Below are positions 1-64,000 of a stretch of DNA of 64,000 nt, in pieces; within the stretch, counting starts at the first letter, position 1; every line of letters begins with the position of its first letter. The notes under the pieces were generated by a model that made no database searches, had not been told where the DNA came from, and saw nothing but the letters and a program-made list of their open reading frames with translations. The DNA lies in NCBI GenBank assembly GCA_902627935.1, contig CACOLA010000001.1, positions 186,001-250,000 of the forward strand, in the 5' to 3' direction. This stretch comes from an uncultured Pelagibacteraceae bacterium. GTDB taxonomy: Bacteria; Pseudomonadota; Alphaproteobacteria; Pelagibacterales; Pelagibacteraceae. The position numbers and the translations under genes are program-made.

Positions 1-1321
1 TGTATGTCCTAGCAAGCCAATAAGCTCCTCTAGACAAACTTATTGGATAACCCACATTGTTATAGAAATTTTGAAAATGATCTTTAGCTAAAAGAGGGTC
101 TTTTAAAAAACTTAATGCAATCCAGCCACTCATCCATTCTGCTGCTGCAAAATCTGGGCCTTCTGTTAAGGCGTGATTACTAGATATCTTGTAAGCTAAT
201 TCAAATTTTTTTTTGTAAATTAATGATCTAGAAATAATTTCCCTTTCCACCCACCATTTATCTGGTCGAACTAAATAATCTTTTGTATTTTTAATTTTTA
301 GTAATATTTCAACTGAGCTATCAACCCTTCCTCGTTTACGCCTCCACTTTAATCTATCGTAGTTTAAACCGGAATCATCTTTGAATTTTTGTGGCACCTT
401 TTTAATAGCTTGATCAACACCATATGATTTGCTCATTAAAAGTTGGCGAGCATTATAAAGAAGTTCATAGTCTTTTGGTAAGTACCTTAACATTCTTTTT
501 AAATCCCAATATTTATTATTCCAAGCTAAATAATCAGCTCTATTAATATGATCTTCGGCATTTAGATATTTTTTAAATTTTTTTCTAAAGAATCTTAAGT
601 CAGATTTACTAAGCTCTGCATGCACCCAGCCTTCTTTAATTAAATTTATACCTTTATTGGTCTCACCAACTAAAATAAAACTTTCTCCTAATATCATCTT
701 TCCATATCCACTTAAGGGATCTTTAGATTGAAACCAATCAATTATTTTTTCTGATGAAATTTTCTCATTAGATAATTTATGCTCTGCTAGGTATCTTATT
801 CTACCCATCCTTGGATAATTTTCGTTACGATTTATAAAGTTTAGGTAATCGTAAAATGATGCCTTATTACCTTTTTTAAGTAAGTGATTCCATTGTATGA
901 AATTATATATTGATTTATCTTTTGCTTTCTTTGAAATACTAATAGCAGTTTTCCAGTTAGAATTTTTCATTTCTAAAATAGCTTTTCTAGCAAGATTAAA
1001 ATCTTTTTTGCTATAAAATTTTGACTTATTTATTTTAATCTTTGTCGTAGTTCCTGATATAAGTGGTTTCTTTTTCGGTATTAAAAAATTAAATTTAACC
1101 TTCTCTGTTTTTGCTATTTCTTCTTGTGAAATTTCATTATTAATAATTTTTGGTTTTGGTAGAGGTTTAAGAATATTTACCATTACCTTTTTTTTAAGTT
1201 CAAATTCTGACAATTTTGGTTTTTTTTGTGGGACTATGTTATTTTCACTTGCGACTAATAAACTAGGATAAGATAATATAATAATCAGAAAACAGATTAA
1301 ATATATTAACTTTTTTCTCAT
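1..1321 (-). CDS. slt: Soluble lytic murein transglycosylase (Slt-type), 5' part only
   Basis: The gene starts at the ATG at 1321-1319 and runs off the left edge of the window, so about 440 N-terminal residues are visible. An N-terminal signal peptide (residues 1-24: basic MRKK, then an Ile/Leu-rich core) points to export to the periplasm. A Pro/Lys-rich linker follows (KPLPKPK near residue 55), then the long alpha-helical solenoid typical of the Slt70 ring. The last visible residues (GAYWLART) match the conserved motif just ahead of the lytic domain. The catalytic GEWGL-type domain lies outside the window, so activity cannot be judged. Family role: cleaves peptidoglycan glycan strands to 1,6-anhydro-muropeptides. 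It is divergent from dapA across only 42 bp, a common alphaproteobacterial arrangement. Confidence 0.82.
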   Translation of the reverse strand, partial: MRKKLIYLICFLIIILSYPSLLVASENNIVPQKKPKLSEFELKKKVMVNILKPLPKPKIINNEISQEEIAKTEKVKFNFLIPKKKPLISGTTTKIKINKSKFYSKKDFNLARKAILEMKNSNWKTAISISKKAKDKSIYNFIQWNHLLKKGNKASFYDYLNFINRNENYPRMGRIRYLAEHKLSNEKISSEKIIDWFQSKDPLSGYGKMILGESFILVGETNKGINLIKEGWVHAELSKSDLRFFRKKFKKYLNAEDHINRADYLAWNNKYWDLKRMLRYLPKDYELLYNARQLLMSKSYGVDQAIKKVPQKFKDDSGLNYDRLKWRRKRGRVDSSVEILLKIKNTKDYLVRPDKWWVEREIISRSLIYKKKFELAYKISSNHALTEGPDFAAAEWMSGWIALSFLKDPLLAKDHFQNFYNNVGYPISLSRGAYWLARTY

Positions 1322-1349
1322 AATCTTTGGTATGTGAATCAATAATTTA

Positions 1350-1358
1350 TGTTATAAG
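1350..1358 (+). promoter_or_regulatory. Extended -10 promoter of dapA (candidate)
   Basis: The sequence TGtTATAAG is an extended -10 element (TG at 1350-1351, hexamer 1353-1358). Only five bases separate it from the dapA ATG at 1364, so the predicted transcript would start at or next to the start codon (leaderless). No clear -35 is needed or seen. Confidence 0.45.
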
Positions 1359-1363
1359 TTCTT

Positions 1364-2248
1364 ATGTTTAAAGGTTCAAATGTTGCGTTAATTACTCCAT
1401 TTAAAGATAATGAACTTGATGTTGATAATTATATCAAGTTAATACATTTTCATATGGAAAATGGAACAAATGCCCTTGTTCCAGCTGGTACAACTGGTGA
1501 ATCACCGACATTAAGTCATGATGAACATCAAAAAGTAATAGATTTATGTATTCAAGAAAGTAATGGCAAAATGCCAGTAATCGCTGGCACAGGTTCAAAT
1601 TCAACAGAAGAAGCTATTTCTTTAACCTCTCATGCTGAAAAAGCAGGTGCTAGTGCTGCTCTCGTAGTTACACCTTATTATAATAAACCAACACAAGAAG
1701 GACTGTTTCAACATTATAAGGCTATTAATGATAAATGTGGCATCCCAATTTTAATTTATAATATTCCGAGTAGATCAGTAATTGATATGTCAGTTGAAAC
1801 TATGGCAAGATTATTTGAATTAAAAAATATTGTTGGAGTAAAGGATGCAACTGGAAATCTAGATAGAGTTGATGAGCAATTAAAAGCTATGGGAAAAGAA
1901 TTTATTCAGCTTACAGGTAATGATGATAATGCTTTAGAGTTTAATAGAAGAGGTGGAATTGGCTCTATTAGTGTTACAGCTAATATAGCTCCCAAACTTT
2001 GTTCCAAGTTCCAAGCTTTAACAATGCTTGATGATGATAGCTCAATAAAAGAAGCAAAAAAATTTGATGATATTTTACAACCACTTCATAATGCAATGTT
2101 TATTGAAAGTAACCCTAGTCCTGTAAAATATGCTGCAAAAAAATTGGGTTTGTGTGATGATGAAGTACGATTACCATTAGTAAAAGTAACGGATAAATCA
2201 AAGGTAATTATTGATAAAGTTTTGTTATCATCAGATTTAATTAAATGA
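1364..2248 (+). CDS. dapA: 4-hydroxy-tetrahydrodipicolinate synthase
   Basis: Condenses pyruvate with aspartate semialdehyde, the first committed step of lysine and diaminopimelate synthesis; cytoplasmic TIM-barrel lyase. The 294-residue length is standard for the family. The GTTGES loop (42-47), Tyr132 and Arg137 of the catalytic site and the Schiff-base lysine Lys160 (in GVKDATG) line up one position ahead of the E. coli enzyme. The start at 1364 is the first ATG after a strong extended -10 and gives the usual N-terminus ([12 protein letters not shown]). It leads a run with smpB, overlapping it by four bases (ATGA). Confidence 0.97.
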
Positions 2249-2715
2249 ATAAAAAAGCCAATCCTGGTTTAAAAATTATTTGTTTGAACAGAAAAGCAAG
2301 TTTTAATTATTTTTTTGAAGAAACTATAGAGGCAGGTATAGTATTGAAAGGTTCAGAAATAAAGTCAGTTAGGAATGGAGAAATTAATATAGCAGATTCT
2401 TATGCTGTAGAAAAAAATGGAGAGATTGTTTTGATAAATTCTCACATCGCTCAATACAAACAAGCTAATATTACAAATCACAACCCTTTAGATGAAAGAA
2501 AATTACTTTTAAATAAACGTGAAATAAATAAATTGATTGGCAAAATGCAGAGAGATGGCCTTACAATAATCCCTACAAAAATGTATTTTAAAAAAGGCAA
2601 AGCGAAAATTGAAATAGCTGTTGCTAAAGGAAAAAAGAAATATGATAAGAGAGCTACAAAAAAAGATAGAGATTGGAATAGAGATAAAGCTCGCTACATA
2701 AGAAAATCAAGTTAA
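2245..2715 (+). CDS. smpB: SsrA-binding protein SmpB
   Basis: Small basic RNA-binding protein that brings tmRNA to stalled ribosomes for trans-translation. Its 156 residues match the family. The signature stretch [17 protein letters not shown] (about 29-45) and the C-terminal basic tail with [15 protein letters not shown] are typical; the tail folds into the decoding centre when the ribosome lacks mRNA. It starts inside the dapA stop (ATGA overlap at 2245-2248) and abuts folK with no gap, so it is almost certainly translationally coupled to both. The tmRNA itself is not in this window. Confidence 0.96.
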
Positions 2716-3192
2716 ATGGTATACATCGGAATAGGCTCAAATCTTGGAAATAGAATAAAAAATATTGAAATTACAAAATATTTATTAGGTATTTATGGAG
2801 TTAATATTGTTAAATCCTCTAATTATTATGAAAGCTTATCTTGGCCAAATGAAAAATATCCAAAATTTATAAATGTTGTAGTAAAATCTAATACAAAACT
2901 TACTCCAAATAAATTGATAACATTATTCAAGTTTATTGAAAAAAAAATGGGACGTATAAAAGATAAAAAAAATACACCCCGTATATGTGATATTGATATC
3001 ATATCTTATAATAAAAAAATAGTTTCTGACAAATTAGTTATTCCTCATCAAAGAATGCATAAAAGAAATTTTGTTTTATTGCCTTTATTTGAGATAGATA
3101 AAAATTGGTCACACCCAAAATTAAAGAAAAATATCAAAAACTTAATCTTTTCCTTACCAATTAAGGATATTAGGTCTATTAAACAAATTTGA
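2716..3192 (+). CDS. folK: 6-hydroxymethyl-7,8-dihydropterin pyrophosphokinase
   Basis: Transfers pyrophosphate from ATP to 6-hydroxymethyl-dihydropterin in folate synthesis. The N-terminal IGSNLGNR (6-13), the magnesium-binding Asp92/Asp94 (DID) and the PHQRMHKRNFVL segment (110-121) identify HPPK. At 158 residues it is a free-standing HPPK, not a FolK-FolP or FolB fusion. It follows the smpB stop immediately. The pterin-binding residues look complete, although the normally conserved RWGPR-type stretch before DID is shortened to a divergent KNTPRIC. Confidence 0.92.
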   Translation: MVYIGIGSNLGNRIKNIEITKYLLGIYGVNIVKSSNYYESLSWPNEKYPKFINVVVKSNTKLTPNKLITLFKFIEKKMGRIKDKKNTPRICDIDIISYNKKIVSDKLVIPHQRMHKRNFVLLPLFEIDKNWSHPKLKKNIKNLIFSLPIKDIRSIKQI

Positions 3193-3197
3193 ATTAA

Positions 3198-3206
3198 TGC
3201 TATACT
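3198..3206 (+). promoter_or_regulatory. Extended -10 promoter of rel (candidate)
   Basis: TGcTATACT has the TG at 3198-3199 and the hexamer at 3201-3206. The rel ATG is at 3213, six bases downstream, so the expected transcript is leaderless or nearly so. It lies in the only small gap (20 bp) of this otherwise abutting gene run. Confidence 0.45.
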
Positions 3207-3212
3207 GCGATA

Positions 3213-4958
3213 ATGCTTAATTCTGATGATTTAATAAATAAAATTAAAGGATATAACAAATTTGTAAATCTTGATCGTTTAAATAAAGCTTACAATTTTG
3301 CAGTCAAGGCTCATTCAAATCAAAAAAGAGCGTCTGGGGATCCTTACTCAGTACATCCAATCGAAGTAGCAAATATTTTGACAGACTTAAAATTGGACTC
3401 AGCTACGATAGCAACTGGTTTACTTCACGATACTATTGAAGATACCTTTGCAACATACGAGACTATTAAAGGAGAATTTGGTGAGGAAGTAGCTGAACTT
3501 GTTGATGGTGTTACAAAAATATCTGCATTTGAAAATACTGCTGCATCAAATTCAAAAGCAGAAAATTTTAGAAAATTAATTTTAGCTACATCTAAAGATA
3601 TAAGAGTATTACTAGTTAAATTAGCTGATCGACTTCACAATATGAGAACAATAAAATCATTTAAAAATGATGAGAAAAGAAGAAGAATTTCACAGGAAAC
3701 TATGGAAATTTACGCGCCATTGGCTGACAGAATGGGAATGCACCGTATAAGAGATGAACTAGAAGATTTGTCATTTGAGATATTAAATCTAGATGCAAGA
3801 AAACTTATTCAAACTAGGCTAAATGAAATTAAAAAAGATAAAGAAGATATTTTTGAGAGTCTTTCAATAGAGATAAAAAATTTATTAGCTCAAAATAATA
3901 TCAAAGCATCAATATATGGAAGAGAAAAAACACCTTTTTCTATTTGGAGAAAAGTACAAAAAAAAAGAGTTTCATTAGAACAAATAACAGACATTATTGG
4001 TTTTAGGATAATATTAGACAAAATTGATGATTGTTATCAAACTTTAGGAGTTCTGCATAAAAAATGGAATTGTATACCAGGTAAATTTAAAGATTATATT
4101 TCTTCACCTAAAATTAATGGATATAAATCCCTTCATACTTCAGTTATTGGATCCTACAAAAAACCTATTGAAATTCAAATTAGAACATCAAAAATGCACG
4201 ACTTCGCAGAAAGAGGAATTGCATCCCATTGGCAATATAAATCTTCTGAAAAATTTAGTTCTTTACAATGGAAGGAATATGACTGGTTGAAAGATTTAGT
4301 TGAAATCATTGAAAAAAATGAGAATCCAGAACATTCATACGAGTATACAAAGCTACAAATGTTTCAAGAAAACGTATTTTGTTTTACACCAAAAGGCTCA
4401 GTAATTAAATTACCGAAAAATGCTACTCCTATAGATTTTGCTTATGCAGTACATACTAAAATAGGAAATACGGCGATTGGATGTGAAATTAATGGAAATA
4501 AAAGTGAGTTACAAACAATTTTGAGAAATGGTGATACTATAAATATTTTAACTTCAAAAAATCAATCTCCGTCATTACATTGGATACCAGTCACAAAAAC
4601 AGGAAAAGCCAGAGCAGCTATAAGAAGATATTGGCATGATAAAGGAGAAGAAAAAGAGAAAATTCTTAAAAAATATAATACTACTCTATGGATATCTTTA
4701 CCTGATAAACCTGGTCAACTTGGAAGCATAAGCTCTTTAATTGGAAGTCACAAACTAAATATATCAAATTTAGAAATGGCTGGCAAAAATCCAAATTACA
4801 TAAATTTTAAATTTCAACTAATCATAAGAGATTTAAAAAACTTTACTAATTTTATTGCGGAGTTAAAACAAAAAGGTATAAAATTTAAGATAATTAGACA
4901 CGAAGATAAAAGAAATGCTTTCACTCAAAAAATCCTTAGATATTTTAAAAAAGACTGA
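3213..4958 (+). CDS. Bifunctional (p)ppGpp synthetase/hydrolase, Rel/SpoT type, short form
   Basis: Makes and degrades the alarmone (p)ppGpp. The HD hydrolase domain (about 20-200) keeps His48, His72-Asp73 (LLHDTIEDT) and Asp139 (KLADRLHN). The synthetase domain (about 235-345) has the KFKDYIS..NGYKSLHT stretch, i.e. the RxKD-like charge pattern of bifunctional enzymes rather than the ExDD of RelA. A TGS domain follows at about 388-448 and an ACT domain at about 492-562. At 581 residues it is some 120-150 shorter than usual; almost all of the helical/zinc-finger region between TGS and ACT is missing. The 3' end overlaps pyrE by 44 bp. I leave the symbol empty because rel and spoT are both used. 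Confidence 0.93.
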   Translation: MLNSDDLINKIKGYNKFVNLDRLNKAYNFAVKAHSNQKRASGDPYSVHPIEVANILTDLKLDSATIATGLLHDTIEDTFATYETIKGEFGEEVAELVDGVTKISAFENTAASNSKAENFRKLILATSKDIRVLLVKLADRLHNMRTIKSFKNDEKRRRISQETMEIYAPLADRMGMHRIRDELEDLSFEILNLDARKLIQTRLNEIKKDKEDIFESLSIEIKNLLAQNNIKASIYGREKTPFSIWRKVQKKRVSLEQITDIIGFRIILDKIDDCYQTLGVLHKKWNCIPGKFKDYISSPKINGYKSLHTSVIGSYKKPIEIQIRTSKMHDFAERGIASHWQYKSSEKFSSLQWKEYDWLKDLVEIIEKNENPEHSYEYTKLQMFQENVFCFTPKGSVIKLPKNATPIDFAYAVHTKIGNTAIGCEINGNKSELQTILRNGDTINILTSKNQSPSLHWIPVTKTGKARAAIRRYWHDKGEEKEKILKKYNTTLWISLPDKPGQLGSISSLIGSHKLNISNLEMAGKNPNYINFKFQLIIRDLKNFTNFIAELKQKGIKFKIIRHEDKRNAFTQKILRYFKKD

Positions 4959-5499
4959 TGCTCTTTTAGAAGGACACTTCGTTTTATCTTCAGGGTTACA
5001 CTCTTCAAAATATATTCAATGTGCAAAACTGCTCAGTCATCCATATAAAGCTGATATAATTTGCAAATCATTAGCAAAAAAAATTAAAAATGAATTTAAG
5101 AATATAGATTTAATTTTAGCACCGGCTATGGGTGGTATAATAGTTGGTTATGAAATAGGAAAACTTTTAAAAATAGAAACAATATTTTGTGAGAGAGTAA
5201 AAGGTAAATTTACTTTAAGGAGAGGATTTTCTATCAAAAAAAATTCAAGGGTGCTTATTATTGAAGATGTTATTACAACAGGAAAATCTAGCTTAGAATG
5301 TGTGAGACTTATCAAAAAGGCGAAAGCTAAAACTATAGGTTTTGCTTCAATAATTAATAGATCAACAAAAAAAACTTTGAAGATTAAAACTAAAATAGTA
5401 AGTCATCTAAAGATAAATGTCCCAGCTTATAAAAAGAATCAATTACCACAAAGTCTTAAGAAAATTCCAATTTCTAGACCAGGAAGCAGATTTATTTAG
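4915..5499 (+). CDS. pyrE: Orotate phosphoribosyltransferase
   Basis: Converts orotate and PRPP to OMP in de novo pyrimidine synthesis. The PRPP-binding signature VLIIEDVITTGKS is at 113-125, and the N-terminal ALLEGHFVLSSGLHSSKYIQ (16-35) is diagnostic of alphaproteobacterial PyrE. The start at 4915 lies inside the rel reading frame (44-bp overlap), but any later start would remove part of the conserved N-terminus, so the overlap is real. The stop shares one base with the GTG of pdxJ. Confidence 0.95.
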   Translation: MLSLKKSLDILKKTDALLEGHFVLSSGLHSSKYIQCAKLLSHPYKADIICKSLAKKIKNEFKNIDLILAPAMGGIIVGYEIGKLLKIETIFCERVKGKFTLRRGFSIKKNSRVLIIEDVITTGKSSLECVRLIKKAKAKTIGFASIINRSTKKTLKIKTKIVSHLKINVPAYKKNQLPQSLKKIPISRPGSRFI

Positions 5500-6215
5500 T
5501 GAAACGGCTGGGGGTTAATATTGATCATGTAGCTACATTACGAAATGCAAGAGGAGAGAAGCACCCAGATCCTGTTTATGCCGCAAAGTTTGTAAATGAA
5601 TTAGGTGTTGACTCAATTACAATTCATTTAAGAGAAGATAGACGTCACATAAGAGATTTAGATGCAAAAAAAATATGTTCTTTAAAAAAATTATCGACAA
5701 ATTTAGAAATTTCAATCAAAGATGAAATTGTGAAAAATGCAATTAAGATAAAACCAAATTTTATTTGTATAGTTCCAGAAAATAGAAATGAAGTTACAAC
5801 AGAAGGTGGTTTAGATTTAAAAAAAAATAAAGATAAATTAAAATCCATAATAAGAATATTTAAAGACAAGGGGATTAGAACTAGTCTTTTTATAAATCCC
5901 TCATTAAAAGACATATCCTTATCCAAAAATTTTGGCGCAGATTGTGTAGAAATACATACAGGAAGATTTTCAAATTTTATAAAGAATAAAAAAAATTTTA
6001 AAAATGAATTTTTGAGAATAAAAAAATGTTCCAAATTTGCTAGTAAAATTGGTATTGAAGTTCATGCAGGTCACGGTTTGGATTATCGCTCTACTAAAAT
6101 ATTATCTAAAATAGACGAAATTGTAGAATTCAATATCGGTCATTTTATAATTGGTGAGTCTATTTTTTTTGGACTTAAGAAGGTAATAAAAAATTTTAAA
6201 AAAATACTTGGATAA
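5499..6215 (+). CDS. pdxJ: Pyridoxine 5'-phosphate synthase
   Basis: Condenses 1-deoxyxylulose 5-phosphate with aminoacetone phosphate in the DXP-dependent vitamin B6 pathway. The start is GTG at 5499, overlapping the pyrE stop TAG by one base. The N-terminus GVNIDHVATLRNARG is the family signature; active-site residues Asn7, His10, His43, Arg45 and His50 are present, as is the C-terminal EVHAGHGLDY loop. The 238-residue length is normal. The pdxJ-acpS pair is conserved across Proteobacteria, and the TAATG junction with acpS indicates coupling. Confidence 0.96.
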   Translation: MKRLGVNIDHVATLRNARGEKHPDPVYAAKFVNELGVDSITIHLREDRRHIRDLDAKKICSLKKLSTNLEISIKDEIVKNAIKIKPNFICIVPENRNEVTTEGGLDLKKNKDKLKSIIRIFKDKGIRTSLFINPSLKDISLSKNFGADCVEIHTGRFSNFIKNKKNFKNEFLRIKKCSKFASKIGIEVHAGHGLDYRSTKILSKIDEIVEFNIGHFIIGESIFFGLKKVIKNFKKILG

Positions 6216-6601
6216 TGAAGATAATTGGTATTGGTGTTGACATTGTTAAGAATAATAGAATTAGCTCATCTATTAAAAATAAAAAATTTTTAAATCGTAT
6301 ATTTGATAAAAGCGAAATATTAAATTCAAAAAAGGAAAAAAAAAAAATTAATTATTTTTCAAAAAGGTTTGCTGCAAAAGAAGCATTAGCAAAAGCACTT
6401 GGCACAGGTTTCAGAAATGGTCTCAATTTTAAAGATATTCAAATAACTAATAACAAATTGGGAAAGCCATCTTATTTAATTAATTCAAAGATTAAAGAAT
6501 TGATAAAAAGAGAAAAAAAGGTTAAAAATTTTAATTTGTTCCTTTCAATTTCAGATGAAAAGGAATACTCAATAGCTTTTACTATAATTCAAAAAAATTG
6601 A
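6215..6601 (+). CDS. acpS: Holo-[acyl-carrier-protein] synthase
   Basis: Transfers the 4'-phosphopantetheine arm of CoA to apo-ACP. The two family motifs are present: GVDIV (7-11, with the magnesium-binding Asp9) and RFAAKEALAKALGTG (51-65, with Glu56). 128 residues, within the normal range for the trimeric AcpS type. It sits between pdxJ and lepB with overlaps at both ends (TAATG upstream, TGATG downstream). Confidence 0.94.
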   Translation: MKIIGIGVDIVKNNRISSSIKNKKFLNRIFDKSEILNSKKEKKKINYFSKRFAAKEALAKALGTGFRNGLNFKDIQITNNKLGKPSYLINSKIKELIKREKKVKNFNLFLSISDEKEYSIAFTIIQKN

Positions 6602-7335
6602 TGATAAGCAAACACACTATCTTAGATAATATAAAAACATTAATTTATGCATTAATCATTGCTATAATCATCAGATCTTTACTTATTCAACCCTTTTACA
6701 TTCCTTCATCATCTATGGAGCCTACACTACTAGTGGGTGATAGATTATTTGTAACAAAATTTACTTATGGTTATAGTAAACATTCATTTCCATTTAGTCC
6801 TCCAATTTTAAATTCTAGAATAATTTTTAAAGAGCCAAAAAGGGGTGATGTAGTTGTTTTCAAGACCCCCGCAGATAATAGAACAGATTATATAAAAAGA
6901 TTAATTGGTTTACCTGGGGATGAAATTCAGTTCATAAACTCAAACCTTTATATAAATAATAATGAAATTTTAAAATCCAGACACTCTAATAAAACAAAAA
7001 TATATTGTGGAAATACCATTATTGAAAGTTATATTTTTGAGGAAAAAATTTCGAATGATAAGACTCATACTTCAGCATATATGAAAGACTTTCCTTATCA
7101 AAATTCTGACATATTTATTGTTCCAGAAGATCACTATTTTTTTCTAGGAGATAATAGAGACTGTTCTAAGGATAGTAGATTTTTATCCAGCGTTGGATAT
7201 GTGCATAAAGATAATCTTGTTGGTAAAGCTCAATTTGTTTTTTTTTCATCAGACAAATCAATAGGTAATTTTTTTGCTTTTTGGAAATGGCATAAATCAT
7301 TGAGATTTAATAGATTCTTCAAAAAAATTATTTAA
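6601..7335 (+). CDS. lepB: Signal peptidase I
   Basis: Membrane-bound serine protease that removes signal peptides from Sec-exported proteins. One N-terminal transmembrane segment (about 11-29) is followed by the SSSMEPTLLVGD box with the nucleophile Ser38 and by DYIKRLIGLPGD with the general base Lys99. The GDNRDCSKDSR box near the C-terminus is also conserved. I prefer the ATG at 6601, which overlaps the acpS stop as TGATG, to the TTG at 6598 one codon earlier. The lepB-rnc pair is a classic operon. Confidence 0.94.
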   Translation: MISKHTILDNIKTLIYALIIAIIIRSLLIQPFYIPSSSMEPTLLVGDRLFVTKFTYGYSKHSFPFSPPILNSRIIFKEPKRGDVVVFKTPADNRTDYIKRLIGLPGDEIQFINSNLYINNNEILKSRHSNKTKIYCGNTIIESYIFEEKISNDKTHTSAYMKDFPYQNSDIFIVPEDHYFFLGDNRDCSKDSRFLSSVGYVHKDNLVGKAQFVFFSSDKSIGNFFAFWKWHKSLRFNRFFKKII

Positions 7336-8000
7336 TGAAATTGGATTATTCAAATTTAGAAAAAAAAATTAATATTAAATTCAAAGATAAAAGAAAATTA
7401 ATTAAAAGTCTTACACATAAAAGTTATGATAAATTAGACAATAATGAAAAAATAGAATTCTTAGGTGATAGAGTACTTGGCTTAGTAATTGCAAAAAAGC
7501 TTCTTGAAATTTATCCATACGAAAGAGAGGGTATTTTGGATAAAAAATTTGCGTCTTTAGTAAACAGAAAAACCTGTTTGCGAATAGCTAAGAATATTAA
7601 TTTAGAAAAGTACATTTTAACCTTTAATCCAAAAAATAAAAAAATAAAGATAGAGGACAAGGTTATTGCTGATTGTTGTGAAGCCTTAATAGGAGCTATT
7701 TATTTAGATAAAGGTTTTACTGTTGTCGAAAATTTAATTTTGACCTTATGGAAGAATGATATCAAAGATAGTATCATAACACAGATTGATGCAAAAACTA
7801 AGTTACAGGAATTTTCACTCAAAAAATTTAAAAAATTACCAACTTACAAGATTATATCCAACACAGGACCAAGACATAAACCTATTTTTAAAGTTGGTGT
7901 AAAACTTCCTAATTCAAAATTTTATTATGCAGTTGGAGCATCAAAAAAAGATGCAGAACAAAATGCAGCAATTTTATGTTTAAATAATAATAAGTTATGA
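7335..8000 (+). CDS. rnc: Ribonuclease III
   Basis: Double-strand-specific RNase for rRNA and mRNA processing. The catalytic domain has the signature NEKIEFLGDRVLGLVI (about 37-52) with Glu41 and Asp45, plus Asp113 and Glu116 in ADCCEALIGAIY. A C-terminal double-stranded RNA-binding domain occupies about 148-220. The signature has Arg where GDS is common (GDR), outside the metal ligands. 221 residues. It overlaps lepB by one base and recO by four. The usual era gene between rnc and recO is absent here. Confidence 0.94.
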   Translation: MKLDYSNLEKKINIKFKDKRKLIKSLTHKSYDKLDNNEKIEFLGDRVLGLVIAKKLLEIYPYEREGILDKKFASLVNRKTCLRIAKNINLEKYILTFNPKNKKIKIEDKVIADCCEALIGAIYLDKGFTVVENLILTLWKNDIKDSIITQIDAKTKLQEFSLKKFKKLPTYKIISNTGPRHKPIFKVGVKLPNSKFYYAVGASKKDAEQNAAILCLNNNKL

Positions 8001-8677
8001 AATGGGACGACACAGGTTTTTTATTATCAAAAAATAGATATAATGAAAATTCAATAATAGCAGAGTTTTTTACAAAAAATCATGGTAAAGTATCTGGTAT
8101 TATTTTTGGTGGGTCTTCAAAAAAAAATAAAAATTATCTTCAAATAGGAAATCAACTATTTTTAAGTTTTAATTCTAAATCTGAAAATAGAATTGGTTAT
8201 TTTAAAATTGAAATTGATAAAGCTTTTTCACCATTTTATTTTGATAAGCCTAAAAAGCTGAATTGTATAAATTTGGCGATGAATTTAATTAAACTTTTAA
8301 CTGCTGAATCACAAAAAAATTTAAAAATTTTTGAGTTGATTAATCATTTTTATGTAATTTTAAATAATAATTATTGGTTAAAAGAATATATTTTTTGGGA
8401 ATTAGAATTATTGAGTTATCTTGGATATAAACTTAATCTTAATAAAATAGTAAACAAAAAAATTATCAACAACAAAATTTTATATGTTATCGAGTCAAAT
8501 TCTGAAAAAAAAATAGTTCCAAATTTTCTTATTGAAAAAGATATTATTACAAATGATCTATTTACTTTGTTAGATGGATTAAAACTTGTAGGGGATTTTA
8601 TGGATAAAAATATATTAAAACCAAATAATTTAAATTTACCAATTAGTAGAATTCAATTTGTAAATTCTTTAAAATAG
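7997..8677 (+). CDS. recO: DNA repair protein RecO
   Basis: Works with RecF/RecR to load RecA on SSB-coated single-stranded DNA. The N-terminal OB-fold begins with the characteristic DDTGFLLSKNRYNENSIIAEFFT, followed by HGKVSGIIFGG; the rest is a divergent alpha-helical domain. No zinc-finger cysteines are seen. 226 residues, slightly short for the family. It closes the lepB-rnc-recO run and converges on hemB, with four bases between the stops. Confidence 0.88.
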   Translation: MKWDDTGFLLSKNRYNENSIIAEFFTKNHGKVSGIIFGGSSKKNKNYLQIGNQLFLSFNSKSENRIGYFKIEIDKAFSPFYFDKPKKLNCINLAMNLIKLLTAESQKNLKIFELINHFYVILNNNYWLKEYIFWELELLSYLGYKLNLNKIVNKKIINNKILYVIESNSEKKIVPNFLIEKDIITNDLFTLLDGLKLVGDFMDKNILKPNNLNLPISRIQFVNSLK

Positions 8678-8681
8678 ATAA

Positions 8682-9668
8682 TTATAAAATCTTATCTAAT
8701 CTATCAGCAAAATAGCTAACAATAGCGTTTGCACCAGCTCTTTTAAAAGCTATTAAACTTTCTAAAATAACTGTTTTGTCAACAATCTTTTTATTTATCG
8801 CGTTTGATAATAAACTATATTCTCCAGAAACTTGATATGCAAAAACTGGAATTCTAAATTCATTTTTTATAGATTTTATTATATCTAGGTAGGGCATTGC
8901 TGGTTTTACCATAACCATATCCGCTCCTTCCTTAATATCTAAAGAAATTTCTCTTAATGCTTCAGAGCTATTTCTAAAATCCATTTGATAGGTTTTTTTA
9001 TCACTTCTCAAATTATTTTTAGATCCAACTGCATCTCTGAATGGTCCATAAAAACTTGAAGCATATTTTGCAGCATATGAGAGAATATTAATGTTATTAA
9101 ACCCTTCTTTATCTAAAGCTCTGCGTATTTTTTTTATTCTGCCATCCATCATATCTGATGGAGCAATAACATCACATCCAACTCTAGCTTGAAGTAATGA
9201 TTGTTTAATTAAAATTTCTATTGTTTCATCATTTAAAATATTATTTGACTTTATTAACCCATCATGACCATGAGAAGTATAGGGGTCTAATGCTACGTCA
9301 CACATAATTCCTATCTGATTATTATATCTTTTTTTAATTTCAATTATAGCTCTACAAACAAGATTATTTTCATTGAGAGCCTCTGACCCTATCATATTTT
9401 TTTTTGAGTTTTTCGTTTTTGGAAATAATGCAATCATCGGTATTTTATTTCTAATAGCTTTATCCACAATTTGTGTTACTCGATCTATTGAATATCTGTA
9501 AACCTCAGGCATAGAAGGGATTTTTTCTCTTTTATTTTTTCCATCTACTAAGAAAATTGGCAAAATAAAATCATTGGGGCTTAGGGTATTTTCTTCAATA
9601 AGGCGCCTTGTCCAATCAAATTTTCTATTTCTTCTCAGCCTAAGATTTGGGTAAGATCCTGTTATCAT
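8682..9668 (-). CDS. hemB: Porphobilinogen synthase (delta-aminolevulinate dehydratase)
   Basis: Condenses two 5-aminolevulinate molecules to porphobilinogen for heme synthesis. Both Schiff-base lysines are present, Lys201 (SYAAKYASSFYGPFR) and Lys255 (MVMVKPAMPYLDI). The metal-switch region reads DVALD (124-128) followed by YTSHGHDG; this Asp-rich form belongs to magnesium-dependent enzymes, in contrast to the cysteine-rich zinc form. 328 residues, standard. It stands alone on the minus strand between recO and the 2OG-oxygenase-like gene. Confidence 0.96.
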   Translation of the reverse strand: MITGSYPNLRLRRNRKFDWTRRLIEENTLSPNDFILPIFLVDGKNKREKIPSMPEVYRYSIDRVTQIVDKAIRNKIPMIALFPKTKNSKKNMIGSEALNENNLVCRAIIEIKKRYNNQIGIMCDVALDPYTSHGHDGLIKSNNILNDETIEILIKQSLLQARVGCDVIAPSDMMDGRIKKIRRALDKEGFNNINILSYAAKYASSFYGPFRDAVGSKNNLRSDKKTYQMDFRNSSEALREISLDIKEGADMVMVKPAMPYLDIIKSIKNEFRIPVFAYQVSGEYSLLSNAINKKIVDKTVILESLIAFKRAGANAIVSYFADRLDKIL

Positions 9669-9761
9669 GTTTTAATTTTCTTTTAATATGCGACAAATGT
9701 AATATACAAATAAAAATTAAAAAGGGTAATAAATATTAAAAAAACAGTGTAGGCTTAAACT

Positions 9762-10352
9762 ATGTCTCTAAATTTTGATGATTTTCAGAAACAAGATGTA
9801 AAATTTGACATTAAGAAGCTACAGAAAGCTTATAAAGATATATTATCTATAAAAGGATTTGTTGGTATTGATGGTGTATCAAATTTTGGTGCGATATCAT
9901 TAACTCAAATACCAGGAGATCCCGAGTCAATTAAAGGGCATAAAGCTCGAGGAGTTTTTTGGACTAAACCAGATGCTTCAGGCAAGGAAGCTATAAGAGA
10001 TGAATTTATTAATGAGTCTGCTTATTCTGAATTTATAGATGATTACAAAAACACATATTTTAAGGAAGTGTTTGATGTTTTATCCTCGAGATATAAATTA
10101 GGTCGTGTTAGGGTCTTATTAAAAAAACCAAGATCAACTTTAAGCTGGCATCGAGATCCAGAACCAAGACTTCATATTCCAATAATTACTAACCCTGGTT
10201 CAATTATGGTTATTGATAATGTTGCAAAACATTTGCCAGCAGATGGATCTGTTTGGATAACTAATAATACAAAATATCACAATGCATTCAATGGTGGAGA
10301 AGAGAATAGAGTCCATTTAGTTGCATGTGTGCTTGATCACAAATTTAATTAA
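9762..10352 (+). CDS. 2OG-Fe(II) oxygenase-like protein (aspartyl/asparaginyl hydroxylase-type fold)
   Basis: 196-residue cytoplasmic protein with no signal peptide or membrane segment. The pattern HRD (His130, Asp132) followed by His173 and Arg183 in a KYHNAFNGGEENRVHLV context is the HxD..H..R iron/2-oxoglutarate set of double-stranded beta-helix hydroxylases. LHIPIITNPGS (137-147) resembles the strand after HxD in the aspartyl/asparaginyl beta-hydroxylase family. The substrate cannot be told from sequence. It directly precedes rpiB, which starts two bases after its stop. Fold-level call is fairly secure; enzymatic role is inference. Confidence 0.7.
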   Translation: MSLNFDDFQKQDVKFDIKKLQKAYKDILSIKGFVGIDGVSNFGAISLTQIPGDPESIKGHKARGVFWTKPDASGKEAIRDEFINESAYSEFIDDYKNTYFKEVFDVLSSRYKLGRVRVLLKKPRSTLSWHRDPEPRLHIPIITNPGSIMVIDNVAKHLPADGSVWITNNTKYHNAFNGGEENRVHLVACVLDHKFN

Positions 10353-10353
10353 T

Positions 10354-10779
10354 TTGAAAAAAATATTTATTTCCTCTGATCACGCTGGATTTCAATTAAA
10401 AGAGCAAATTAAAAAAAAATTTTCAAAAAAGTTCATTTTTAAGGATTTGGGGACAAATAATTCTGCTGTTTCTGTTAATTATCCGGACTACGCCCATAAA
10501 TTGTGTAAAAAAGTAGCAGATAACACAAAAAATGTAGGAATTTTGGTTTGTGGCTCAGGCATTGGTATGTCAATGGCAGCAAATCGACATAAAAAGATCA
10601 GAGCTGCGGTCTGTTATTCCGTAAAAAACACGAAATTATCTAGATTGCATAATAATGCTAATATAATTACACTAGGTTCTAGATTGACAAATAGAGATAC
10701 CGCATTTAAATGTATTGATGCTTTTATCAATACAAAATTTGAGGGTGGAAGGCACATTAAAAGGATAAAGAAATTATAA
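10354..10779 (+). CDS. rpiB: Ribose-5-phosphate isomerase B
   Basis: Interconverts ribose 5-phosphate and ribulose 5-phosphate in the pentose phosphate pathway. I place the start at TTG 10354, two bases after the upstream stop, because it gives the canonical N-terminus [12 protein letters not shown]. The longer ATG-initiated frame from 10321 would read through the end of the neighbouring gene and add 11 unrelated residues. His10, Cys66 ([11 protein letters not shown]) and His99 of the RpiB active site are present. 142 residues, close to the E. coli protein. Often linked with glyA in alphaproteobacteria, as here. Confidence 0.9.
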
Positions 10780-10784
10780 AATTT

Positions 10785-12092
10785 ATGTCTAGTGAAAAAA
10801 ATTATTTAAACGAAAATTATAAAAGTTTTTTTGAGGATAGTTTATCAAAAAAAGATCCTGAATTGTACAAAGCAATCAAAGATGAATTATTAAGACAACA
10901 ACAGCATATAGAACTTATAGCATCAGAAAATATCGTATCTCAAGCCGTCTTAGAAGCTCAAGGATCAGTGTTAACCAATAAATATGCTGAAGGATATCCT
11001 GGGAAAAGATATTATAACGGTTGCGAACACGTTGATGTAGCTGAAAATTTAGCCATTGAAAGGTTAAAAAAATTATTTAATTGTAAATTTGCTAATGCTC
11101 AACCACACTCGGGAGCTCAAGCTAATGGAGCAGTTTTTCTTGCTCTTTTAAATCCAGGTGACACATTTATGGGAATGAGTTTAAATTCTGGTGGTCATAT
11201 CACACATGGATTAAAAATTTCAATGTCAGGAAAATGGTTTAACGCAATTAGTTATGATGTTGATAAAAACTCTGAGTTAATTGATTACGATAATGTTGAA
11301 AAACTTGCAATAGAACATAAGCCAAAATTAATAATTGCAGGTGGAAGCGCTTATTCAAGAGTGATTGATTTTAAAAGATTTAGAGAAATAGCTGATAAAG
11401 TAGGAGCTTACTTAATGGTAGATATGGCACACTTCTCTGGTTTAGTTGCTGGGAAAGGTTACCCTAATCCATGCGATTACGCTCATGTAGTTACATCTAC
11501 AACTCATAAAGTTTTTAGGAGTGCTAGAGGGGGCATAATTTTAACAAATCATGAGGATTTGGCAAAAAAATTTAATACAGCGGTTTTTCCTGGTTATCAA
11601 GGAGGTCCACTTATGCATGTTATAGCTGCTAAGGCAGCAGGTTTTCTAGAGGCATTACAACCTGATTTTCAAAATTATATAAAATCAGTATTAGCTAACG
11701 CAAAAATTTTAGCTGAAACATTAAAAAATAATGGTTTTAAAATCTATTCAAATGGAACAGATACACATTTAATGTTGGTAGACTTAAGGCCATATAATGT
11801 GAAAGGCAATTTAGCTGCTGAGAGTTTATCAAGAGCAAATATTACTTGTAATAAAAATGGTATTCCTTTTGATACAGAAAAACCGATGATTACTTCAGGC
11901 ATAAGACTTGGGACACAAGCAGCAACAACACGTGGATTTGGATTAAAAGAATTTGAGACTGTAGGTGAGCTTATTACTAAAACTATTAAAGGTTTATCAG
12001 AAAACCCAGATGATAATAGCAAAGTAGAAGATGAAGTAAGAGAAGAAGTGATTGCCTTAACCTCATCTTTTCCGATATATAAGAATCTTTAA
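10785..12092 (+). CDS. glyA: Serine hydroxymethyltransferase
   Basis: PLP enzyme that converts serine plus tetrahydrofolate to glycine plus 5,10-methylene-THF, the main one-carbon source. The PLP lysine is Lys242 in [12 protein letters not shown]; the usual text is HKTLRGPRGG, so the loop after the lysine is variant, but the lysine and Arg-Gly-Gly remain. The N-terminal [20 protein letters not shown] is canonical. 435 residues. It is the first gene of a glyA-nrdR-ribD-ribE-ribBA-ribH-nusB-thiL run with 0-20 bp overlaps or minimal gaps. Confidence 0.97.
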
Positions 12093-12095
12093 TTA

Positions 12096-12554
12096 ATGAT
12101 ATGTTCAATTTGCAAAAAGGGTGAAACCTCAGTTGTAGATTCTAGACCTACTGAAGATGGAACAGCTATAAGAAGAAGAAGATTGTGTGTTTGTGGAGCA
12201 CGTTTTACAACATTTGAAAGAGTTCAATTTAGAGAAATCATGGTTGTAAAAAAAAATGGAAGAAAGTCCTCGTTTGATAGAGATAAATTGTCAAAATCAA
12301 TTTATATTGCCTTAAAAAAAAGACCTATCGATACTGAAACAGTTGAAAAATTTATCAGTAAAATTTCAAGGACATTAGAAGAATTAGGACAAAGTGAAAT
12401 CTCAACAAATACTATTGGCACAATGGTTATGGAAGGACTTAAAGAATTAGATCCAGTTGCATATGTTCGTTTTGCATCTGTATACCGTAATTTTAGAGAA
12501 GAAAAAGATTTCGTTCAATTTGTGGACAAACTTGATGTCTACAAAAAAAGATAA
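12096..12554 (+). CDS. nrdR: Transcriptional repressor NrdR
   Basis: Zinc-ribbon plus ATP-cone repressor of ribonucleotide reductase genes. The zinc ribbon (1-43) has Cys3 and Cys6, then Cys31 and Cys33 in [14 protein letters not shown]. The second pair is CxC rather than the usual CxxC, i.e. one residue is missing. The ATP-cone follows (about 49-139: [20 protein letters not shown]). 152 residues. The glyA-nrdR-ribD order is conserved in alphaproteobacteria. The 3' end overlaps ribD by 20 bp. Confidence 0.95.
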
Positions 12555-13641
12555 TTTTTCTATAAAAGATAAGATTTATATGGAGATTGCTCTTGATCTT
12601 GCAAGATCTCGAGAGGGTCATACTGGTTCAAATCCTTCTGTAGGATGCGTCATAGTAAAAAATGATAATATCATTTCAATTGGACAAACATCAATCAATG
12701 GACGACCTCATGCAGAACTAAATGCAATTAATAATTCAATTGAAAATTTAAAAGATTCAAAAATGTACGTAACTCTAGAGCCATGTTGTCATTATGGAAA
12801 AACACCACCTTGTACAAAAGCAATCATAAATTCTAAAATAAATGAAGTAATTTATTCGGTAAAAGACATTGATAGGAGAGTAAGTGGTAAATCATTCAAA
12901 ATTTTAACATCAAAAAAAATTAAAGTAAGAAAAGGCTTGTTAGAGAAGGAGGTTTATAAATTTTACACCCCATATTTTTACAATAAAAAAAATAAATTAC
13001 CTTATGTCATTGGAAAACTAGCTGTTGCAAAAAATGACTTAATTTATAGTAAAACCAAAAAATCTATTACTAACACCCAGTCAAATAAATTTACTCATTT
13101 TTTGAGGTACAAAAATGATTCTATTTTGATAACATACAAGACTTTAAATAAAGATAATCCAAAATTAAATTGCAGATTAAAAAAGATGAAAAGTTTTTCT
13201 CCTAAAAGAATTATTTTAGATAGTAAATTAAAAACTAATACTAAAAGTTACATTTTTAAAACAGCGAATCAAAAAAATACAATTTTTTTTTATAATGAAG
13301 CTAAAAAGTCAAAGATTTTAGAATTTAAAAAGAAAAATATTAAGATTATTAAATCTAAGATAAAACATAACAAAAATTTTGATATAATAGTCATTTTAAA
13401 AAAACTTTTTAACTTAGGCAGTAGAAATATTATAGTTGAGGGTGGAAATGAACTAACAAAAAACTTTCTTAGAGAAAAACTTTATAATAAGTTTTATTTA
13501 TATAAAAGTCCGAAAAAATTATCAAAAAATTTAGAATTTAAAATTTTTGATGGTTACGATGTATTGATAAAAAATTATAAGAAAAAATTAAAAATTAATT
13601 ATAATTTTGGTAAAGATATTATAACACTATATAAAAGATAA
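12535..13641 (+). CDS. ribD: Bifunctional diaminohydroxyphosphoribosylaminopyrimidine deaminase / reductase
   Basis: Two consecutive steps of riboflavin synthesis. The N-terminal zinc deaminase has HAE (59-61) and the [11 protein letters not shown] motif (Cys84 and Cys93 as ligands); the C-terminal part (about 150-369) is the NADPH-dependent reductase and is strongly lysine-rich and divergent, with [14 protein letters not shown] recognisable. The start at 12535 gives 369 residues, the usual size, and lies inside the nrdR end; an upstream ATG at 12457 would add 26 residues fully inside nrdR and is unlikely. Confidence 0.92.
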
Positions 13642-13642
13642 T

Positions 13643-14236
13643 ATGTTTAATGGAATTATATATAATCAAGGTGTCGTAGATAAAATTACAAAAAGACCCA
13701 AAGGTTTAAATTTGTTCATAAAGAGCAATTTAAGATTAAATAATAGAGACATTGGTCTTTCTGTTGCTTGTGATGGTGTTTGTCTTACTTTAATTTCTTA
13801 TAAAGCTAAAATAATGGAGTTTTATCTTTCCAAAGAAACTATTATTAGATCAAATTTTAAGTATTTGAGAATAAAAGATAAGATCAATTTAGAACTACCA
13901 CTAAAATATGGTACCAAAATTTCTGGACATATTTGTCAAGGTCACGTTGATACTATTGGTAAAGTTATCAATATAGTTAAAATAGATAAGTCATATCTTT
14001 TTGAATTCGAAGTTTCTAAAAAAGAAAGAAAAAATTTAATCGAGAAAGCATCAATATGTGTTAACGGAATATCACTTACTATCTCTAAAGTTACTAAAAA
14101 GGGATTTCAAATTTGGGTAATACCACACACTTACAAAGAAACAAATTTATCAAGTTTACAAAAAAAGAGCTTGGTAAATATTGAGATAGATATCCTCTCT
14201 AAATACGTTAGAAATTATTTTTATGCCAAAAAATAA
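13643..14236 (+). CDS. ribE: Riboflavin synthase, alpha subunit
   Basis: Dismutates two 6,7-dimethyl-8-ribityllumazine molecules to riboflavin plus a pyrimidine that is recycled. Two tandem lumazine-binding barrels: the first begins MFNGII..GVVD, the second around residue 90 with GHICQGHVDTIGKV. ASICVNGISLTI (about 136-147) is the typical internal repeat motif. 197 residues. The end overlaps ribBA by 14 bp. Confidence 0.95.
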   Translation: MFNGIIYNQGVVDKITKRPKGLNLFIKSNLRLNNRDIGLSVACDGVCLTLISYKAKIMEFYLSKETIIRSNFKYLRIKDKINLELPLKYGTKISGHICQGHVDTIGKVINIVKIDKSYLFEFEVSKKERKNLIEKASICVNGISLTISKVTKKGFQIWVIPHTYKETNLSSLQKKSLVNIEIDILSKYVRNYFYAKK

Positions 14237-15323
14237 TTTTGCATCAATAGAAACAATTATTAATGTAGCTAAAAAGGGAGGCATGTTTATTTTAGTCGAT
14301 GATGAGAAGAGAGAAAATGAAGGCGATCTAGTTATTTCTACATCAAATACGAATGCTAAAAATATTAATTTTATGGCTAAATATGGCCGTGGTCTAATTT
14401 GTTTAGCTCTTGATAGCGTTCAAGCCAAAAGATTGAATTTATCTTTAATGTCAGCTAATAACCAATCAAGAAATAAAACAGCTTTTGCAGTTTCTATTGA
14501 GGCAAAAAAAGGAATTACAACTGGGATTTCAGCCAAAGATAGAGCAAAGACAATAAAAATTGCATCAAAAAAAAATGTGAAAAAAAATGAGATTGTTTCA
14601 CCAGGACATGTATTTCCTATAATTGCTAAAGATGGTGGTGTTCTTGTCAGAGCGGGACATACAGAGGCTTCAGTAGATATATCAAAATTAGCAAAAAAAA
14701 ATAATTCAGCAGTAATTTGTGAAATAATGAACGAGGATGGTAAAATGGCAAGAGGAAAAGAATTATTTTATTTTGCAAATAAACATAATCTTAAAATTGG
14801 AAAAATTGAGGATCTTATAGCTTACAGACTTAAAAAGGAGAAATTAATAAAATTAAAAAAACAAAGTAACATTACTGTAAAAAAACAAAAATATAAAATT
14901 AGAATCTATGAAAATTTACTTGATGGATCTGAACACTTTGCTTTAGTTAAAGGCACACTCAGAAAAGGTATTACTCCTAGAGTGAGAGTGATTTCCTCTA
15001 ATGTTGTTCAAAATTATTTAATAAATCAACAGTTACCTAATTCATTTAATAAAACCCTTAGGTATTTCAAGAAATTTAATAACTGCGTTCTTGTTTTTAT
15101 TAAAGACACAAATCTCAAGTCAGTGTCACAAACCTTAAAAGACTATCAGAATAAAGACTTTTATAAAAAAGGTAAAGATAAACTTATAAGAAATTATGGA
15201 ATTGGTGCCCAAATTATAAAAGATTTAAACATAAGAAATATGATTTTAATTTCGAAATCACCTAAAAAAGTTATAGGATTAGATGGTTATGGTATAAAGA
15301 TTGTTAAACAAGAAATTATTTAA
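14223..15323 (+). CDS. ribBA: 3,4-dihydroxy-2-butanone-4-phosphate synthase with degenerate GTP cyclohydrolase II-like domain
   Basis: The N-terminal domain (1-205) is an intact DHBP synthase: DDEKRENEGDL (26-36), RAGHTEASVDI (143-153) and CEIMNEDG (166-173) carry its catalytic residues, so it makes the four-carbon unit of riboflavin from ribulose 5-phosphate. The C-terminal domain (about 222-366) is recognisably RibA-like at its end (YGIGAQIIKDLNIRNMILIS...IGLDGYGIKIV). It lacks the three zinc cysteines of the GDVFGSxxCDCG region and the REGRGIGL motif, so I infer it cannot act as GTP cyclohydrolase II. It sits between ribE and ribH, sharing one base with ribH. Confidence 0.93.
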   Translation: MPKNNFASIETIINVAKKGGMFILVDDEKRENEGDLVISTSNTNAKNINFMAKYGRGLICLALDSVQAKRLNLSLMSANNQSRNKTAFAVSIEAKKGITTGISAKDRAKTIKIASKKNVKKNEIVSPGHVFPIIAKDGGVLVRAGHTEASVDISKLAKKNNSAVICEIMNEDGKMARGKELFYFANKHNLKIGKIEDLIAYRLKKEKLIKLKKQSNITVKKQKYKIRIYENLLDGSEHFALVKGTLRKGITPRVRVISSNVVQNYLINQQLPNSFNKTLRYFKKFNNCVLVFIKDTNLKSVSQTLKDYQNKDFYKKGKDKLIRNYGIGAQIIKDLNIRNMILISKSPKKVIGLDGYGIKIVKQEII

Positions 15324-15712
15324 TGAAAAAAAAAATTTTAATAGTAGTTGCTGATTATTATAAAGAAATATCAGAGGGTCTTTTATATAGTGCTTTAAAT
15401 TCTATACCTAAATTCAATACTACAAAAATAATAAAGGTTCCTGGAGTGTTTGAAATTCCTATTACAATATCAAAAAATATTAGGAGATATGATGCATTTT
15501 TAGCACTTGGATGCGTTATAAAAGGAGAAACACCACATTTTGATTTTATATCTCAAGCATCTACAAACGCTATAATGAATTTATCAATTAATAGCAGAAA
15601 GCCAATAGGTAATGGCATAATAACATGTCTTAATATGCGTCAGGCACGTGCAAGAAAAAAAAAGGGGAAAGAAGCAGTAAAGGCTGTTGTTAACATATTA
15701 TCTCAAAAATGA
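15323..15712 (+). CDS. ribH: 6,7-dimethyl-8-ribityllumazine synthase
   Basis: Condenses the RibB product with the RibD-derived pyrimidine to form lumazine. The VPGVFEIPITI segment (40-50), LGCVIKGETPHFDFIS (62-77, with the catalytic His) and the C-terminal RARKKKGKEAVKAV are the family features. At 129 residues it is at the short end, trimmed at the N-terminus like other enzymes in this window. Overlaps ribBA by one base and nusB by four. Confidence 0.94.
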   Translation: MKKKILIVVADYYKEISEGLLYSALNSIPKFNTTKIIKVPGVFEIPITISKNIRRYDAFLALGCVIKGETPHFDFISQASTNAIMNLSINSRKPIGNGIITCLNMRQARARKKKGKEAVKAVVNILSQK

Positions 15713-16113
15713 AAACCCATTTTAGTCCAAAAAATAATCCTAGGATAATTATTATTCAAAAATTATACGGTAAATTTTTTAATGAAGATAATGATATCGA
15801 ATTTCCAAAACATAGGTTTAAAAAGTTCATAAAAGATATTGTTTTAGGGACTATTGAGAGAAATGATTTAATACTTGAAGAGTTAAATAACAAATTGGGA
15901 GATAAATTTGTTTTTGAAAATCTCGATAAAGTTTTTCAAACAATTTTAAAAGCAGCAACCTATGAACTTTTGTATAAACCTAATACTTCTATTAATATTA
16001 TTATTAAAGAATATTTAAATTCATCTAATTTTTTCTTAGAGGATTCTCAAACGAAATATCTAAATGCTTTATTAGATAATATTGGAAAACAACTAAGATC
16101 TTCTAATGCATGA
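15709..16113 (+). CDS. nusB: Transcription antitermination factor NusB
   Basis: Binds boxA RNA with ribosomal protein S10 in rRNA antitermination. 134 residues, all-helical. The family's terminal pattern is present: AATYELLYKPNTSINIIIKEYLNSSNFF followed by LNALLDNIGKQL. It follows ribH with an ATGA overlap, as in many proteobacteria, and overlaps thiL by eight bases. Confidence 0.88.
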   Translation: MKTHFSPKNNPRIIIIQKLYGKFFNEDNDIEFPKHRFKKFIKDIVLGTIERNDLILEELNNKLGDKFVFENLDKVFQTILKAATYELLYKPNTSINIIIKEYLNSSNFFLEDSQTKYLNALLDNIGKQLRSSNA

Positions 16114-17065
16114 ATTTTATCTTATAAAGAAATATTTTTCTAAATTATCAAAACAAAATAAATCAGCTTTAAATTTGAATGATGATGTTTTTTTCTATAA
16201 AAAAAAAGGATTTGCAATTTCTCTTGATACCTATCATCAAGGTACTCATTTTTTAGATTTTAAAAAACCAGATTTAGTAATAAAAAAAATAATAAGATCA
16301 TCAATTTCAGATTTAATTTGCAAAGGTGTTTTACCAAAATTTTATTTTATTTCGGGTTCGGGTAATAAAAAAACATTTTCACATAAAAATTTATTAAAAA
16401 TATCTAAGTCGCTTAATAAAGAACAGAATAAATATAAAATTTTTTTATGTGGGGGTGATACAACTTTTGCTAATCACTTAAGTTTTACAATTACGTGCTT
16501 GGGTTTTTCAAAAAATATTATCTATAGAAACAAAGCTAAATCTAACGATGATATTTATTTGTCAGGTAATTTAGGAGATAGCTTTATTGGACTTAAAGTT
16601 TTATTAAAAAAAATCAAAATGCATCAAAAGTTTAAAAACTATTTTATTAATAAATATTTTGAACCTGATATTCAAATTAAATTAACTAAATCTTTGTTTA
16701 AATTTGCTAATACATCAATTGATATATCTGATGGTTTAGTTGCTGATTTAGAAAAGATGATAAATAAACAAAACTTATCATATTTAATATATGAAAATCA
16801 TATCCCTATTTCTCAAAATTTAAAAAAAATTCTTAAAATGAAAAAATTAAATAAATCTAAAATAATATCAAGAGGAGATGATTATCAGGTATTATTTACT
16901 GCAAGTCCTTCCAAGGCTAGAATCATTAAGAATATCTCTAAAAATCTTGGTATTAAAATTACTAAGATTGGTAAAATCAGGCCGGGCGGTGAAAAATCTA
17001 TGATTATTAATGAAAAAGGTACACAAATTGTGATTAAAAATAAAGGATATACTCATCAATTTTAA
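16106..17065 (+). CDS. thiL: Thiamine-monophosphate kinase
   Basis: Phosphorylates thiamine monophosphate to the cofactor thiamine diphosphate. AIR-synthase-like fold; visible markers are LNDDVFF (24-30), DTYHQGTHF near 41-49, CGGDTTFANHLSFTITCLG (about 114-132), SGNLGDSFIGL (about 151-161) and DISDGLVADLEK (about 207-218). 319 residues. Its position after nusB is conserved in proteobacteria. SAR11 is known to need an external thiamine precursor, so a terminal kinase without the complete pathway would make sense; the rest of the pathway is not in this window. Confidence 0.93.
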   Translation: MHEFYLIKKYFSKLSKQNKSALNLNDDVFFYKKKGFAISLDTYHQGTHFLDFKKPDLVIKKIIRSSISDLICKGVLPKFYFISGSGNKKTFSHKNLLKISKSLNKEQNKYKIFLCGGDTTFANHLSFTITCLGFSKNIIYRNKAKSNDDIYLSGNLGDSFIGLKVLLKKIKMHQKFKNYFINKYFEPDIQIKLTKSLFKFANTSIDISDGLVADLEKMINKQNLSYLIYENHIPISQNLKKILKMKKLNKSKIISRGDDYQVLFTASPSKARIIKNISKNLGIKITKIGKIRPGGEKSMIINEKGTQIVIKNKGYTHQF

Positions 17066-17142
17066 AAGTTAATTATTGTCTTTTCTAGCTTTTTTTGTAT
17101 TGTCCGGGCTTAAATTTTTAAACCAACAAACTTAAGGTAATT

Positions 17143-19248
17143 ATGAATACGACTGTTGAAACAATATTATTATATACTATCGGGGCAGGGTTTTTATCCA
17201 TTGTTTACGGATTTTTTACTGGTAAAAATATTTTAAATTCAAGTGCCGGCAATACAAAAATGCAAGATATTGCATCGGCTATTCAAATTGGTGCCAAAGC
17301 TTATTTGGCAAGGCAGTACAAAACAATCGCAATTGTTGGTGTTGTAGTTTTAGTTGTAGTGAGTATTGCTTTTAGTCCACTAGTTGGTCTAGGTTATTTA
17401 ATTGGAGCAGCTCTTTCAGGTATAGCCGGTTATGTTGGAATGTTAGTATCTGTTCAAGCAAATGTAAGAACTGCAGAAGCTTCAAGAAAAGGACTTGCTC
17501 AAGGTCTTTCTGTTGCTTTTAGATCAGGTGCGGTTACTGGTATGTTGGTCGCTGGTTTAGCACTACTTGCAATAGCAGTTTATTATTATATTTTGGTAAA
17601 ATTGAATATTAATGAGAGAGAAATTGTTAATGCTCTTGTAGCTTTAGGATTTGGAGCTTCACTTATTTCTATTTTTGCTAGACTTGGTGGAGGAATTTTT
17701 ACCAAAGGTGCAGATGTAGGTGCAGATTTAGTGGGTAAAGTTGAAGCTGGTATACCAGAGGATGATCCAAGAAATCCTGCTGTAATTGCCGATAATGTAG
17801 GTGATAATGTTGGTGATTGTGCAGGAATGGCTGCTGATTTGTTTGAAACATATGCAGTAACAATTGTTGCAACAATGGTACTTTCATCAATTTTCTTTGT
17901 TGGTGATATGAATATGATGATCTATCCTTTAACAATAGGTGGTGCTTGTATTTTAACTTCTATAATTGGAACTTTTTTTGTAAAGCTTGGTAAGAATAAT
18001 AATGTTATGAATGCATTATATAAAGGGTTCATCGTATCAGCACTAACTTCTTTAATAATCTTATATCCTGTAACAGATTATGTTATTGGGTTCTCTAATG
18101 AATATACTGTCAATGGCAAAACTTTTAATGGTATGAGTTTATATTATTGTGGCGTTATTGGCTTATTAATCACTGGTTTATTAATTTGGATAACAGAATA
18201 TTACACTGGTACTGGATACCGTCCTGTTAGATCTGTTGCTGCTTCATCTATAACAGGTCACGGAACCAATGTAATTCAAGGTTTAGCAATATCAATGGAA
18301 GCAACTGCAATACCAGCGTTAGTCATTGTTGGTGGAATTTTATTAACAAATTTTATTGCTGGACTTTTTGGAATAGCAATAGCTGTTACAACGATGCTTG
18401 CGTTAGCAGGAATGGTTGTTGCTTTAGATGCTTATGGTCCAGTAACAGACAACGCAGGTGGAATAGCCGAGATGTCTAATTTAGATAAAAAAGTGAGAAA
18501 AACTACTGATGCGTTAGACGCAGTTGGTAACACTACAAAAGCAGTAACAAAAGGTTATGCTATAGGATCAGCTGGTTTAGGAGCTTTAGTTCTTTTTGCA
18601 GCATACACAGAGGACATCAAACATTTTTCTAAAGAAGCTGGTTCAGCTCTTGAAGGTATTGTTGTAACTTTTGATTTGTCAAACCCTTATGTTGTAGTGG
18701 GATTATTAATAGGTGGAATGTTGCCTTATCTTTTTGGCTCTATGGGAATGCAAGCTGTAGGTAGAGCTGGAGGAGCAGTAGTTATTGAAGTTAGAAGACA
18801 ATTTAAAAAATTTCCAGGTATAATGAAAAAAAAACAAAAACCAGATTATGCTAAATTAGTCGATCTTTTGACGGTAGCAGCTATTAAAGAAATGATAATT
18901 CCATCTTTATTACCAGTACTATCACCGGTAGTTTTATATTTTGCTATTTTAGCAATTGGAGGTCAGGTAGCCGCCCTAGCTGCAGTAGGTGCAATGCTAT
19001 TAGGAGTAATTATAACAGGTTTGTTTGTAGCTGTTTCTATGACTGCTGGAGGTGGAGCATGGGATAATGCGAAAAAATTTATAGAGGATGGTAATCATGG
19101 AGGTAAAGGGTCAGAGGCACATAAAGCAGCAGTAACAGGAGACACTGTAGGTGATCCCTATAAAGACACAGCAGGACCAGCAGTGAATCCAATGATTAAA
19201 ATTACCAACATCGTTGCTTTATTATTATTAGCAGTTATTGCTGGTTAA
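17143..19248 (+). CDS. hppA: Membrane proton-translocating pyrophosphatase, K+-independent type
   Basis: Integral membrane pump (about 16 helices) that hydrolyses cytoplasmic PPi to drive protons outward. The substrate site [20 protein letters not shown] (191-210) with [19 protein letters not shown] (217-235) is intact. The residue that sets potassium dependence is Lys466 ([11 protein letters not shown]), the K+-independent form. 701 residues. SD-like AAGG precedes the ATG at 17143 by a few bases. The monocistronic setting and good SD suggest strong expression; in an oligotroph it would recover energy from biosynthetic PPi (inference). Confidence 0.97.
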
Positions 19249-19258
19249 AAAATTAAGA

Positions 19259-19720
19259 TTAATTCTTGATCCTCTTTTTATTAAGGGGGTCATCAATTTT
19301 TTGTCTTACTGAACTCAAAAAATTATAAATAAAAGATTTTTTTGAGTAATTAATGCCAGTTATTTCCTCATCAAAGTTAATTTCATTCATGTCATTTTTA
19401 TCAAAAAATCTTTTACTCAGTAATATTCCTGAATTATCAACCTCTAAAACTAGAACATTATTTTCAAGTAATATTTTTTTCCCAAGCTTCGTTAATTTTG
19501 AGCTGCTGGTTTTTCTCTCAATATAAATATACACATCATTATCAAAGGTGCTTTTTGTAGAAGGCGGACCAATAAGTTTAATTATATCATTTTTATTAGT
19601 ATAATTAATCTTAAGTTTTGTTTGTTTTTTTTCTAAATTGTGTACACCATGATGTTGAACAACTTTATTTAATGAACAACTTGAAAATAAAATTAATGAG
19701 AGTAATAATAATTTTTTCAT
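19259..19720 (-). CDS. bamE: Outer-membrane assembly lipoprotein BamE (SmpA/OmlA family)
   Basis: Component of the BAM complex that inserts beta-barrel proteins into the outer membrane. Signal peptide with a lipobox ending at the Cys of LFSSC (residue 15). The SmpA/OmlA core follows: KNDIIKLIGPPSTKSTFDND..YIYIERK (about 43-70). 153 residues. The start codon at 19720-19718 shares bases with the ATG of the divergent next gene (CATG), so neither gene has its own upstream untranslated spacer. bamE beside the CBP3-type chaperone is the standard alphaproteobacterial arrangement. Confidence 0.88.
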   Translation of the reverse strand: MKKLLLLSLILFSSCSLNKVVQHHGVHNLEKKQTKLKINYTNKNDIIKLIGPPSTKSTFDNDVYIYIERKTSSSKLTKLGKKILLENNVLVLEVDNSGILLSKRFFDKNDMNEINFDEEITGINYSKKSFIYNFLSSVRQKIDDPLNKKRIKN

Positions 19721-20189
19721 GAAATCTGAATATTTAAATTTTTATAATAATTTAGTTAAATTAACCACTAATAAATTATTATATGAAGGTATATCAAACA
19801 AACAGGATAGTTTTAGTGACAGATTGACATTATTTCTATTCCATTTTGCATTTATTTTGAAAGAATTTAAGAGTGATGAAAATGAAAAAAAATTGCAAGA
19901 ATTGTACGATTTTAATTTCAGACAATTAGAATTAACTATTAGAGAAATAGGTTACGGCGATCAATCAATAAATAAAAAAATGAAAGATTATATTAATGTA
20001 TTTCATGGCATAATTTCTGAAATCCATTTTTGGAATAAGATTACATTAAATGAGAAAAGGCAAAAGTTATCAATTTTTTTAGAAAATTTTCAAAATATTG
20101 AATATTTAGTTGAATATTTTGATAAATTTAATGAACATTTATCAAAAAATAATTTGAATTCTTATTTAAAAAGTGTAAGTAAACTCTAA
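19719..20189 (+). CDS. Ubiquinol-cytochrome c chaperone family protein (CBP3-like)
   Basis: 156-residue helical protein of the CBP3/UQCC1 family, whose mitochondrial members help cytochrome b maturation for complex III. Recognition rests on [33 protein letters not shown] in the middle of the protein (pieces [12 protein letters not shown] and [10 protein letters not shown] are the family's conserved helices) and on synteny next to bamE and upstream of rpmF. No signal peptide. The yceD (DUF177) gene normally found between this gene and rpmF is absent; rpmF starts two bases after the stop. Confidence 0.78.
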
Positions 20190-20191
20190 TT

Positions 20192-20374
20192 ATGGCTGTA
20201 CCAAAACGTAAACAGACACCTTCTAGAACTGGAAAGAGAAGGGCTCAAAACATGAAATTTTCTTCAAAAAATGTTGTTGAAGATAAAAAATCTGGTGAAT
20301 ATAGGTTATCTCATCATTTAGATTTAAAAACTGGCATGTATAAAGGTCGACAAGTTTTAGACCCAAAAGAGTAA
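20192..20374 (+). CDS. rpmF: Large ribosomal subunit protein bL32
   Basis: 60-residue basic ribosomal protein beginning [17 protein letters not shown], the invariant bL32 N-terminus, with [17 protein letters not shown] later. It has no zinc-binding cysteines, so it is the zinc-independent form. It is two bases from the upstream gene and 12 from plsX; the rpmF-plsX pair is conserved in bacteria. Confidence 0.96.
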
Positions 20375-20386
20375 ATTTTAGGTAAA

Positions 20387-21388
20387 ATGTCTTCATTCAT
20401 AAAAATTGCAGTTGATGCAATGGGAGGTGATAATTCACCAAATAAAATTATTAAAGGTATTATTCATCATTACTCTTCTAACAAAGACGTATTCTACAAA
20501 ATTTTTGGTGATGAAGAAAAAATTATTAAATGTTTAGGTAATAATTTAAATAAAGAAAATTTTCAGATTGTTAATACGAAAAAAAAAGTATCAAGCGAAG
20601 ATAGTCCATTAGAGGCAGCTAAAAGAGGGAAAGATACAAGCATGTGGTTGGCTGTGAATAGTGTTAAAAACAAAGATTGTGATATAGTAATTTCTGCAGG
20701 CAATACTGGTGCTTTATTAGTTATTTCTAAATTAAATTTGAAGATGATTGACAATATTGATAAACCAGCACTATCAGCATTGTGGCCAAATAAAAAAGGC
20801 ATGAGTGTTGTTTTAGATTTAGGTGCAAATATTGAATGCAGCTCAAAAAATTTATTTGATTTTTCTGTTATGGGAGCATCTTTATATAAATCATTATATC
20901 CACAAGAAACACCTAATGTAGCATTATTAAACATAGGTTCAGAAGAGTTAAAGGGCAATGAGATAATTAAAGATACTTACAAAATTTTAAATGATAAAAA
21001 ATCAGAAGATTTTGATTTTAATGGATATATAGAAGGTGATGAATTAATGGAAGGTAAAGTAAATGTAATAGTTTCAGACGGTTTTACTGGAAATGTTGCT
21101 CTTAAAACTGCCGAAGGTACTGCTAATTTTATAACTGGAGAACTCAAGAAAGCTTTGAGTGGGACAATTATTGGTAAAATATCTTCTCTGTTAAATATCT
21201 CTAATTTAAAAAAATTTAAAAAGAGGTTAGATCCAAGACTTTACAATGGTGCGATTTTTATAGGTTTAGACTCACCCGTTGTTAAAAGCCATGGTGGAAC
21301 AGACTATATTGGTTTTTCAAATTCTCTTGATGTTTGTTGTAGAATAATAAAAGGTAATTTAATAGAAAAAATTAAAAGAAATATTTAA
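20387..21388 (+). CDS. plsX: Phosphate acyltransferase PlsX
   Basis: Converts acyl-ACP to acyl-phosphate, the donor for phospholipid synthesis by PlsY. KIAVDAMGGDNSP (6-18) and ISAGNTGALLV (about 104-114) are the signature motifs, with SDGFTGNVALKTAEG near 227-241. 333 residues. The next gene, ihfA, begins two bases after the stop, so fabH, which normally follows plsX in this locus, is not here. Confidence 0.95.
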   Translation: MSSFIKIAVDAMGGDNSPNKIIKGIIHHYSSNKDVFYKIFGDEEKIIKCLGNNLNKENFQIVNTKKKVSSEDSPLEAAKRGKDTSMWLAVNSVKNKDCDIVISAGNTGALLVISKLNLKMIDNIDKPALSALWPNKKGMSVVLDLGANIECSSKNLFDFSVMGASLYKSLYPQETPNVALLNIGSEELKGNEIIKDTYKILNDKKSEDFDFNGYIEGDELMEGKVNVIVSDGFTGNVALKTAEGTANFITGELKKALSGTIIGKISSLLNISNLKKFKKRLDPRLYNGAIFIGLDSPVVKSHGGTDYIGFSNSLDVCCRIIKGNLIEKIKRNI

Positions 21389-21390
21389 TT

Positions 21391-21690
21391 ATGAGAATTA
21401 ATTTAACTAAAAGAGATTTAGTTAACTTAATTTATATGCAATTAGGATATTCAAAAAATATATCTGAAAATTTAATAAATGATTTTTTTGACAATATTAT
21501 AGAAAATCTTGTAAAAGAGAGATCTATAAAACTCTCAAAATTCGGAACTTTTTCTATAAGACAAAAAAAATCTAGATTAGGCAGGAATCCTAAAACTAAA
21601 GAGGAGAAAATTATCTCTGAAAGAAATGTGGTATTATTCAAACCATCAAAGGAATTTAAAAATTTTGTTAATATCAAAATAAATGAATAA
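21391..21690 (+). CDS. ihfA: Integration host factor alpha subunit
   Basis: HU/IHF-family DNA-bending protein of 99 residues. KLSKFGTFSIRQKKSRLGRNPKTKE (about 43-67) contains the beta-arm and the GRNPKT tip that inserts into the DNA minor groove. IHF rather than HU is supported by its place between plsX and a MerR-type gene, the standard ihfA locus. It overlaps the next gene by eight bases. Confidence 0.88.
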   Translation: MRINLTKRDLVNLIYMQLGYSKNISENLINDFFDNIIENLVKERSIKLSKFGTFSIRQKKSRLGRNPKTKEEKIISERNVVLFKPSKEFKNFVNIKINE

Positions 21691-22054
21691 AATAGATCAA
21701 GCATATAAAACTATAGGTGAGGTTGTTAAAATTCTTAATTTAAAAAGTAAGTCTGGTCAAAAAATACCTACACATACAATTAGATTTTGGGAGAAAGAAT
21801 TTAAACAAATCAAGCCAAAAATATTCTCAGGAAGAAGACGTTATTATGATAAAAAAAATGTAGAATTATTAAAAAAGATAAAATTTTTACTTAAAGAGCA
21901 AGGAATGACAATCAATGGAGTTAAAAAGATACTAAATTCAAGTAATACTAATAATCTTGACGAAATTTTAAATAAAACTATAAGAACTGATAATTTAAGA
22001 AATAAAATTAATAATATATCTGCAATTATTAAAGATTTAAAAAAACTAAAATAA
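21683..22054 (+). CDS. MerR family transcriptional regulator
   Basis: 123-residue protein with an N-terminal winged-helix MerR domain: YKTIGEVVKIL (8-18), HTIRFWEKEFKQIKPKIFSGRRRYYDKK (about 31-58, the recognition helix and wing), then LLKEQGMTINGVKKIL. The C-terminal part is short, with no cysteine-rich metal sensor or effector domain, so the signal is unknown. This gene follows ihfA throughout alphaproteobacteria; its targets are not known from sequence. Confidence 0.85.
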   Translation: MNKIDQAYKTIGEVVKILNLKSKSGQKIPTHTIRFWEKEFKQIKPKIFSGRRRYYDKKNVELLKKIKFLLKEQGMTINGVKKILNSSNTNNLDEILNKTIRTDNLRNKINNISAIIKDLKKLK

Positions 22055-22055
22055 T

Positions 22056-22247
22056 ATGGCAAAAAAAACACACGTAAAAGTTAGATTAGTCCCAGAAGCC
22101 AAACCTGATAGTTCTTTTTTTTATTATGTAAAAAAACCTGCAGGTGGTGAAAAAGCTAAGGTGAAATTAAAAGCAAAAAAATATAATCCAGTTACAAGAA
22201 AACATGAAGTTTTTGTTGAAAAAAAACTTCCACCACATAGTAAATAA
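22056..22247 (+). CDS. rpmG: Large ribosomal subunit protein bL33
   Basis: 63-residue basic protein with the alphaproteobacterial bL33 pattern: MAKKTHVKVRLVPEA, FFYYVKKP, KKYNPVTRKHEVFVEKKL. It lacks the CxxC pairs of the zinc-binding form. It starts one base after the preceding stop and converges directly on the chorismate mutase gene, with no bases between the two stop codons. Confidence 0.93.
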   Translation: MAKKTHVKVRLVPEAKPDSSFFYYVKKPAGGEKAKVKLKAKKYNPVTRKHEVFVEKKLPPHSK

Positions 22248-22538
22248 TTATTTTTTTTTAAAGTTTCTTCTCTCGTAATCAATGTACGACCAAATCATAT
22301 TTTTCCATATACGATTTGTTATTTTTGGATCTATATTTAATTTTTTTGATTTTTTTTGAATTTTTTCAAGGATAAATTTTATACGTTTTTTATCAACTAT
22401 TTCTTTCTTAAATTCCTTTAATTTTAAAACTTGTTTTACGAGATTAGTTCTGTCTTTAATTAAAGACAGCAGGCTGCTATCTAACCTATCTAATTTTGTT
22501 CTAATTATCTCTAGTTTTTTTTTGTTTTTAGGCGACAT
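22248..22538 (-). CDS. Chorismate mutase, AroQ type
   Basis: 96-residue helical protein. The pattern RTKLDRLDSSLLSLIKDRTNLVKQVLKLK (pieces LDRLDSSLLSLIKDR and VKQVLKLK, about 14-42) is the AroQ helix 1 with its active-site Arg and Lys; helices 2 and 3 follow. Role: rearranges chorismate to prephenate for Phe/Tyr synthesis. It is a stand-alone domain with no fusion to prephenate dehydratase. Start ATG at 22538. Confidence 0.8.
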   Translation of the reverse strand: MSPKNKKKLEIIRTKLDRLDSSLLSLIKDRTNLVKQVLKLKEFKKEIVDKKRIKFILEKIQKKSKKLNIDPKITNRIWKNMIWSYIDYERRNFKKK

Positions 22539-22581
22539 TTAATTTATTGGATTAATGAATAATTATTATATTTATCTAATC

Positions 22582-23607
22582 ATGTACAGTCAGAATAATC
22601 ATTTAAATTTAAAGCTTAAAATTTGGATGTTCTCATTATTGTTATTAATTACTCTTATAATTTTAGTTGGTGGTCTTACAAGGTTAACTGACTCAGGTTT
22701 GTCAATAACAACATGGGAATTATTTGTAGGTACTTTACCACCTTTGTCAAATGAAAAGTGGTTAGATTATTTTAATCTTTATAAAACTATACCTGAATAT
22801 AATAAACAAAACTTTAATATGACTCTAAGTGAGTTTAAAGTTATTTTTTGGTGGGAATGGGCTCATCGACAATTAGGTAGATTAATTGGATTGTCAGTTT
22901 TATTACCAATGATTTATTTCTCAATTAAAAACGGTTTATGGATCTTGAAAGAATATTTCATAATTTTTTTGTTAGTTTGTTTTCAAGGGTTTATAGGCTG
23001 GTATATGGTTTCAAGTGGTTTAGTTGATAGAGTAGATGTGAGTCATTATCGATTATCATTACATCTAGTTATAGCATTTATAATTTTGTCTATAGTTTTT
23101 TGGAAATTTCTTAAATTAACTGATATTAAAAATAACCAAATTACATTTAAGTTATATTCGCTAAAATTTTTTCTTTTATTAGTATTTTTGCAACTAATAA
23201 TAGGAGCTTTTGTTTCAGGTATGGACGCAGGTAAAGTTTACAACACTTGGCCTTTAATGGGATCTACATATTTTCCCAATGATAGTCGTTTTATTGAATT
23301 TTTAAATTTAGAAGTATTTGACAATCCAGCTATAGTTCAGTTTGTTCATAGAAATTTAGCTTATCTTATAGTTCTTGTATATTTTTATATACTTTATTCG
23401 GTTTTGAAAGAAGGAAATACAAAATTAAAATTTCCAATTATGATTATTGGATTAAGTTTATTTTTTCAAATTTGTCTGGGTATATTTACAATTCTATCAG
23501 GAGTAAAAATGTTTTATGCATCTCTACACCAGATAAATTCAATTATTATAATTCTTTCAACTTTATATTTTCTTTATATTACAAAGTATAAAGAGATTGG
23601 AAGTTAG
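22582..23607 (+). CDS. ctaA: Heme A synthase (COX15/CtaA)
   Basis: Oxidises heme O to heme A for cytochrome aa3 oxidase. Eight membrane segments; the heme-ligating histidines lie in WWEWAHRQLGRLIG (His95), DVSHYRLSLHL, FVHRNLAYL and SLHQINSII. LVGGLTRLTDSGLSITTW (29-46) is the COX15 signature. I choose ATG 22582, giving 341 residues, since a TATATT box ends nine bases upstream. An in-frame ATG at 22555 would add nine residues and cannot be excluded. Confidence 0.92.
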   Translation: MYSQNNHLNLKLKIWMFSLLLLITLIILVGGLTRLTDSGLSITTWELFVGTLPPLSNEKWLDYFNLYKTIPEYNKQNFNMTLSEFKVIFWWEWAHRQLGRLIGLSVLLPMIYFSIKNGLWILKEYFIIFLLVCFQGFIGWYMVSSGLVDRVDVSHYRLSLHLVIAFIILSIVFWKFLKLTDIKNNQITFKLYSLKFFLLLVFLQLIIGAFVSGMDAGKVYNTWPLMGSTYFPNDSRFIEFLNLEVFDNPAIVQFVHRNLAYLIVLVYFYILYSVLKEGNTKLKFPIMIIGLSLFFQICLGIFTILSGVKMFYASLHQINSIIIILSTLYFLYITKYKEIGS

Positions 23608-23634
23608 TTTTTTTGTTGATATTAAAATCTCAAA

Positions 23635-24963
23635 TTAACTAACAGCTTTTAAATTACCTTTTGAGGATTTATTCAAAGCTTGATCTAAATCTTCTATAAT
23701 ATCATCAATGTGTTCGATACCAATGCATAATCTCACATAACTTTGGGTTACTCCTGAAGCGGCAAGTTCTTTTTCATTTAATTGGCTATGAGTAGTACTG
23801 GCAGGATGAATAGCCAAACTTCTCGCGTCACCAATATTTGCAACGTGATAAAACATTTTCAAAGATTCTATAAATTTTTTACCAGCCTCTATCCCTCCTT
23901 TAAGCTCAATACCTACCATTGGTCCATTTCCTCCATTTAGATATTTTTTTGCTCTATCTGCAATAAGCTTATCATGTTCGGTAGAATAGATAACTCTAGT
24001 TACTTCTTTATGTTTTTTAAGGAAGTTAACAACGTACTCTGCATTTGCACAATGTTGTTTCATTCTTAATGCTACGGTTTCAAGGCCTTGAATTATAGCA
24101 AAAGCATTATCAGGAGAACATGCTGAACCCAAGTCTCTTAATAAACAAACCCTAGCTCTGACTGCAAAAGGAACATTTGCTCCAGTTAGTTCAGGTACAG
24201 CTTTACCCCAAACTGCTCCATTATAACTAGCATCTGGTTCATTAAATAATGGTTGTCTTTTAGGATCTGCTGTCCAGTCAAAATTACCACTATCAACTAT
24301 ACTTCCTGCAATAGCGGTACCATGTCCTCCAATATATTTTGTAAGTGAATGAATTACTACAGCTGCACCGTGCTCAATCGGCCTACATATAACTGGAGCA
24401 GCAGTGTTATCCATTATTAGGGGTATGTTGTATTTTCGACCAATATCAGATACTTCTTTTATTGGAAAAACTCTTAAATATGGATTAGGTAAAGTTTCTC
24501 CATAAAAAGCTCTAGTTTTATCATCGATTTGATTTTCAAAATTTTTTGGATCTTTTGGATCTGCATACCTTATTTCAATACCAAGTTTACTTAAAGTGTG
24601 AGTGAACAAAGATACTGTTCCGCCGTACAAGTCTGTAGAGCTTACAATATTATCACCAGACTGAGCAACATTTAATACAGAAAATAATGATGCTGTTTGT
24701 CCTGATGACACTGTTAAGCAAGCTAAACCTCCTTCTAGTGCTGCAATTCTTTTTTCCAGTACATCATTTGTAGGATTCATTATTCTTGTATAAATGTTAC
24801 CAAATTCTTTTAATGCAAAAAGATTTGCTGCGTGATCCACACTGTTAAATTGATAAGATGTAGTTCTGTAAATTGGAACTGCTACAGCATTAGTTGTAGG
24901 ATCACTCCTATAATCGCCACCATGTATTGCAATGGTCTCGGGGTTGTTTCTTTTTTTACTCAT
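23635..24963 (-). CDS. metY: O-acetylhomoserine sulfhydrylase
   Basis: PLP enzyme of the Cys/Met metabolism family that makes homocysteine from O-acetylhomoserine and sulfide. The 442-residue length, N-terminus PETIAIHGGDYRSDPTTNAVAVPIYRTTSY and the long mid-region with TGANVPFAVRARVCLLRDLG distinguish MetY from the shorter MetB/MetZ. The PLP lysine is Lys209 (HSLTKYIGGHG). An SD sequence AAGGAG (24968-24973) precedes the ATG by four bases and lies inside a SAM-V-like RNA element, so translation is expected to fall when S-adenosylmethionine is abundant. The only gene of its transcription unit here. Confidence 0.95.
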   Translation of the reverse strand: MSKKRNNPETIAIHGGDYRSDPTTNAVAVPIYRTTSYQFNSVDHAANLFALKEFGNIYTRIMNPTNDVLEKRIAALEGGLACLTVSSGQTASLFSVLNVAQSGDNIVSSTDLYGGTVSLFTHTLSKLGIEIRYADPKDPKNFENQIDDKTRAFYGETLPNPYLRVFPIKEVSDIGRKYNIPLIMDNTAAPVICRPIEHGAAVVIHSLTKYIGGHGTAIAGSIVDSGNFDWTADPKRQPLFNEPDASYNGAVWGKAVPELTGANVPFAVRARVCLLRDLGSACSPDNAFAIIQGLETVALRMKQHCANAEYVVNFLKKHKEVTRVIYSTEHDKLIADRAKKYLNGGNGPMVGIELKGGIEAGKKFIESLKMFYHVANIGDARSLAIHPASTTHSQLNEKELAASGVTQSYVRLCIGIEHIDDIIEDLDQALNKSSKGNLKAVS

Positions 24964-24967
24964 TTTA

Positions 24968-25025
24968 CTCCTTTTTTAGTGCTTTTACTTTATGTAAGGC
25001 GCACAATACAGTTCAAATGCCTACC
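24968..25025 (-). promoter_or_regulatory. SAM-V-like riboswitch of metY, proximal element
   Basis: On the minus strand the leader reads GTAGGC (25024-25019), ATTTGAACTGTATTGTGC, then GCCTTAC (25000-24994), which can pair with GTAGGC with one bulge. GTGC (25004-25001) can pair with GCAC (24982-24979) to form a pseudoknot. The element ends in ACTAAAAAAGGAG, so the SD of metY is part of the 3' strand. This layout and the GCACUAAAAAAGGAG end match the SAM-V class known from Pelagibacter and other marine bacteria, which blocks ribosome binding when SAM is bound. Pairings were made by eye. Confidence 0.82.
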
Positions 25026-25042
25026 GATTATATAATGAAGTT

Positions 25043-25088
25043 CCATTTTAGCAGTTTTATGCCCGCAATAGGATCAAATCGGCATTTA
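25043..25088 (-). promoter_or_regulatory. SAM-II-like riboswitch of metY, distal element
   Basis: Upstream of the SAM-V-like element the minus strand shows ATGCC (25085-25081) pairing exactly with GGCAT (25063-25059). Between and after them are GATTTG, CC, TATTGC, ATAAA and GCTAAAATGG in the order of the SAM-II consensus (GAUUU..CC..UAUUGC...AUAAA..GCUAAAA.GG). I read it as a second, independent SAM aptamer in tandem with the first. About 17 bases separate the two elements. Confidence 0.75.
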
Positions 25089-25131
25089 CTTTTCTATCAT
25101 AAAGATGAGTAATTGCAATATAATTATCAAA

Positions 25132-25159
25132 TTGACTTTGAAGTTAATAATAGTATTAA
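25132..25159 (+). promoter_or_regulatory. Candidate promoter of rplM-rpsI
   Basis: TTGACT (25132-25137), a 16-bp spacer and TATTAA (25154-25159) form a sigma70-type promoter. The rplM ATG at 25170 is ten bases past the -10, predicting a 5' leader of only a few bases. Confidence 0.4.
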
Positions 25160-25169
25160 TCCTGGCACA

Positions 25170-25628
25170 ATGACTAAATTCTTAAAAAAAGACCAGTTGT
25201 CTTCAAACTGGTATGAAATTGATGCTACAAACGCAGTAGTTGGAAGACTAGCTACAGTAGTAACAAAAATTATAAGAGGAAAAAACAAAACTACATTTAC
25301 TCCTCATATGGATGATGGAGATTTTGTAGTTGTTAAGAACATTGAGCATGTAAAATTTACTGGTAAAAAATTTGAAAATAAAAAATATTATAGACACACA
25401 GGTCATCCTGGGGGAATCAAAGAAACTACACCCGAAAAATTAGCTGAAAAAAAACCAGGTGAGGCTTTAAAGCTTGCGGTAAAGAGGATGTTGCCAGGTG
25501 GTGTTTTAGGAAAAAAACAATTAACTAAATTGAAAATTTACACTGGAAGTGAACACCCACATGCTGCTCAAAATCCAAAAGTAATTGAAATTGGAAAATT
25601 AAATAACAAAAATATCATAAGAAATTAA
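25170..25628 (+). CDS. rplM: Large ribosomal subunit protein uL13
   Basis: Ribosomal protein L13: WYEIDATNAVVGRLATVV (13-30), TFTPHMDDGDFVVVKNIEHV, YYRHTGHPGGIKETTPEKL and AVKRMLPGGVLGKKQLTKLK are all conserved. I place the start at ATG 25170 (152 residues, normal length, N-terminus TKFLKKDQLSSNWYEID). An earlier in-frame ATG at 25113 would add 19 residues overlapping the promoter region and is not supported. The ATG of rpsI follows the stop directly. Confidence 0.94.
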   Translation: MTKFLKKDQLSSNWYEIDATNAVVGRLATVVTKIIRGKNKTTFTPHMDDGDFVVVKNIEHVKFTGKKFENKKYYRHTGHPGGIKETTPEKLAEKKPGEALKLAVKRMLPGGVLGKKQLTKLKIYTGSEHPHAAQNPKVIEIGKLNNKNIIRN

Positions 25629-26066
25629 ATGGAAACAACTCAATCAAACTCGAAAAAGGCTAAATTAAATCTAGACTTTAAAGATAGTAAATATGCAACT
25701 GGAAGACGTAAAACTTCAATTGCAAAAGTATGGCTTAAAAAGGGTACTGGTAAAATTTACGTAAATGGAAAATTATTTGATAAATATTTTGTAAGTGAAA
25801 ATCATAAAATGCAAATTACTAGACCATTTGAAATAATAAATCAGGCAACAGATTATGACGTAAGATGTAGTGTTAGTGGCGGTGGTCATACTGGTCAAGC
25901 TGGTGCTTTAGTCCACGGTATATCTAAAGCCTTAGTTCTTTTTGATGAAAAACTTAAAACGAGTTTAAAAACAGAAAATTTAACTACCAGAGATCCTAGA
26001 GCAGTTGAAAGAAAAAAACCTGGTAGAAAAAAAGCGAGAAGAAGCTTTCAGTTTTCTAAAAGATAA
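25629..26066 (+). CDS. rpsI: Small ribosomal subunit protein uS9
   Basis: Ribosomal protein S9 with a short N-terminal extension. YATGRRKTSIAKVWLKKGTG (about 22-41) is the conserved start of the domain, and the extreme C-terminus RKKARRSFQFSKR ends in the Lys-Arg tail that reaches the P-site tRNA. 145 residues. rplM-rpsI is a universal bacterial pair, here with zero spacing. Confidence 0.97.
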   Translation: METTQSNSKKAKLNLDFKDSKYATGRRKTSIAKVWLKKGTGKIYVNGKLFDKYFVSENHKMQITRPFEIINQATDYDVRCSVSGGGHTGQAGALVHGISKALVLFDEKLKTSLKTENLTTRDPRAVERKKPGRKKARRSFQFSKR

Positions 26067-26085
26067 TTTTTTTTTAAGTCTAAAT

Positions 26086-26094
26086 TGCTATAAT
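26086..26094 (+). promoter_or_regulatory. Extended -10 promoter of argC (candidate)
   Basis: TGcTATAAT is a perfect extended -10 (TG at 26086-26087, hexamer 26089-26094). The argC ATG at 26100 is five bases later, so the mRNA is predicted to begin at the start codon. It lies in the 33-bp gap after rpsI. Confidence 0.5.
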
Positions 26095-26099
26095 GTAAA

Positions 26100-27122
26100 A
26101 TGCCTAAGCTTAATGTATTAGTTGCCGGATCAACAGGATATATAGGTATCCAGTTAGTTAGTTTATTATTAAAACATAGGTATATTAATATTAAATATCT
26201 TTGTGGAAATAGCTCTGTTGGAAAAAAAATTTCAGTCTATGAAAAAAATTTACAAAATAAAAAATTACCTAGAATTACAAAATTTAATTTTAAATTTTTA
26301 AAAGATGTGGATATAGTATTTACTGCTTTACCGAATGGGGAAGCTCAAAAAATTTCAAAAAAACTCCTAGTAAATAATATATTGATTGATTTAGCTGCTG
26401 ATTTTAGATTGAATAAACCATCTGATTACTTGAAATGGTATAAATTAAAACATCAGGCACCAAGACTAATTAAAAAATCATTTTACTCACTACCAGAATT
26501 AACAGGAAAAAAATTAATGAATTATCAAATTATAGCATGCCCTGGTTGTTACCCAACATCTATTTTACTTGCATTAACTCCTCTAATAAAAAAGAAATTA
26601 ATAAAAAAAAATAATATCATTATTGATTCTAAATCAGGATATTCAGGAGCTGGTAGAAAAGTTCATAAAAAATACAAAAATAAGAATTTGTATGAATCTT
26701 TAAGTTCATATGGAGTTGGTTTCCATCGACATAATTCTGAAATTCAACAATATTTTAATAAGATTTCTAAAAGTGGAATTCATTTTTCTTTTACCCCGCA
26801 TTTAACACCAATGTTTAGAGGTATTTTAAGTACAATTTACGTGGATTTGAATAATGGAAAAACAATTAAAAATTTACATAATGAACTTGTTAAATTTTAC
26901 AAAAATTCTTCCTTTGTTAAGGTATTAAATTTAGATTCTATGTTGAGTACTAATAATGTAATTAATACAAATAATTGTGAAATATCTGTATGTAAAACAA
27001 AACATAAAGATAAAGCAATTATATTGTCAACAATTGATAACTTGATAAAAGGTGGTGCTGGTCAAGCAATACAAAATATGAATATTTTAAAAAATTTTAG
27101 GGAAAATGAAGGACTTGAATGA
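26100..27122 (+). CDS. argC: N-acetyl-gamma-glutamyl-phosphate reductase
   Basis: NADPH-dependent step of arginine synthesis. The nucleotide loop VAGSTGYIGIQLV (8-20) and the catalytic Cys150 in ACPGCYPTSILLAL are clear; HNSEIQQ and FTPHLTPMFRGILSTIY are also typical. 340 residues, the longer ArgC type. Its ATG directly follows a consensus extended -10. The stop overlaps the following small lipoprotein gene (ATGA). Confidence 0.95.
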   Translation: MPKLNVLVAGSTGYIGIQLVSLLLKHRYINIKYLCGNSSVGKKISVYEKNLQNKKLPRITKFNFKFLKDVDIVFTALPNGEAQKISKKLLVNNILIDLAADFRLNKPSDYLKWYKLKHQAPRLIKKSFYSLPELTGKKLMNYQIIACPGCYPTSILLALTPLIKKKLIKKNNIIIDSKSGYSGAGRKVHKKYKNKNLYESLSSYGVGFHRHNSEIQQYFNKISKSGIHFSFTPHLTPMFRGILSTIYVDLNNGKTIKNLHNELVKFYKNSSFVKVLNLDSMLSTNNVINTNNCEISVCKTKHKDKAIILSTIDNLIKGGAGQAIQNMNILKNFRENEGLE

Positions 27123-27292
27123 AAAAATTACTTATTATTTTAATTCTAATTACAGGTTGTTCAACTCAGAATGATAAATTTGGTAATAATACTCTGAATA
27201 TTAATTTTTCAGATAATATGTCTTTTGAGGAATTTCAGAGTAAACTTGAAGAATATGCGAAAAATAGTCCTTATCCAAACATAAACAATTAG
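27119..27292 (+). CDS. Small predicted lipoprotein, 57 residues
   Basis: A short reading frame fills the space between argC and hom exactly: ATG overlaps the argC stop (ATGA at 27119-27122) and its TAG is followed at once by the hom ATG. The product starts MKKLLIILILITGCSTQN, a signal peptide with lipobox ITGC (Cys14), followed by a short acidic tail containing NMSFEEFQSKLEEYAK. I do not recognise a function. Perfect packing on both sides and the clean lipobox make it a likely real gene. Confidence 0.72.
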   Translation: MKKLLIILILITGCSTQNDKFGNNTLNINFSDNMSFEEFQSKLEEYAKNSPYPNINN

Positions 27293-28585
27293 ATGAATAG
27301 AATTATCAAAATTGTAGTTGTTGGCTTGGGTCAAGTTGGCAACTATCTGTATAATGAGCTAAAGATCAAAGCAAAAGATATTGAGTCTAAAACAGGAAAA
27401 AAAATAAAAATTGTTGCTATTTCAGCAAAGTCAAAAAATAAAAAAAGGAAATTTAAGATTGATAAAAAAATTTTTTATTCTGATCCTTTAAAAACAATCA
27501 CTGAAAAAAATCCTGATATTGTGTTTGAGGTTATTGGTCAATCTGATGGTATTTCTAAACGTATTGTTGAAAAAGCTTTAAAGAATAAGATACATGTTAT
27601 AACTCCAAATAAAGCTTTAATAGCAAAACATGGAAATTATCTTGCAAAAATAGCTGAAGAAAATAATGTTAACTTAGAATTTGAAGCTTCAGTAGCTGGG
27701 GGGATACCTATTTTAAGAACTATTAAAGAGAGTCTTGCATCAAACAAAATTTCAAAAATTTACGGAATTTTAAATGGAACTACTAATTATATCCTTTCAG
27801 AGATGGAAAATTCTAATCAAAATTTTTCAGAGGTATTAAAAAAAGCTCAAAATCTTGGGTATGCCGAACCAATTAATCCAAAATTAGATTTAAATGGTTC
27901 TGATGCTTTTGCAAAAGTTAGAATATTATCTGCTCTGGGTTTCAAAAGTAAAATTTCTAAGGCAAAGTGCTTAATGGAAGGTATAGAAAAAATTGAGTTG
28001 AAAGATATTAAAATTGCAAATCAATTAGGTTTAAGAATAAAGTTACTTGGTATTTCTGAAATAAAAAACAATCATCTTTTTGAAACAGTACATCCCTGTC
28101 TTGTAAGTAAAAAGTCTTATATAGGTAATGTTAACGGAGTTATGAATGCTGTTATAACCGAAGGAAAACCTGTTGGAGAGAGCATTTTGCAAGGGGAGGG
28201 AGCTGGACCTGGTCCAACTTCGTCAGCATTATTATCTGATTTAATTTCTATATTGTGTGGAGATGTTAAAAATCCTCTTGGTGTCTCTGTATCTAAATTA
28301 AGATCTTTAAAACAGTATAATATAAATAATTATGTTAATTCTTTATATTTAAGATTTGAAGTTAAAGATAAACCAGGTGTTTTGTCAGAAATTACTAATA
28401 GATTAGCTAAATATAACATATCCGTAAAAAGAATTATTCAAACTCCTGATAAGAAGAATAATAAAGCAACAATTGTTATTATTACACATAAAACATCAGA
28501 GTTAAATTGTAAGAATTGTTTATCAATATTTAAAAATCATAAGAATATTCTTAAGAAACCCACTCTAATAAGACTGTTAAATTAA
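27293..28585 (+). CDS. hom: Homoserine dehydrogenase
   Basis: Reduces aspartate semialdehyde to homoserine for threonine and methionine. The NAD(P) loop is GLGQVGNYL (11-19; the family usually has GLGTVG); GILNGTTNYILSEM (about 161-174) and the catalytic-domain motif near GYAEPINPKLDLNGSDAFAK are conserved. A C-terminal ACT domain (about 350-430: VKDKPGVLSEITNRLAKYNIS) suggests feedback control by threonine. 430 residues. It connects to the metY branch elsewhere in this window. One-base overlap with the next gene. Confidence 0.95.
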   Translation: MNRIIKIVVVGLGQVGNYLYNELKIKAKDIESKTGKKIKIVAISAKSKNKKRKFKIDKKIFYSDPLKTITEKNPDIVFEVIGQSDGISKRIVEKALKNKIHVITPNKALIAKHGNYLAKIAEENNVNLEFEASVAGGIPILRTIKESLASNKISKIYGILNGTTNYILSEMENSNQNFSEVLKKAQNLGYAEPINPKLDLNGSDAFAKVRILSALGFKSKISKAKCLMEGIEKIELKDIKIANQLGLRIKLLGISEIKNNHLFETVHPCLVSKKSYIGNVNGVMNAVITEGKPVGESILQGEGAGPGPTSSALLSDLISILCGDVKNPLGVSVSKLRSLKQYNINNYVNSLYLRFEVKDKPGVLSEITNRLAKYNISVKRIIQTPDKKNNKATIVIITHKTSELNCKNCLSIFKNHKNILKKPTLIRLLN

Positions 28586-29487
28586 TGGATATTTATTTAA
28601 AACTCTTTGAGGTTTTATTTCCTGTTTTCTTTGTAGTTGGGATTGGTTATTACTTAGGAAAAAAAAATCCAAAAATTGATACTACGTTTATTACTAATTT
28701 TGCAGCAAATGTAGGTACACCAGCAATGATTATTTATGCTTTAAATCCTGTAAATATTTCATTTAACATTTTTCTTGATTATTTTTGGTATTACGCTTTG
28801 GCCATTTGTGGATTTATGATTACTGGAATTATAATACTATATTTTTTAAGAACTAAAGATATTATAAGAGAATTACCTCCATTGACAATGCCCAATACTG
28901 GCAATATGGGTTTACCAATATGTTTATTTGCTTACGGTTCACAAGGCCTTGGTGTTTCGGCTGCTATATCTGCTCTAATCATTCTATGCCACTTTACATT
29001 AGGTGTATTTTTAGCTGATAGAAAATTTAGTTTAAATGTTATTCTTAAGAGCCCACCTTTTTACGCAATTGTAATTGCTGTAATTTTACTTTATCACAAT
29101 TTAGAGCTTCCTGGATTTGTTGAAAATACTACTTTTTTACTTATGTATGCAACAATTTTCCTCATTTTAATGTCTTTAGGGATAGCATTAACAAGATTAA
29201 AAGTTTTTTCAATTAATAAAGCAATATTTTCATCTATAGGTCGAGTAATTATTGGTCCTATAATTGGATATTTATTAATCTTATATTTTAATTTAGAGGG
29301 ATTTGCAGCTGGTGTTTTATTAATACAGTGTTCAATGCCTAGTGCTGTTCTTAATTATCTTGTAGCATCAATATATTCACCTAAAAAGATTGTCGATAGT
29401 GTAGCAAGTACTATTGTTGTATCAACTCTTATGTCTTTTATAACTGTACCATTTGTCGTATTCTTTGCTTTAAAATACTTTAATTAA
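28585..29487 (+). CDS. AEC family transporter (auxin efflux carrier type)
   Basis: 300-residue integral membrane protein with about ten hydrophobic segments. VFFVVGIGYYLGKKNPKID at the N-terminus, NTGNMGLPICLFAYGSQGL (about 110-128) and the late QCSMPSAVLNYLVASIY pattern are the AEC family hallmarks, including the mid-membrane NxGNxGLP break. Family members export organic anions such as malate; the substrate here is not determinable. It overlaps hom by one base and so is co-expressed with it. Confidence 0.85.
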   Translation: MDIYLKLFEVLFPVFFVVGIGYYLGKKNPKIDTTFITNFAANVGTPAMIIYALNPVNISFNIFLDYFWYYALAICGFMITGIIILYFLRTKDIIRELPPLTMPNTGNMGLPICLFAYGSQGLGVSAAISALIILCHFTLGVFLADRKFSLNVILKSPPFYAIVIAVILLYHNLELPGFVENTTFLLMYATIFLILMSLGIALTRLKVFSINKAIFSSIGRVIIGPIIGYLLILYFNLEGFAAGVLLIQCSMPSAVLNYLVASIYSPKKIVDSVASTIVVSTLMSFITVPFVVFFALKYFN

Positions 29488-29504
29488 TCTATATCCTTCA
29501 ATAA

Positions 29505-30356
29505 ATGAAGGCTATAATTTTCAATTTATTAGCTTGGGTAATGCTTCCAATAATGGATGGGTTTGCAAAATACTTAAGTGCAGATCTACCTGTGCTGCAA
29601 ATAACATGGGCAAGATATTTTTTTACTGTTGTATTCACTCTTCCAATAATGTTTTTCTTTTTTAGAAAAAATCTTGTATGGACTGATAAACCAAAATTAC
29701 AATTCATAAGAGGTTTAATTCTTTTAACAGCTAATATCTGTTTTTTTTATGCAATTTCCGTAATTTCTTTAGCAAAAGCATTAACTTTAGCCTTTGTTGC
29801 TCCTTTAATAGTTACAGCTTTTTCTCCTGTTTTTTTAGATGAGAAGGTAGGATTCAGAAGATGGTCTGCAGTAATCATAGGTTTTATAGGTTCTTTGGTA
29901 GTTATAAGGCCAGGTTATGTTGAAATTAACTTAGCAAGTATAGCTGCTCTTGGTACAGGTGTAATGTATGGGTTTTATTTGATTATTACTCGTAAACTAA
30001 GTACCTCAGACAATCCTTTATTAACTTTATTGCTAACTGGTGTAGTAGGGGCCGTAATAATATCAACTGTAATGCCGTTTGTATGGGTTAGACCTAGCTT
30101 AAATCAGTGGTCTATGATGGCTGCTATAGGTGTATTTGCTTGTATAGGGCATTTATTTCTAATATTGTCTCTCAAATACGCTGATGCTTCTAAATTAGCT
30201 CCATTCAGCTACTTTGAGATCATTACAAACATCATTATAGGTTATTATTTCTTTAGTGATTTCCCTGATAATTGGACTTTCCTTGGATTATTCATTATTG
30301 TTTTAAGTGGTATCTATATATCCAGAAGAGAGAATTTGGTTAAAAAAGTTAAATAA
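29505..30356 (+). CDS. EamA/DMT family permease
   Basis: 283-residue membrane protein with ten predicted helices in two EamA repeats of five. The first repeat has ITWARYFFTVVFTLP and AISVISLAKALTLAFVAPLIVTAFSPVFLDEKVGFRRW; the second ends with APFSYFEIITNIIIGYYFFSDFPDNWTFLG. It belongs to the SAM-type or RhaT-like DMT carriers; substrate unknown. It follows the AEC gene by 17 bp and ends the plus-strand run before a long gap. Confidence 0.85.
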   Translation: MKAIIFNLLAWVMLPIMDGFAKYLSADLPVLQITWARYFFTVVFTLPIMFFFFRKNLVWTDKPKLQFIRGLILLTANICFFYAISVISLAKALTLAFVAPLIVTAFSPVFLDEKVGFRRWSAVIIGFIGSLVVIRPGYVEINLASIAALGTGVMYGFYLIITRKLSTSDNPLLTLLLTGVVGAVIISTVMPFVWVRPSLNQWSMMAAIGVFACIGHLFLILSLKYADASKLAPFSYFEIITNIIIGYYFFSDFPDNWTFLGLFIIVLSGIYISRRENLVKKVK

Positions 30357-30815
30357 TAGGTATTATTTATTTACTAATAATTGAAGTATTACATTAAGTA
30401 TAATAATTAAACTACTGTTTTTATTATATTTTATTAATAATAAAAAAACTGAAATTATTATAATATTTTGAATTATTTAATATTAAATTACCTTAGTATG
30501 CTGTGCAAGAATTTGAATTTTTGGTAATTTATTAAAACATCAAATAATCCTTTGAAATAGGGGCTTTTTTCGATTGTGGTTATAAAAATTCCCTAAAAAT
30601 AGATCAGTCTAAAAGCATTGATATAGTTGAATAGTAGAGCGATGCACTAATTGAATATAGCATTTAAACGTCCATAGAGGGGTCTATTTTAGGTATAAGC
30701 TAATATATGGTACAACTGAAGGGTGAACTATGTTATTTAGAAAGAAATCACGTAAAAAGGGAAAAAAACGTTGATTTTACTTACTTTTTTGGCTTAAAAA
30801 AGCCTCAAATTAGGG
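30357..30815. other. 459-bp stretch without a convincing gene
   Basis: This is the longest non-coding interval in the window, where most genes overlap or lie a few bases apart. I see a very AT-rich first third, then a more GC-containing part (about 30540-30720). A small hairpin ATAGA-GGGG-TCTAT lies at 30674-30687, followed by TTTTA. A short basic reading frame is at 30730-30774, and GGCTT-aaaa-AAGCC at 30791-30804 can form a second hairpin that lacks a following U-run. It may hold a small RNA; nothing matches a family I know. Confidence 0.5.
30730..30774 (+). CDS. Possible 14-residue highly basic peptide
   Basis: ATG at 30730 to TGA at 30774 encodes MLFRKKSRKKGKKR, nine of 14 residues being Lys or Arg. 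A GAAGGGTGA stretch, which could serve as a ribosome-binding site, ends a few bases upstream. It is too short to judge by composition in an A-rich genome and may be chance. Confidence 0.2.
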   Translation: MLFRKKSRKKGKKR

Positions 30816-31085
30816 CTAAATCACAACCTTTTCAGATCTAAGTAATTTGAGCTTTTGCCTAATTCCACCTCTTCCAGAGTAGCCACCAAGAGCTCCATCA
30901 GACCTAATCACTCTATGACAGGGTATTTTTGGAGCATATGGGTTTTTAGCACAAGCATTAGCCACAGCACGAGCCGATTTAGGGCTTTTTATGCCTATAG
31001 CCACCTGTTTATAGGTTTTTACTTTACCTTTTGGTATTGTTTTAAGATATTTCCAGACTTTTAATTGAAATTTCGTTCCCTGCAC
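30816..31085 (-). CDS. ogt: Short methylated-DNA-cysteine methyltransferase-like protein (MGMT family)
   Basis: 89 residues covering only the C-terminal MGMT domain: TKFQLKVWKYLKTIPKGKVKTYKQVA, then IPCHRVIRSDGALGGYSGRGG. The acceptor cysteine Cys56 in PCHRV is retained, so alkyl transfer from O6-alkylguanine is plausible; the N-terminal domain of full-length Ogt is absent, as in compact MGMT/ATL-size proteins. Start is GTG at 31085, seven bases after the stop of the 58-residue membrane protein in the same frame, so the two are probably co-translated. The symbol is by family resemblance. Confidence 0.78.
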   Translation of the reverse strand: MQGTKFQLKVWKYLKTIPKGKVKTYKQVAIGIKSPKSARAVANACAKNPYAPKIPCHRVIRSDGALGGYSGRGGIRQKLKLLRSEKVVI

Positions 31086-31091
31086 TGATTT

Positions 31092-31268
31092 TTAGCGTGG
31101 AATTAATAAAATTATGTAACTTAAAAAGAATATAATAGCCATTACAGACAAGAATATCGTGTTAAAGCTCTTAGCTGTGTTTCGATATTGAATAAAACTC
31201 AATATAACAAACCCTATTGAGCTTATCAGGAACCATACCGCAGGAATTTCGCCATCAATTGAACCCAT
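31092..31268 (-). CDS. Small membrane protein, 58 residues, unknown function
   Basis: ATG at 31268 to TAA at 31092. The sequence starts MGSIDGEIPAVWFLISSIGF and has two hydrophobic segments (about 9-26 and 37-56) joined by the charged loop QYRNTAKS. A good SD (AAAAGGATAA) lies just upstream, inside the end of the preceding 38-residue gene. It is followed closely by the MGMT gene. Coupling and the SD argue for a real gene; I do not recognise a family. Confidence 0.6.
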   Translation of the reverse strand: MGSIDGEIPAVWFLISSIGFVILSFIQYRNTAKSFNTIFLSVMAIIFFLSYIILLIPR

Positions 31269-31271
31269 AAT

Positions 31272-31388
31272 TTATCCTTTTTTCTGATGTTTATCCCATA
31301 AAAAGATTGCGGTAAACAATATAAAATACACCATAATTGATAAGAAAATTTCTCCAAAAACGAATATGGCAATGGAATTGCCAGACAT
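31272..31388 (-). CDS. Small membrane protein, 38 residues, unknown function
   Basis: ATG at 31388 to TAA at 31272. One strongly hydrophobic helix (about 6-31) begins after MSGNS and is followed by the basic tail WDKHQKKG. The stop lies three bases before the ATG of the 58-residue gene, with that gene's SD embedded in its last codons. Subunit-like size and topology, but no recognisable family. A different minus-strand frame across 31447-31226 overlaps both small genes and looks spurious. Confidence 0.5.
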   Translation of the reverse strand: MSGNSIAIFVFGEIFLSIMVYFILFTAIFLWDKHQKKG

Positions 31389-31440
31389 AAATATAAAAAA
31401 ATTTTTGCAAGTTCTGACATAGAATTTAAAATTATAATAG

Positions 31441-31469
31441 TTGACATTAGAATTCAGTTGATATATTAC
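31441..31469 (+). promoter_or_regulatory. Promoter of the tyrosine recombinase gene (candidate)
   Basis: A perfect TTGACA (31441-31446) is followed after 17 bp by TATTAC (31464-31469); TATATT at a 15-bp spacing is an alternative -10. The -10 region and the presumed start site lie within the palindrome 31465-31499, which ends three bases before the recombinase ATG. Confidence 0.5.
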
Positions 31470-31499
31470 TAATGATAATTAATTGTTATCAATAGTAAT
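31465..31499. repeat. 35-bp imperfect palindrome with recombinase-site geometry
   Basis: The arms are ATTACTAATGATAA and TTATCAATAGTAAT, 14 bp each with a single mismatch, around the 7-bp centre TTAATTG. This is the layout of a tyrosine-recombinase core site (two inverted binding arms around a 6-8 bp crossover region) and equally of a dimeric operator. It overlaps the promoter of the adjacent recombinase. I found no second copy in this window by eye. Confidence 0.6.
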
Positions 31500-31502
31500 T
31501 GT

Positions 31503-32456
31503 ATGAATGAACTGACAACAGACCTAAAATCACTTCATGAGGCAACTTTAAATAACCTCAAAAGCTCTAAAGCAAATAATACTCTAAGAGCTTATAAGTC
31601 GGACTTTAAAGACTTTGGAGCTTTTTGTGCAAAACATGGATTAAATTCACTACCAACTGAGCCGAAAATAGTTTCCTTGTACCTTACCCACCTTTCTAAA
31701 AACTCAAAAATAAGCACTTTAAGACGTAGATTGGTTTCAATAAGTATGGTTCATAAGTTGAAAGGGCATTATCTAGACACTAAACATCCAATCATAGTTG
31801 AAAATTTAATGGGAATAAGAAGAGTTAAAGGTAGCATTCAGAAAGGTAAAAAACCTATATTAATCAATCATTTAAAATTGATTATTAATGTAATAAATGA
31901 ACAAAAAACTGAGGAAATAAAAAAACTTAGAGATAAATCGTTAATCTTAATTGGCTTTGGAGGTGGTTTTAGAAGAACCGAACTGATTTCAATTGATCAT
32001 GAGGATTTAGAATTTGTTCCTGAGGGTCTAAAAATCACTATTAAAAGATCAAAAACTGATCAATTCGGAGAAGGAATGACTAAAGGACTGCCCTACTTCG
32101 ATAATGAAATTTACTGTCCTGTTACAAATCTAAAAAAATGGTTAGAAATTTCTAAAATTAAGTCTGGACCTATTTTTAGAAGATTTTCTAAAGGTTTATC
32201 ATTAACTGATAAAAGATTAACTGACCAAACTGTGGTTTTATTAATGAAAGAGTATTTAAAGTTAGCAGGTATCGAAAACAAAAATTTTGCAGGTCATAGT
32301 TTAAGATCGGGTTTTGCAACAGTAGCTGCTGATTCAGGCGCTGATGAGAGAAGCATAATGGCTATGACAGGTCATAAAACAACTCAAATGGTTAGAAGAT
32401 ATATTAGGGAAGCAAATATTTTTAAAAATAATGCACTCAATAAAATCAAGATTTAA
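31503..32456 (+). CDS. Tyrosine-type site-specific recombinase/integrase
   Basis: 317 residues. An N-terminal SAM-like core-binding domain (about 1-100: NNTLRAYKSDFKDFGAFC) is followed by the catalytic domain with the full set of residues: Arg157 (GFRRTEL), Lys184 (RSKTDQ), His265 and Arg268 (GHSLRSGF), His291 (TGHKT) and the nucleophile Tyr300 (VRRYIREA). It should therefore be active. It resembles compact phage- or island-type integrases rather than XerC/XerD. It sits next to a loxP-like palindrome and at one edge of a polysaccharide gene cluster whose other edge is tRNA-Glu. Convergent with that cluster, 11 bp apart. Confidence 0.93.
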   Translation: MNELTTDLKSLHEATLNNLKSSKANNTLRAYKSDFKDFGAFCAKHGLNSLPTEPKIVSLYLTHLSKNSKISTLRRRLVSISMVHKLKGHYLDTKHPIIVENLMGIRRVKGSIQKGKKPILINHLKLIINVINEQKTEEIKKLRDKSLILIGFGGGFRRTELISIDHEDLEFVPEGLKITIKRSKTDQFGEGMTKGLPYFDNEIYCPVTNLKKWLEISKIKSGPIFRRFSKGLSLTDKRLTDQTVVLLMKEYLKLAGIENKNFAGHSLRSGFATVAADSGADERSIMAMTGHKTTQMVRRYIREANIFKNNALNKIKI

Positions 32457-32467
32457 ATCTTCCTTAA

Positions 32468-33349
32468 TTAATATATTAACTTATAGAGATAAGTAAAAAA
32501 TAAAAAAATTGATATAATTCTTAAAAGATTCTTAAAAGATTTTTTAATTTTTAGTAAAATTAAATTAAAAAAGAATCTTTGGAAATAATCGACTAATTGA
32601 ACTATTAAATTAAAAAACAATTTTGAGGATGATAGATTTTTTTTAAGATAAATACATTCAGAAATTTTATGAATTAAAGATAATTTTGTATTACTTATAA
32701 TACTTACATCTGATGATAAGCCTTGCATATGTATCATCTTTGAATCAGGAACTTCTATAACATACTTATTATTTTTATAAACACGATCACAAAGATCGTT
32801 ATCCTCAAAATACATGAAAAAATCACTATCAAATCCACCTATAGATAGAAAAAAATCCTTACGCATAAATAGAGAACAACCAACAACAAAATCAAAACAT
32901 GTATCCCCTTGTGCAAAATTTTTATGTTTTATAGCTGAAACTCTTGAAATTTTATTTTTTAATCGAGAAATAGAACCATTAGTTCTTCTTTTTTCATCAT
33001 TATCATACAAACTAGGGGCTAAAATACCTATATTTTCATATAGATGAAATTTTTCATATAAAATTTGAATAGCTTGATAATTAATTAAAATATCTGGATT
33101 TAATATCATAATAAAAGGAGTAGTAGCTCTATTAACACCTAAATTATTAGCTTGCCCATAACCAAGATTTTTATCTGTTTGTAAATAATCAATATTTGGA
33201 AAATCTTTAACTAAATCAAAAGTTTTTTTTGATTTTGAATTATCAATTATAATTGTTTTAAATTTTTTTAATTCAATTAAGTTTTTTTGAATAAGCTTTT
33301 CACTATTAAAACAAACAATAATGAGAGTTACTTCATTGTAAATATTCAT
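32468..33349 (-). CDS. Glycosyltransferase family 2 (rhamnosyltransferase-like)
   Basis: 293 residues. The GT-A fold is evident from VTLIIVCFNSEKLIQKNL (7-24), the NLGYGQANNLGVNRA stretch (61-75), LNPDI in the position of the DxD motif (83-87), GGFDSDFFMYFEDNDLCDR (the acceptor-side ED motif) and a terminal hydrophobic region (about 225-290) that probably anchors it to the membrane. This pattern is typical of dTDP-rhamnose-type transferases of O-antigen synthesis; donor and acceptor are unknown. Last gene of the cluster, ATGA overlap with its upstream neighbour. Confidence 0.85.
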   Translation of the reverse strand: MNIYNEVTLIIVCFNSEKLIQKNLIELKKFKTIIIDNSKSKKTFDLVKDFPNIDYLQTDKNLGYGQANNLGVNRATTPFIMILNPDILINYQAIQILYEKFHLYENIGILAPSLYDNDEKRRTNGSISRLKNKISRVSAIKHKNFAQGDTCFDFVVGCSLFMRKDFFLSIGGFDSDFFMYFEDNDLCDRVYKNNKYVIEVPDSKMIHMQGLSSDVSIISNTKLSLIHKISECIYLKKNLSSSKLFFNLIVQLVDYFQRFFFNLILLKIKKSFKNLLRIISIFLFFTYLYKLIY

Positions 33350-34347
33350 ACTTTATTAATTAATCTTATCCATGATTTAACAATCAAGTTTAAACTATAT
33401 TCTTTTGATTTATTAAATGAGTTAATTATTATTTTTTTATTAATTTTTTCGTTTGAAATAGAATGAATTTTTTTTGCTAAATCATCATAATCTTTAATAA
33501 TGTAACTATTAAAATTATTTATAGCGTAATCTTTTAAAGCTGTTTTTCCAAAAGTAAGGAGTGGCAAACCACAAGCATTTGCTTCAAGTGCGTTAAGACA
33601 AAAAGTTTCATCGTATCCTAAACATATCATACCTAAAGATTTGGAATAAATTTTCTTTAATTCATTTTTTTTTATTCTTCCAAAAAAATAAATATTCTTA
33701 TTATTTAAATATTTTGTTTCACTCTTATATTTGTTTTTATCTATACCATATATATAAAATTTTAATTTAGGATTGTCAGGATAAACTTTATTGATCCACA
33801 TTTGAATGGTTTCATTTAAACCTATATTTCTTTGGACAGACCATACTATTATTTTTTTACGATTATAATTTAATTTTTTAATTTGAAAATTTCTTGATAA
33901 AAAATTTTTTATCACTGTTCTTTTATTAAAAAGATATAATTTTGAGGTTATATTTTTTAAATAATGGCTTACAAAAACGACAGTGATTTTATTTCTCATA
34001 ATTGAAAAAAATTTATTTTTTCTTAAAGATTTTTCAATTGATAAAGTATTATGCATCCATAATATTTTTTTTGATAATTTAAATTTATCAAAAATATTTG
34101 AGTCATTTGAACTTATTATTACATCAAATTTTATATCACTTTTATTACTAAGAATTTTTTTTATTGGTATATTTGTAAGATTTTTTTTTTTAATTTCTTT
34201 ATTACAATAAGTAGCTAAAAATATTTTAAGATTTTTTTTAGCAAGTTCTTTACATAAATCTATATTTAAACTCTCGATACCACCTAAAGATGATACATTT
34301 TTTGAATTAAGATTAAATTTAAATGGACAATAAAATAAGATATTCAT
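33346..34347 (-). CDS. Glycosyltransferase family 4-like protein
   Basis: 333 residues, GT-B fold. SSLGGIESLNIDLCKELAKKNLKIFLAT near the N-terminus is the GGxE acceptor loop; the nucleotide-sugar side shows FYIYGIDK, IYFFGRIKKNELKKIYSKSLGMICLGYDETFCLNALEANACGLP, where ETFCLNALEA gives the EX7E motif. No membrane segment. Substrate unknown. Overlaps both neighbours (four and one base) in the cluster. Confidence 0.82.
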   Translation of the reverse strand: MNILFYCPFKFNLNSKNVSSLGGIESLNIDLCKELAKKNLKIFLATYCNKEIKKKNLTNIPIKKILSNKSDIKFDVIISSNDSNIFDKFKLSKKILWMHNTLSIEKSLRKNKFFSIMRNKITVVFVSHYLKNITSKLYLFNKRTVIKNFLSRNFQIKKLNYNRKKIIVWSVQRNIGLNETIQMWINKVYPDNPKLKFYIYGIDKNKYKSETKYLNNKNIYFFGRIKKNELKKIYSKSLGMICLGYDETFCLNALEANACGLPLLTFGKTALKDYAINNFNSYIIKDYDDLAKKIHSISNEKINKKIIINSFNKSKEYSLNLIVKSWIRLINKV

Positions 34348-35228
34348 TATAATTTTACTGATGAGAAAATTTTATAATAATAATATAGAAATTTATCTTT
34401 AATTAGATCTATATAAAATATTAAGTTTTTTTTTGGTTCATTAAGATTTTCGTTGTGCATAAAGTGAGATTTTAAATAATGTTTTTTAAAAAATTTTATA
34501 GAACATCCCCATTTTAATAAAAAAATCTTATTAGCAGTAGATCCTTGATTCTTTTTAAAAAAAGATTTTTGATTTTTGTGTATAGTAATGGATCCAAAGT
34601 GATAAACTCTAGATTTACTTAGACATTTGAAAATTCTTACACCCGCTTTCCATAATTTCATGTTTAAGTCTGGATCAGAACCCATGCCTGGTGAAAATTC
34701 TTCACTAAAACCCCCTACTTCATCCCAAAGATCTTTATGAATTAAATGAGGTGCCCAAGTAGAGCCTTGAAAATCATCGTGTTTTAAATTTTTATAATTT
34801 TGTAATAGGTATTTTTCATTAAAATTAGCGACTGTATCACCAGCATTAAGATTTAAGTGTCCATTAAGTTTTGGATCACCATTTATCATTATACTTGATA
34901 AATAAAACTTATTTGTTTTTAATAATTTAGCTTCCTCTATTAAGAATAAATCCCATTTAGGCAAAAAATACATATCATCATGAGCATACAATATATATTT
35001 AAAAGAACTAAGTTTACTAATTTTATTGCAACCAATACAGAGACCATCATTAATAGGTGAGTGTGTGAATTTTAATTTTTTTTCTTTTATAAATTCAATT
35101 GTGCCATCGGAACCTTCATTAATATGAATTAATATTTCATTTTTGTAATGAGAATTTTTTTGCAAGCTATCTATGCAAAGAGAAAGATATTCTAGATTAT
35201 TAAATGATGGTATTATTATAGATATCAT
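34347..35228 (-). CDS. Glycosyltransferase family 2
   Basis: 293 residues. SIIIPSFNNLEYLSLCIDSL (3-22), the NEGSDGTIEFIKE donor site (37-49), NDGLCIGCNKI and the metal motif HDD (83-85) show a GT-A transferase. GFSEEFSPGMGSDPDLNMKLWKAGVRIFKC carries the acceptor-side motif. No C-terminal membrane helix is obvious. Substrate cannot be inferred. Overlaps the FkbM methyltransferase gene by four bases. Confidence 0.85.
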   Translation of the reverse strand: MISIIIPSFNNLEYLSLCIDSLQKNSHYKNEILIHINEGSDGTIEFIKEKKLKFTHSPINDGLCIGCNKISKLSSFKYILYAHDDMYFLPKWDLFLIEEAKLLKTNKFYLSSIMINGDPKLNGHLNLNAGDTVANFNEKYLLQNYKNLKHDDFQGSTWAPHLIHKDLWDEVGGFSEEFSPGMGSDPDLNMKLWKAGVRIFKCLSKSRVYHFGSITIHKNQKSFFKKNQGSTANKIFLLKWGCSIKFFKKHYLKSHFMHNENLNEPKKNLIFYIDLIKDKFLYYYYKIFSSVKL

Positions 35229-35977
35229 TTTTTAGTATTAAAATGATTTGAAACAAAAATCAAATCATCATGAATCCAATTTGCTAACTTATATTTTTTT
35301 TTGATTAAAAATTTATAGATATTTGATTTTTGAATATTTTCAATTTTTTGTTGGTAAAAAAAATTTATTTTTTTGTCAATCAATTCTACTGCAATTATTT
35401 TAGGTTTATATCTATTAAAATCTAAACCCTTTAATACACTTAATTCATTTCCTTCAACATCTATGGTTAAAAAATCAATTTCTTTGAAGTTAAGTTTCGA
35501 ATATTTTAAAATATTATCTAGTGTATTTGTATTAATCTTTTTAATTTTTCTTGCCCCCTTCCCGCTTTTTTTATCTATAGTATTTTTTGGTGCTCGATTA
35601 TGAAAAAAATATAGATCTGAAATACCTTTTTTGTCGGATAGAGCTATCTTATAATTGTCATCTTTTGGTCTAAAATAATTAAACATTTCAATGGAGCTAA
35701 AATCTAAATCAATATTAATTCCTGACCAACCACGCTTATGAAGCATATAAGTATTATTATTAATTAAAGGATGGTGACAACCAACGTCAACATAGATACC
35801 TTTTTTTTTATTCCTAAACATACTATTAACGATTATGTCTAATCCCCAGTTAGCGTTAATAATTCTTGGTTTTAATTTAGATTTTAAAAGTTGAAAATTA
35901 TAATATAAAAACTTAAACGTATTAAAACTATTAGAGTATAAAAATTTTTCTTTGATCTTTTCCTCAATTTTCATCAA
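35225..35977 (-). CDS. FkbM family methyltransferase
   Basis: 250-residue SAM-dependent methyltransferase. Motif I is IYVDVGCHHP (61-70) and the family-defining IDFLTIDVEGNELSVLKGL lies at about 167-185. FkbM proteins in glycosyltransferase clusters usually O-methylate sugars of surface glycans; that role here is inference. The two Met codons at the start (MMKIEE) leave a one-codon ambiguity. Overlaps neighbours on both sides by four bases. Confidence 0.87.
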   Translation of the reverse strand: MMKIEEKIKEKFLYSNSFNTFKFLYYNFQLLKSKLKPRIINANWGLDIIVNSMFRNKKKGIYVDVGCHHPLINNNTYMLHKRGWSGINIDLDFSSIEMFNYFRPKDDNYKIALSDKKGISDLYFFHNRAPKNTIDKKSGKGARKIKKINTNTLDNILKYSKLNFKEIDFLTIDVEGNELSVLKGLDFNRYKPKIIAVELIDKKINFFYQQKIENIQKSNIYKFLIKKKYKLANWIHDDLIFVSNHFNTKK

Positions 35978-38100
35978 TAAAGTTTTGTAGGATTTCCAGT
36001 AGACTTATCTAAAATATATTGAGTTATCTTTAGCTCATTAAATAGTTTGAAATATTTAATTTTTCCTTTTTTAGCTATAGAGATCCTTGATTTACTATTA
36101 TCTTTATAAAATTTTATTTTTTCTGAAAGATCATCAATATTTTCATATAATACAATTTCATGTTTATTGAATATATCACCAAGCTCTGTTTTTTTGTCTA
36201 TAAATGTTAATAAGCCATTACCAATTAAAGACGCTATTCGGTTGCTAGAGTAATATTTTGTAGGTAGCCCTCTACTCAAGTTTAAACCCATTTTGGAATT
36301 AACTAAAGCTTTATAAAATTGATTCCCCCAAATTGGTTCCTTGTTCTTAATACCATAGAAATCATAATTTATTCCATTAAGTTTACTAGTAAGTTTATTT
36401 AAAAAAATTAATCTATCATCTATTTTGCCTTTTTTGAGTTTAGCCCTATTTACACCATGACTCATGGCATAAAATAAATCCATTGCTGGATTTGATTTAT
36501 AAACGTCAAAACATTCTATATTTTTATCAACTGGAACAAAGAAAAAATGTAAATTATCTATCTTTATATTTTGTTTTCTTAGAACTGAGGGATCGGTAGT
36601 AATAAAATTATGATCGACTATTTGACTATACAATTTAATATTTTCAATATTTTTTTTTGAATAATCCAAGCTAGGCATCACAGGATCTTCATTCCATTGA
36701 GAAATTATAAGATTTTTATTATTGTTTTTGATTATATCTAAAGTTTCAAAGTCAATATTAGTGGTGTGTCCAAAAATGAAAAAATCGGGGTTGTAATTTT
36801 TGAAAGTTTTAACTAAATAATTTTGAAAATGACTATTATTATTGCTCAATGAAAAAGATCTATTTTGTTTTAAAAAATCTCTATCACTTATATCAAGTAC
36901 GTCATGACCATTTCTAATAAAACCATTTGTAAATTTTTTTCCTATTGAAATATTGTAAAGACGATGATTAAGCTTTTGTCCTATATTGTATAAATTTATT
37001 ATTCTAAATTTATTTTTTATATAGCTTAGGTTAAAATTATGAATTAATTTTGACCTAATTTCATCGATTAATTTAGCATTATTTTTAATTGTATGTTTTA
37101 CATTATTAAAACCTAAAATTTGTAGTTTTTTTCTAATTTTCTTGTTTGTTATCAAAAGTTTTATCTTTTTAAATAATTCCTCTGAATTTAAAGTTTTAAG
37201 GATTATAGAGTGATCAGTCGTTTCTGGCAGGCCACCGCGATTAGAAATTATTGTAGCACAAGCTCTTGATGAAGATTCTAATGCTGTTCTACCAAAGGGC
37301 TCTTCCCATCTTGAGGGAACTACTGCAATTTCAGATTTATTCAAAAAATTTAATACATTCGTATGTTTTAGAAACCCTAATTCAAAATGTCTTTTATGAT
37401 TTATGTATGGTCGATCTCTACTTTCATCACCTATTGAATAAGCATTCCAATTTTTGTATTTATCTAATATTTTAATTATTGCCTCTGCGTAAATATCATA
37501 TCCTTTTGATTTGTTTAATTTACCAATAAATACAATATTATTTTTCTTTTTTTCAATTTTTTTACATTTGTGGATACTTGGATATACAATTTCTGTTTTA
37601 TTAATTAGTTTTTCATCAATATCTTTAAAAAATTGATTTTGAGTCCATTTACTTACAAATATTATCTTATCTACATTATCTAACAAAAATAATCTTTCAT
37701 TTATAGATTTTGAACCTTTCATTGTTAAAGGATCATTATGAAAATATAATATAAATTTTTCAGAAAGTGTTTTTTTTAAAATTCTAAATACCATAGGCCT
37801 GTTATGAATTTCAATAATATCAAAACTTTGATTATTAATTTTTTTTATAAAATTTTCACAATATTCTTTTGTTGTACTTTTAAATTTAGATTTTTTGTTT
37901 GAGATAGAAATATTTATATAATTTTTTGTTAAAAAATCTTTTTTATTAGTGTTGCCAAATATAAAATTTACATTTTTAAAGTTTGAAAATTTATAAAAAT
38001 CTGCCACCCAAATTGCTGCTGCTTGAGCTTTTGAGAATGTATAGTTTTCCTTATATGGTAATATTGTAGCTATCCTAATATTTATATTTTTTAAAGTCAT
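35974..38100 (-). CDS. Two-domain glycosyltransferase (GT4 domain fused to a CgeB-like GT domain)
   Basis: 708 residues. Residues 1 to about 350 form a GT-B/GT4 transferase: KAQAAAIWVADFYKF, IVFIGKLNKSKGYDIYAEAI and SRWEEPFGRTALESSSRACA (the EX7E motif) followed by NRGGLPE. From about 365 to 708 a second GT-B-like part begins with LYNIGQKLNHRLYNISIGKK and ends with YSSNRIASLIGNGLLTFIDKKTELGDIF, the pattern of CgeB/Glyco_trans_1_2 proteins. Two successive sugar transfers by one protein are plausible. Its start overlaps the GIY-YIG gene by 26 bp. Confidence 0.82.
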   Translation of the reverse strand: MTLKNINIRIATILPYKENYTFSKAQAAAIWVADFYKFSNFKNVNFIFGNTNKKDFLTKNYINISISNKKSKFKSTTKEYCENFIKKINNQSFDIIEIHNRPMVFRILKKTLSEKFILYFHNDPLTMKGSKSINERLFLLDNVDKIIFVSKWTQNQFFKDIDEKLINKTEIVYPSIHKCKKIEKKKNNIVFIGKLNKSKGYDIYAEAIIKILDKYKNWNAYSIGDESRDRPYINHKRHFELGFLKHTNVLNFLNKSEIAVVPSRWEEPFGRTALESSSRACATIISNRGGLPETTDHSIILKTLNSEELFKKIKLLITNKKIRKKLQILGFNNVKHTIKNNAKLIDEIRSKLIHNFNLSYIKNKFRIINLYNIGQKLNHRLYNISIGKKFTNGFIRNGHDVLDISDRDFLKQNRSFSLSNNNSHFQNYLVKTFKNYNPDFFIFGHTTNIDFETLDIIKNNNKNLIISQWNEDPVMPSLDYSKKNIENIKLYSQIVDHNFITTDPSVLRKQNIKIDNLHFFFVPVDKNIECFDVYKSNPAMDLFYAMSHGVNRAKLKKGKIDDRLIFLNKLTSKLNGINYDFYGIKNKEPIWGNQFYKALVNSKMGLNLSRGLPTKYYSSNRIASLIGNGLLTFIDKKTELGDIFNKHEIVLYENIDDLSEKIKFYKDNSKSRISIAKKGKIKYFKLFNELKITQYILDKSTGNPTKLY

Positions 38101-38338
38101 TTAATATTGATGCTCTTAGTTTTCTGTCTTTTTTTAAAGTATGCTCATATGATAAGGCCTTATTTTTATATATAAATCTTTTTTTAAATATAACTATCCA
38201 TTTATAACCTTTTGTGGATTTTGCACCTTTGTTATTATTGTGCTTTGCTAGTCTTTTGGATATGTTATTTGTAAAACCAACATAAGTTTTTGATTTAATC
38301 CTATCAATATTTTTAAGCATATAGACGAAATAAACCAT
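38075..38338 (-). CDS. GIY-YIG nuclease domain protein (UPF0213/YhbQ-like)
   Basis: 87 residues: YFVYMLKN, TYVGFTNNISKRLAKHN (about 18-34) and SYEHTLKKDRKLRASIL correspond to the GIY, YIG and Glu-containing motifs of single-domain GIY-YIG proteins, although GIY/YIG read VYM/YVG here. Biological role of this group is unclear. It starts seven bases from the 3' end of tRNA-Glu and is first in the glycosyltransferase run, so the tRNA promoter may drive the run. Confidence 0.82.
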   Translation of the reverse strand: MVYFVYMLKNIDRIKSKTYVGFTNNISKRLAKHNNNKGAKSTKGYKWIVIFKKRFIYKNKALSYEHTLKKDRKLRASILNDFKKYKY

Positions 38339-38344
38339 AGATTT

Positions 38345-38419
38345 TGGCGGTCCCTAGGGGAATCGAACCCCTCTTTCGAGGATGAAAACCACGTGTCCTA
38401 ACCGATAGACGAAGGGACC
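38345..38419 (-). tRNA. tRNA-Glu (UUC)
   Basis: Cloverleaf read on the minus strand: acceptor GGTCCCT/AGGGACC, D-arm GTCT...AGGAC, anticodon loop TTTTCAT (anticodon TTC), T-arm GAGGGGTTCGATTCCCCT, and an encoded CCA. The anticodon stem CGTGG/CCTCG has a central T-T mismatch. Its 3' end faces the glycosyltransferase cluster. Confidence 0.95.
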
Positions 38420-38470
38420 ATTTTGAAATCTTTTATTTGAAAAATATTTATTAATCAAGTACTTAAAAAA

Positions 38471-40165
38471 TCACAATATCAAATCTTTAATTATCAATTG
38501 AAGAGTTTTTTTATTATTCCAATAATTTTCATTAATTTGGCCTATTACATTAATTTTTTTTTTATAATTTAATAAATATTTTCCAATTTCAGAATCAACT
38601 GAATTAAATGCTATTGAGTTTATTCTTATATTCGAGTTTGATTTTAGAAAACATGAAATATGTTTTTTTTTTAAAATAATACTTTTAATTATTCTTAAAT
38701 CTCTCAAAAGAAATATTGGTAACAGATTTCCATTTCCAAATGGCTCTAACTTTTTTATATCATTATAAAAATTTTTATTAAATGCAGAAGGAGAAACTTC
38801 AGAATCATAAAATAATTCATTAATTAAAGTGTTATTTTTTTTTAAAAAATCATTTTTGATAAGTTCCTTAAATCTATTTAAGTTCTCCTTTTTTAAAGAA
38901 AAACCAGCAGCCATATTATGACCACCACCATTTAGTAATAAATTTTTATTTATTAATCTTTTAATAGCTTTGCCAATATTATATTCTTCAATTGACCTTG
39001 CAGATCCTTTTAAAATATTATTAGATTTTGTTATTACAATAGATGGTTTATTATAAAAATCTTTTAATCTTGAAGCGATAATACCTATTAGTCCTTCACT
39101 AATATTTGGATCATAATAAATTATAATTTCTTTGTTATCTTTTTCTAATTTATGAAAATTTATATCTTTTAAAATATTATCCTCAATAACTTTTCGTTTA
39201 TTATTTAGATCAATTAATTCTAAAGATTTTTGATTTATAATTTTATTATCTTTACAAGATAATAATTCTGTTGCATACATAGATTTACCAAGTCTACCTC
39301 CTGAATTTAGTATTGGACCGATTAAAAAAGCTAAATCATTAATATTGATTTTATTTTTTTTATTATTCAATTTACATAATTCATCTATAACCATGTTATC
39401 GCTAATTTTAAATTTATTAAGCGCTGCATATGTTATTAATCTATTTAATTTTCTTAAAGGCATTACATCACAAACTGAAGCCAGAAGAACATATATAAGA
39501 TATTTACTTAGATCTATCTTACATTTAATTTTTTTTGATAACATGTCTAAAAAAAAATAAGTTAATGATGTTGCACAAAGGTAATCATATTCTATGTAAC
39601 CATTATCTTTTTTAGGATTTATGATAAAGTTTGCTTTAGGGTATGGTTTATCTATTTCGTGATGATCTATAACTAATGATTTTACATTTTTTTTATTAAG
39701 AAAATTTATTGCCTCCTCACTTGTTGACCCACAATCGACCATAATTATTAATTTTGGATCTTCTAAAATTAATTTTTCAAACAATTTTTTACTGGCACCA
39801 TAACCATCTTTAAATCTGTCAGGAATGTAATAAAAATAGGGATACTTTAATTCTTTGAGAAAAAGATTAAATAAAGAAGTAGCTGCTGAACCATCGACGT
39901 CATAATCACCTAAAATGCATATTTTTTCTCCTTTTTTTATTGTTTTTTCTACTAGCTCAACAGAATTTATAAAATCTAAGTTTTTTTGAAAAATATTGCG
40001 TAACTTCAAATTATTATTTATTAAATGTATTTCATATTCATCAAAATCTCTCGAGACTATTAATTTAGAAACTATTTTTGAAAATTTATAATCTTGTTGT
40101 ACTTTTTCTACTAATTTTAAGTTAACTTTTTTTTCTTTCCATTTTCTTTTGGAAACTGAGATCAT
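38471..40165 (-). CDS. recJ: Single-stranded-DNA-specific exonuclease RecJ
   Basis: 5'-3' exonuclease of recombination and mismatch repair. DHH-family motifs are complete: GDYDVDG (86-92), VDCGS (143-147), IDHHEIDKPY (166-175), then GGRLGKS, and a DHHA1 domain with NGGGHNMAAGFS near residue 420. 564 residues, normal length. It lies two genes downstream of no hom here; in many alphaproteobacteria hom, glpX and recJ are adjacent, whereas in this window glpX-recJ are together and hom is 11 kb away. Confidence 0.95.
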   Translation of the reverse strand: MISVSKRKWKEKKVNLKLVEKVQQDYKFSKIVSKLIVSRDFDEYEIHLINNNLKLRNIFQKNLDFINSVELVEKTIKKGEKICILGDYDVDGSAATSLFNLFLKELKYPYFYYIPDRFKDGYGASKKLFEKLILEDPKLIIMVDCGSTSEEAINFLNKKNVKSLVIDHHEIDKPYPKANFIINPKKDNGYIEYDYLCATSLTYFFLDMLSKKIKCKIDLSKYLIYVLLASVCDVMPLRKLNRLITYAALNKFKISDNMVIDELCKLNNKKNKININDLAFLIGPILNSGGRLGKSMYATELLSCKDNKIINQKSLELIDLNNKRKVIEDNILKDINFHKLEKDNKEIIIYYDPNISEGLIGIIASRLKDFYNKPSIVITKSNNILKGSARSIEEYNIGKAIKRLINKNLLLNGGGHNMAAGFSLKKENLNRFKELIKNDFLKKNNTLINELFYDSEVSPSAFNKNFYNDIKKLEPFGNGNLLPIFLLRDLRIIKSIILKKKHISCFLKSNSNIRINSIAFNSVDSEIGKYLLNYKKKINVIGQINENYWNNKKTLQLIIKDLIL

Positions 40166-40171
40166 TTATAA

Positions 40172-41134
40172 TTATCTTGAATTATCAAATTGTATCTGAT
40201 TTTTTTTAATTCCTAAAAATTTATTTCCTTGATTTGTATATGTGACAAGTGTTTCTGTATCAAAGATGTAATCACCTTTTTTCATTACGCCTTTTATATT
40301 CATAGTGTCAGTTATTGCAGTTGCACAAAAAATTGAGTCTCCTTTGATAATTTCATTAATTTCGTATTTCTTGTTAAAATCATTAATACCCATTCGTTTT
40401 GCCTCACTGATATCATTCTCATTATCAAAAATAAATTTTCCTTGAAAATGGCAATTATAAGCATTTAAGGCTGCTGCAGCTAAAACACCTTCAGGACCGC
40501 CACCAATTCCTAAGTAAATATCAACATTATAAGTTGGTTTTGTTACTAAAAGCGCACCAGCTACATCTCCATCAGAAATTAATTTAATCTTTACGTTTAA
40601 GTCTAATAATTCATCAATAATTTTTTTATGCCTAGGTCTATCCAAAATGCATGCAGTTAAATTTGAGGGATTCGTATTTTTAGAATCTGCTAGATTTTCA
40701 ATATTTTTTTTTATTGAATAATCAAGATCAATTAGGCCTTTTTCAACTTTTGCTGTCGCAATTTTATGCATATAGGTTTCTGGTGCTTTAAGCAAATTCC
40801 CTTTTTCAGATACAGCTATAACCGACAATGAACCAGGTAAATTATTAGCAGCAAAATTAGTTCCCTCTAAAGGATCAACAGCAATATCTAATTTAGGACC
40901 ATTTTTTAAACCTAAAATTTCCCCTGTAAACAACATTGGAGCTTCATCTAAACTACCTTCACCTATCACAATTTCACCTGTCATACTGATTTTATTTAGT
41001 TCACTTCTCATGGCATCAACAGCTGCTTGATCTGCTGCAATTTTGTCTTTTTTGCCTACAAAATGATAAGATGCTATAGCAGCTTTAGATGTTACGTTTA
41101 AAAATTGATCAATATATTTTTTGTCTAATGACAT
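40172..41134 (-). CDS. glpX: Fructose-1,6-bisphosphatase class II
   Basis: Hydrolyses fructose 1,6-bisphosphate to fructose 6-phosphate in gluconeogenesis. Lithium-sensitive phosphatase fold with metal-binding GEGSLDEAPML (58-68) and LDIAVDPLEGTNFAA (82-96; Asp83, Asp87, Glu90), and GIGGGPEGVLAAAAL later. 320 residues, the class II length. Starts one base into the SbmA-like gene's stop and is followed by recJ six bases on, so the three are one unit. Confidence 0.95.
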   Translation of the reverse strand: MSLDKKYIDQFLNVTSKAAIASYHFVGKKDKIAADQAAVDAMRSELNKISMTGEIVIGEGSLDEAPMLFTGEILGLKNGPKLDIAVDPLEGTNFAANNLPGSLSVIAVSEKGNLLKAPETYMHKIATAKVEKGLIDLDYSIKKNIENLADSKNTNPSNLTACILDRPRHKKIIDELLDLNVKIKLISDGDVAGALLVTKPTYNVDIYLGIGGGPEGVLAAAALNAYNCHFQGKFIFDNENDISEAKRMGINDFNKKYEINEIIKGDSIFCATAITDTMNIKGVMKKGDYIFDTETLVTYTNQGNKFLGIKKNQIQFDNSR

Positions 41135-42126
41135 TATCTTACGGTTTCAGTAGAAAAATTTTTCTCTAATTTTGACTCGAATTCCCTCAATCTTTTCCAA
41201 ACTGAAATTAATTCAACTATAATTGGCCAACTTCTAACTAAATATTGTAGTGATGTTTCAACACGGCCAAATGCTCTTATAATTTGCTGAACAAAACCAA
41301 GAGTTATTGCACCAGTAACAATTGTTGGTGCCAATGCTAAATACGGAACAATAACCATACCTTGTAAATAACTCCACTTTACGGCATTAAAATAAAGGTA
41401 GTGAAAATACATTTTATAGTGAATCTTTCTAACACCTCCATAGAGATCTGTTATTTTTGCAGGTTGTGCACTTTCTTTAAAATCTTCACCCAATACTAAT
41501 TCTTTTCTATAAGCAGCCTCTTCTTTTTGAATGTCGTATTCAATACCCGGAAGTTTAATTCCTACACTTGCTAGTATTATTGTTCCACCCAATGCTGATA
41601 TAATTGCAACCCAAACTAAAGCGTGGTCAACTTCACCAATCCATGGCAATACAGTAATACTTTTTGATAAACCCCATAAAATTGGTGTAAAAGCAATTAA
41701 TGTCATTACACTTCTTAGTAATTCAGCACCCAATCCTTCCATTATTCTGGCAAATTTAAGTGTATCCTCTTGAACTCTTTGCGAAGCTCCCTCTATAGAA
41801 GAAGCATCACTCCATTTATCATGATAAAAATCAGCCATTGCAGTTCTCCATCTAAAAGTCCAATGGCTTGTAAAATAATCACTAAAAATAACTACTAAAA
41901 TATAAACTGCTGCAATTTTAGCGAATGTAAAAAGATATGCTATAAACTCTTTTTCAGATACAGAATTAGGATTTGTGAGAGCTTTTTGTAAGGTATCATA
42001 AAATTCACCAAACCATTCATTTATTTTAACATCAAGTTGAACCTGGTACCAAGTAGCCATTAAAATTAGTAGAGTTCCGCCTATACTCCATAAATACCAT
42101 CTTTTATCTGTGAAAAATTTAAACAT
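41134..42126 (-). CDS. SbmA/BacA-like peptide transporter family membrane protein
   Basis: 330 residues with about seven membrane segments and no ATPase domain. WFGEFYDTLQKAL (38-50), SHWTFRWRTAMADFYHDKW (about 87-105), EGASQRVQEDTLKFARIMEGLG (about 113-134) and KITDLYGGVRKIHYKMYFHYLYFN are the SbmA/BacA hallmarks (the QR.QED stretch resembles ABC exporters). E. coli SbmA is about 400 residues; this one lacks part of the middle. Family members import peptides by proton symport. The operon position before glpX gives no clue to substrate. Confidence 0.8.
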   Translation of the reverse strand: MFKFFTDKRWYLWSIGGTLLILMATWYQVQLDVKINEWFGEFYDTLQKALTNPNSVSEKEFIAYLFTFAKIAAVYILVVIFSDYFTSHWTFRWRTAMADFYHDKWSDASSIEGASQRVQEDTLKFARIMEGLGAELLRSVMTLIAFTPILWGLSKSITVLPWIGEVDHALVWVAIISALGGTIILASVGIKLPGIEYDIQKEEAAYRKELVLGEDFKESAQPAKITDLYGGVRKIHYKMYFHYLYFNAVKWSYLQGMVIVPYLALAPTIVTGAITLGFVQQIIRAFGRVETSLQYLVRSWPIIVELISVWKRLREFESKLEKNFSTETVR

Positions 42127-42128
42127 TA

Positions 42129-42410
42129 TTATCTTAAAAAGTTATCTGCGTAAGATTTTTTAATCGTTTTTCTTTTTTTAGGCTCTATCAATTCAAAATC
42201 TATCTTTTTCTTTTTTGCATAATTAATTGCTAATTCTTTGGTAGAAAATTCTAATTTAAGTTCAGTATAAGTATCTGATGAGCTTTCCCATCCCATTAAA
42301 GGATTACTTGTTGGGTCTTTTGTTTCATATATTAAAACCCATTTATCTGTTTTACCCATACCAGATTGCATTGGGTTTTTATTAGGAATATATATTTTTG
42401 CTTTTTTCAT
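42129..42410 (-). CDS. Complex I accessory subunit, NDUFS4/NDUFA4-type (ETC complex I subunit)
   Basis: 93-residue soluble protein. KWVLIYETKDPTSNPLMGW (23-41), SSSDTYTELKLEFSTKELAINYAKKKKIDFEL match the conserved region of mitochondrial NDUFS4, an accessory subunit found in alphaproteobacterial complex I near the N-module. It is outside the nuo operon, as is usual in alphaproteobacteria. It lies between tRNA-Pro (five bases) and the SbmA-like gene (two bases). Confidence 0.85.
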   Translation of the reverse strand: MKKAKIYIPNKNPMQSGMGKTDKWVLIYETKDPTSNPLMGWESSSDTYTELKLEFSTKELAINYAKKKKIDFELIEPKKRKTIKKSYADNFLR

Positions 42411-42415
42411 AAAAA

Positions 42416-42492
<77 letters not shown>

Positions 42493-42584
42493 GAAGTTGT
42501 ACTAATACAGTACTTATTAAATATTTCAAAGTATAAAGATTACCAAAATGAGAGAAATTCTAAAAGAATATGATATAAAAAAGT

Positions 42585-43070
42585 ATGATTATCCAATGTA
42601 TTAATTGTAATAAAACTTTTAATGTAGATTCTTCATTAATACCTACAGAAGGTAGAAATCTGCAATGTGGATCTTGTAATCATACGTGGTTTTACAAGAA
42701 TTTAGAAAAAACTTCAAATGATGAAACGGCTAATTTTGAAATAGAAAAAAAAAAAGAATCTTTTAAAAAAGTACAAATCACTGAAAATAATAAAAAAGAA
42801 ATAAATCCTAAGGATAAAAAATTTATATCAGAAAATAAATTAGAAAAAGAAGAAAAAAATATTACAAAAAGAAAAAAAACAAATTTTAGTCTTGGAAATA
42901 TTTTATCTTATTTAGTTGTTATAATCATTACATTTTTTGCCGTAATAGTTATTCTAGATACATTTAAAAATGAATTGAGCAATATTTTCCCAGGCCTCGA
43001 AATATTGTTGTATAATTTTTTTGAAACTGTAAAAGATATATTCTTATTTTTAAAAAATTTATTAAATTAA
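42585..43070 (+). CDS. Zinc-ribbon (MJ0042-type) membrane protein
   Basis: 161 residues. An N-terminal zinc ribbon has Cys5, Cys8, Cys28 and Cys31 (CINC...CGSC), followed by a long Lys/Glu-rich linker (40-100), one transmembrane helix (about 105-126) and a short hydrophobic C-terminal part. This architecture is a widespread alphaproteobacterial family of unknown function, often placed near cell-division genes. It precedes nhaA by three bases, so the two are likely co-transcribed. Confidence 0.75.
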   Translation: MIIQCINCNKTFNVDSSLIPTEGRNLQCGSCNHTWFYKNLEKTSNDETANFEIEKKKESFKKVQITENNKKEINPKDKKFISENKLEKEEKNITKRKKTNFSLGNILSYLVVIIITFFAVIVILDTFKNELSNIFPGLEILLYNFFETVKDIFLFLKNLLN

Positions 43071-43073
43071 AAA

Positions 43074-44255
43074 ATGATACAATATATTTCCAAACCATTT
43101 AAATGGTTTTTTAAACTAGAGGCTGCAAGTGGTTTGGTTTTGTTGATTGCTGCTATATTGGCTTTGGTTACAAGTAATAGTGATCTAAGTGAATTATATT
43201 TTCGCACTTTGGAGGAATATTTATTTATAGGTTTTAATGAATTTGGATTAAAACTTTCTATTCAGCACTGGATTAATGATGCATTAATGGCGATTTTTTT
43301 CTTTTTTGTAACACTTGAAATTAAACGCGAATTTATACAAGGAGAATTATCTAATATTAAACAAGCTTTTTTACCAATTATAGCTGCTGTAGGAGGAATG
43401 CTGATTCCTGCATTATTTTATGTCTTAATTAATTTTGGTGATAGCGAAACTTTAAATGGATGGGCCATACCTTCAGCTACAGATATTGCTTTTTCGTTGG
43501 GTGTTTTATCTTTGCTTGGAAAAAGAGTTCCTTTATCATTAAAAGTATTCTTAACTGCTTTAGCGATAATTGATGATTTAGGCGCAATAGTGATTATTGC
43601 GCTATTCTACTCAGGAGATTTAAGTATCAAGTATTTAACTTTAATGTTGTTAGCTTTTATTGTCTTGTTAATAATTAATAAATTTAAAATTAAAAAGTTC
43701 CTACCTTATTTAGTTGTAGGACTTTTCCTTTGGGATTTTACACATAACTCAGGTATTCATGCCACTATTGCTGGTGTTTTATTAGCAATGACAATTCCTC
43801 ATAGAAAAAAAGAAAAGGATTTTTCATTATTAATAAAAGTAGAACATGCAATTAGTCCATATGTAGCTTTTGGTATAATGCCGTTGTTCGCTTTTGCTAA
43901 CGCAGGTGTTTCTTTAGAGGGTTTATCTTTAGCTTCATTATTTGATAAGGTTCCACTAGGCATAGTGCTGGGACTGTTCTTAGGGAAGCAACTGGGTGTA
44001 TTTATATTTTCTTATATAGCTATAAAATTAAAAGTAGCTCAAATGCCTAACGATACAAGTTGGTATAATTTTTATGGTGTAGGAGTTCTTACAGGAATTG
44101 GTTTCACAATGAGTTTATTTGTAGGAAATTTAGCATTTGCCGATAACATGCAATATATGGATGGTGTGAAAATAGGGGTATTAACTGGGTCCTTATTATC
44201 CACTTTATTTGGTTATTTTTTGATATTACTTACTCCAAATAAACCTAACAAATGA
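43074..44255 (+). CDS. nhaA: Na+/H+ antiporter NhaA
   Basis: Exchanges sodium for protons across the inner membrane, for pH and sodium homeostasis in seawater. Twelve membrane segments; Asp137 (PSATDIAF) and the ion-binding pair Asp167-Asp168 (LAIIDDLGAI) correspond to Asp133, Asp163 and Asp164 of E. coli. GIGFTMSLFVGNLAF near the end is also canonical. 393 residues. Ends with an ATGA overlap into the glutathione peroxidase gene. Confidence 0.96.
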   Translation: MIQYISKPFKWFFKLEAASGLVLLIAAILALVTSNSDLSELYFRTLEEYLFIGFNEFGLKLSIQHWINDALMAIFFFFVTLEIKREFIQGELSNIKQAFLPIIAAVGGMLIPALFYVLINFGDSETLNGWAIPSATDIAFSLGVLSLLGKRVPLSLKVFLTALAIIDDLGAIVIIALFYSGDLSIKYLTLMLLAFIVLLIINKFKIKKFLPYLVVGLFLWDFTHNSGIHATIAGVLLAMTIPHRKKEKDFSLLIKVEHAISPYVAFGIMPLFAFANAGVSLEGLSLASLFDKVPLGIVLGLFLGKQLGVFIFSYIAIKLKVAQMPNDTSWYNFYGVGVLTGIGFTMSLFVGNLAFADNMQYMDGVKIGVLTGSLLSTLFGYFLILLTPNKPNK

Positions 44256-44794
44256 AAAAAATAATATTTTTATTATCTATAATTATGTTTTTTTTTAAAA
44301 CTTCAGTTACTGCAAACTATGAAAAAAAAATTTATGATTTTAGTATAAAAAGTATCACTGGTGAGACTATTAATCTAAAAGATTACAAAAATAAAGTTAT
44401 CTTAGTTGTTAATACAGCAAGTTACTGTGGTTTTACAAAACAATATGATGAATTACAAGAGCTTTGGGAAACATACAAAGAAAAAGGTTTAGTCGTTCTT
44501 GGTGTTCCTTCGAATTCATTTAATCAAGAAAAAAACAATAATGCAGATGTAAAAGAATTTTGTGAAACAAATTTTGAAATTAACTTTCCACTTACAGCTA
44601 TTACAGAAGTTAAAGGTAAGAATGCTCACGAGATTTTCAAATGGGCAAAAGAAAATCATGGTAAATCAGCTATTCCTAAATGGAATTTCCACAAAATTTT
44701 AATTAATAAAGAAGGTAAAATAGAAGATACTTTTTTATCTATGACAAAACCAATGTCAAAAAAGTTAATTAAAACTATAGAAAATATTTTATAA
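44252..44794 (+). CDS. Exported glutathione peroxidase family protein
   Basis: 180 residues with a cleavable signal peptide (about 1-21), so it acts in the periplasm. The thioredoxin-like core has the peroxidatic Cys59 (NTASYCGFTKQYDELQ), Gln92 (SFNQE) and Trp145-Asn146 (KWNFHK), the catalytic tetrad. It uses cysteine, not selenocysteine. Probably reduces hydroperoxides with thioredoxin or another thiol rather than glutathione (family inference). Its stop overlaps nothing on the plus strand but its last six bases overlap the end of the convergent MBL-fold gene. Confidence 0.9.
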   Translation: MKKIIFLLSIIMFFFKTSVTANYEKKIYDFSIKSITGETINLKDYKNKVILVVNTASYCGFTKQYDELQELWETYKEKGLVVLGVPSNSFNQEKNNNADVKEFCETNFEINFPLTAITEVKGKNAHEIFKWAKENHGKSAIPKWNFHKILINKEGKIEDTFLSMTKPMSKKLIKTIENIL

Positions 44795-45559
44795 GTTTAC
44801 TGTTAATCCATCATGTGCAGGGATAACATTTTTAGGTAGCATTTTCTTTAGGACTTTATAATCTAATACAGGTGATAAGTTTGTAAGAATAGCTTTATTG
44901 GGTTTAAATTTTTTTATTAAAGCTAATGATGTGTCTAAATTGAAGTGCGAGGGATGAAAGTTGTACCACAGGCAATCAATTATCAAGTATCTAAGGTTTT
45001 TAAAATATTTGAAATCTTTAGTATAAATTTTATTTACATCGCTTATATAAGCTAGTTTTTTACTTATAATAAAGCAATTTGATTTAACTTTTCCGTGATC
45101 AACCATAATTGATTGAATACGAATTTTTTTTTTATCATTTTTTACAAATATATATTTTGGCAACTTATGAAGTTTAAGAGTTGCAGGATATTCTTTTGAA
45201 TAACTTTTAAATATATATGAAAATGTAGATTTAAGGTATTTGGAAGTATATACATCAGCATAAACATGAATTTGTTTTTTGCTATTTATATAAAAAGATC
45301 TCAAATCATTTATTCCATGTGTTTGATCACCATGCATATGAGAAAATAAAACTTTATTAATTTTTTTAATTTTATGCCTTAGAAGCTGTTGTCGTAAATC
45401 TGGAGATGTATCTATAAGAATATTTTCATCTGTAGTTCTAATCAAGGCAGAACATCTTGTTCTGTAATTTTTTTTATTTTTAGGATCACAATTTCCAAAA
45501 AAACCATCTGGTCTTGGTACACCCATTGAACTACCGCAACCTAATATAATAAATTTCAT
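44789..45559 (-). CDS. MBL-fold metallohydrolase (PhnP-like family)
   Basis: 256 residues. The N-terminus MKFIILGCGSSMGVPRP is typical; the metal site is FSHMHGDQTHGINDLR (72-87): His74, His76, Asp78 and His81, with Gln79 where many MBL proteins have His. SDVNKIY and later DYKVLKK..NVIPAHDGLTV carry the remaining ligands. Close relatives hydrolyse cyclic phosphodiesters, but substrate is unproven. It is the last gene of the conserved alphaproteobacterial block tmk-holB-metG-tatD-MBL. Confidence 0.82.
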   Translation of the reverse strand: MKFIILGCGSSMGVPRPDGFFGNCDPKNKKNYRTRCSALIRTTDENILIDTSPDLRQQLLRHKIKKINKVLFSHMHGDQTHGINDLRSFYINSKKQIHVYADVYTSKYLKSTFSYIFKSYSKEYPATLKLHKLPKYIFVKNDKKKIRIQSIMVDHGKVKSNCFIISKKLAYISDVNKIYTKDFKYFKNLRYLIIDCLWYNFHPSHFNLDTSLALIKKFKPNKAILTNLSPVLDYKVLKKMLPKNVIPAHDGLTVNL

Positions 45560-45561
45560 TA

Positions 45562-46326
45562 TTATTGATTAAAAAAAAGTTTATTAAAGTTACTTGTAGT
45601 TTTTTTAATAAGATCCTCTTTGGAGATATTTTTAATCTCAGCTAATTTAGTAGCTGTAAAATCAATAAATGATGGCTCATTTTTTTTTCCTCTTTTTGGA
45701 ACAGGTGCTAAAAAAGGGCTATCAGTCTCTATTAAAATATTATCCATAGGAATGGATTTGAAAGTATTTTGTAAATCTGATGAATTTTTAAAAGTAATAA
45801 TTCCGCTGGCTGAAAAAAATGAATTTAAAGTCAATAGTTTATCAGAGAATGATCTTGAACCAGTAAAACAATGCATCAAAATTTTTAAGTTTGTATCTTT
45901 ATATTGATTTAAAATGTCAAAAGTTTCTTCCTCTGCTTCTCTTGAATGTACAATTAATGGCATGTTAGTTTTTATTGATGCATCTATATGTTCTTTAAAA
46001 CTTGATATTTGTTTGTCTTTCTCACTATTATTGTAATAAAAATCTAAACCAGTTTCTCCAATGCCAATAATCTTTGAATTTTCATTAAGATTTTCAATGA
46101 TTTGTTTTGAAGTAATAATATTTTTTGAGCTTTCATGAGGATGAATTCCAATAGTACCGTATATCATCTCATCCCTATTGATTAATTCTTTAACTCTGGC
46201 AAAACTCTTAAAAGATGTTGAAATAGTTAATAATTTTTCTATGCCTACATCTTTAGATCTTTGTAACACGTTAGTTAAATCACTTAATAATGGTTCGTGA
46301 TCTAGATGACAATGTGAATCAATCAT
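45562..46326 (-). CDS. tatD: TatD family metal-dependent DNase
   Basis: TIM-barrel hydrolase of 254 residues. The N-terminal MIDSHCHLDH provides His5 and His7; GIHPHES, GETGLDFYYN, IVHSREAEEET, MHCFTGS and ETDSPFLAPVPKRGK complete the metal site. TatD proteins act as 3'-5' exonucleases and D-aminoacyl-tRNA-type or DNA quality-control hydrolases. Overlaps metG by eight bases. Confidence 0.93.
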   Translation of the reverse strand: MIDSHCHLDHEPLLSDLTNVLQRSKDVGIEKLLTISTSFKSFARVKELINRDEMIYGTIGIHPHESSKNIITSKQIIENLNENSKIIGIGETGLDFYYNNSEKDKQISSFKEHIDASIKTNMPLIVHSREAEEETFDILNQYKDTNLKILMHCFTGSRSFSDKLLTLNSFFSASGIITFKNSSDLQNTFKSIPMDNILIETDSPFLAPVPKRGKKNEPSFIDFTATKLAEIKNISKEDLIKKTTSNFNKLFFNQ

Positions 46327-47860
46327 TTTTTTTTTCTATCTTTTTAAAAAGTATATCTATTTTATTCAATTTTTTACCTTTTATTAAATATTCATTATCT
46401 GAAATTGAATTTAATTCTACTTTTTTTTCTCCAATATTAAAAATATTTAATACATTTAGAGATGATTCTGGAATAATTGGATACATTAAGAAACTTATTT
46501 TTCTTACAATTTCTAAGGTCGTATAAACAATAGTATTTAATCTAATTTGATCATTCTTTTTTTTCCATGGTTCTTGGTCATTGAAATATTTATTAGCTTC
46601 AAATAGAGAATTAACAATATAATTGATGTAAAAATTGATATTTTGATCGTCAATTTTAGATCTAATATTGTCTAAGTTATCTTTAAACTTATTTAGTATT
46701 AACAAATCTTCGTCTAGAAACTTAATCTCTAATGGAATTTTTCCATCACAATTTTTATTTACAAATGCTGTGACACGTTGACATAAATTTCCATAATTGT
46801 TAGCTAAATCACTATTAATACAATCTTCGAGTCTTTCTTGAGATATATTTCCATCATTTCCAAAAGAAACTTCTTTAATTAAATAATATCTTAAGGGATC
46901 TAAACCATACTGTTTAATTATTTCTAATGGATCCAATATATTTCCCTTTGATTTAGACATTTTTTCTTCACCTGATAAAATCCATCCATGCCCATAAACC
47001 CTTTTTGGTAAGTCAATTTTTGCTGCTAACAAAAAAGCAGGCCAATAAACGGCGTGAAATCTTAGTATATCTTTTCCAATTAAATGTATTGTAGCTGGCC
47101 AAAATTTTTTAAATAAATCATCATTTTTATCTGGATAATTTAATGCACTTAAATAATTTGTGAGAGCATCAAGCCAAACATATATTATGTGACCTTTATT
47201 ATTTGGAACAGGTATACCCCATGAAAAACTTTTCCTGCTTACAGAAAGATCTTTAAGACCACTTTTTACAAAACTAATAACTTCATTTTTTCTAGATTCA
47301 GGAGCAATAAAATCTGGATTAGCTTGATAGTATTCTAATAGAGGTTTTTCCCATTTTGAAAGTCTAAAAAAAAAAGATTCTTCTTCAATCCATTCAACAG
47401 GAGATTTTGAAGATATGGCAATTTTTTTTCCTTCTACTTCTTCTATCTCATCTTCGTTATAAAAGGCTTCATCTGATACTGAGTACCAGCCAGAATAATT
47501 TGATAAGTATATATCATCATTTTTTACAAGTTCATTCCAAAGATGATGAACTGTTTTTTTATGCCTCTTTTCTGTAGTTCTTATAAAATCAGTATTTGAT
47601 AAATTTAAAGTATCTGAAAGATCTCTAAAAGTTTTACTAATCTTATCACAAAATATTTGGGGCTCCATCCCCGCCTTTTCTGCAGATCGTTGAATTTTTA
47701 AACCATGCTCATCTGTACCTGTCAAAAAATTTACGTTGAAACCATCTATTTTTTTAAATCTTGCAAAAAAATCTGCGATTATACTAGAATATGCGTGACC
47801 CATATGAGGTTTAGCTGATGGATAATAAATGGGTGTTGTTATATAAAAATTTTTATCCAT
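46319..47860 (-). CDS. metG: Methionine-tRNA ligase
   Basis: Class I aminoacyl-tRNA synthetase. YYPSAKPHMGHAYSSI (12-27) contains the HIGH-type motif (HMGH) and LSGEEKMSKSKGN the KMSKS loop. In the connective domain the usual zinc cysteines are absent (GWYSVSDEAFYNEDE...PVEWIEEESFFFRLS), the zinc-free form seen in alphaproteobacteria. 513 residues with no C-terminal tRNA-binding extension. Coupled to tatD downstream and holB upstream (8-bp overlaps). Confidence 0.95.
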   Translation of the reverse strand: MDKNFYITTPIYYPSAKPHMGHAYSSIIADFFARFKKIDGFNVNFLTGTDEHGLKIQRSAEKAGMEPQIFCDKISKTFRDLSDTLNLSNTDFIRTTEKRHKKTVHHLWNELVKNDDIYLSNYSGWYSVSDEAFYNEDEIEEVEGKKIAISSKSPVEWIEEESFFFRLSKWEKPLLEYYQANPDFIAPESRKNEVISFVKSGLKDLSVSRKSFSWGIPVPNNKGHIIYVWLDALTNYLSALNYPDKNDDLFKKFWPATIHLIGKDILRFHAVYWPAFLLAAKIDLPKRVYGHGWILSGEEKMSKSKGNILDPLEIIKQYGLDPLRYYLIKEVSFGNDGNISQERLEDCINSDLANNYGNLCQRVTAFVNKNCDGKIPLEIKFLDEDLLILNKFKDNLDNIRSKIDDQNINFYINYIVNSLFEANKYFNDQEPWKKKNDQIRLNTIVYTTLEIVRKISFLMYPIIPESSLNVLNIFNIGEKKVELNSISDNEYLIKGKKLNKIDILFKKIEKKND

Positions 47861-48785
47861 TTAAAAATTCTTCCTCAAATTCAATAAATAATATTTCTTC
47901 ATCTAAATTAAAAGTTCGTGTATCTGAAATTTTTTTTATAAAATAATTATATTTTTTGTAAACAGTTTTTGAAAATGAACTATTCAACTTTCTAAAATAA
48001 AATTCTATAAAATTATAAATAATATATTTAGAAAACTGATCTTTTTTATAATGGTTCTCTTTAATAATATTTTTTAGTAGTTTTTTTAAATCAAATTCTA
48101 AAAGATTATAATCATTTTTTTCTGCATATTTATTTAAATAATAAATGATGCCTGGTGTAATATAATAATCTATTAAATCCTTGTTAATAAAATTTTCTAT
48201 ATTCCCACCTAATAGTTTATCACATATAGCTAAACATTCTTCATTTGTGATATTAATTTTATAATTAATACATCTTGAGGTAAGTGTGGAAAGAATTTTT
48301 TTGTTATTATGAATAAGTATAAAATAAATATTTTTATTTGGCTCTTCTAATATCTTTAAGAGAGCATTAATAGAATTTTTATTTAAAAATTCGATATTGT
48401 CAATTAATACAAATCTTGGTTTATCATTGAATGAAGATTTATTTAAATTAATAATTAAATCTCTTATCTGCTCTATATCAATTGTCTTTTTATCTTGAGA
48501 AATATCAATAGAAATTAAATTAAGATTAGTTTTATTTAATATTGTTTGAAAAGTTTTACTATTTGGATTGATTGAAAAATTTTCTAAATCATATTTTTGA
48601 CTTTCATCTATTGATAAAACATAATTAATAAAATGATAAGCAAGAGTTGATTTTCCTATTCCCTTTGGTCCGTTTAATAAAAGCTTATTTGGAAAAATTT
48701 TTTTCTTATGTAATTTTATTAAATCTAATAGGTATTTCTCCAAACCAAAAAGTTTTTCTTGATTTATAGGTTTGATTTCGATCAT
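47853..48785 (-). CDS. holB: DNA polymerase III subunit delta'
   Basis: Clamp-loader subunit of the replicase, 310 residues. AAA+ P-loop NGPKGIGKST (38-47); IDNIEFLNKNSINALLKILEEP is the Walker B/sensor region, and TSRC near residue 165 provides the arginine-finger motif. No zinc-binding cysteine cluster is seen. Position between tmk and metG is the standard one. Four-base overlap with tmk. Confidence 0.88.
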   Translation of the reverse strand: MIEIKPINQEKLFGLEKYLLDLIKLHKKKIFPNKLLLNGPKGIGKSTLAYHFINYVLSIDESQKYDLENFSINPNSKTFQTILNKTNLNLISIDISQDKKTIDIEQIRDLIINLNKSSFNDKPRFVLIDNIEFLNKNSINALLKILEEPNKNIYFILIHNNKKILSTLTSRCINYKINITNEECLAICDKLLGGNIENFINKDLIDYYITPGIIYYLNKYAEKNDYNLLEFDLKKLLKNIIKENHYKKDQFSKYIIYNFIEFYFRKLNSSFSKTVYKKYNYFIKKISDTRTFNLDEEILFIEFEEEFLNG

Positions 48786-49393
48786 ATTATTTTTTCAACT
48801 GTTTTAATTATTTCGTCCTGATTATATTTGATATCTAAGTTTGAATTTATAATTTTATATTTTCTCTTATTTTTTCTTGCTAATTTCAGAAAACCATTTT
48901 GAACTTTTTGGTAAAATTTATTATTAAATCTATCATATCTATTAAGTAATTTTCTTTTATTTAATCTTTTAATCATATTTTTCTTATTTACTATATTCAA
49001 AAAAGTGAAATCTATTTTAAAATTATCTAACAGATAATTATTTATAGTATTTATCAATTTAAGATTCACTCCTAAACCATAATGCTGATAAGCAATTGTT
49101 GAATCAATGAACCTATCAATTAAAATAATCTTTTTATTATAATTTTTTTTTAAGATTTCGATATTTTCACTTCTCGAGGCAAGATATAGCAGTAAATCTG
49201 TACTTTTATTAAATTGAGAATTTTTATCTAATATAAGTTTTCTTATTTTTTCTGATCTAGTACTGCCACCAGGTTCACGAATTTTAATAAAATCAATTTT
49301 ATTATTCTTAAGATACTTAGATAAATAAAGAATGTGGTGACTTTTACCACTACACTCTATACCTTCAAATACTATAACAGGTTTTTTAGACAT
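48782..49393 (-). CDS. tmk: Thymidylate kinase
   Basis: Phosphorylates dTMP to dTDP. P-loop FEGIECSGKS (9-18), the DRFIDSTIAYQHYGLG stretch (the DRY-like motif, about 93-108) and REPGGSTRSEKIR (about 39-51) are diagnostic. 203 residues. Overlaps holB (four bases) and the carboxypeptidase gene (eight bases), as in the conserved alphaproteobacterial order dac-tmk-holB. Confidence 0.93.
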   Translation of the reverse strand: MSKKPVIVFEGIECSGKSHHILYLSKYLKNNKIDFIKIREPGGSTRSEKIRKLILDKNSQFNKSTDLLLYLASRSENIEILKKNYNKKIILIDRFIDSTIAYQHYGLGVNLKLINTINNYLLDNFKIDFTFLNIVNKKNMIKRLNKRKLLNRYDRFNNKFYQKVQNGFLKLARKNKRKYKIINSNLDIKYNQDEIIKTVEKII

Positions 49394-50537
49394 CGCCCCA
49401 GATTAAATAGTTCAATGACTTAATTAATCTAGTAAATATATTAACCTTCTTTACACTATTGACTGCTAATAGATCATACTCACCAACTAATTCTTCGTCA
49501 TAAATAACCCGAAATTTTCCTACAATTTCGTCTTTTTCTATTGGGGCTTCAATAGGACCATTGTATTTTAACGTAACTTTAAGTAATTTTTTCTTTGCTT
49601 TTTTAATAGTTTTATAAATATTTTTTTTTACATAAACTTCTACTTGTTGATCTTTGCCAAGCCAAACATCTATTTTGCCAATCGGTTTATTACTTTTATT
49701 AATTTCAACTAAATCAAAATTTGTTAATCCGTAAGTCAATAATTTCGAACTTTCTTTAGATCTAGATTGCTTTGTTTCAAAACCACTTCCAACTGCTATA
49801 AGCCTTCGACCTTTTCTATTTATAGAAGACGCTAGTGAATATTTTTCAACAGCCAAGTAACCAGTTTTTATTCCATCTGCTCCCATATTTTTATAAAGTA
49901 ATGGGTTTCTATTACCTTGCGTAATAGGCTCACCTCCAGTTCTATCCCATTTAAATTCTTTAATTGAATACCATTCATAAAAGTCAGGATGTTCCTCAAT
50001 TAAATATCGTGACATTAATAATATATCTCTAACAGTTGAATAATTATCTGGATCATTTATGCCAGAAGAATTTGAGAAGTTTGTGTTTTCCATGCCAAGT
50101 TCTTTAGCTTTAGCTGTCATTAAAATTGCAAATTCTTCCTCTGTGCCAGCAATACCCTCAGATAAAGCTACACATGCGTCATTACCAGAAGCTATTATTA
50201 TACCTCGGAGTAATTCCTCAACTGAAACTTCATCTCCTACCATAATAAACATTGAAGAATAACCAGCTGTAGAAAGTCTCCAGGCTTTTTCAGAAACTAT
50301 AAATTTATCTTCAAGACTGAGATCACCAGATTTTATTAAATCAAAAGCAATAATTGTGGTCATTATCTTTGTCATTGAAGCAGGATAGATTGAACGGTCA
50401 GGTTCTTTTTCATATAAAATTTCACCAGAAAGAAAATCTTGTAATATTGCAGTTCTAGCTTTTATCTCAATATTTGATAATGCATTTGGTATTAAAATAG
50501 AATTTATTAATAAATAAAATAATAATACTCTAAACAT
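49386..50537 (-). CDS. D-alanyl-D-alanine carboxypeptidase (DacA/DacC type)
   Basis: Penicillin-binding protein 5/6 family, trims the terminal D-Ala of peptidoglycan. Signal peptide 1-21; SxxK is SMTKIM (Ser54, Lys57), SGN at 117-119 (IIASGNDAC) and KTG in DGIKTGYLAVEK. A C-terminal beta domain (about 290-355) and a final amphipathic helix (FTRLIKSLNYLIW) for membrane binding are present. 383 residues. Eight-base overlaps on both sides. Confidence 0.92.
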   Translation of the reverse strand: MFRVLLFYLLINSILIPNALSNIEIKARTAILQDFLSGEILYEKEPDRSIYPASMTKIMTTIIAFDLIKSGDLSLEDKFIVSEKAWRLSTAGYSSMFIMVGDEVSVEELLRGIIIASGNDACVALSEGIAGTEEEFAILMTAKAKELGMENTNFSNSSGINDPDNYSTVRDILLMSRYLIEEHPDFYEWYSIKEFKWDRTGGEPITQGNRNPLLYKNMGADGIKTGYLAVEKYSLASSINRKGRRLIAVGSGFETKQSRSKESSKLLTYGLTNFDLVEINKSNKPIGKIDVWLGKDQQVEVYVKKNIYKTIKKAKKKLLKVTLKYNGPIEAPIEKDEIVGKFRVIYDEELVGEYDLLAVNSVKKVNIFTRLIKSLNYLIWGDV

Positions 50538-51282
50538 TTTTAAGTATCTCTAAGTTTTCAAAGTATAGTGAATTCATTTTTTCAAAAGATTCCTTTAATG
50601 AATTTATATCATTAAAAGGACCTAATAATACCCTGTAATTTGTTTTTGATAATCTTATTAATTTGATATCTTTTATTGTAGTTTCATTTTTAATTTTTTC
50701 TATCATCAAAATAGCTGTCTTTTTATAATAAAAATCTGCAATTTTTATAGAATAAGAGAATTTTTCATGTTTCTTTTTTTTTATTTTTTTCTTAAAGTTT
50801 CCATTTAAATTACTAATTTTAATTCCATCTATTGGAGCTTTCTCAGCAACTTTTTTTTCTTCATCAAAAGTTTTGGCTTTTTTTGCAATAAATGTAGAGT
50901 TTTGCGAAATTAATTTTATTTCTATATATGGTTCATTAATATCTAGTTCTAAAGATTCTACAATTCTATCTGTTATAACTGAATTATAAAAGTTAGAGAA
51001 TTTTGCTTTGTTTGATTTAACCTCTGCAATTATAGATTTTCCATTAAGTGGATTTGTAATTTTAACCATTGATTTATTCTTAAGATGTTTATGATAAATT
51101 TTCAGTGATCTGTTATCGATTGGTTTAATATTTAAATTTTTATTATAAATAAGAGCAAAGCCAGCATTGTCGTATTTTCGCTCAGGTTTTATATCCAATA
51201 TAGATATATTTTTTGGGGAATCATTTACACAACCAGAAAGTATAGTGAGGATAAATAAAATGATTAAACTTTTAAATTTCAT
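50530..51282 (-). CDS. RlpA-like lipoprotein with SPOR-like C-terminus
   Basis: 250 residues with a lipoprotein signal (LTILSGC, Cys18). The middle part (YDNAGFALIYNKNL...TNPLNGKSIIAEVKS...ITDRIVESLEL) resembles the double-psi barrel of RlpA, but the family's catalytic Asp/His positions are not clearly kept. The C-terminal 75 residues (KFSYSIKIADFYYKKTAIL...YRVLLGPFNDINSLKESFEKM) fit a SPOR domain, which binds denuded peptidoglycan at the septum. Location between mltB and dac is that of rlpA in alphaproteobacteria. Assignment rests on both context and these patterns. Confidence 0.72.
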   Translation of the reverse strand: MKFKSLIILFILTILSGCVNDSPKNISILDIKPERKYDNAGFALIYNKNLNIKPIDNRSLKIYHKHLKNKSMVKITNPLNGKSIIAEVKSNKAKFSNFYNSVITDRIVESLELDINEPYIEIKLISQNSTFIAKKAKTFDEEKKVAEKAPIDGIKISNLNGNFKKKIKKKKHEKFSYSIKIADFYYKKTAILMIEKIKNETTIKDIKLIRLSKTNYRVLLGPFNDINSLKESFEKMNSLYFENLEILKNV

Positions 51283-52273
51283 CTTTAAATTTATCTTTTA
51301 AGGTACAAACAGCTAAAGCAAATCTTAGTGACCTATTCCATTTTAATATTATTTCATAATTATCAAAAATTATATAAGCGGGGTTTAGAGTCTGAGCATC
51401 AGGAATTATATCCTTATCTGGGGTTATTATAGCGGTCTTTATATTGTCGTCTAAAAAATTTAATTTATCATTATTATTTATATAATTTTTAAAAAATTTA
51501 AGTTTTCTTTTATGATGAATTTTCTTTGCGGAAACGTTTAAATATTTTTTTGGGATATCTTTATTTAAATCTATCTGATAGAAGCATGGTCTATTTTTTT
51601 TCCAACCAATTTTTTTTAAGTAATTAGCTGCAGATGAATATGCATCTTCCTTATTTTTTAAATCAATAGCATTATCGCTATTATAATCTATAGCATAATT
51701 TGTAATTGTACTTGGCATAAATTGAAAAAAACCAAAAGCACCTGCCCAAGATCCATATAAAGTTTTGTAATTAATTGTTTTTGACTCTATTAATCTTAAC
51801 AAAGTAATTAGCTCATTTGTGAAAAATTCTGATCTTCTTTTATCAAAACTTAATGTAGCAAGTGAGGATAAAATATCCATCTTGCCTACATAATTGCCAA
51901 AATTTGTTTCAATACCCATTAATGCAAGTAGTAATTCTTTTTCAACATTAAAATCTTTTTCAACATTGTTAATTAATTGAGTATTATCATTATAGTACTC
52001 TAAACCCATTTGTAATTTTTTTTTAGAAGTTCTTTTTGATATATATGTCCTTGTATCTTCATAAAATTCAGGCTGAAAACGGTCATATTCAATTACTTTG
52101 GGTAAAAATCTAACATTGGACATTGCTTCATCAAATGTTTTTTCAGATATGTTATTTTCTAAAGCTTCTTTTTTAAACTCTGATTTCCAAAGATTAAATT
52201 CATCAGTGATATTAGCTAAGCTTTTTGAATAACAAATAACAAAAAAAATAAATAAAACTTTAATTAGTTTCAT
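51272..52273 (-). CDS. mltB: Membrane-bound lytic murein transglycosylase B family
   Basis: 333 residues with a signal peptide (about 1-20) and no lipobox. The catalytic Glu122 is in LALMGIETNFGNYVGK (117-132); GSWAGAFGFFQFMPSTI and AIDYNSDNAIDLKNKEDAYSSAANYLKKIGW are the MltB substrate-site motifs. Cleaves peptidoglycan without water to 1,6-anhydro ends. Overlaps rlpA-like by 11 bp and the RarD-like gene by 14 bp. Together with dac and the SPOR protein it forms a cell-wall remodelling set. Confidence 0.92.
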   Translation of the reverse strand: MKLIKVLFIFFVICYSKSLANITDEFNLWKSEFKKEALENNISEKTFDEAMSNVRFLPKVIEYDRFQPEFYEDTRTYISKRTSKKKLQMGLEYYNDNTQLINNVEKDFNVEKELLLALMGIETNFGNYVGKMDILSSLATLSFDKRRSEFFTNELITLLRLIESKTINYKTLYGSWAGAFGFFQFMPSTITNYAIDYNSDNAIDLKNKEDAYSSAANYLKKIGWKKNRPCFYQIDLNKDIPKKYLNVSAKKIHHKRKLKFFKNYINNNDKLNFLDDNIKTAIITPDKDIIPDAQTLNPAYIIFDNYEIILKWNRSLRFALAVCTLKDKFKDEI

Positions 52274-53138
52274 ACAAGTCCTTTAGATATATAATTACAG
52301 CAATCCAAATCAAAATAAAACTTACTAATTTTATTATCGAAAAAGGCTCATTATAATAGAAATAGCCTAATAAAAATTGCAATGTTGGAGTTATATAGAA
52401 TATCATACCAGCTGGTCCTAAACCGCTAAGCTCGACTCCTCTAACGTACAAAAATAATGGTATAACCGTCATTGGACCTGCAAGTAAAATAAATAATGAT
52501 AATTTTGGATTTGAAAATGAGAAATCGTTATAGCCATTCTTAAATACTAAGTAAAAAGCAATTAACGCAAAAGGTAAAATAAAAAGACTTTCAATTAATA
52601 AACCAACATCAGTATCAACATCAATTTTTTTTCTAATTAGATTGTAAAATCCCCAACTAACTCCTACGACAATACCTACCCAAGGTAGCGATTTTAAACT
52701 AAATATAAGTAAAATGATTATTGATATTATTACAAGTGAAATAGCAAATATTCTTTTTTTATTTAGTTTTTCTTTAAAAAAAATATATCCTAAAAAAACG
52801 CTTAAAATTGGCATTATAAAATATCCAAAACTTGCGTCGATAATTCTATCCGTGGCTATAGCATAAATCCAGACTGACCAATTCAAAAATATTAGAAATC
52901 CTGAAAATAATAGTCCAAATAAATTTTTTTTATTTGAAATTATAAAAAAAAATATTTTCCATTTTGAGAAAAAAAAGGTTGTGATTACTAATGAGACTGC
53001 TGTCCAAATACAACGATGAATTACAACCTCAACATATCCTATAAATTCTAAATACTTAAAATATATAACTCCTATAAATCCCCACCAAAAAGATCCTAAT
53101 GACGTTAGTAAAAGTCCTTTATTAAATTGTTGATTCAT
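52260..53138 (-). CDS. rarD: RarD/EamA family transporter
   Basis: 292 residues with ten predicted helices in two EamA repeats. The N-terminus KGLLLTSLGSFWWGFIGVIYFKYL, VEVVIHRCIWTAVSLVI, and AGPMTVIPLFLYVRGVELSGLGPAGMIFYITPTLQFLLGYFYYNEP match RarD proteins closely. Function of RarD is uncertain (named for a chloramphenicol-related phenotype). First gene of the minus-strand cell-wall/replication block that extends to 44.8 kb. Confidence 0.85.
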   Translation of the reverse strand: MNQQFNKGLLLTSLGSFWWGFIGVIYFKYLEFIGYVEVVIHRCIWTAVSLVITTFFFSKWKIFFFIISNKKNLFGLLFSGFLIFLNWSVWIYAIATDRIIDASFGYFIMPILSVFLGYIFFKEKLNKKRIFAISLVIISIIILLIFSLKSLPWVGIVVGVSWGFYNLIRKKIDVDTDVGLLIESLFILPFALIAFYLVFKNGYNDFSFSNPKLSLFILLAGPMTVIPLFLYVRGVELSGLGPAGMIFYITPTLQFLLGYFYYNEPFSIIKLVSFILIWIAVIIYLKDLYETN

Positions 53139-53222
53139 AATCTTGATGTATTAAATAACTAGAGTTTTAATAGACTATTTTATAGTTGAATTAAATCATT
53201 ATAATTATAAAACGTTTCTCAA

Positions 53223-53309
53223 GGAGAGATGGCTGAGCGGTTGAAAGCACCGGTCTTGAAAACCGGCAAAGGGGCAACTCTTTCCTGGGTTCGAATCCCA
53301 GTCTCTCCG
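53223..53309 (+). tRNA. tRNA-Ser (UGA)
   Basis: Acceptor GGAGAGA/TCTCTCC, anticodon stem CCGGT/ACCGG with loop CTTGAAA (anticodon TGA), a long variable arm (CAAAGGGGCAACTCTTT) and T-arm CTGGGTTCGAATCCCAG, all class II tRNA features. The genome continues GCCG after the acceptor, so the full CCA is not encoded, unlike the other three tRNAs here. Confidence 0.96.
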
Positions 53310-53312
53310 CCG

Positions 53313-53585
53313 TTATCCTTTATATTCTTTGTAGTTAAAATTCTTAAAGGAATTTAAAATTTCTGTATTATCTAATTCTATATCTTTTAACTGATTATTA
53401 TATAACTTGTATAAAGTATCATCATCATTATTCAAAAAAATTTCAAGTTCTTTAAGCTGAGATTCGTTTAAATCATCAATTATAGACTGAACAAATTTAC
53501 CTATTAATTTATCCATCTCTTTAGTTCCTCTGTATTGTGATCTATAGATTAATCTTTTTTTTAAATTATTTATATCGTAACTCAT
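53313..53585 (-). CDS. sdhE: Succinate dehydrogenase assembly factor SdhE
   Basis: 90-residue helical protein of the SdhE/SDH5 family that helps attach FAD to SdhA. The defining RGxxE motif is RGTKE (19-23) in YRSQYRGTKEMDKLIG, followed by LKELEIFLNNDDDTLYKLY. It is divergent from recG with 25 bp between starts, a conserved alphaproteobacterial pairing. Confidence 0.9.
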   Translation of the reverse strand: MSYDINNLKKRLIYRSQYRGTKEMDKLIGKFVQSIIDDLNESQLKELEIFLNNDDDTLYKLYNNQLKDIELDNTEILNSFKNFNYKEYKG

Positions 53586-53610
53586 AAATTATTTATAATA
53601 ATATCTAATA

Positions 53611-55656
53611 ATGGATAAAACATATAAATATTTATTATCAGATCTTAATAATCTTAAAGGGGTTGGATTAAAAACATCAAATTTACTTAAAAGAAAAAAA
53701 ATTTTCAACATATTTGATTTGCTTTGGAGATTACCAAAATCCTACACAGATAGGTCAGAATCCACCAAAATAAAGGATCTAAAAATTGGAGAAACACATA
53801 CTATTACTTTAGTTCCATTTAAGTATAATTTTCCAAGAGTAAGAAATTTGCCTAATCGAATATCTTGTAGAGATGATACTGGTGAACTAGATTGTATTTT
53901 TTTTAATTCATATGAAGGATACATAAAAAAGATTTTACCTTTAAATAAAGAGGTTACAATAAGTGGTAAAATAAGTTTATATAAAAACAAGTACCAACTT
54001 ACCAATCCTAAATATATTTCCGAAGATGCATCTTTAATAAGAGATAAGCATAACAAATATTCATTAACCGATGGTATTTCAGAAAAAGTTTATAATAAGA
54101 TAATAAATCAGATATTAACAAATATTCCAAAATTAAATGAATGGCATGAAAATCGAATATTAAAAAAATTCAACAATATTTCATGGAATGAGTCTTTAAT
54201 TGAGCTTCATAAACCAGATAATATAGGTAAATATAATTCGAATTTTTATAAAAGATTAGCTTATGATGAGATATTTGCATCTTTTCTTGTTCATTCCCAA
54301 ATTAGAAAAAAAATTAAGAAGATCAAAAAAAAGAGAAAAGTTTTTAGTTTAGATAATCAAAATTCAATCTTAAATAAATTGAATTTTAAATTAACTAATG
54401 ACCAATTGAAATCTTTAAATGAAATAAATGAAGATCTAAGATCTAATCAAAAAATGTTTAGGTTATTACAAGGAGATGTGGGGAGTGGTAAAACTATAGT
54501 TGCTTTAAGTTCAGCAAATAACGTAATTAGATCTGGTTTTCAAGTAGCAGTTATGGCTCCTACAGAAATACTAGCAAGGCAACATTACTCATTAGCAAAA
54601 AAAATTTATGATAAAGATATAAATATTGATATGCTTTCAAGTAAAACTGACCCAAAAACTAAAAGAATAATTCTAAAAAAAATAGCTACCAATAAAACAG
54701 ATATTGTGTTCGGAACACATTCTATATTTCAAAAAAAAGTTTTTTTTAAAAAACTTGGTTTGATTATTATTGATGAACAACATAAATTTGGAGTAAACCA
54801 ACGGAAAAAACTTTCAGATAAAGGTGGTGATAATTGTGATGTTTTATTAATGTCAGCAACACCAATACCAAGAACTCTTACAATGACAATTTATGGTGAT
54901 ATGGATTTATCAATAATAAAAGAAAAACCTAATTATAGAAAAGAAGTAAAAACTTATACAAAAATTGAAAACAAAATTGATGAAATAACAAGATTTATTA
55001 AAAAAGAAATAAAAGATGGAAATCAAATTTTTTGGGTATGCCCTCTTATTGAAGAGTCTAAAAAATTAGATCATGCATCTGCAGTTTCAAAATATGAATA
55101 CTTAAAAAAAAGATTTCCAAATCAAGTAGCTCTACTTCATGGTAAGACAGATATTAATCAAAAAGAAATCATATTAAATAAATTTCTTAATAATAAATAT
55201 AAGATTTTAGTTTCAACAACTATAATTGAAGTTGGAATTGATTTTCCCAATGCAAATGTAATAATTATTGAAAATGCAAATAAATTTGGATTATCTCAAC
55301 TTCATCAATTAAGAGGAAGAGTTGGTAGGGGAAAAAAACAATCAACATGTATATTGATGTTTAAATCTACTTTAACAGAAAATGCAAAAAAAAGATTAAA
55401 TATACTGAAGAGCTCAACAGATGGTTTTAAAATTGCTGAGGAAGATATGAAATTAAGAGGATTTGGTGATATATTAGGCTTTAAACAAAGTGGAGTTAAA
55501 ATTTATAGGTTAGCTGACCCAGTTCATAATGAAGACTTGTTCAGACTTGCAGAATTGCAGATTAAACAAATGGAAATGAATAATGAAGATATAAGTAAAT
55601 ATAAAATCTTAATGAAGCTTTATGACCAGGCAGATGTAATTAATGAAATTATTTAG
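53611..55656 (+). CDS. recG: ATP-dependent DNA helicase RecG
   Basis: Branch-migration helicase that reverses stalled forks. An N-terminal wedge/OB domain (about 1-170) precedes the helicase core with Walker A GDVGSGKT (288-295), MAPTEILARQH, Walker B DEQHKFGV (388-395), MSATPIPRTL, and the late QLRGRVGRGKKQSTCIL with DGFKIAEEDMKLRGFGDILG. 681 residues, normal. Its last eight bases overlap the end of the convergent DUF502 gene. Confidence 0.96.
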   Translation: MDKTYKYLLSDLNNLKGVGLKTSNLLKRKKIFNIFDLLWRLPKSYTDRSESTKIKDLKIGETHTITLVPFKYNFPRVRNLPNRISCRDDTGELDCIFFNSYEGYIKKILPLNKEVTISGKISLYKNKYQLTNPKYISEDASLIRDKHNKYSLTDGISEKVYNKIINQILTNIPKLNEWHENRILKKFNNISWNESLIELHKPDNIGKYNSNFYKRLAYDEIFASFLVHSQIRKKIKKIKKKRKVFSLDNQNSILNKLNFKLTNDQLKSLNEINEDLRSNQKMFRLLQGDVGSGKTIVALSSANNVIRSGFQVAVMAPTEILARQHYSLAKKIYDKDINIDMLSSKTDPKTKRIILKKIATNKTDIVFGTHSIFQKKVFFKKLGLIIIDEQHKFGVNQRKKLSDKGGDNCDVLLMSATPIPRTLTMTIYGDMDLSIIKEKPNYRKEVKTYTKIENKIDEITRFIKKEIKDGNQIFWVCPLIEESKKLDHASAVSKYEYLKKRFPNQVALLHGKTDINQKEIILNKFLNNKYKILVSTTIIEVGIDFPNANVIIIENANKFGLSQLHQLRGRVGRGKKQSTCILMFKSTLTENAKKRLNILKSSTDGFKIAEEDMKLRGFGDILGFKQSGVKIYRLADPVHNEDLFRLAELQIKQMEMNNEDISKYKILMKLYDQADVINEII

Positions 55657-56269
55657 ATTTACCAGAAGATGTTCCGGCAGAAACAATAAATTTTGATGCC
55701 TCCTCAAATGTCATGTTTAAATAAATCACTTCATCAAGTGGAAACATTAATAAAAAACCACTGGTAGGGTTTGGTGTAGTTGGCACAAAAACATTTATAA
55801 GTTTTTTATTTGTTTTAAGAGCCATTTCACCAGTATTTTCTTTTGTTGCAAATCCAACCGCCCAAACACCTTTTCTAGGGTACTCAACTAAGACAACGCT
55901 TTTTTTATCGTCATCTTTTTTTGAAAAAGTTTCTGTCATTTGCAGAATAGCTGAATAAACTGTTCGTAAAAATGGAATTCTTTTGAATAAATCATCAATT
56001 AACTTTAAGATTTTTTTTCCTAAAAATGATAAAGATAGCCCACCGACAATTGTTATAAATAATAATGAAATAATAATTTCAATCCCAGGAATTGCATATG
56101 GTAAATAGCTGTTGGGATTTATATTTTCAGGAATTATCCTTGAGGATATTCCAATTAAAACTTTACTTAGGTAAAGTGTGAAACCAATAGGTATTAATAC
56201 AACTACACCTGTTATAAAATAATTTCTTAATAATAAGGCTATTGATTTTTTTTTTGTTTTTTTGGTCAT
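55649..56269 (-). CDS. DUF502 family membrane protein
   Basis: 206 residues with two N-terminal transmembrane helices (about 9-35 and 55-80) and a soluble C-terminal part. LLRNYFITGVVVLIPIGFTLYL, RIPFLRTVYSAILQMTETFS, VLVEYPRKGVWAVGFAT and FVPTTPNPTSGFLLMFPLDEVIYLNMTFEEASKFIVSAG are the family's conserved blocks. Function unknown. Placement beside recG is conserved in alphaproteobacteria. A 25-codon frame ends directly at its ATG. Confidence 0.85.
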   Translation of the reverse strand: MTKKTKKKSIALLLRNYFITGVVVLIPIGFTLYLSKVLIGISSRIIPENINPNSYLPYAIPGIEIIISLLFITIVGGLSLSFLGKKILKLIDDLFKRIPFLRTVYSAILQMTETFSKKDDDKKSVVLVEYPRKGVWAVGFATKENTGEMALKTNKKLINVFVPTTPNPTSGFLLMFPLDEVIYLNMTFEEASKFIVSAGTSSGKSK

Positions 56270-56347
56270 TTATTTAAAACTTGAGTATATAACAAAAATG
56301 ATTGCAATTATGAACAGTACTAATAAAATTTTGTTATTTAGATTCAT
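56270..56347 (-). CDS. Possible 25-residue single-helix membrane peptide
   Basis: ATG at 56347 to TAA at 56270, ending directly against the DUF502 ATG (TAAATG). The product is one hydrophobic helix (MNLNNK, then about 16 aliphatic residues, then YSSFK). A TATAAT on the minus strand ends eight bases upstream of its ATG. It could be a real micro-protein or a leader coupling expression of the DUF502 gene; very short length keeps this tentative. Confidence 0.3.
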   Translation of the reverse strand: MNLNNKILLVLFIIAIIFVIYSSFK

Positions 56348-56352
56348 TAATA

Positions 56353-56366
56353 GATATTATAATATC
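56353..56366. promoter_or_regulatory. Perfect 14-bp palindrome carrying overlapping -10 boxes in both directions
   Basis: GATATTATAATATC is self-complementary and holds TATAAT on the plus strand (56358-56363) and on the minus strand (56361-56356). The plus-strand ATG at 56368 lies four bases past its -10, the minus-strand ATG at 56347 eight bases past its own. It can act as a shared promoter core and possibly as an operator. Confidence 0.4.
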
Positions 56367-56367
56367 A

Positions 56368-57204
56368 ATGTTAAAAAAAATGGATAGAAGAAAATTTTTA
56401 ACATTTGTAGGTTGTGGCTGTTGTGGTTTTGTTTTAAATTCTTGCTCAACTGCACCTATCACTGATAGAAGACAATTAAAAATCATACCTGAGGCCAAAT
56501 TAAATGCCCAAGCTGCACAAATTTATGAAAAAGTTAAAGAAAAAGAGAAATTAAGTGATGATGTAACTAAATTAAATGAAATTAAAGAAATTGGCAGAAA
56601 AATGGAAGATGCAATTGGCCAATATTTTTATACAAAAAAATTAGATGATCCAACAATAAATTTTGAATGGGAATATATATTAATTGATAATAAGAAAGTA
56701 AGAAATGCTTGGTGTATGCCTGGAGGTAAAATTGCGGTTTATACAGGTATTTTAGATGTAACTAAAAATACAAATGGTCTAGCAGCAGTAATGGGTCACG
56801 AGATTGCCCATGCAGTAGCCAAACATTCAGTTGAGAGAGCTAGTAGAGGTACCCTTCTAAATATTGGTACTCAAATTATTGACATAGCTAGTGGTGGAAA
56901 GTTATCTCAAGTTAATCAAACAACTGGAATGAATGCTGTTGGTTTATTGTCTCAACTTGGAATTATGAATCCGTTTAACAGGAAACAGGAAAGTGAGGCT
57001 GATTACTTAGGAATGATTTTTTCCTCTTTATCTGGTTATGATATTAGGGAAACTGTTAAAATATGGGAAAGAATGAAAGAGTTCAATAAGGGCAAAGCTC
57101 CACCTGAATTCATGAGTACTCATCCATCTGCTGATAATCGAATAAAAAAGATTAACGAGTGGACTAATGAGATTATCTTAGACTATCCACCAATAAAAAT
57201 TTAA
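56368..57204 (+). CDS. M48 family metalloprotease, lipoprotein with Tat-like signal
   Basis: 278 residues. The N-terminus has RRKFLTF (7-13), a twin-arginine motif, followed by a hydrophobic stretch and lipobox LNSC (Cys26). The zinc protease core shows HEIAH (144-148) and the third ligand Glu208 in ESEADYLG; MSTHPSADNRI near the C-terminus is typical of the BepA/YfgC and LoiP-like group without TPR repeats. Likely a periplasmic envelope quality-control protease. The unusual GCGCCG in the signal is noted. Predicted leaderless start. Confidence 0.88.
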   Translation: MLKKMDRRKFLTFVGCGCCGFVLNSCSTAPITDRRQLKIIPEAKLNAQAAQIYEKVKEKEKLSDDVTKLNEIKEIGRKMEDAIGQYFYTKKLDDPTINFEWEYILIDNKKVRNAWCMPGGKIAVYTGILDVTKNTNGLAAVMGHEIAHAVAKHSVERASRGTLLNIGTQIIDIASGGKLSQVNQTTGMNAVGLLSQLGIMNPFNRKQESEADYLGMIFSSLSGYDIRETVKIWERMKEFNKGKAPPEFMSTHPSADNRIKKINEWTNEIILDYPPIKI

Positions 57205-57212
57205 AATTTTAA

Positions 57213-57288
<76 letters not shown>

Positions 57289-57367
57289 TCATCATTAAAG
57301 TAAATGAAAATTGTATATATAGATTTATTTAGATAATTCAAATGAGAATTTTTAAAAATTTAATGAT

Positions 57368-58480
57368 TTACAACTTATCTATGTATTTCTCACAAAATTC
57401 TTCAAATGTACCACTATTAATATTTTTTCGTATTTCTCTCATCAACTCTTGGTAAAAATTGATGTTATGTAGAGTTAATAACATAGAAGCTAATATCTCA
57501 TTAGTATTAAATAGGTGGTTTAAATAATTTTTAGAGTACTTATTTAAGTTTAAATTGTCACATTTAGGATCAAGAGGAGAATTATCATTTTGATATCTTT
57601 TATTTTTTAAATTTATCCTGCCATCCCAAGTAAATGCCATACCTGTTCTTCCTGACCTGGTGGGCAAGACACAATCAAACATATCAATGCCTCTCTTGAC
57701 GGCTCCTAATATATCGCTCGGAGTTCCTACGCCCATTAAATAATGAGGCCTTTGATAAGGTAGAAATTCTTTAATATTATCTAAAACTTCAAACATTTCA
57801 CTTTGACTTTCACCAACAGCAAGTCCTCCTAAAGCATAACCGTCAAAATCTATCTCTAAGAGTCCTTTTAAAGAATTAAGTCTTAAATCTTTAAAAAGAC
57901 CCCCTTGAATTATTCCAAATAATGCTTTCTGTGGATTTTTTCCAAAAGCTTTTTTTGATCTTTCCGCCCAATGTAAAGAGAGTTCCATTGATTTTTTTAT
58001 CATTTCATAATTATTTGATTTTTTTGGACATTCGTCCATAATCATTACTATATCTGAATTTAAACCTAATTGAATTCTTATGCTTTCTTCTGGACTTAAA
58101 TAAAATTTTTTACCATCTACGTGAGAATTGAAAATTGCTCCTCTTTTTCTGTCAATTTTGTTTAGTTTTGCTAATGACATAACCTGAAAACCTCCTGAGT
58201 CAGTCAAAATAGGTAAATCACAATTCATAAATTGATGTAATCCACCAGCATTTTTGATTCTATCAACACCCGGTCTAATCATTAGATGATATGTATTTGA
58301 TAAAATTATTTCAGAACCAGTTTTTTTAATATCATCGATTGTACAAGCTTTTACAGTAGCTTGAGTTCCAACAGGCATAAATGTTGGTGTATGAATTTTA
58401 CCTCTATGAGTCTCTATTAACCCACATCTTGCAAAGTTATCTGATTTTAAAACTTTAAAGGCAAAATTTTTGACTGCCAT
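57368..58480 (-). CDS. tgt: tRNA-guanine transglycosylase, zinc site partly lost
   Basis: Exchanges the wobble guanine of GUN-anticodon tRNAs for preQ1 or queuine. Active-site Asp94 (LTDSGGFQVMSL), the GIIQGG and GGLAVGE loops, and nucleophile Asp269 (MFDCVLPTRSGRTG) are intact. The zinc motif CxCxxC...H reads Cys307, Asn309, Leu312 and His338 (PLDPKCDNLNLNKYS...TLHNINFY), so two of four ligands are gone. 370 residues. ppi follows upstream at seven bases; the queA gene commonly found beside tgt in alphaproteobacteria is not present here. Confidence 0.93.
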   Translation of the reverse strand: MAVKNFAFKVLKSDNFARCGLIETHRGKIHTPTFMPVGTQATVKACTIDDIKKTGSEIILSNTYHLMIRPGVDRIKNAGGLHQFMNCDLPILTDSGGFQVMSLAKLNKIDRKRGAIFNSHVDGKKFYLSPEESIRIQLGLNSDIVMIMDECPKKSNNYEMIKKSMELSLHWAERSKKAFGKNPQKALFGIIQGGLFKDLRLNSLKGLLEIDFDGYALGGLAVGESQSEMFEVLDNIKEFLPYQRPHYLMGVGTPSDILGAVKRGIDMFDCVLPTRSGRTGMAFTWDGRINLKNKRYQNDNSPLDPKCDNLNLNKYSKNYLNHLFNTNEILASMLLTLHNINFYQELMREIRKNINSGTFEEFCEKYIDKL

Positions 58481-58487
58481 TTAAAGT

Positions 58488-59048
58488 TTATAGAGATTTA
58501 AAACTAATAATCTTGTCTGGATCTGAAACTGCACCATTGTTGTTTTCATCTCCTCTTTTTATTTTATCAACAAACTCCATACCCTCAATAACCTTACCAA
58601 AAACAGTATATTGTCTATCTAAAAATGGAGCAGGCTTAAAACATATAAAAAATTGACTATTAGCACTATTCGGATCTGATGATCTGGCCATTGATAAAGT
58701 GCCTCTTTCATGAGGTAAACTATTAAATTCTTGTTTTAAATCAGGTAAGTCTGAACCGCCCATTCCTGCTCTTCTTAGATCAAAGTTATCTGAGTTAGAG
58801 TTGCCGAATTTTACATCGCCTGTTTGAGCCATAAAACCATCGATGACTCTATGAAAAACAACATTATCATATTTACCGTTGTCAGCTAATTCCTTTATTC
58901 TTTTAACATGATTAGGTGCTGAATCAGTAAATAATTCAATTTTTACATCACCATCTTTTAATTTTAATATCATTATATTCTCCTCTGACATTGTTTGGTT
59001 AATAGTTATAAACAAAAATAATATTAAATTTATAAAAAATTTATTCAT
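58488..59048 (-). CDS. Peptidyl-prolyl cis-trans isomerase, cyclophilin type, exported
   Basis: 186 residues with a signal peptide (about 1-21, ending near TMSEEN). Cyclophilin motifs VVFHRVIDGFMAQTGD (54-69) and NSQFFICFKPAPFLDRQYTVFGKVIEGM (about 130-157) are complete; the tryptophan that binds cyclosporin is not evident, as in other bacterial forms. Role: proline isomerisation in periplasmic protein folding. Eight-base overlap with coaD. Confidence 0.92.
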   Translation of the reverse strand: MNKFFINLILFLFITINQTMSEENIMILKLKDGDVKIELFTDSAPNHVKRIKELADNGKYDNVVFHRVIDGFMAQTGDVKFGNSNSDNFDLRRAGMGGSDLPDLKQEFNSLPHERGTLSMARSSDPNSANSQFFICFKPAPFLDRQYTVFGKVIEGMEFVDKIKRGDENNNGAVSDPDKIISFKSL

Positions 59049-59535
59049 ATTTTTGTTTTAAAGACTTAATAGTGCTTTTAGTAGTAAATTTTTTAATATC
59101 TCCGTCTAATTTAATAATTTCCTTAACAAATTTTGATGAAATAATTTGATTTTCAACGTCAGACATTAAAAATAGTGTCTCAATATTATTATTGAGTTTT
59201 CTGTTCATTCCAGCTAACTGAAATTCATATTCAAAGTCAGATACTGCTCTTAGACCTCTTAGTATAATGTTTGACTTATATTTTCTACATAAATCTGTTG
59301 TTAGCGATGTAAATGATATTACTGATATTTTCTTTTTATTTAATTTTAGGTCAATAAATAAAGCTTTCTTTACAATTTCAATTCTCTCATTAGCATCAAA
59401 TAAATAATCTTTATTTTTAGCATCTGAGACTGCTACAATAATTTTTTCAAATAATTTTAGAGATTTTTTTATAACATCTATATGACCAAAAGTTATTGGA
59501 TCAAATGTACCTGGGTATATTGCAATCTTAGACAT
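59041..59535 (-). CDS. coaD: Pantetheine-phosphate adenylyltransferase
   Basis: Adenylates 4'-phosphopantetheine in CoA synthesis. The nucleotidyltransferase motif is YPGTFDPITFGHID (7-20, T/HxGH as TFGH); RGLRAVSDFEYEFQLAGMNRKL and ISSKFVKEI (near residue 132) are the other conserved blocks. 164 residues. One-base overlap with gyrA and eight with ppi, the standard gyrA-coaD-ppi order. Confidence 0.95.
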   Translation of the reverse strand: MSKIAIYPGTFDPITFGHIDVIKKSLKLFEKIIVAVSDAKNKDYLFDANERIEIVKKALFIDLKLNKKKISVISFTSLTTDLCRKYKSNIILRGLRAVSDFEYEFQLAGMNRKLNNNIETLFLMSDVENQIISSKFVKEIIKLDGDIKKFTTKSTIKSLKQKYE

Positions 59536-62114
59536 TAAATCAAATTATCCTCGATTTTTATAGCAGATACTACTTTTTCGTCACCAGATAATTTTATAAT
59601 TCTCACTCCTTGTGTGTTTCTTCCGGCTGTTCTTATTTCTTTTACAGCAATTCTTATTACTCTGCCTTTATTTGTTGAAATCATAATTTCATCTCCTTCG
59701 TATACAGGAAAAGATGAAGAGATATTTCCATTTCGTGGAGAATTTACAATTCCTATTATACCCTTTCCACCTCTATTAGTTACACGATAATCATAATGAG
59801 TAGTTTTTTTGCCATATCCATTTTCCGTAATTGATAAAATAAATTTTTCACCTGCAAGCAGTTCAGATTTTTCATCTTTAGATTTTTTTCCATTTTTTTT
59901 TATCTTATCGTTATCAATAATTGATAGCGAAACAATTTTGTCATTTGAGGACAGTTCAATACCTTTGATTCCTTTAGAAGATCTTCCTTTAAAAATTCGT
60001 AGTTTCTTAGATTCAAATCTTATACATTTACCAAACTTAGTACTCAAAATTACATCTTGATCTTCTTTGCATATTTTAACACCAACTATTTTGTCATTGC
60101 TATCTAATTTCATGGCAATTTTTCCTGAGGCATTAATTGACGAAAAATCATCGAGACTATTTTTTCTGACTTTGCCATTAGCAGTAGCAAAAATTATTTG
60201 AAAATTAGATAAATTATTATCATTATCTGGAAAAGGCATGATGGAACTGATTGATTGGTGATTTTTTAGAGGTAAAATATTAAATAATGACTTACCTTTA
60301 GAAGATGATGATCCCTCAGGTATTTTCCAAGCTTTTACCCTATAGACTAAGCCTTCGGTAGAGAAAAAGAGTACTGATGTATGAGTATTAACAGATAATG
60401 TTTGCACAACAGAGTCTTCATTTCTGGTGGTTATTCCTGTTTTTCCCTTTCCACCTCTTTTTTGTGTCTTTACATTGTTTAAGGAACCTCTTTTAATGTA
60501 ACCCTGAAGCGTAACTGTAATTAAAACAGACTCTTTTTGGATAGTTTCTTCGATATCATAATTAAGCACCGCATCAATAATTTTTGTTCTTCTAGGTACA
60601 GCAAATTTCTCTTTGATATTTTTTAGTTCTGAGCTAATTACTTTTAATAATTCTTTTTTTGAAGAAATAATCTTTTTATATTTAGATATGAGTTCAGCTA
60701 ATTTCTTAATTTCTGACTCTATCTCATTAATTCCAAGAGCAGTAAGTTTTTGTAATCTTAATTCTAAAATTGCAACAACTTGTTCTTCAGATAAATTATA
60801 AGAATTTTTTGATTTTCTATTTTCTATAAGAGATAGCATTTTTTTAGATTTATCAATTTTCCAATTTGTTTTTAAAATATTTTTTTTTGCTTCATCAGGA
60901 GTTTTTGAACTACGAATAATTTTGATAATTTTATCTAAATTTTCAACTGAAACTGATAATCCAATTAATATATGGGCTCTCTCTTCTGCTTTTTTTAAGT
61001 CAAATTTTGTTTTTTTTATTACAACATCTTCTCTAAAAGTTAAAAAATTTTCTAAGAACTCTTTTAGATTGCAGGTTTTTGGTTTACCGTCCACAATTGC
61101 TAAAGTATTAAAACCAAATGAACTTTCAATTTGAGTATTTTTATAAAGTTGACGCTTTACTGTCTCAGGCTCTACATTATTACGTAAATCAATTGAGACC
61201 CTAATACCTTCACGATTTGATTCATCTCGAATATCTTTTATTCCTTCAATTTTTTTTTCTCTTACTAATTGAGCTATCCTCTCGTTTAAAATAGATTTAT
61301 TTACTTGGTATGGAACTGAACTTATCACAAGTCTATCTCTACCATTTTTCTGAGTTTCATTTGTAATTTCTCCTCTTATTTTAAATGATCCTCTTCCTTT
61401 ATTATAACCTTGTTTAATAATATCTTTTCCAATAATTACTCCTCCAGTTGGGAAATCTGGACCTGGAATATGTTTCATTAAATCTTTTATTTTAATATCT
61501 TTATTTTCAATTAAAGCTAATGTACCATCTATAACTTCACCTAAATTGTGTGGTGGTATACTTGTAGCCATGCCCACTGCAATTCCACCTGCTCCATTAA
61601 CTAATAAATTTGGATACTGAGATGGAAGAACTGTTGGTTCCTTCTCAGTTTCATCGTAATTACTTTTAAATTCAATTGTATTTTTTTCTATATCATCAAT
61701 TAAAAATTGAGATACTTTAGATAATCTAGTTTCTGTATACCTCATTGCAGCAGCAGGGTCGCCGTCTATTGAACCGAAATTTCCTTGACCATCAACTAAA
61801 GGTAAGCTCATAGAAAAGTCTTGTACCATTCTAACTAAAGCGTCATAGACTGATTGATCTCCATGAGGGTGATATTTACCTATAACATCTCCAACTATTC
61901 TCGCAGATTTTCTAAATTGTTTAGACCAATCGTACCCACCCTTATACATTGCATATAAAATTCTTCTATGAACTGGTTTCAAACCGTCCCTTATATCCGG
62001 AAGAGCTCTACTTACAATTACACTCATTGCATAAGATAAATAAGATGAGCTCATCTCATCATGCATTGAAATGAGTTTTATATTTTTATCTTTTAAAACT
62101 TCAGTTTTTTCCAT
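59535..62114 (-). CDS. gyrA: DNA gyrase subunit A
   Basis: Breakage-reunion subunit of gyrase, introduces negative supercoils. Catalytic Tyr126 in [11 protein letters not shown]; quinolone-determining region near [16 protein letters not shown] (81-96), where Gln87 occupies the position of E. coli Ser83 and Asp91 that of Asp87. The GyrA box appears as [11 protein letters not shown], starting the C-terminal beta-pinwheel that wraps DNA. 859 residues. First-expressed member of gyrA-coaD-ppi-tgt, five bases after the ssb stop. Confidence 0.97.
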
Positions 62115-62119
62115 AAAAT

Positions 62120-62578
62120 TTAAAATGGAATCTCGTCATCCATATCATTAGATACTTGAGAAGTCTCATCAGATAAACTTGATGGTGGTTGGCTATTATC
62201 ATTTTGAATTCCACCTCCAGAATTACCGCCACCCAACATTGTAAGAGAGGAATTGTACCCTTGAATAACTATTTCAGTTGAGTATTTATCTTGGCCTGAT
62301 TGTTCATCTTTCCATTTTCTAGTTGTCAATTGACCCTCAACATAAATTTGTGCACCCTTTTTAAGATACTGTTGTACAACATTAACTAAACCCTCATTAA
62401 ATACAACTATACGGTGCCATTCGGTTTTTTCCTTCTTTTCCCCAGTATTCTTGTCTTTCCAAGATTGACTTGTTGCCAAACTTAATCTTGCTACATTTTT
62501 TCCATTTGTCATTTGCTTTATTTCAGGGTCTGCGCCTAAACGACCAATTAAAAGAACTTTATTTAAACTTCCAGCCAT
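62120..62578 (-). CDS. ssb: Single-stranded DNA-binding protein
   Basis: 152 residues. OB-fold N-terminus [20 protein letters not shown] with [12 protein letters not shown] and [17 protein letters not shown]; a Gly/Ser/Gln-rich linker (about 112-140) leads to the acidic protein-interaction tip MDDEIPF. It leads the minus-strand run into gyrA and diverges from uvrA, as in most proteobacteria. Confidence 0.96.
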
Positions 62579-62612
62579 AATATTTATAAAATTGAATGTT
62601 AATTAAATATTA

Positions 62613-62621
62613 TTTATACCA
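62613..62621 (-). promoter_or_regulatory. Extended -10 promoter of ssb (candidate)
   Basis: On the minus strand TGgTATAAA has the TG at 62621-62620 and the hexamer at 62618-62613. It would leave a 5' leader of roughly 30 bases before the ssb ATG at 62578, unlike the leaderless cases at dapA, rel and argC. Confidence 0.4.
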
Positions 62622-62668
62622 CATTTTGCACTGAATATTAATTATATTAATTCAAGTTAAGACAATTT

Positions 62669-64000
62669 ATGATCAAAAAGATAGTTATTAAGGGTGCGAA
62701 AGAGCATAATTTAAAAAATGTTTCTCTCGAGATTCCAAAAGATAAATTTGTAGTCATAACGGGGTTATCAGGGTCAGGTAAATCATCTCTAGCATTTGAC
62801 ACTGTATATGCAGAAGGTCAAAGAAGATATGTAGAAAGTTTGTCTGCTTACGCAAGACAATTTTTAGATAAAATGAAAAAACCAAACGTGGACCTTATTG
62901 AAGGATTGAGTCCAGCAATTTCAATTGAACAAAAAAATACCTCAAAAAATCCAAGATCAACAGTAGCTACTGTAACTGAAATTTATGATTATATGAGAGT
63001 TTTATTTGCAAGAACTGGCATACCCTACTCGCCATTTACAGGTAAGCCAATATCATCTCAAACAATATCACAAATTGTTGATAAAATTAAAGAACTACCA
63101 AAAAAAGTAACAATTTACTTATACGCGCCTGTAGTTAGAGGTAGAAAAGGTGAATACAAAAAAGAAATTTTGAGCTTTAAAAAAAGAGGTTTTAGAAAAA
63201 TTAAAATTGATGATAACTTATATGAAATTGAAAAAGTTCCAGAAATAAACAAAAAAGTAAAACATGATATCTCAATTTTAGTAGACAGAATTGTCTTAGA
63301 TTCTTCTTTAGGCAATAGATTAGCCGAAAGTATTGAAACAGCTATTAATTTAGCTAACGGGTTAATCTATGTTGAATATGAGGATGAAACATTACCAAAA
63401 AAATTCAGAAAAACTGAAAAATTAATTTTTTCTACAAAATTTGCATGTCCAGAAAGCGGATTTACAATTGAGGAAATTGAGCCAAGATTGTTTTCTTTTA
63501 ATAGTCCTTATGGTGCATGTGAAGAATGTGAAGGAATTGGTATTAAATTAAATGTTGATCCAAATCTTGTAATACCAAATGAAAAAAAAAGTATTTCTGA
63601 GGGAGCAATTGAACCTTGGGCTAAAACAACAACACTTTATTATGCGCAAACACTAGCTTCTTTGGCTAAACATTATAATTTTTCACTTGATGATAAGTGG
63701 AACAAGATAAGTAAGAAAATAAGAGATATAATTTTATACGGTTCAGATGAAGAAGAAATAAAATTTTCCTACGACGATGGTTATGAAAAATATTCTCACA
63801 AAAAAACTTTTGAAGGTGTAATAAACAATTTAGAAAGAAGATATTTAGAAACTGATAGTGATTGGAAAAGAGAAGAAATAGCTCAATATCAATCTGATAC
63901 TAAATGTGAGAGATGCAATGGTTTCAGACTCAAAGATGAAGCTTTATGTGTAAAGATTGATAATCTTCATATAAGCGAGGTGACTCAAAAATCCATTTTA
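62669..64000 (+). CDS. uvrA: Excinuclease ABC subunit A, 5' part only
   Basis: Damage-recognition ATPase of nucleotide excision repair. It starts at ATG 62669 and runs off the right edge with about 444 residues visible. First P-loop GLSGSGKSS (32-40); EGQRRYVESLSAYARQFL (about 50-67) and EGLSPAISIEQKNTSKNPRSTVATVTEIYDYMR are hallmark stretches. The start of the first zinc module is seen in CPESGF...GACEECEGIG and CERCNGFRL, where the first pair is incomplete (one Cys, CPES). Divergent from ssb across 90 bp. Confidence 0.96.
   Translation, partial: MIKKIVIKGAKEHNLKNVSLEIPKDKFVVITGLSGSGKSSLAFDTVYAEGQRRYVESLSAYARQFLDKMKKPNVDLIEGLSPAISIEQKNTSKNPRSTVATVTEIYDYMRVLFARTGIPYSPFTGKPISSQTISQIVDKIKELPKKVTIYLYAPVVRGRKGEYKKEILSFKKRGFRKIKIDDNLYEIEKVPEINKKVKHDISILVDRIVLDSSLGNRLAESIETAINLANGLIYVEYEDETLPKKFRKTEKLIFSTKFACPESGFTIEEIEPRLFSFNSPYGACEECEGIGIKLNVDPNLVIPNEKKSISEGAIEPWAKTTTLYYAQTLASLAKHYNFSLDDKWNKISKKIRDIILYGSDEEEIKFSYDDGYEKYSHKKTFEGVINNLERRYLETDSDWKREEIAQYQSDTKCERCNGFRLKDEALCVKIDNLHISEVTQKSIL

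Follow-up and report, generated by a model that had tools for sequence, protein, structure and literature searches.

The closest described counterpart of the leader reported here is the tandem SAM-II/SAM-V riboswitch of Pelagibacter ubique HTCC1062, which reportedly goes back to Poiata 2009. Its host is a member of SAR11, a group of bacteria that ranks with the ocean's most abundant cells and relies on reduced sulfur, and in which metY makes methionine from methanethiol. In the accounts of the bhmT tandem, an intrinsic terminator follows the SAM-II aptamer (PMC9481103; PMC11508383; PMC5069961) and the linker blocks the SAM-II half (PMC11508383), for which an affinity of 1.2 uM is quoted (PMC5069961, citing Poiata 2009); the original set of 120 tandem cases is likewise described as having SAM-II always ahead of an intrinsic terminator (PMC9481103). 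As far as these sources list them, SAM-II aptamers are placed at bhmT and metX (PMC5069961) and metY and mmuM have SAM-V alone (PMC2704228), and the metY SAM-V is presented as having been crystallised as one aptamer, with a core that superimposes on SAM-II (PMC6061858).

Here, we examined the metY leader in a window of 64,000 nucleotides from an uncultured Pelagibacteraceae bacterium (Table 1). The gene behind the leader was confirmed as metY by TIGR01326 (569.9 bits against a cut-off of 495.1), and it shares a single intergenic region of 206 bases with the divergent rplM when the rplM start is taken at 25170. Two successive pseudoknot aptamers of SAM type, a SAM-II-like one followed by SAM-V, had been proposed for this leader by the initial annotation, and both were recovered, the proximal one by the Rfam SAM-V model and the distal one by a model built from canonical SAR11 SAM-II leaders (R2, below). 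Folded as a plain structure without pseudoknots, the leader did little better than chance, with a z-score of -1.46 and 17 of 200 shuffles folding equally well or better. The locus is a real tandem of a SAM-II-type element and SAM-V, in a form undescribed in the literature searched, and it probably works as a two-aptamer SAM riboswitch composed of a compact SAM-II, an anti-aptamer linker and SAM-V, without a terminator between them.

Table 1. Features of the metY leader and its surroundings, in coordinates of the window.
Feature	Position	Strand	Details
metY	23635..24963	-	O-acetylhomoserine aminocarboxypropyltransferase, 442 aa, ATG start; TIGR01326 above curated cut-off
metY leader	24964-25169	-	Read directly and scanned with Rfam
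rplM (ribosomal protein L13)	25170..25628	+	Divergent from metY; ATG at 25170 taken, frame open from TTG at 25113
SAM-V riboswitch	24965..25031	-	Bounds from the Rfam RF01826 model
Shine-Dalgarno AAGGAG	24968..24973	-	From the sequence; just 3' of the SAM-V pseudoknot strand
SAM-V P1 5' strand (A)GGC	25019..25022	-	Partner GCC(U) at 25000-24997
Putative anti-aptamer linker AAUCGGUA	25022..25029	-	Complement of UGCCGAUU at 25084-25077 with one G-U; ends at SAM-V P1
Compact SAM-II-type aptamer	25041..25089	-	Models R1 and R2, core pattern
Distal P1	25085-25081 / 25063-25059	-	AUGCC / GGCAU, exact pairing
Distal pseudoknot	25073-25071 / 25044-25042; 25066-25065 / 25052-25051	-	UCC / GGA; GC / GC
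Distal core words		-	GAUUUG, UAUUGC, GCUAAA
Possible sigma-70-type promoter TTGCAA-16-TAGAAA	25091..25118	-	Fitted pattern; predicted start near 25084

The identity of the proximal element as SAM-V is certain: RF01826, whose cut-off is 41 bits, scores it at 84.6 bits, with a window-wide E of 1.6e-12. In all 33 aligned leaders its P1 and pseudoknot are both paired, the two helices showing two-sided changes in 8 and 9 of the rows, and the last linker base and the base after GCC formed A-U in 110 of 115 distinct leaders, G-C in three, G-U in one and U-U in one. The SAM-V form proposed earlier stood as to the pseudoknot, since GUGC (25004-25001) and GCAC (24982-24979) are present, but the Shine-Dalgarno sequence lies just 3' of the second strand rather than strictly inside it.

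The Rfam check suggested by the initial annotation for both halves thus succeeded for SAM-V, while the SAM-II models stayed below their cut-offs on the distal element (RF01726, 19.3 of 44 bits; RF00521, 14.5 of 36 bits). For the HTCC1062 bhmT leader (L032), which carries a published SAM-II, Rfam 15 listed none at E up to 5. Because this published aptamer was missed too, the Rfam SAM-II test lacks power in SAR11, and the sub-threshold scores were not counted against a distal SAM-II; judging by the same miss, SAM-II is probably under-annotated in SAR11. The metX gene of the source genome (L154:1494-1547, G000:C3, minus strand) likewise has a canonical SAM-II at 32.9 bits, below the Rfam cut-off, with an A-rich loop opposite a U run directly after GCUAAAAUAG.

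Two models were built from separate sets of relatives. Model R1 held 33 compact elements and matched the distal element of the window at E 5.4e-15, the window copy being among its training rows. At E 0.01 or better, it matched in 154 of 397 Pelagibacterales genomes, and its weaker matches in other genera included SAM-II leaders of metX-like genes (L182 and L308-L312, E 4.4e-8 to 4.0e-5, with metX recognised by eye from the N-terminus), even though R1 contains compact elements only. Model R2 held 24 canonical SAR11 SAM-II leaders and zero compact ones, its rows being accepted on form and gene, with published binding for HTCC1062 bhmT only, as quoted in PMC5069961 from Poiata. Its sole significant match in the window was 25040-25087 on the minus strand (36.5 bits, E 9.6e-9), with second place in the 64 kb going to a stretch of 10.3 bits (E 0.6), and it found all 20 loci of a hand-chosen panel made up of 18 compact leaders without terminator, L182 and L183 (E 1.3e-10 to 6.5e-5). 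The models of these two sets of relatives recognised each other. The metX-like leaders resemble the metY leader in lying near the start codon and having a hairpin instead of a terminator, but no SAM-V was seen in them up to the start codon. In L182, one arm of the hairpin before the start codon, UACGAUUU, resembles loop 1 of the aptamer, which suggests a translational three-strand switch.

In form, the distal element matches the SAM-II consensus order (GAUUUG-AUCC-UAUUGC-(N)-GCUAAA), as had been claimed, and the AUGCC/GGCAU stem noted initially is indeed exact in the window. Within the 64 kb, a single match to the core pattern GATTTG-TATTGC-GCTAAA is present, and none of 100 dinucleotide shuffles contained one. 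By our placement of the positions given in PMC11508383, the eight ligand-contact bases of the bhmT SAM-II fall in GAUUU, AUUGC and GCUAAA, and these words were invariant in 33 of 33 rows, which had partly been selected on them. The invariant part of the distal stem across relatives is only a 3-bp GCC/GGC core; the fourth pair was Watson-Crick or G-U in 53 of 109 metY rows (U-A 30, A-U 17, U-G 5, G-U 1). Compensatory changes in the distal stems, which had been named as a check, were few: two-sided changes were seen in two pairs of P1 and P2 (5-30 and 16-49), and shuffles did at least as well in 342 of 500 cases for paired cells and in 51 of 500 for the covariation score, because P1 and P2 are mostly invariant. 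Judged by its sequence, the distal element is of SAM-II type, sharing with RF00521 (SAM_alpha) and RF01726 the H-type pseudoknot order, the ligand-core words and the reciprocal matches of the SAR11 models, and differing from them in a shorter P1, a shorter P1-P2 spacing and scores below both cut-offs. It would be expected to bind SAM.

The same compact element was found in HTCC1062, before metY (1005759-1005808) and before mmuM (732859-732908), by R1. At metY, R1 gave E 1.2e-13 with that copy within its training set, and R2, built without it, gave E 1.3e-6. The genome was taken as HTCC1062 on the basis of three SAM-V positions that fall within three intergenic regions given in PMC2704228. The metY SAM-V of the window is an ordinary member of the family (RF01826; PMC6061858), which has been described and crystallised singly, whereas its HTCC1062 copy has a compact SAM-II match directly upstream.

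A promoter pattern was present upstream of 98 of 110 leaders, compared with a mean of 15.5 after mononucleotide shuffling; it was fitted after reading the leaders, and these counts are descriptive. The end of the -10 element lay 6 nt before GCC in 66 leaders and 7 nt before it in the window. A general promoter scan did not list TTGCAA-16-TAGAAA, a simple sigma-70 matrix gave peaks at 6 and 11 nt that were scattered for metY and scored mmuM tandem leaders no better than shuffles, and a TG-extended pattern was found in only 5 of 110 leaders (2.4 after shuffling). From this consensus, transcription is predicted to start at or just before GCC, which, if right, would limit the distal P1 to about 3-4 bp.

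Downstream of the aptamer, the metY linker varies, apart from a conserved AAUCGG(U/C)A that immediately precedes SAM-V P1. Its AAUCGGU is complementary to the aptamer's GCCGAUU, which spans the P1 strand and the first part of loop 1. Unguided RNAalifold picked this anti-aptamer pairing (columns 6-10/73-77). In a ligand-free ensemble, its median probability was 0.993, while that of P1 was 0.000, across 107 of 107 metY rows (two of the 109 rows, without CGG in the linker, were excluded); omitting both pseudoknot and SAM, this ensemble is biased towards the anti-aptamer from the outset. The linker duplex was significant (p < 0.05) against mononucleotide shuffles in 95 of 95 metY linkers, in 8 of the 17 from mmuM tandems and in 4 of the 5 from stand-alone mmuM elements, and it was better than with a reversed target in 94, 17 and 5, respectively. 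Against dinucleotide shuffles, which tend to leave UCGG whole in short linkers, it was significant in 29 of 99, 5 of 17 and 4 of 5. None of the 26 distinct terminator-type linkers that served as negative control passed (30 loci parsed by pattern), and 9 of the 17 mmuM tandem linkers failed even the mononucleotide test. The anti-aptamer helix had zero two-sided changes in the aligned leaders and is without covariation support because its core is nearly invariant.

The complementary stretches of mmuM leaders differ in their letters (AUCAAA...GCAA, AUCAA...UGCA, GAUCAAAU or UCAAUUCGG) but are all aimed at one strand of the aptamer, the one targeted in metY leaders. This points to selection for pairing rather than for letters in these linkers, as read by eye and with about half of them not individually significant. 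Two further ideas were set aside. Competition of aptamer U5 and SAM-V P1 for the last linker A was judged weak, both because the mRNA, going by its predicted start, may not include U5 and because 19 of the 109 metY rows show A-A at this place. Covariation of the SAM-V P1 5' strand with the distal P1, noticed by eye at HTCC1062 mmuM, was rejected, as L051 keeps GCC with GGU/ACC.

The initial annotation had also suggested that one element could act on transcription and the other on translation. For the distal element, an action through an intrinsic terminator was not supported: a general terminator scan found none in the metY leader, the one terminator-like site (25212-25192) lying upstream of it inside rplM, and it called sites in 0 of 119 compact leaders of relatives, against 29 of 29 terminator-type leaders used as positive control. 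The feature that marks the published bi-mechanism tandem, an intrinsic terminator after SAM-II, is therefore absent here. The metY leader resembles the HTCC1062 bhmT tandem in having SAM-II and then SAM-V in one methionine-gene leader with SAM-V beside the Shine-Dalgarno sequence, and a role for the linker is proposed here as it is for bhmT, where the linker reportedly prevents SAM binding by the SAM-II half. It differs in being compact and without terminator, the published form having a GCGC stem and, after SAM-II, an intrinsic terminator, and in having a linker antisense to the aptamer 5' strand, unlike terminator-type linkers.

To place these forms among relatives, we inspected 177 distinct SAM-V loci. 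Of these, 150 were the best-scoring part of a longer listing; the other 27 were added by a targeted search in 29 genomes whose matches were weak or unusual (two of its 29 loci were repeats). A compact SAM-II without terminator stood upstream in 125 of the 177, before metY and mmuM and including HTCC1062 (119 by pattern; two by eye, namely L033 and L089, of which the L089 leader is cut by a contig end; and four from the targeted search). The published type, a GCGC-stem SAM-II followed by a terminator, accounted for 42 (29 + 13), and one intermediate locus, G388, had a compact SAM-II followed by a terminator. The remaining nine inspected loci had SAM-V without SAM-II, all before a metY-like gene and with SAM-V scores of 33 to 62 bits, one of them below the cut-off; SAM-V can therefore stand alone. 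The SAM-V elements of these loci (L332, L335, L340-L343 and L345-L347) are degenerate. The G388 leader (L183 / L305), with compact SAM-II, intrinsic terminator and SAM-V before metY, is a possible evolutionary intermediate.

Inspection of 22 more mmuM leaders with SAM-V, three of which are also among the 177, brought the mmuM tandem loci to 28 (6 + 22), with L033 uncounted. Five mmuM loci had the compact element alone (L151, L169, L172, L177 and L178). L151 (G000:C1:14910-14958, minus strand) is the source genome's own mmuM, with a compact SAM-II and no SAM-V; a downstream GAUCAA could pair with UUGAUC of the aptamer or with an AUUGAU that immediately precedes the start codon. In a pattern scan of GTDB contigs, 78 of the 80 matches listed were Pelagibacterales by title, the two outside SAR11, in a Spirochaetia MAG (L190) and in Helicobacter anseris (L243), being probably chance; one match in virus contigs was likewise taken as chance. 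Among the 29 terminator-type leaders, an automatic word check recognised SAM-II in 17 and reading added the remaining 12, which have the GCGC stem, GCUAAA and the terminator but altered core words, GAGUU and/or CUUGC. GAUUU to GAGUU and AUUGC to CUUGC occur together, at ligand-contact positions, in L125, L129, L134-L137, L140-L143 and L145, and only one of the two changes occurs in L107 and L344.

Taken as a two-aptamer riboswitch, the metY leader would place the compact SAM-II at or a few bases from the predicted mRNA 5' end, with the transcript starting no further downstream than GCCGAUUUG, and SAM-V next to the ribosome-binding site. At low SAM, the linker would capture the 5' end and unfold the SAM-II aptamer, so that the anti-aptamer would be the ligand-free state, a proposal that conservation, folding and the negative control support and covariation does not. 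When SAM is present, the SAM-II aptamer would form first during transcription and the linker would be released directly against SAM-V P1; SAM-V would then close and hide the Shine-Dalgarno sequence, and with plentiful SAM both sensors would switch metY off. The linker helix lies flush with SAM-V P1 and could compete with it or stack on it. The distal state would presumably reach expression either by helping SAM-V to fold or at the transcript level, via Rho or decay.

The second of these routes could also be how the distal aptamer acts without an intrinsic terminator, SAM freeing the linker and thereby bringing about Rho-dependent termination or a change in 5'-end access and decay. In the data reported for exponential HTCC1062 cells under sulfur limitation, metY mRNA rose 7.14-fold and its protein 2.24-fold, and mmuM mRNA rose 6.08-fold (PMC5069961), mRNA changes that exceed what a purely translational switch needs and that count for the two-aptamer reading as well; a start at the aptamer would moreover mean that the mRNA 5' end itself pairs with the linker. 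SAM-V on its own can lower mRNA as well by repressing translation, though, and the start site is a prediction, and we regard this reading as rather unlikely. Less likely again is a distal SAM-II that has decayed, has lost its switching and is held shut by the linker, as has been reported for bhmT, where the SAM-II half of the full-length RNA is described as responding little to SAM (PMC11508383). The predicted linker helix is far stabler than P1 in the ensemble without pseudoknots and P1 has only three invariant base pairs; yet the ligand-core words are kept in 115 of 115 distinct compact leaders, which is not expected of decay, although the search pattern included them, and five mmuM loci have the element by itself, which makes this reading improbable.

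Two other origins of the distal conservation were considered. The initial annotation had suggested that both elements may be related by duplication of one aptamer in the leader, and AUUUGA, UAUUG and an AAA-rich 3' strand do recur in both; these shared words are, however, the common ligand core of SAM-II and SAM-V as described in PMC6061858, R2 picks the distal element and does not list the SAM-V of the window at E up to 10, and relatives have a GCGC-stem SAM-II at the same place, leaving duplication very improbable. Scarcely credible, too, is a role for the distal sequence as promoter or leader of the divergent rplM, despite the one intergenic region that serves both genes, as the same element stands before mmuM elsewhere in the source genome (33 loci in all), a promoter-like pattern lies directly upstream on the metY strand, and the SAM-II order reads on that strand.

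That the type is not new, as had been stated, is right for the SAM-II/SAM-V tandem as such, but the published form has a terminator, and in the largely open-access literature searched a compact terminator-less SAM-II was not described at metY, nor was the terminator-less compact form at mmuM. More tentatively, metY (and mmuM) of Pelagibacter, the strain in which SAM-V was discovered among them, may possess a single coupled device that binds two SAM, the first setting the folding of the second and giving a steep response without a terminator.

In the genomes inspected, SAM-II/SAM-V tandems lacking a terminator outnumbered those of the published form. The structure and affinities of the metY SAM-V were measured on RNA excised from a longer leader, and if the second aptamer is true, these affinities and the single-switch model need another look. 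The compact tandem also offers a small natural system in which to ask whether one antisense strand can physically couple two aptamers.
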